Program-made: the position numbers and the translations under genes
Part shown: in pieces, positions 1 through 10,482 of the stretch
How the letters are laid out: every line of letters starts with the position of its first letter
Position numbering within the stretch: position 1 is the first letter of the stretch
Notes under the pieces: generated by a model
Seen by the model: the letters and a program-made list of their open reading frames with translations, nothing else
The model's database searches: none
Told to the model about the DNA's origin: nothing
Source of the DNA: Thermodesulfobacteriota bacterium
GTDB lineage: Bacteria > Desulfobacterota > Dissulfuribacteria > Dissulfuribacterales > UBA3076
Assembly: GCA_003645605.1 (NCBI GenBank)
Contig: QNAY01000013.1
Coordinates: 1-10,482 of the forward strand
Direction: 5' to 3'
DNA: 10,482 bases

Positions 1-2
1 AC

Positions 3-551
3 AAAGTCCGCTCATCATTCGTGGAGGTAAATAACGAGCTCGTCCTTAAGACGGCAGGACGCTACAAGCCGGAAGAGATGCTGCTGCTTATGCCTCATTG
101 TCTGCAGAGATCCAAGTGCAAGTTACGTCTGACCTATTCTATCCATAACTGCAAGCGTTGCGGCAAATGTCCCATTAGCGACTTGATTGCCCTGAGCGAA
201 CGGTACTCTGTCTTTCTGGCCATTGCCACCGGCGGCACCATTGCCCGCAGAATCGTGATCCAGCGTATGCCGAAGATGATTGTGGCCGTAGCCTGCGAGC
301 GAGATATGGCCAGCGGTATCCAGGACACCTATCCCCTGCCGGTCTATGGGGTATTGAATACCAGACCCCATGGGCCCTGTCTCGACACCCAAGTCGCTAT
401 AGAAAGTGTAGAACAGGCCCTCCGCAGATTCATGCAACCCCGATACTATCCGGAAAATCTGCATCAAGATCAGGATGCCGGCGACAAAGAAACAGCCGAT
501 GTCAGAGAAAATCTTGTTGAGACCGGACAGGCTGTAGCCGAAGCTGCCTGA
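3..551 (+). CDS. DUF116 family protein (5' end cut by window edge)
   Basis: Partial protein of the DUF116 family; the biochemical function of the family is not established. Recognised from PHCLQRSKC, a cysteine cluster (HNCKRCGKC), an ATGGTIARR block, VACERDMASGIQDTYPLPV and LNTRPHGPCLDT. Counting from the GTG at position 21, cysteines fall at residues 27, 33, 44, 47, 50, 92 and 120, which suggests metal or Fe-S binding (inference). The frame stays open to the left edge, and the six codons before that GTG (KVRSSF) read like normal family sequence, so the gene very probably starts outside the window and the GTG is not its start. The usual N-terminal, often membrane-spanning part would be missing. 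After about residue 138 the tail is polar and not recognised. It lies 46 bp upstream of hpnH on the same strand and may be co-transcribed with it. Confidence 0.85.
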   Translation, partial: KVRSSFVEVNNELVLKTAGRYKPEEMLLLMPHCLQRSKCKLRLTYSIHNCKRCGKCPISDLIALSERYSVFLAIATGGTIARRIVIQRMPKMIVAVACERDMASGIQDTYPLPVYGVLNTRPHGPCLDTQVAIESVEQALRRFMQPRYYPENLHQDQDAGDKETADVRENLVETGQAVAEAA

Positions 552-597
552 GTGATGAACCGCGCTCCCGTATCCATGATCTTCTCCAGGTAACCTA

Positions 598-1605
598 ATG
601 GGAATACCAATTACTCAAAAAGCCCGTATCGGGAAGTATATCATCAGTCAGATGCTGATGAACCGGAATCGCTTTCCGCTGGTGCTGATGCTTGAGCCTC
701 TCTTTCGCTGCAACCTGCGCTGTAAGGGTTGCGGCAAGGTGAATCACCCTCCTGAGATACTGCGTAATCATCTCAATGTTGAAGAATGTGTGGGAGCGGC
801 TGAAGAATGCGGCGCGCCTGTGGTAAGCATAGCCGGAGGCGAGCCATTGCTCCACCCGGAGATCACCACTATTGTGGATGAACTCATCAGCCGCAAACGG
901 TTTATCTATCTTTGTACCAATGGCCTACTGGTGGAAAAGCGATTCCATGATTTTTCTCCCACCCCCTATCTCACATTTAATGTCCATCTGGATGGTATGA
1001 ATGAGCACCACGATCTTGCGGTCCGCCACAAGGGAGCCTTTATAAAGGCTACTGAAGCCATCCGCAAGCTGGTAGCAGCCGGTTTCAGGGTAACCACCAA
1101 CACCACCTTTTTCAAAGGACAGACTGTGGAAGACGCAGCCAGGCTGTTTGATCATCTCACTTCCCTGGGAGTTGAGGCCATGACCGTGGCCGCTGGTTTT
1201 AATTACGATTCAGCCGATGATCAGGACTGCTTTCTGGGCAGGGAAGGTACAAAAGAGCTGTTCAGAAACATTTTTCGTCAGGCCAATTCGTCCTGGACTT
1301 TTAACCACTCAAGCCTGTATCTCGATTTTCTGGCAGGAAACCGTGATTATGCATGCACACCATGGGGAAATCCGACCAGGAACCAGTTCGGCTGGCAAAA
1401 GCCGTGTTACCTGCTCAATGATGGCTACGTGGCCACCTATCGTGAGTTGATAGAGGACACCGATTGGGACCGGTACGGGGTAGGACGTGATCCCCGCTGT
1501 GCCGACTGCATGCTCCACTGCGGCTTTGAGCCGAGCGCTGTCCTGGATACGGTTAAACATCCTTGGCGGGCGCTCACTGTTAGCCTGCGCGGACCGGGGG
1601 GATAG
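598..1605 (+). CDS. hpnH: HpnH, radical SAM adenosylhopane synthase
   Basis: Radical S-adenosylmethionine enzyme that joins a 5'-deoxyadenosyl group to hopene (diploptene) to give adenosylhopane, the first step of C35 side-chain building. The 335-residue protein begins with the family-typical MGIPITQKARIGKYII. The radical-SAM motif CNLRCKGC supplies the 4Fe-4S ligands C38, C42 and C45. The SAM-binding GGEP motif is at 80-83 and a LCTNG strand follows at 105-109. C-terminal cysteines at 253, 270, 301, 304 and 308 resemble a SPASM-like auxiliary region. Length is normal for the family. The ATG start is supported by an AGG seven bases upstream (588-590). The stop lies 5 bp before the target duplication of the miniature element at 1619-1765, so that element did not alter this gene. 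The product feeds HpnG, encoded convergently next door. Confidence 0.95.
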   Translation: MGIPITQKARIGKYIISQMLMNRNRFPLVLMLEPLFRCNLRCKGCGKVNHPPEILRNHLNVEECVGAAEECGAPVVSIAGGEPLLHPEITTIVDELISRKRFIYLCTNGLLVEKRFHDFSPTPYLTFNVHLDGMNEHHDLAVRHKGAFIKATEAIRKLVAAGFRVTTNTTFFKGQTVEDAARLFDHLTSLGVEAMTVAAGFNYDSADDQDCFLGREGTKELFRNIFRQANSSWTFNHSSLYLDFLAGNRDYACTPWGNPTRNQFGWQKPCYLLNDGYVATYRELIEDTDWDRYGVGRDPRCADCMLHCGFEPSAVLDTVKHPWRALTVSLRGPGG

Positions 1606-1610
1606 CATAT

Positions 1611-1618
1611 CGTGCCTG
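1611..1618. repeat. Left 8-bp target-site duplication, CGTGCCTG
   Basis: CGTGCCTG directly precedes the GTAA end of the miniature element. It is repeated exactly after the element's TTAC end at 1766-1773. An 8-bp duplication is the size produced by IS66-family transposition. Confidence 0.85.
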
Positions 1619-1765
1619 GTAACCGTTCACACTCCCTGGCAGCCGACAGGCTTTTGCAGGGTTTCAACTGCGGACAAGGTTGCACCAAAAGGCGTGTTCT
1701 CAACGGATTGTGCTTTGAAACCCGAAAAAGGCTGTTGGCTGTCAGGGGGGGAAGTGAATGATTAC
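1619..1765. mobile_element. 147-bp MITE with IS66-type ends
   Basis: Non-autonomous miniature element with no transposase. Its ends are imperfect inverted repeats: GTAACCGTTCAC (1619-1630) against the complement of GTGAATGATTAC (1754-1765), 10 of 12 bases matching. Inside, arms at 1641-1667 and 1715-1740 pair over about 26 bases, including a perfect GGGTTTCAA/TTGAAACCC block. The whole element can therefore fold into one long imperfect hairpin with a loop around 1670-1712. Perfect 8-bp direct repeats CGTGCCTG flank it. GTAA termini together with 8-bp duplications are the known signature of the IS66 family, so I infer mobilisation by an IS66-type transposase encoded elsewhere. It sits between the convergent genes hpnH and hpnG. 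Its right end provides the hpnG stop codon, and its hairpin could act as a two-way transcription barrier. Confidence 0.82.
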
Positions 1766-2535
1766 CGTGCCTGGGCAGCGGACAGAAACGGTTCATCGAC
1801 TAAGAGCCATGCCCTTTCCAGGGCGATCAGGGCCTGACGGAACCGGCAGGCCATTCGTATCATATCCCGCAGGAGCCAGGGACGTCGCACAAGATGAGCC
1901 AGGAGATAGCCGATCCTGGGATTGCCCTGCTCATCCACCATTGCAAGTAAGGTGTCAGCCACAGTCTGATCGGCCGTATCGCATATGGCCCGCAAACAGA
2001 AAAAAGGGAGTCCTGCCTCTGCGGCAACTTCGCAAACCGCTCTGCTCTCCATGTCCACTGCCAATGCGCCGGTCAGTCGATGAGCGCTCAGCTTTGAGGC
2101 TGCGGTTGGAATCGGTTTGGGTGAACAGAGTATGGGGCCTTGATAAAAGTGGATAGCGTTCTCTTGAAATTTTTCTGCAATGTAATCGATGAGCCAGGCA
2201 TCGGCTCTAAAGCTGGGAGGTAGAGCCTGTGTCGGAGGCAGTGCATGCAGATCGAGATCCCAGGTCAGTACCCTGTCAGCCAGTACAAGGTCTCCAGTCT
2301 TTAGGGCGGGGTGTAAACCGCCGGATACACCGAATGAAACAAGCAATTCACTTATGTCGGCCAGATATTCTGCCTGCCTGCGAGCCGCTTGCAGACCGAT
2401 TCCCGACTGATGGACAACTATTTTCCCTTTTGCCGGCAACCCTTGTATCATCTTATTTGCCACCCGGGTCAGCACTCTGGCTTCAGCCGGGAGAGCAGCA
2501 ACTACGCCGATAGTGGGAAGCGAGTCAGTATGCAT
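1762..2535 (-). CDS. hpnG: HpnG, adenosylhopane nucleoside phosphorylase-like enzyme, 3' end reshaped by MITE
   Basis: Hopanoid-associated phosphorylase of the purine nucleoside phosphorylase/MTA-SAH nucleosidase fold. In characterised hopanoid producers it cleaves adenine from adenosylhopane to give ribosylhopane. Visible motifs (numbering from ATG 2535, 257 residues) are the N-terminal GVVAALPAEAR with E18, GVSGGLHPALKTGDLVLADRV from about 69, VDMES with E163, and RAICDTAD with D186. The last two correspond to the substrate-ribose Glu and catalytic Asp of the nucleosidase superfamily. Starts are also possible at ATG 2550 and GTG 2568; none has a clear Shine-Dalgarno site, and I prefer 2535 because conserved sequence begins eight codons later. 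The TAA stop (1764-1762) lies in the terminal repeat of the MITE. Before insertion the frame would have run nine codons further and ended inside hpnH. All motifs precede this change, so the enzyme is probably active. Confidence 0.9.
   Translation of the reverse strand: MHTDSLPTIGVVAALPAEARVLTRVANKMIQGLPAKGKIVVHQSGIGLQAARRQAEYLADISELLVSFGVSGGLHPALKTGDLVLADRVLTWDLDLHALPPTQALPPSFRADAWLIDYIAEKFQENAIHFYQGPILCSPKPIPTAASKLSAHRLTGALAVDMESRAVCEVAAEAGLPFFCLRAICDTADQTVADTLLAMVDEQGNPRIGYLLAHLVRRPWLLRDMIRMACRFRQALIALERAWLLVDEPFLSAAQAR
1766..1773. repeat. Right 8-bp target-site duplication, CGTGCCTG
   Basis: Exact copy of 1611-1618, immediately after the TTAC end of the miniature element. It lies within the last codons of hpnG, read on the - strand as part of AQAR. 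Confidence 0.85.
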
Positions 2536-2576
2536 TGTATTTGCCAGCATAATAAGATTGAAAAGCACATGGGCTC

Positions 2577-4595
2577 ATGGGTTCGACCCCTCATAGCATG
2601 ATCACGGACAGCCTGCAACAGGGGATCAAAAACGGTGTATCCTGGTTGCTGGATAACCACCGGCCGGAAGGATTTTGGGTAGGAAACCTGGAAACCAACT
2701 CCTGCATGGAAGCAGAGTGGGTCCTGGCCATGCATTTCCTCGGTATTGAGAATGATCCGAAGTATGAATCGGTAATCCGGGCAATTTTGAACGAGCAGCG
2801 CCCCGACGGTTCATGGGAGGTTTACTATCAGGCGCCCATTGGCGATATCAACACCACGGTCGAGTGCTATACAGCACTGAGAGCTTCCGGCATGCCGGTT
2901 GACGCCATGCCTCTCCACAAGGCGAGAAAATGGATCTTTGAGCATGGCGGGCTGGGGGACCTCCGGGTCTTTACAAGATATTGGCTTGCCCTGTTTGGTG
3001 AATGGCCCTGGGATGCTATCCCGGCGCTGCCTCCGGAAATCATATTTCTGCCATCCTGGGCCCCCTTTAATTTCTATCAGTTCGCATCGTGGGCCCGTGG
3101 CACCATTATTCCGCTGACAGTGCTGAGTGCCAGACGGCCGGTCAGAAAATTTCCGCCGGAGCACCGGATTGATGAGCTTTTTCCCAAGACACGGAATCGT
3201 TTTGATTACCGATCTGCCGGTAAAGGCCATACCTCTTTCCGGCAGCGCCCCTTCTATTGGTCTGACCGGTTGTTGAGCCGGTATACCGGGTTTCCGTTTC
3301 ATCCAGGCAGGGAATCGGCCATCCGCCAATGTCTGGAATGGATCATTCGTCATCAGGAGGCGGATGGAGCATGGAGCGGCATTCAGCCGCCATGGATCTA
3401 CTCACTGATGGCTTTGCATGTGGAGGGATACGCCATTGATCATCCAGTGCTGGCAGCCGGACTTGATGCCTGGAATCAACACTGGAAATTCGAGAAAAAC
3501 GGGGCCACCTATCTCCAGGCCAGTGATACGCCTGTGTGGGACACACTTCTTTCACTTCTTGCCCTTTTGGACTGCCGACAGGATTTCAATGCAATACCGC
3601 AGATGCAAGCCGCTCTGGAATGGATCCTGAACGAGCAGGTTATGGCAGGAGGGGACTGGCAGGTCTATGTCAAAGACGTGGAATCTGGCGGATGGGCCTT
3701 TGAGCGGCAAAACGATTTTTATCCCGATGTGGATGATACGGCAGTGGCCATAATTGTCCTGCTCAGGTTGCTGCCTGCCTTACATGGCTCCGGCCTGCGA
3801 AGCCGGATTGATACGGCTGTACGCAAGGCGGTTGCCTGGATGAATGCCATGCAGAGCTCAAACGGTGGCTGGGGGGCCTTTGACAAGGACAACAACAGCC
3901 GTTTTATTACCCTTATTCCTTTCTGTGATTTCGGCGAGACGCTGGATCCACCAAGTGTTGATGTAACAGCCCACGTACTGGAGGCCCTCGGGCTCCTGGG
4001 ACGGGGGACGGATGATCCCGTTGTTGCCCGGGCCTACAGATATGTCCGGTCAGAACAGGAAGAGGACGGTAGCTGGTTTGGCCGCTGGGGGGTCAATCAT
4101 ATCTATGGAACATCCGCAGTCCTACCGGCCTTGGAGGCCATTGGCGAGGACATGAATGCGCCCTATGTGCAGAAAGCGGCCCAATGGATCGTGGACCACC
4201 AGAACCCGGACGGTGGCTGGGGCGAAAGCTGCGGCTCTTATATGGATATCACACTCAGAGGATGTGGTCCCAGTACTGCGTCACAGACCGGCTGGGCCCT
4301 CATGGCCCTTGTGGCCACGGGATCCCATGCCTATGACCCGGTGATTGAAAAGGGGCTGGCATGGCTGCTGGCAACGCAACGCGCTGACGGCACTTGGGAT
4401 GAGCCGCAATATACCGGCACCGGCTTTCCTGGCTATGGAATCGGCGAACGCACCGACATTGCCAAGGCGGTGGATAAACTGGATCAGGGCAGCGAGCTTG
4501 CCAGGGGATTTATGCTGAACTACAACATGTACCGCCATTATTTCCCGCTCATGGCCATGGGCAGAGCACGACATCACCTGCTAAAACGTAAATGA
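2577..4595 (+). CDS. shc: Squalene-hopene cyclase
   Basis: Membrane-associated class II triterpene cyclase that converts squalene to hopene/diplopterol in one proton-initiated polycyclisation. The 672-residue protein carries the catalytic DVDDTA motif at 384-389; D386 corresponds to the proton-donating central Asp of the family. QW repeats (QxxxGxW) that stabilise the alpha-barrel are at 74-80, 260-266, 426-432, 494-500, 542-548 and 601-607, with a degenerate one near 354-361. The C-terminal LNYNMYRHYFPLMAMGRAR is typical. Length is slightly above the roughly 630 residues of the Alicyclobacillus enzyme, so it appears full length. The ATG at 2577 lacks a strong ribosome site and ATG 2598 is an alternative. 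It is divergent from hpnG, leaving at most about 41 bp between starts, so its promoter probably lies in hpnG coding sequence. hpnCDE, which supply squalene, are not in the window. Confidence 0.97.
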   Translation: MGSTPHSMITDSLQQGIKNGVSWLLDNHRPEGFWVGNLETNSCMEAEWVLAMHFLGIENDPKYESVIRAILNEQRPDGSWEVYYQAPIGDINTTVECYTALRASGMPVDAMPLHKARKWIFEHGGLGDLRVFTRYWLALFGEWPWDAIPALPPEIIFLPSWAPFNFYQFASWARGTIIPLTVLSARRPVRKFPPEHRIDELFPKTRNRFDYRSAGKGHTSFRQRPFYWSDRLLSRYTGFPFHPGRESAIRQCLEWIIRHQEADGAWSGIQPPWIYSLMALHVEGYAIDHPVLAAGLDAWNQHWKFEKNGATYLQASDTPVWDTLLSLLALLDCRQDFNAIPQMQAALEWILNEQVMAGGDWQVYVKDVESGGWAFERQNDFYPDVDDTAVAIIVLLRLLPALHGSGLRSRIDTAVRKAVAWMNAMQSSNGGWGAFDKDNNSRFITLIPFCDFGETLDPPSVDVTAHVLEALGLLGRGTDDPVVARAYRYVRSEQEEDGSWFGRWGVNHIYGTSAVLPALEAIGEDMNAPYVQKAAQWIVDHQNPDGGWGESCGSYMDITLRGCGPSTASQTGWALMALVATGSHAYDPVIEKGLAWLLATQRADGTWDEPQYTGTGFPGYGIGERTDIAKAVDKLDQGSELARGFMLNYNMYRHYFPLMAMGRARHHLLKRK

Positions 4596-4616
4596 GTAAA
4601 GAAGCCGCCGGCCCCT

Positions 4617-5387
4617 TCAATAGATATCTTCGGGTTCCTGCATAGAGCACATACGCTTCAGGAGTGCCATGGCCTCCCTCCATTGTGGCGTAATACCATG
4701 AGCAGGTGGCATGTCATCCAGGAGTCTGTGCAACTCAAGACAGGCCTGACCAGGCTCTTCCTCAGCCAAAAGCGCCTCTATTAATCCGAGCCGGTTTTCT
4801 TTAAACCCAAGGCCGTGGTCAAGAGCTCGGCGGTAATGGACGACGGATTTGCTTGAATCCCCGAAGCTCACGGGAAAGCCGGGTGCACGCAAATACAATT
4901 CGCCTAACATCCTGTCAGGTCCGCCATGATCGATCTTTGGACTCAATTTGGCGGCCAACAATGCCTCACGCTCGATAGTTGGTACAAGGTTGAGGCCCCG
5001 CACGGGATCATTCTCAGCTTCCAGGCCGGTCAGGTATGCGGCCAAATAGTGGGCCAATCCGGAGTTTGGAAGCATGTTTACTGCTGCTTCGGCCAGGTTC
5101 CGACCCTGCCTGGCATCGGCAAGCATCAACACTTTATCCCCTTCCTGTTTTATCAGAACTACATAGCAACTCGCGGCCTTTATGGCAGTCCCGGCATCTT
5201 TTCCGGCAGTTGCAGTCCACTGTATTGCCTGTTTGCGGGTACAAGGTGTCCAGAGGACAAAACTTGAATCTGCCGCGGCAGGGTCCTTATCTACTGTCTC
5301 TTTGGCGCTCTGCCGTGGCAGATCAGAGACCTTAGCGCATGCTCCAACAAGAAAAAGAACCACCAACAGGCTACGGACAATCGTCAT
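4617..5387 (-). CDS. Predicted outer-membrane lipoprotein with TPR-like region, hpnN-associated
   Basis: 256-residue predicted lipoprotein. The N-terminus MTIVRSLLVVLFLVGAC is a type II signal peptide with lipobox VGAC, giving lipidated C17. The residue after it is Ala rather than Asp, which fits outer-membrane sorting by the enteric Lol rule (inference). Residues from about 95 to 245 are helical and repeat-like: a GGPDRMLGELYLRAPGFPVSFGD block at 155-177, then VVHYRRALDHG and a helix pair ending near 245. This resembles tetratricopeptide repeats and recalls TatT-type lipoproteins of TRAP systems; I hold that resemblance only as a possibility. Its ATG overlaps the stop of the solute-binding protein gene by 4 bp (ATGA), so the two are translationally coupled. 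It is the last gene of the hpnO-hpnN unit and is convergent with shc, 21 bp from the shc stop. Function is unknown; a role in hopanoid export is inferred from context. Confidence 0.75.
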   Translation of the reverse strand: MTIVRSLLVVLFLVGACAKVSDLPRQSAKETVDKDPAAADSSFVLWTPCTRKQAIQWTATAGKDAGTAIKAASCYVVLIKQEGDKVLMLADARQGRNLAEAAVNMLPNSGLAHYLAAYLTGLEAENDPVRGLNLVPTIEREALLAAKLSPKIDHGGPDRMLGELYLRAPGFPVSFGDSSKSVVHYRRALDHGLGFKENRLGLIEALLAEEEPGQACLELHRLLDDMPPAHGITPQWREAMALLKRMCSMQEPEDIY

Positions 5388-6202
5388 TTTACACCCAACC
5401 TGAATCCGGGCAAATCACTGTCCGACGGGCCAAAGCCGTCGGTTTGAAGGAGGCCCAGCAGTGTATCCGCGTCCGGATCACGGCGCATCCCTTTGAGTAT
5501 TGCGGCCAATCGCTCCATCCGTTCATCAGGATGCCCAAAACAGACCATCGGGCTTGTGGGGAGTTCCCCGGAGGTCAAGATGATCTTAATCTTCTTGGCC
5601 AGAGGCAGGGCTTTCAGTGCCTTATATTGCATTCGATCCAACACAACACCGGCGGCCTTTCCCCTGATCATCATTCGTAAGGAACGGAGTGGACTGGATG
5701 TGCCCTTCAACTTAAATGGCAATTGTGCGGCTCGGCACCCGAACAGGATGCAGGCTGCGGCATCTGTCTCAAAAAGCATGTTTCCCAGTACGTTTCCGCG
5801 CAAGGCATGCCACTCTCCCGGGGCTTCATGGTTTACAGCCAGCCGCCACACGTCTTTACCCGATCCTCCGGGACGGCTTGAAGCTAAGGCCGTCATGGGA
5901 AAACTCCGGAAGAATTGGGCGTAAAAGCCAAGACGCGCAATGCCCCACTTGGGCGGGGTATTGCGCATAAAATCCAGGGCCTGGTCAAGGTCGTTGAAAT
6001 AGCGTCCCTTGACTGTGATTCCTCCACCCATTTTCTCTTCCACATAGCAGGCTAAGGAGTCCATAACCGGCTGGGCCTCCTGGGAAGTGCCCGGCTGACC
6101 TGGTTGAATGACAGCGAAATCAAGGGCTTCGCCGGTGAGGGCCGGACTGCCCCAGGCAAACAAACTGATTGCAAACAGCAATGCTACTGAGATACGCTTC
6201 AT
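5384..6202 (-). CDS. PhnD-like periplasmic solute-binding protein, hpnN-associated
   Basis: 272-residue secreted protein. The N-terminus MKRISVALLFAISLFAWGSPALTGEA is a Sec signal peptide with cleavage probably between residues 21 and 26. The mature part resembles phosphate/phosphonate-type (PhnD-like) solute-binding proteins: FAVIQPGQPGTSQEAQPVMDSLACYVEEKMG near 29-58, GRYFNDLDQALDFM, GIARLGFYAQF, MIRGKAAGVVLDRMQYKAL near 168-186, and a C-terminal LPTSPMVCFGHPDE...DGFGPSD block. The frame is open to ATG 6241, but I chose ATG 6202 because AAGG lies five bases upstream, it begins a clean signal peptide, and it avoids overlapping hpnN; ATG 6214 is also possible. The stop overlaps the lipoprotein start (ATGA). 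No ABC permease or ATPase is nearby, so it may serve HpnN instead. The ligand is unknown; phosphonate uptake has no support here. Confidence 0.78.
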   Translation of the reverse strand: MKRISVALLFAISLFAWGSPALTGEALDFAVIQPGQPGTSQEAQPVMDSLACYVEEKMGGGITVKGRYFNDLDQALDFMRNTPPKWGIARLGFYAQFFRSFPMTALASSRPGGSGKDVWRLAVNHEAPGEWHALRGNVLGNMLFETDAAACILFGCRAAQLPFKLKGTSSPLRSLRMMIRGKAAGVVLDRMQYKALKALPLAKKIKIILTSGELPTSPMVCFGHPDERMERLAAILKGMRRDPDADTLLGLLQTDGFGPSDSDLPGFRLGVK

Positions 6203-6203
6203 C

Positions 6204-8900
6204 CTAGCCTTCATCCTTTGTCTTTGAGATGAAGTTGCCAAAAAGCTTGAGCGCTGGTGGAAGCACTAAAAGAGAGGCAACCATCCCCATTAAGGACCCG
6301 AGCACCATGACCGCTCCTAAGCTTGCCAGACCGCGGTGGTGCGCGAAAAGCAGGCCCCCAAACCCTATCATAGTGGTGGCAAAGCTCAAGGTTACGGCTG
6401 TAGGCGTGCTTGTGAAAAACAACCCGCTGCTGCCTTGAAGCTCTTTCCAGCGTGCCAGGAGATGCACACCCCCGTCCACACCGATAGCAATAAGAATGGG
6501 AATAGCAAAAAAATTGGCTAAATTAAAGTCCAGGCCAATCATGCCCATTAATTCCAAAAGCCATAGCATACTCACCCCTAAAGGCAAAAGTGTGAGAAGT
6601 ACATAGCGAAGAGAGTATGAATGGAACCACAAGATAAGGCTCACCAGACACACAGTCAGCGCGGCCGCGAAAAGGAAGGTCCTGTGCATCAATCTGGCCG
6701 ACTCAAGCACCCCTACCGGAACGCCGCTCACTTTGGGGTCCACCCGCCGCAAGTCAGACACGAAATGCTCCAGCTTCTCAAAATCCCAGACATCTTCGCT
6801 GGGGCTGACTTTAATCTGATAGCTGCCGTCCTTGCCCACGTATATGTCTCGAATGGAGGCCGGAAGATCCTTTGGTGTCACCGATTTTGTATTAAGCCGG
6901 CGTTTCAATTGCTGAAGTGTGTTCACTATATTGCCGTACAATTGGGCCTGGAGCCCTGTCAGGCGCGAGACCTTTGCCGGGTCATGTTGAAGGATATCAA
7001 GGGAGGACTGTATTTGGGTAATACACTGGTCAATGCGGATCAATTCGGCGCCGGCGCCGGCAGCGAACAATTTTTCCTCTAAACTTTCCAGGACTGAGCC
7101 AAGATGAGCTAAGGCATTGATCAACGAATCCGGATCAGGACCTGTGGTTACGGAGTCAGATACTGGTATGTCGTCTAAGGCTATAGCGGACCTGGCATAC
7201 AGGGCCGACCTCTGCGCCTGTTCTTGCGGAATGAAATCCAGGATACTATCGACTTTGCTCACACTGGGCATGGCCTCAAGGCTTTTGGTCAACCGCTTTA
7301 CATCATCCAGGTTGTCCGCCGTAAGAATAGCATACCAGGTAGATTCGTCTGATGAGCGGATCAATTGCTCTTCATATTCCACCGATTCCAGACCCTTGGC
7401 CTGAAGCTCCAATAGATTGTAATTGAAGCGCGCCTTGAAAAGGCCAGGGAGCCCGGCAAGGCTCAGGGCTACAATAATCAATAGCACCCACCCCGGTCGC
7501 GCAGAGAGACGTTCAAGAAATGGCATGGCGGACACCCTGGGCGCAGATGAGGGAAAAAGGTTTTTCCTTCCAGCTATCAGCAACATAGCCGGAAGCACGG
7601 TCAATGTGGCCAACAGGCACAGAAGAACACCGGTACCCCCGATAAGCCCCAACTGTGCAAGACCTGTAAAATTGGACCCGAGCACAGAATAAAAGGCACA
7701 GACCGAGGTGATTGCGCCCAAGATGACACAGGGACCAGTTTTGAACATAGAGGTGAGGACCGCCTCTTCCACGCCGACTTGGCCCCTTTTAGCCTCTATG
7801 TACCTCATGACCATATGTACCCCGAAATCCACGCCTATGCCCACCAATACCAAAACAAAAACAATGGACAAGAGGTTCAACTCGCCTACGGTTACCGTAG
7901 CGAATCCGAAGGTCCAGGCCATGGCCATACCAAGGCAGATCAAAAGCAAGATGGGCCTGAGCCACCCGTGGAGGATAACCGTGAACAAAAGCCCTACAAG
8001 AATCACGGCGATAATAGACGCCCTGGTCATGTCCTTCTCAGTAGTCCGCATCTCGTCGGCCTGGAGTACAGGCCGTCCCGTGAGACCGGCTTCAAGGCCG
8101 GGAAAGTCGGCACCCGTGGTCTTTAACGCCTGGCGGACTACCTCTATGGGTTTGCCGATAACGTCCATAGTCCCGTAATCTTTCTTGGGCAAAACCCGCA
8201 TGACCAGGATCCTGCCGTCCTTAGTGAAAAAATACTCCCCCCCGATTTCAGCGAGATTGAATAGAGAAGATTCTGAAGGTTTGCCCACCAAGTCATTGTT
8301 TATGTTTGCAAGCAACCGCTCCAATGCTTCAAAAGCTTGGTGCAAAAGGGAAGCATCGAATGTGGGTATAGCCCTTTGATCCGAACCGAGTAATACACTT
8401 ATCTGAACCAGGAAGCCTGCCAGGCTGGGATTCTTGATCCAATTATTTAAGGCAGGGGCCAGGAAAACCACTGTTTCGGCAAGGGTTTTGGCCTCCTCCG
8501 GAGAAGCGAAAAGGAGTGCCCCATTCCCCAAATCACGAGGCAAAATGCGGTAGTAGATGGCCTGAATAAGGTCCGGATGCTGGAGCAATCGCTGGTTCAG
8601 GCTTTCAGCGAATTGCTCGGCCTTTTTCTTTCCTTCTTCAGTACCACCGGTCTTGATAACAACATAGATGTGTTCTTGATCGCCGAAGTTTTTTAGATTC
8701 TCCAAGTATCTTTTGTGGAAAGGCACTTCAGGGGAGACCAACTGGTCCTGGTTGCTATTAAGACGCAGAAAAAAAACCGCGGACAGGACCGAGATTAAGG
8801 CCAATGTCAGGCCAAACGCAATAATAGTGCCCGGATGCAGGGCTATCTGCCGCCAAAGCGCGCTTAACATGCCATCCAGAAGTTCTTTCTGCGAAATCAT
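6204..8900 (-). CDS. hpnN: HpnN, RND/MMPL-family hopanoid exporter
   Basis: Inner-membrane RND-superfamily transporter of the hopanoid-associated type, known to move hopanoids toward the outer membrane. The 898 residues show the duplicated RND layout. A transmembrane helix at about 25-45 is followed by a periplasmic domain (about 50-290) and a helix bundle at about 293-445. The second half has a helix at about 470-487, a periplasmic domain to about 740, and a bundle at about 742-885. Each bundle carries the proton-relay-like motif, GIGVDFGVH at 354-362 (D358) and AIGVDGGVH at 805-813 (D809). The second periplasmic domain has a long, probably coiled helical stretch at about 590-670. Start ATG 8900 overlaps the stop of the aminotransferase gene (ATGA) and has no strong ribosome site, which suggests translational coupling. 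The TAG stop is one base before the start of the solute-binding protein. Confidence 0.95.
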   Translation of the reverse strand: MISQKELLDGMLSALWRQIALHPGTIIAFGLTLALISVLSAVFFLRLNSNQDQLVSPEVPFHKRYLENLKNFGDQEHIYVVIKTGGTEEGKKKAEQFAESLNQRLLQHPDLIQAIYYRILPRDLGNGALLFASPEEAKTLAETVVFLAPALNNWIKNPSLAGFLVQISVLLGSDQRAIPTFDASLLHQAFEALERLLANINNDLVGKPSESSLFNLAEIGGEYFFTKDGRILVMRVLPKKDYGTMDVIGKPIEVVRQALKTTGADFPGLEAGLTGRPVLQADEMRTTEKDMTRASIIAVILVGLLFTVILHGWLRPILLLICLGMAMAWTFGFATVTVGELNLLSIVFVLVLVGIGVDFGVHMVMRYIEAKRGQVGVEEAVLTSMFKTGPCVILGAITSVCAFYSVLGSNFTGLAQLGLIGGTGVLLCLLATLTVLPAMLLIAGRKNLFPSSAPRVSAMPFLERLSARPGWVLLIIVALSLAGLPGLFKARFNYNLLELQAKGLESVEYEEQLIRSSDESTWYAILTADNLDDVKRLTKSLEAMPSVSKVDSILDFIPQEQAQRSALYARSAIALDDIPVSDSVTTGPDPDSLINALAHLGSVLESLEEKLFAAGAGAELIRIDQCITQIQSSLDILQHDPAKVSRLTGLQAQLYGNIVNTLQQLKRRLNTKSVTPKDLPASIRDIYVGKDGSYQIKVSPSEDVWDFEKLEHFVSDLRRVDPKVSGVPVGVLESARLMHRTFLFAAALTVCLVSLILWFHSYSLRYVLLTLLPLGVSMLWLLELMGMIGLDFNLANFFAIPILIAIGVDGGVHLLARWKELQGSSGLFFTSTPTAVTLSFATTMIGFGGLLFAHHRGLASLGAVMVLGSLMGMVASLLVLPPALKLFGNFISKTKDEG
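6208..6211 (-). promoter_or_regulatory. Ribosome binding site deciding the solute-binding protein start
   Basis: AAGG on the - strand, five bases (CTAGG) before ATG 6202. It lies in the last codons of hpnN, whose TAG stop (6206-6204) falls between this site and the start codon. This supports the start at 6202 and coupling of the two genes. Confidence 0.6.
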
Positions 8901-10273
8901 GCGGATTTGGCAGTACGAACGCCAAGTTTCGTGACCGTTGTCCAGGCGGAACCGGGAAAAGTGTGCGCTTCCTTCAGGACCTGGTCCATTGCTTCAAGAA
9001 AATAGTCTGCATCGCTCTCATCGATAATGAGGGGAGGCAGAATCTTAACAGTATCTAATCCGTGTCCCGCCACCTGGGTCAGGACATGATGTTTGGCCAG
9101 GAGAGGCATGGTGATTATTTGACAAAAGAGGTCCTCGTTCATTTTGTGCAAGAGCTTCCAACCGGCTTTCAGCGTATATGACCTGGGTTCGCCGAACTGT
9201 ATTCCGATCATAAGGCCTTTCCCCCGGACATCGCGAATCAGCTCATAGCCGCCCGCCAACTCTTCAAGGCCTGTCTTAATGTAGTCACCCATCCTGGCCG
9301 ATCGCTCGGCCAAATTCTCCTGTTCAAGCACGTGAAGAGTGGCAAGACCTGCGGCCATAGCAAAGTCATTCTGGCCAAAAGTGTTGGAATGAGCAAAACA
9401 TCGATCCATGCTGTCGAACACTTTGGAATGAATTCCCCGTTTGCTGATAATTGCGCCTACCGGGATATACCCTCCGGAAAGTGCCTTGGACAGGACAAGG
9501 ATATCCGGGACAACGTCCCAGTGATTCACCGCAAACATCCTGCCTGTGCGACCAAATCCGGTCTGGACTTCGTCCGCAATGAGAATCGTACCATATTCGT
9601 CACACAGGCGGCGGGCCCTTGGTAGATAGTCGTCATCAGGAATGAATACACCCTTTCCCTGGATCGGTTCCACAATGAATGCGGCCACATCCCCCCCGGA
9701 AAGGGCGGCTTCAAGTGCCTCCGGATCATTAAATGGAACAGGAATACAGTCAGGCAGTAACGGTTCGTTGCGGCCGCGAAACTCCTCGTTGCCGTTCACA
9801 GACAGTGCCCCCAAGGTCAGACCGTGGAAGGCGTGGTTGCAATAAACCAACTTGCTCCTTCCCGTGGCTTGCCTGGCGAATTTCAGGGCGGCCTCCACTC
9901 CTTCAGCTCCTGAATTGGTAAAAAAAACCGCTTCCAGATCACCTGGCGCCAGGGAAGCTAACGCTTCGGCCAGGAGGCCGGAAATGGTTCCCACATCCAT
10001 CTGGACCATGCCGGCCGGATCGCTGTCTAACATATCATGGAGGACCCGGGCCACCAAAGGATGGTTGCGGCCGATATTAAACACACCGAAACCAGCCAAA
10101 AAATCAAGCACTTCCGCGCCCTTTTCGTCTTTAATCCATGCCCCTTTGGCTGTAGTATAATTTCGGTCAAATCCGATAACCTGTAACACACGCACAAACT
10201 GGGGATTAATATAGCGACGGTGCAAATCGTAGGTATCGCCAAGTCGGCTTTTCACGAGGGATATAATGTCCAT
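8897..10273 (-). CDS. hpnO: HpnO-type class III aminotransferase (aminobacteriohopanetriol formation)
   Basis: PLP-dependent class III (acetylornithine/ornithine-type) aminotransferase, 458 residues. Key features are NSGAEGVEAALKFAR (120-134, cofactor phosphate), HAFHG (147-151, ring stacking), VEPIQGKG (201-208), ADEVQTGFGRTG with D234 contacting the pyridine nitrogen, the Schiff-base Lys K263 in LSKALSGG, and SNTFG with T298. In Rhodopseudomonas, hpnO is needed for aminobacteriohopanetriol. I assign this role from its place directly upstream of, and 4 bp overlapping, hpnN; by sequence alone an amino-acid or diamine aminotransferase would be possible. Start ATG 10273 is the only in-frame start before an upstream TAG and has AAGGA ten bases upstream. 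First gene of the four-gene unit. C35 amino-hopanoids are the likely product, tying the enzyme to HpnH and HpnG. Confidence 0.85.
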   Translation of the reverse strand: MDIISLVKSRLGDTYDLHRRYINPQFVRVLQVIGFDRNYTTAKGAWIKDEKGAEVLDFLAGFGVFNIGRNHPLVARVLHDMLDSDPAGMVQMDVGTISGLLAEALASLAPGDLEAVFFTNSGAEGVEAALKFARQATGRSKLVYCNHAFHGLTLGALSVNGNEEFRGRNEPLLPDCIPVPFNDPEALEAALSGGDVAAFIVEPIQGKGVFIPDDDYLPRARRLCDEYGTILIADEVQTGFGRTGRMFAVNHWDVVPDILVLSKALSGGYIPVGAIISKRGIHSKVFDSMDRCFAHSNTFGQNDFAMAAGLATLHVLEQENLAERSARMGDYIKTGLEELAGGYELIRDVRGKGLMIGIQFGEPRSYTLKAGWKLLHKMNEDLFCQIITMPLLAKHHVLTQVAGHGLDTVKILPPLIIDESDADYFLEAMDQVLKEAHTFPGSAWTTVTKLGVRTAKSA

Positions 10274-10340
10274 GATTAACGCATCCTTATACTATTCTGG
10301 ATGGCTATATTGAAAAACGGCATCCTTCATTCACCAGTTT

Positions 10341-10361
10341 ACACTTTTTTCGAAAAAGTGT
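10341..10361. promoter_or_regulatory. Perfect 9-bp inverted repeat upstream of the hpnO-hpnN unit
   Basis: ACACTTTTT, a three-base spacer (TCG), then AAAAAGTGT: perfect 9-bp arms, AT-rich, 68 to 88 bp upstream of the hpnO start. It could be an operator for a dimeric regulator or a weak hairpin. TTGATA on the - strand at 10371-10366 could be a -35 element, but I find no convincing -10 at the right spacing, so no promoter is called. The rest of 10274-10340 shows nothing recognisable beyond the hpnO ribosome site. Confidence 0.45.
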
Positions 10362-10375
10362 GTATTATCAAATTG

Positions 10376-10482
10376 GTAACCGTTCACGCTAATGTGTCAT
10401 GATTCGCGCTGCCATGTCATTTCGACCAAAGGGAGAAATCTTTACCATCCAGAACTCAGATCTTTCCAGTTTGGGTTCATCC
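10376..10482 (+). mobile_element. Second IS66-type end, element runs out of window
   Basis: GTAACCGTTCAC at 10376-10387 is identical to the left terminal repeat of the miniature element at 1619; with the two preceding bases the match is 14 bp (1617-1630 and 10374-10387). Beyond it the sequences differ. No gene is visible to the window end. The stretch at 10415-10441 (TGTCATTTCGACC... GGGAGAAATCT) looks like a kind of dispersed intergenic repeat I recall from environmental genomes, but I cannot check this. It may be the left end of another MITE or IS, or an isolated end. Confidence 0.45.

Follow-up and report, generated by a model that had tools for sequence, protein, structure and literature searches.

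HpnN-like pumps coupled to BstB- and BstC-like proteins in hopanoid loci: a probable lipid exporter of the BstABC type

Hopanoids are bacterial relatives of cholesterol, and HpnN was reportedly found by Doughty in 2011 to be needed for outer-membrane hopanoids in Rhodopseudomonas. The protein HpnM is described, in the available portion of a 2025 study, as "possibly involved in transport", its exact function being called elusive (PMC12583986). The closest described three-part system is the sterol transporter BstABC of Methylococcus capsulatus (7t1m, 7t1s), in which, according to the available portion of PMC10942540, BstB is the carrier and BstC the outer-membrane-assigned part of the route, both of them bind sterols, and BstA resembles HpnN. 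In the same portion, HpnN is mentioned solely for its homology to BstA, Deltaproteobacteria appear solely among the members of the BstC cluster, and the BstC-like TPAT/TatT proteins are assigned to uptake-type systems (PMC10942540). As far as the open-licence literature was available, BstB and BstC were found in that paper only.

The window, i.e. the whole stretch of 10,482 nucleotides analysed here, comes from a draft genome of 1.9 Mb (390 contigs, 83% complete) and is a hopanoid locus with the following genes:

3–551, plus strand: end of a DUF116 gene
598–1605, plus strand: hpnH, adenosyl-hopene transferase (TIGR03470, 519.4 bits, cut-off 225.05)
1762–2568, minus strand: hpnG-like phosphorylase (TIGR03468, 146.4 bits, below the cut-off of 187.1)
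2577–4595, plus strand: squalene-hopene cyclase (TIGR01507, 656.4 bits, cut-off 431.1; DxDD motif)
4617–5387, minus strand: TPR-type lipoprotein, BstC-like, termed bstC' (no Pfam family over its cut-off)
5384–6202, minus strand: secreted two-lobe periplasmic carrier, BstB-like, termed bstB' (Phosphonate-bd, 29.7 bits, cut-off 27)
6204–8900, minus strand: HpnN-like RND (MMPL) pump (Pfam MMPL; TIGR03480, 558.9 bits)
8897–10273, minus strand: class-III aminotransferase, hpnO-like by context (Aminotran_3, 309 bits)

Like in BstABC, an HpnN-like RND pump, a PhnD-fold carrier and a TPR-type BstC protein are thus encoded side by side (4617–8900). The start of the RND gene shares four bases with the stop of the aminotransferase gene (8897–8900), a single base (6203) lies between the RND stop and the ATG of the binding protein, and the stop of the latter shares the four bases ATGA with the start of the lipoprotein gene (5384–5387), so that the overlaps and the gap claimed in the initial annotation are exact. 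For the binding protein, the list of open reading frames contains also an alternative in-frame TTG at 6241, which overlaps the RND gene. The name hpnO is given to the aminotransferase by its context; no HpnO model is among the matches listed for the window proteins, which comprise 25 of 70 NCBIfam families. The claim that no ABC or TRAP membrane subunits are nearby agrees with the Pfam scan, as none of the eight scanned window proteins matches such a family at E <= 0.1. A TRAP/TPAT system was rejected, with none of these eight proteins being a TRAP membrane subunit.

The pump has its nearest PDB relatives in the HpnN structures 5khn (1.2e-68) and 6wu0 (4e-67), followed by MmpL4 (9.6e-21), and it shares with HpnN the pump family and the setting in a hopanoid locus, with hpnH and shc in the window. 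It differs from HpnN in missing the cut-offs of both HpnN models (751.85 bits for TIGR03480; 367.9 bits to NF052374 with a cut-off of 1100), in belonging to a clade of its own, and in its company, which is a carrier and a lipoprotein of the Bst kind, with no HpnM over the cut-off. To the BstA model it scores 313.2 bits (cut-off 1400), and the trio, reaching the curated cut-offs of neither BstABC nor HpnN, is assigned to neither. Long matches to the HpnN model (E <= 1e-60) occur in 28 of 198 genomes of the phylum, nine of them over the cut-off. A tree built from 50 pumps has one branch (SH-aLRT 100) that separates the 24 window-type pumps from the rest and another (95) that sets off the nine over-cut-off HpnN, while 15 of the 16 others group together and the remaining one, of locus L077, is a weakly supported neighbour (80) of the window type. 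Close kinship of the window pump to BstA was rejected, the BstA of genome G083 lying on a branch of 3.58 with unsure placement.

The gene arrangement recurs. Scanning the contigs of genomes with the binding-protein alignment gave 23 named loci, and as the scan patterns were narrow, more distant relatives may be missing among them. The records are named Deltaproteobacteria, Thermodesulfobacteriota, Pelobacter, Desulfuromonas, Desulfovibrio, Syntrophobacteraceae and similar, the nearest being L006 ("Deltaproteobacteria bacterium isolate CSMAG_2277") with a 94% identical binding protein. In 20 of the 23 loci, the pump gene lies at most 150 bases upstream of bstB' on the same strand, which is more than chance. 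It is lacking next to bstB' in L005 and L021, and the contig of L004 begins 68 bases before the gene; in the genomes of L004 and L005 the pump is found at the edge of another contig, and the genome of L021 has no long pump match. Downstream, bstC' is matched in 22 loci (partially in L013 and L018), the contig of L021 ending before it. An hpnH gene is present in 18 of the 23 loci, and an aminotransferase gene precedes the pump in 14, with an additional 36-residue remnant in L025, which results in the shared order (hpnO)-hpnN-bstB'-bstC'-hpnH. The initial annotation had asked whether the two genes occur mostly without hpnN or regularly beside phosphonate or TRAP permeases. The first is not the case, with the pump adjoining in 20 loci, absent there in two and indeterminate in one; as to the second, no such permease is among the 25 commonest of the 108 Pfam families matched in 96 flanking open reading frames, single cases being possible. 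L005 has an unrelated-looking pair of ABC_tran and UPF0014 genes downstream of hpnH. The pump distances correlate with those of bstB' (0.85) and bstC' (0.81) in the ten loci, among 21 inspected, where each of the five genes is complete, but pairs with HpnH or HpnO likewise give 0.61 to 0.85, and the correlation therefore shows common descent only.

Within the phylum, the bstB' alignment matches eight of 198 genomes at E <= 0.001. The hopanoid type is represented among them by the window and G127 alone; the others are G083, which has a BstABC-like trio, and five at 8e-14 or weaker, including G174. The BstB model matches 21 of 395 phylum genomes at 1e-6 or better, and all seven matches above 60 bits adjoin genes of both kinds, BstC-like and RND (MMPL). 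The hopanoid type accounts for five of the seven (window, G127, G296, G391 and G254, where G391 and G254 are probably identical with the genomes of L007 and L014), and the two others are the G083 trio and a pair in G174. No BstC-like or HpnN-like neighbours were found at the six weaker BstB matches inspected out of 14 (G128, G359, G312, G101, G129, G181). The pair of G174 (L158, 7608–11564) is more distant and lies beside a convergent gene of a 785-residue MMPL protein; judged by its genes, this arrangement is a third type of RND-Bst association. In G127 there is, upstream of the pump, a DUF116 gene (L078, 9177–10337) that is 62% alike to the one at 3–551 of the window, and no DUF116 gene turned up by tblastn in any of the 23 named loci.

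The genomes with the hopanoid-type gene are 25, namely the window, G127 and the 23 named ones. A squalene cyclase over the cut-off is found in 22 of them and lacking in G206 (NaphS2), G215 and G217. The DxDD motif is the mark of hopene cyclases and VSDCT is the motif of oxidosqualene cyclases; the former is present in every cyclase locus but the fragment L128, and the latter was found in none of these loci. None of the 25 genomes has a squalene epoxidase match, in a set that includes no genome with a known epoxidase and with a model that does respond to the control genomes of E. coli and Caulobacter. Unlike in the case of BstABC, the window type is thus found in hopanoid loci of genomes without an epoxidase match. 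Sterol synthesis genes were found neither beside the window trio nor in its own, 83% complete genome, and the cyclase of the window is of the squalene-hopene type. A sterol transporter proper was rejected, the Bst cut-offs being missed and a squalene epoxidase match lacking. Three genomes, G210 (L115/L124), G211 (L116/L125) and G214 (L120/L126), contain two kinds of squalene-hopene-type cyclases each, one window-like with the motif context ERANT and the other of the QFEN/QYEN kind.

The computation finds the three genes coupled, recurrent and homologous to those of HpnN, BstB and BstC, and it is probable that they encode a lipid exporter of the BstABC type that is used for hopanoids. As we infer its function, the HpnN-like pump would be driven by the proton gradient and draw the hopanoid, probably one of the polar-side-chain type, from the inner membrane, the BstB-like two-lobe carrier would take it from the pump and cross the periplasm, and the BstC-like TPR lipoprotein, which is probably anchored in the outer membrane, would receive it from BstB'. 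The trio suggests how hopanoids of some deltaproteobacteria-type bacteria could get to the outer membrane, and as candidate components besides HpnN for this transfer between the membranes the locus points to two proteins with solved relatives. The BstABC design would then extend from sterol makers to hopanoid loci. Of the initial annotation, which had proposed a three-part system around an HpnN without a defined set of partners, it stands that the two genes accompany an HpnN-like pump in hopanoid loci, their nearest solved relatives being BstB and BstC, but since BstABC is published, such a partner set is not without precedent, and other HpnN-class pumps have MlaC/HpnM-like carriers.

The trio might also move a lipid other than the finished hopanoid, such as a precursor, a carotenoid or a phospholipid, or it might retrieve lipids. 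The TPAT/TatT proteins, which are BstC-like and belong to uptake-type systems in the available portion of PMC10942540, would be compatible with this, as the fold matches of bstC' include 8g52 and 3u64. In most of the 23 loci the genes nevertheless lie between pump and hpnH in a hopanoid setting, the genomes have a cyclase in 22 of 25 cases, and the closest solved relative of the pump is HpnN, which makes this alternative unlikely.

It is considerably less likely still that bstB' is an ordinary binder or sensor of small solutes or anions (of the PhnD, ArrX or AioX kind, PF12974) that stands beside hpnN by chance. The profile comparison gives 1.1e-24 to BstB and 0.012 to ArrX, similarity to the anion binders being near background (0.012 and worse), there is no ABC permease in the window and no permease family common in the flanks, and a BstC-like gene is paired with bstB' wherever visible (22 of 23). 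BstB is the closest solved relative by sequence and also by predicted fold, the curated BstB model being matched with 74 bits (cut-off 350), and an ordinary phosphonate binder is disfavoured by the profile scores, the flanking families and the predicted fold alike. The S-T-S motif of PhnD is found in 2 of 33 bstB' rows, but as it is missing also from the PF12974 controls inspected, the motif does not discriminate anion binders.

The pocket was aligned with 7t1m and 7t1s at about 20% identity and compared with the cavity residues given in the available portion of PMC10942540. The head-group positions E118, Y120 and N192 of BstB are changed in the BstB' rows to D (32/33), W (32/33) and D (33/33), and of 19 tail positions, 13 are non-polar and six mostly polar (Q33, R90, S109, T216, S217 and T254 in the window). 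D189 is possibly a family-wide Asp, and the anion binders have the same fold, so that the residues speak clearly neither for nor against a small-anion pocket, the third refuting point of the initial annotation. In BstC', 21 of 32 rows have K or R at the sterol-contact position E86 of BstC, and R132, M170 and F208 are replaced by E (30/32), E (32/32) and G (32/32). The pocket residues of both proteins, which differ from those of BstABC and are conserved in the clade, would fit a polycyclic lipid whose head is larger or more polar, e.g. an amino-triol side chain.

Also for the lipoprotein, BstC is the closest solved relative by sequence (65.7 bits to the curated model, cut-off 350), which together with the absence of a TRAP membrane subunit from the window sets bstC' apart from TatT/TPAT, although the fold alone does not single out BstC. 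In the window protein, the lipobox reads LVGAC with Ala as the next residue. Of 53 rows (32 alignment rows plus locus open reading frames, possibly with duplicates), 46 contain a simple lipobox pattern, and the residue after the Cys is Ala in 31 of these 46 and Asp in none. In E. coli, this residue bears on outer-membrane placement, and an anchoring of the BstC-like lipoprotein in the outer membrane is probable.

A trio BstA-BstB-BstC closer to the curated models is encoded in G083 (L092, 5980–10351), with 1261 of 1400 bits for BstA, 378 bits over the cut-off of 350 for BstB, and 279 of 350 bits for BstC; searches of that genome (96% complete, 8% contamination) found neither a squalene epoxidase nor a squalene cyclase nor HpnH. 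That the window trio takes up sterols from outside, for which the homology to BstB and BstC could be cited as well as the fact that uptake requires no sterol synthesis, is highly improbable in view of scores far under the Bst cut-offs, while the G083 trio of the same phylum reaches 1261, 378 and 279 bits, of the hopanoid setting of the loci, and of E86 being kept as E in 1 of 32 rows.

For the exporter used for hopanoids, a more far-reaching version can be put forward only tentatively. HpnN, BstB' and BstC' might provide side-chain hopanoids with a complete route across the periplasm, in place of a carrier of the MlaC/HpnM type, with clade-conserved residues of BstB' (D117, D189, Q33, Q36) and BstC' (E125, E163) reading the polar, perhaps amino-triol, side chain, and the methanotroph BstABC being a substrate-switched cousin. 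HpnM and MlaC would likewise serve as periplasmic lipid carriers next to an RND pump but are of a family unrelated to bstB'. HpnM over the cut-off is found in five of the nine genomes with over-cut-off HpnN and is absent from the 16 other HpnN-class genomes as well as from the 24 genomes of the window-type set; 22 of these 24 give weaker matches to the HpnM model, which are taken for ordinary MlaC because E. coli yields such matches, too. Among the 16 pump loci outside both HpnN clades, ten have an HpnM/MlaC-like gene directly after the pump (by coordinates, three of them scanned). With this carrier beside other pumps and the Bst kind beside the window type, HpnN-class pumps are accompanied by at least two unrelated kinds of carriers. 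The ten loci are L079, L080 and L083–L090, and some of their genomes carry HpnH elsewhere; the RND-MlaC neighbours found there are possibly uncharacterised lipid routes.
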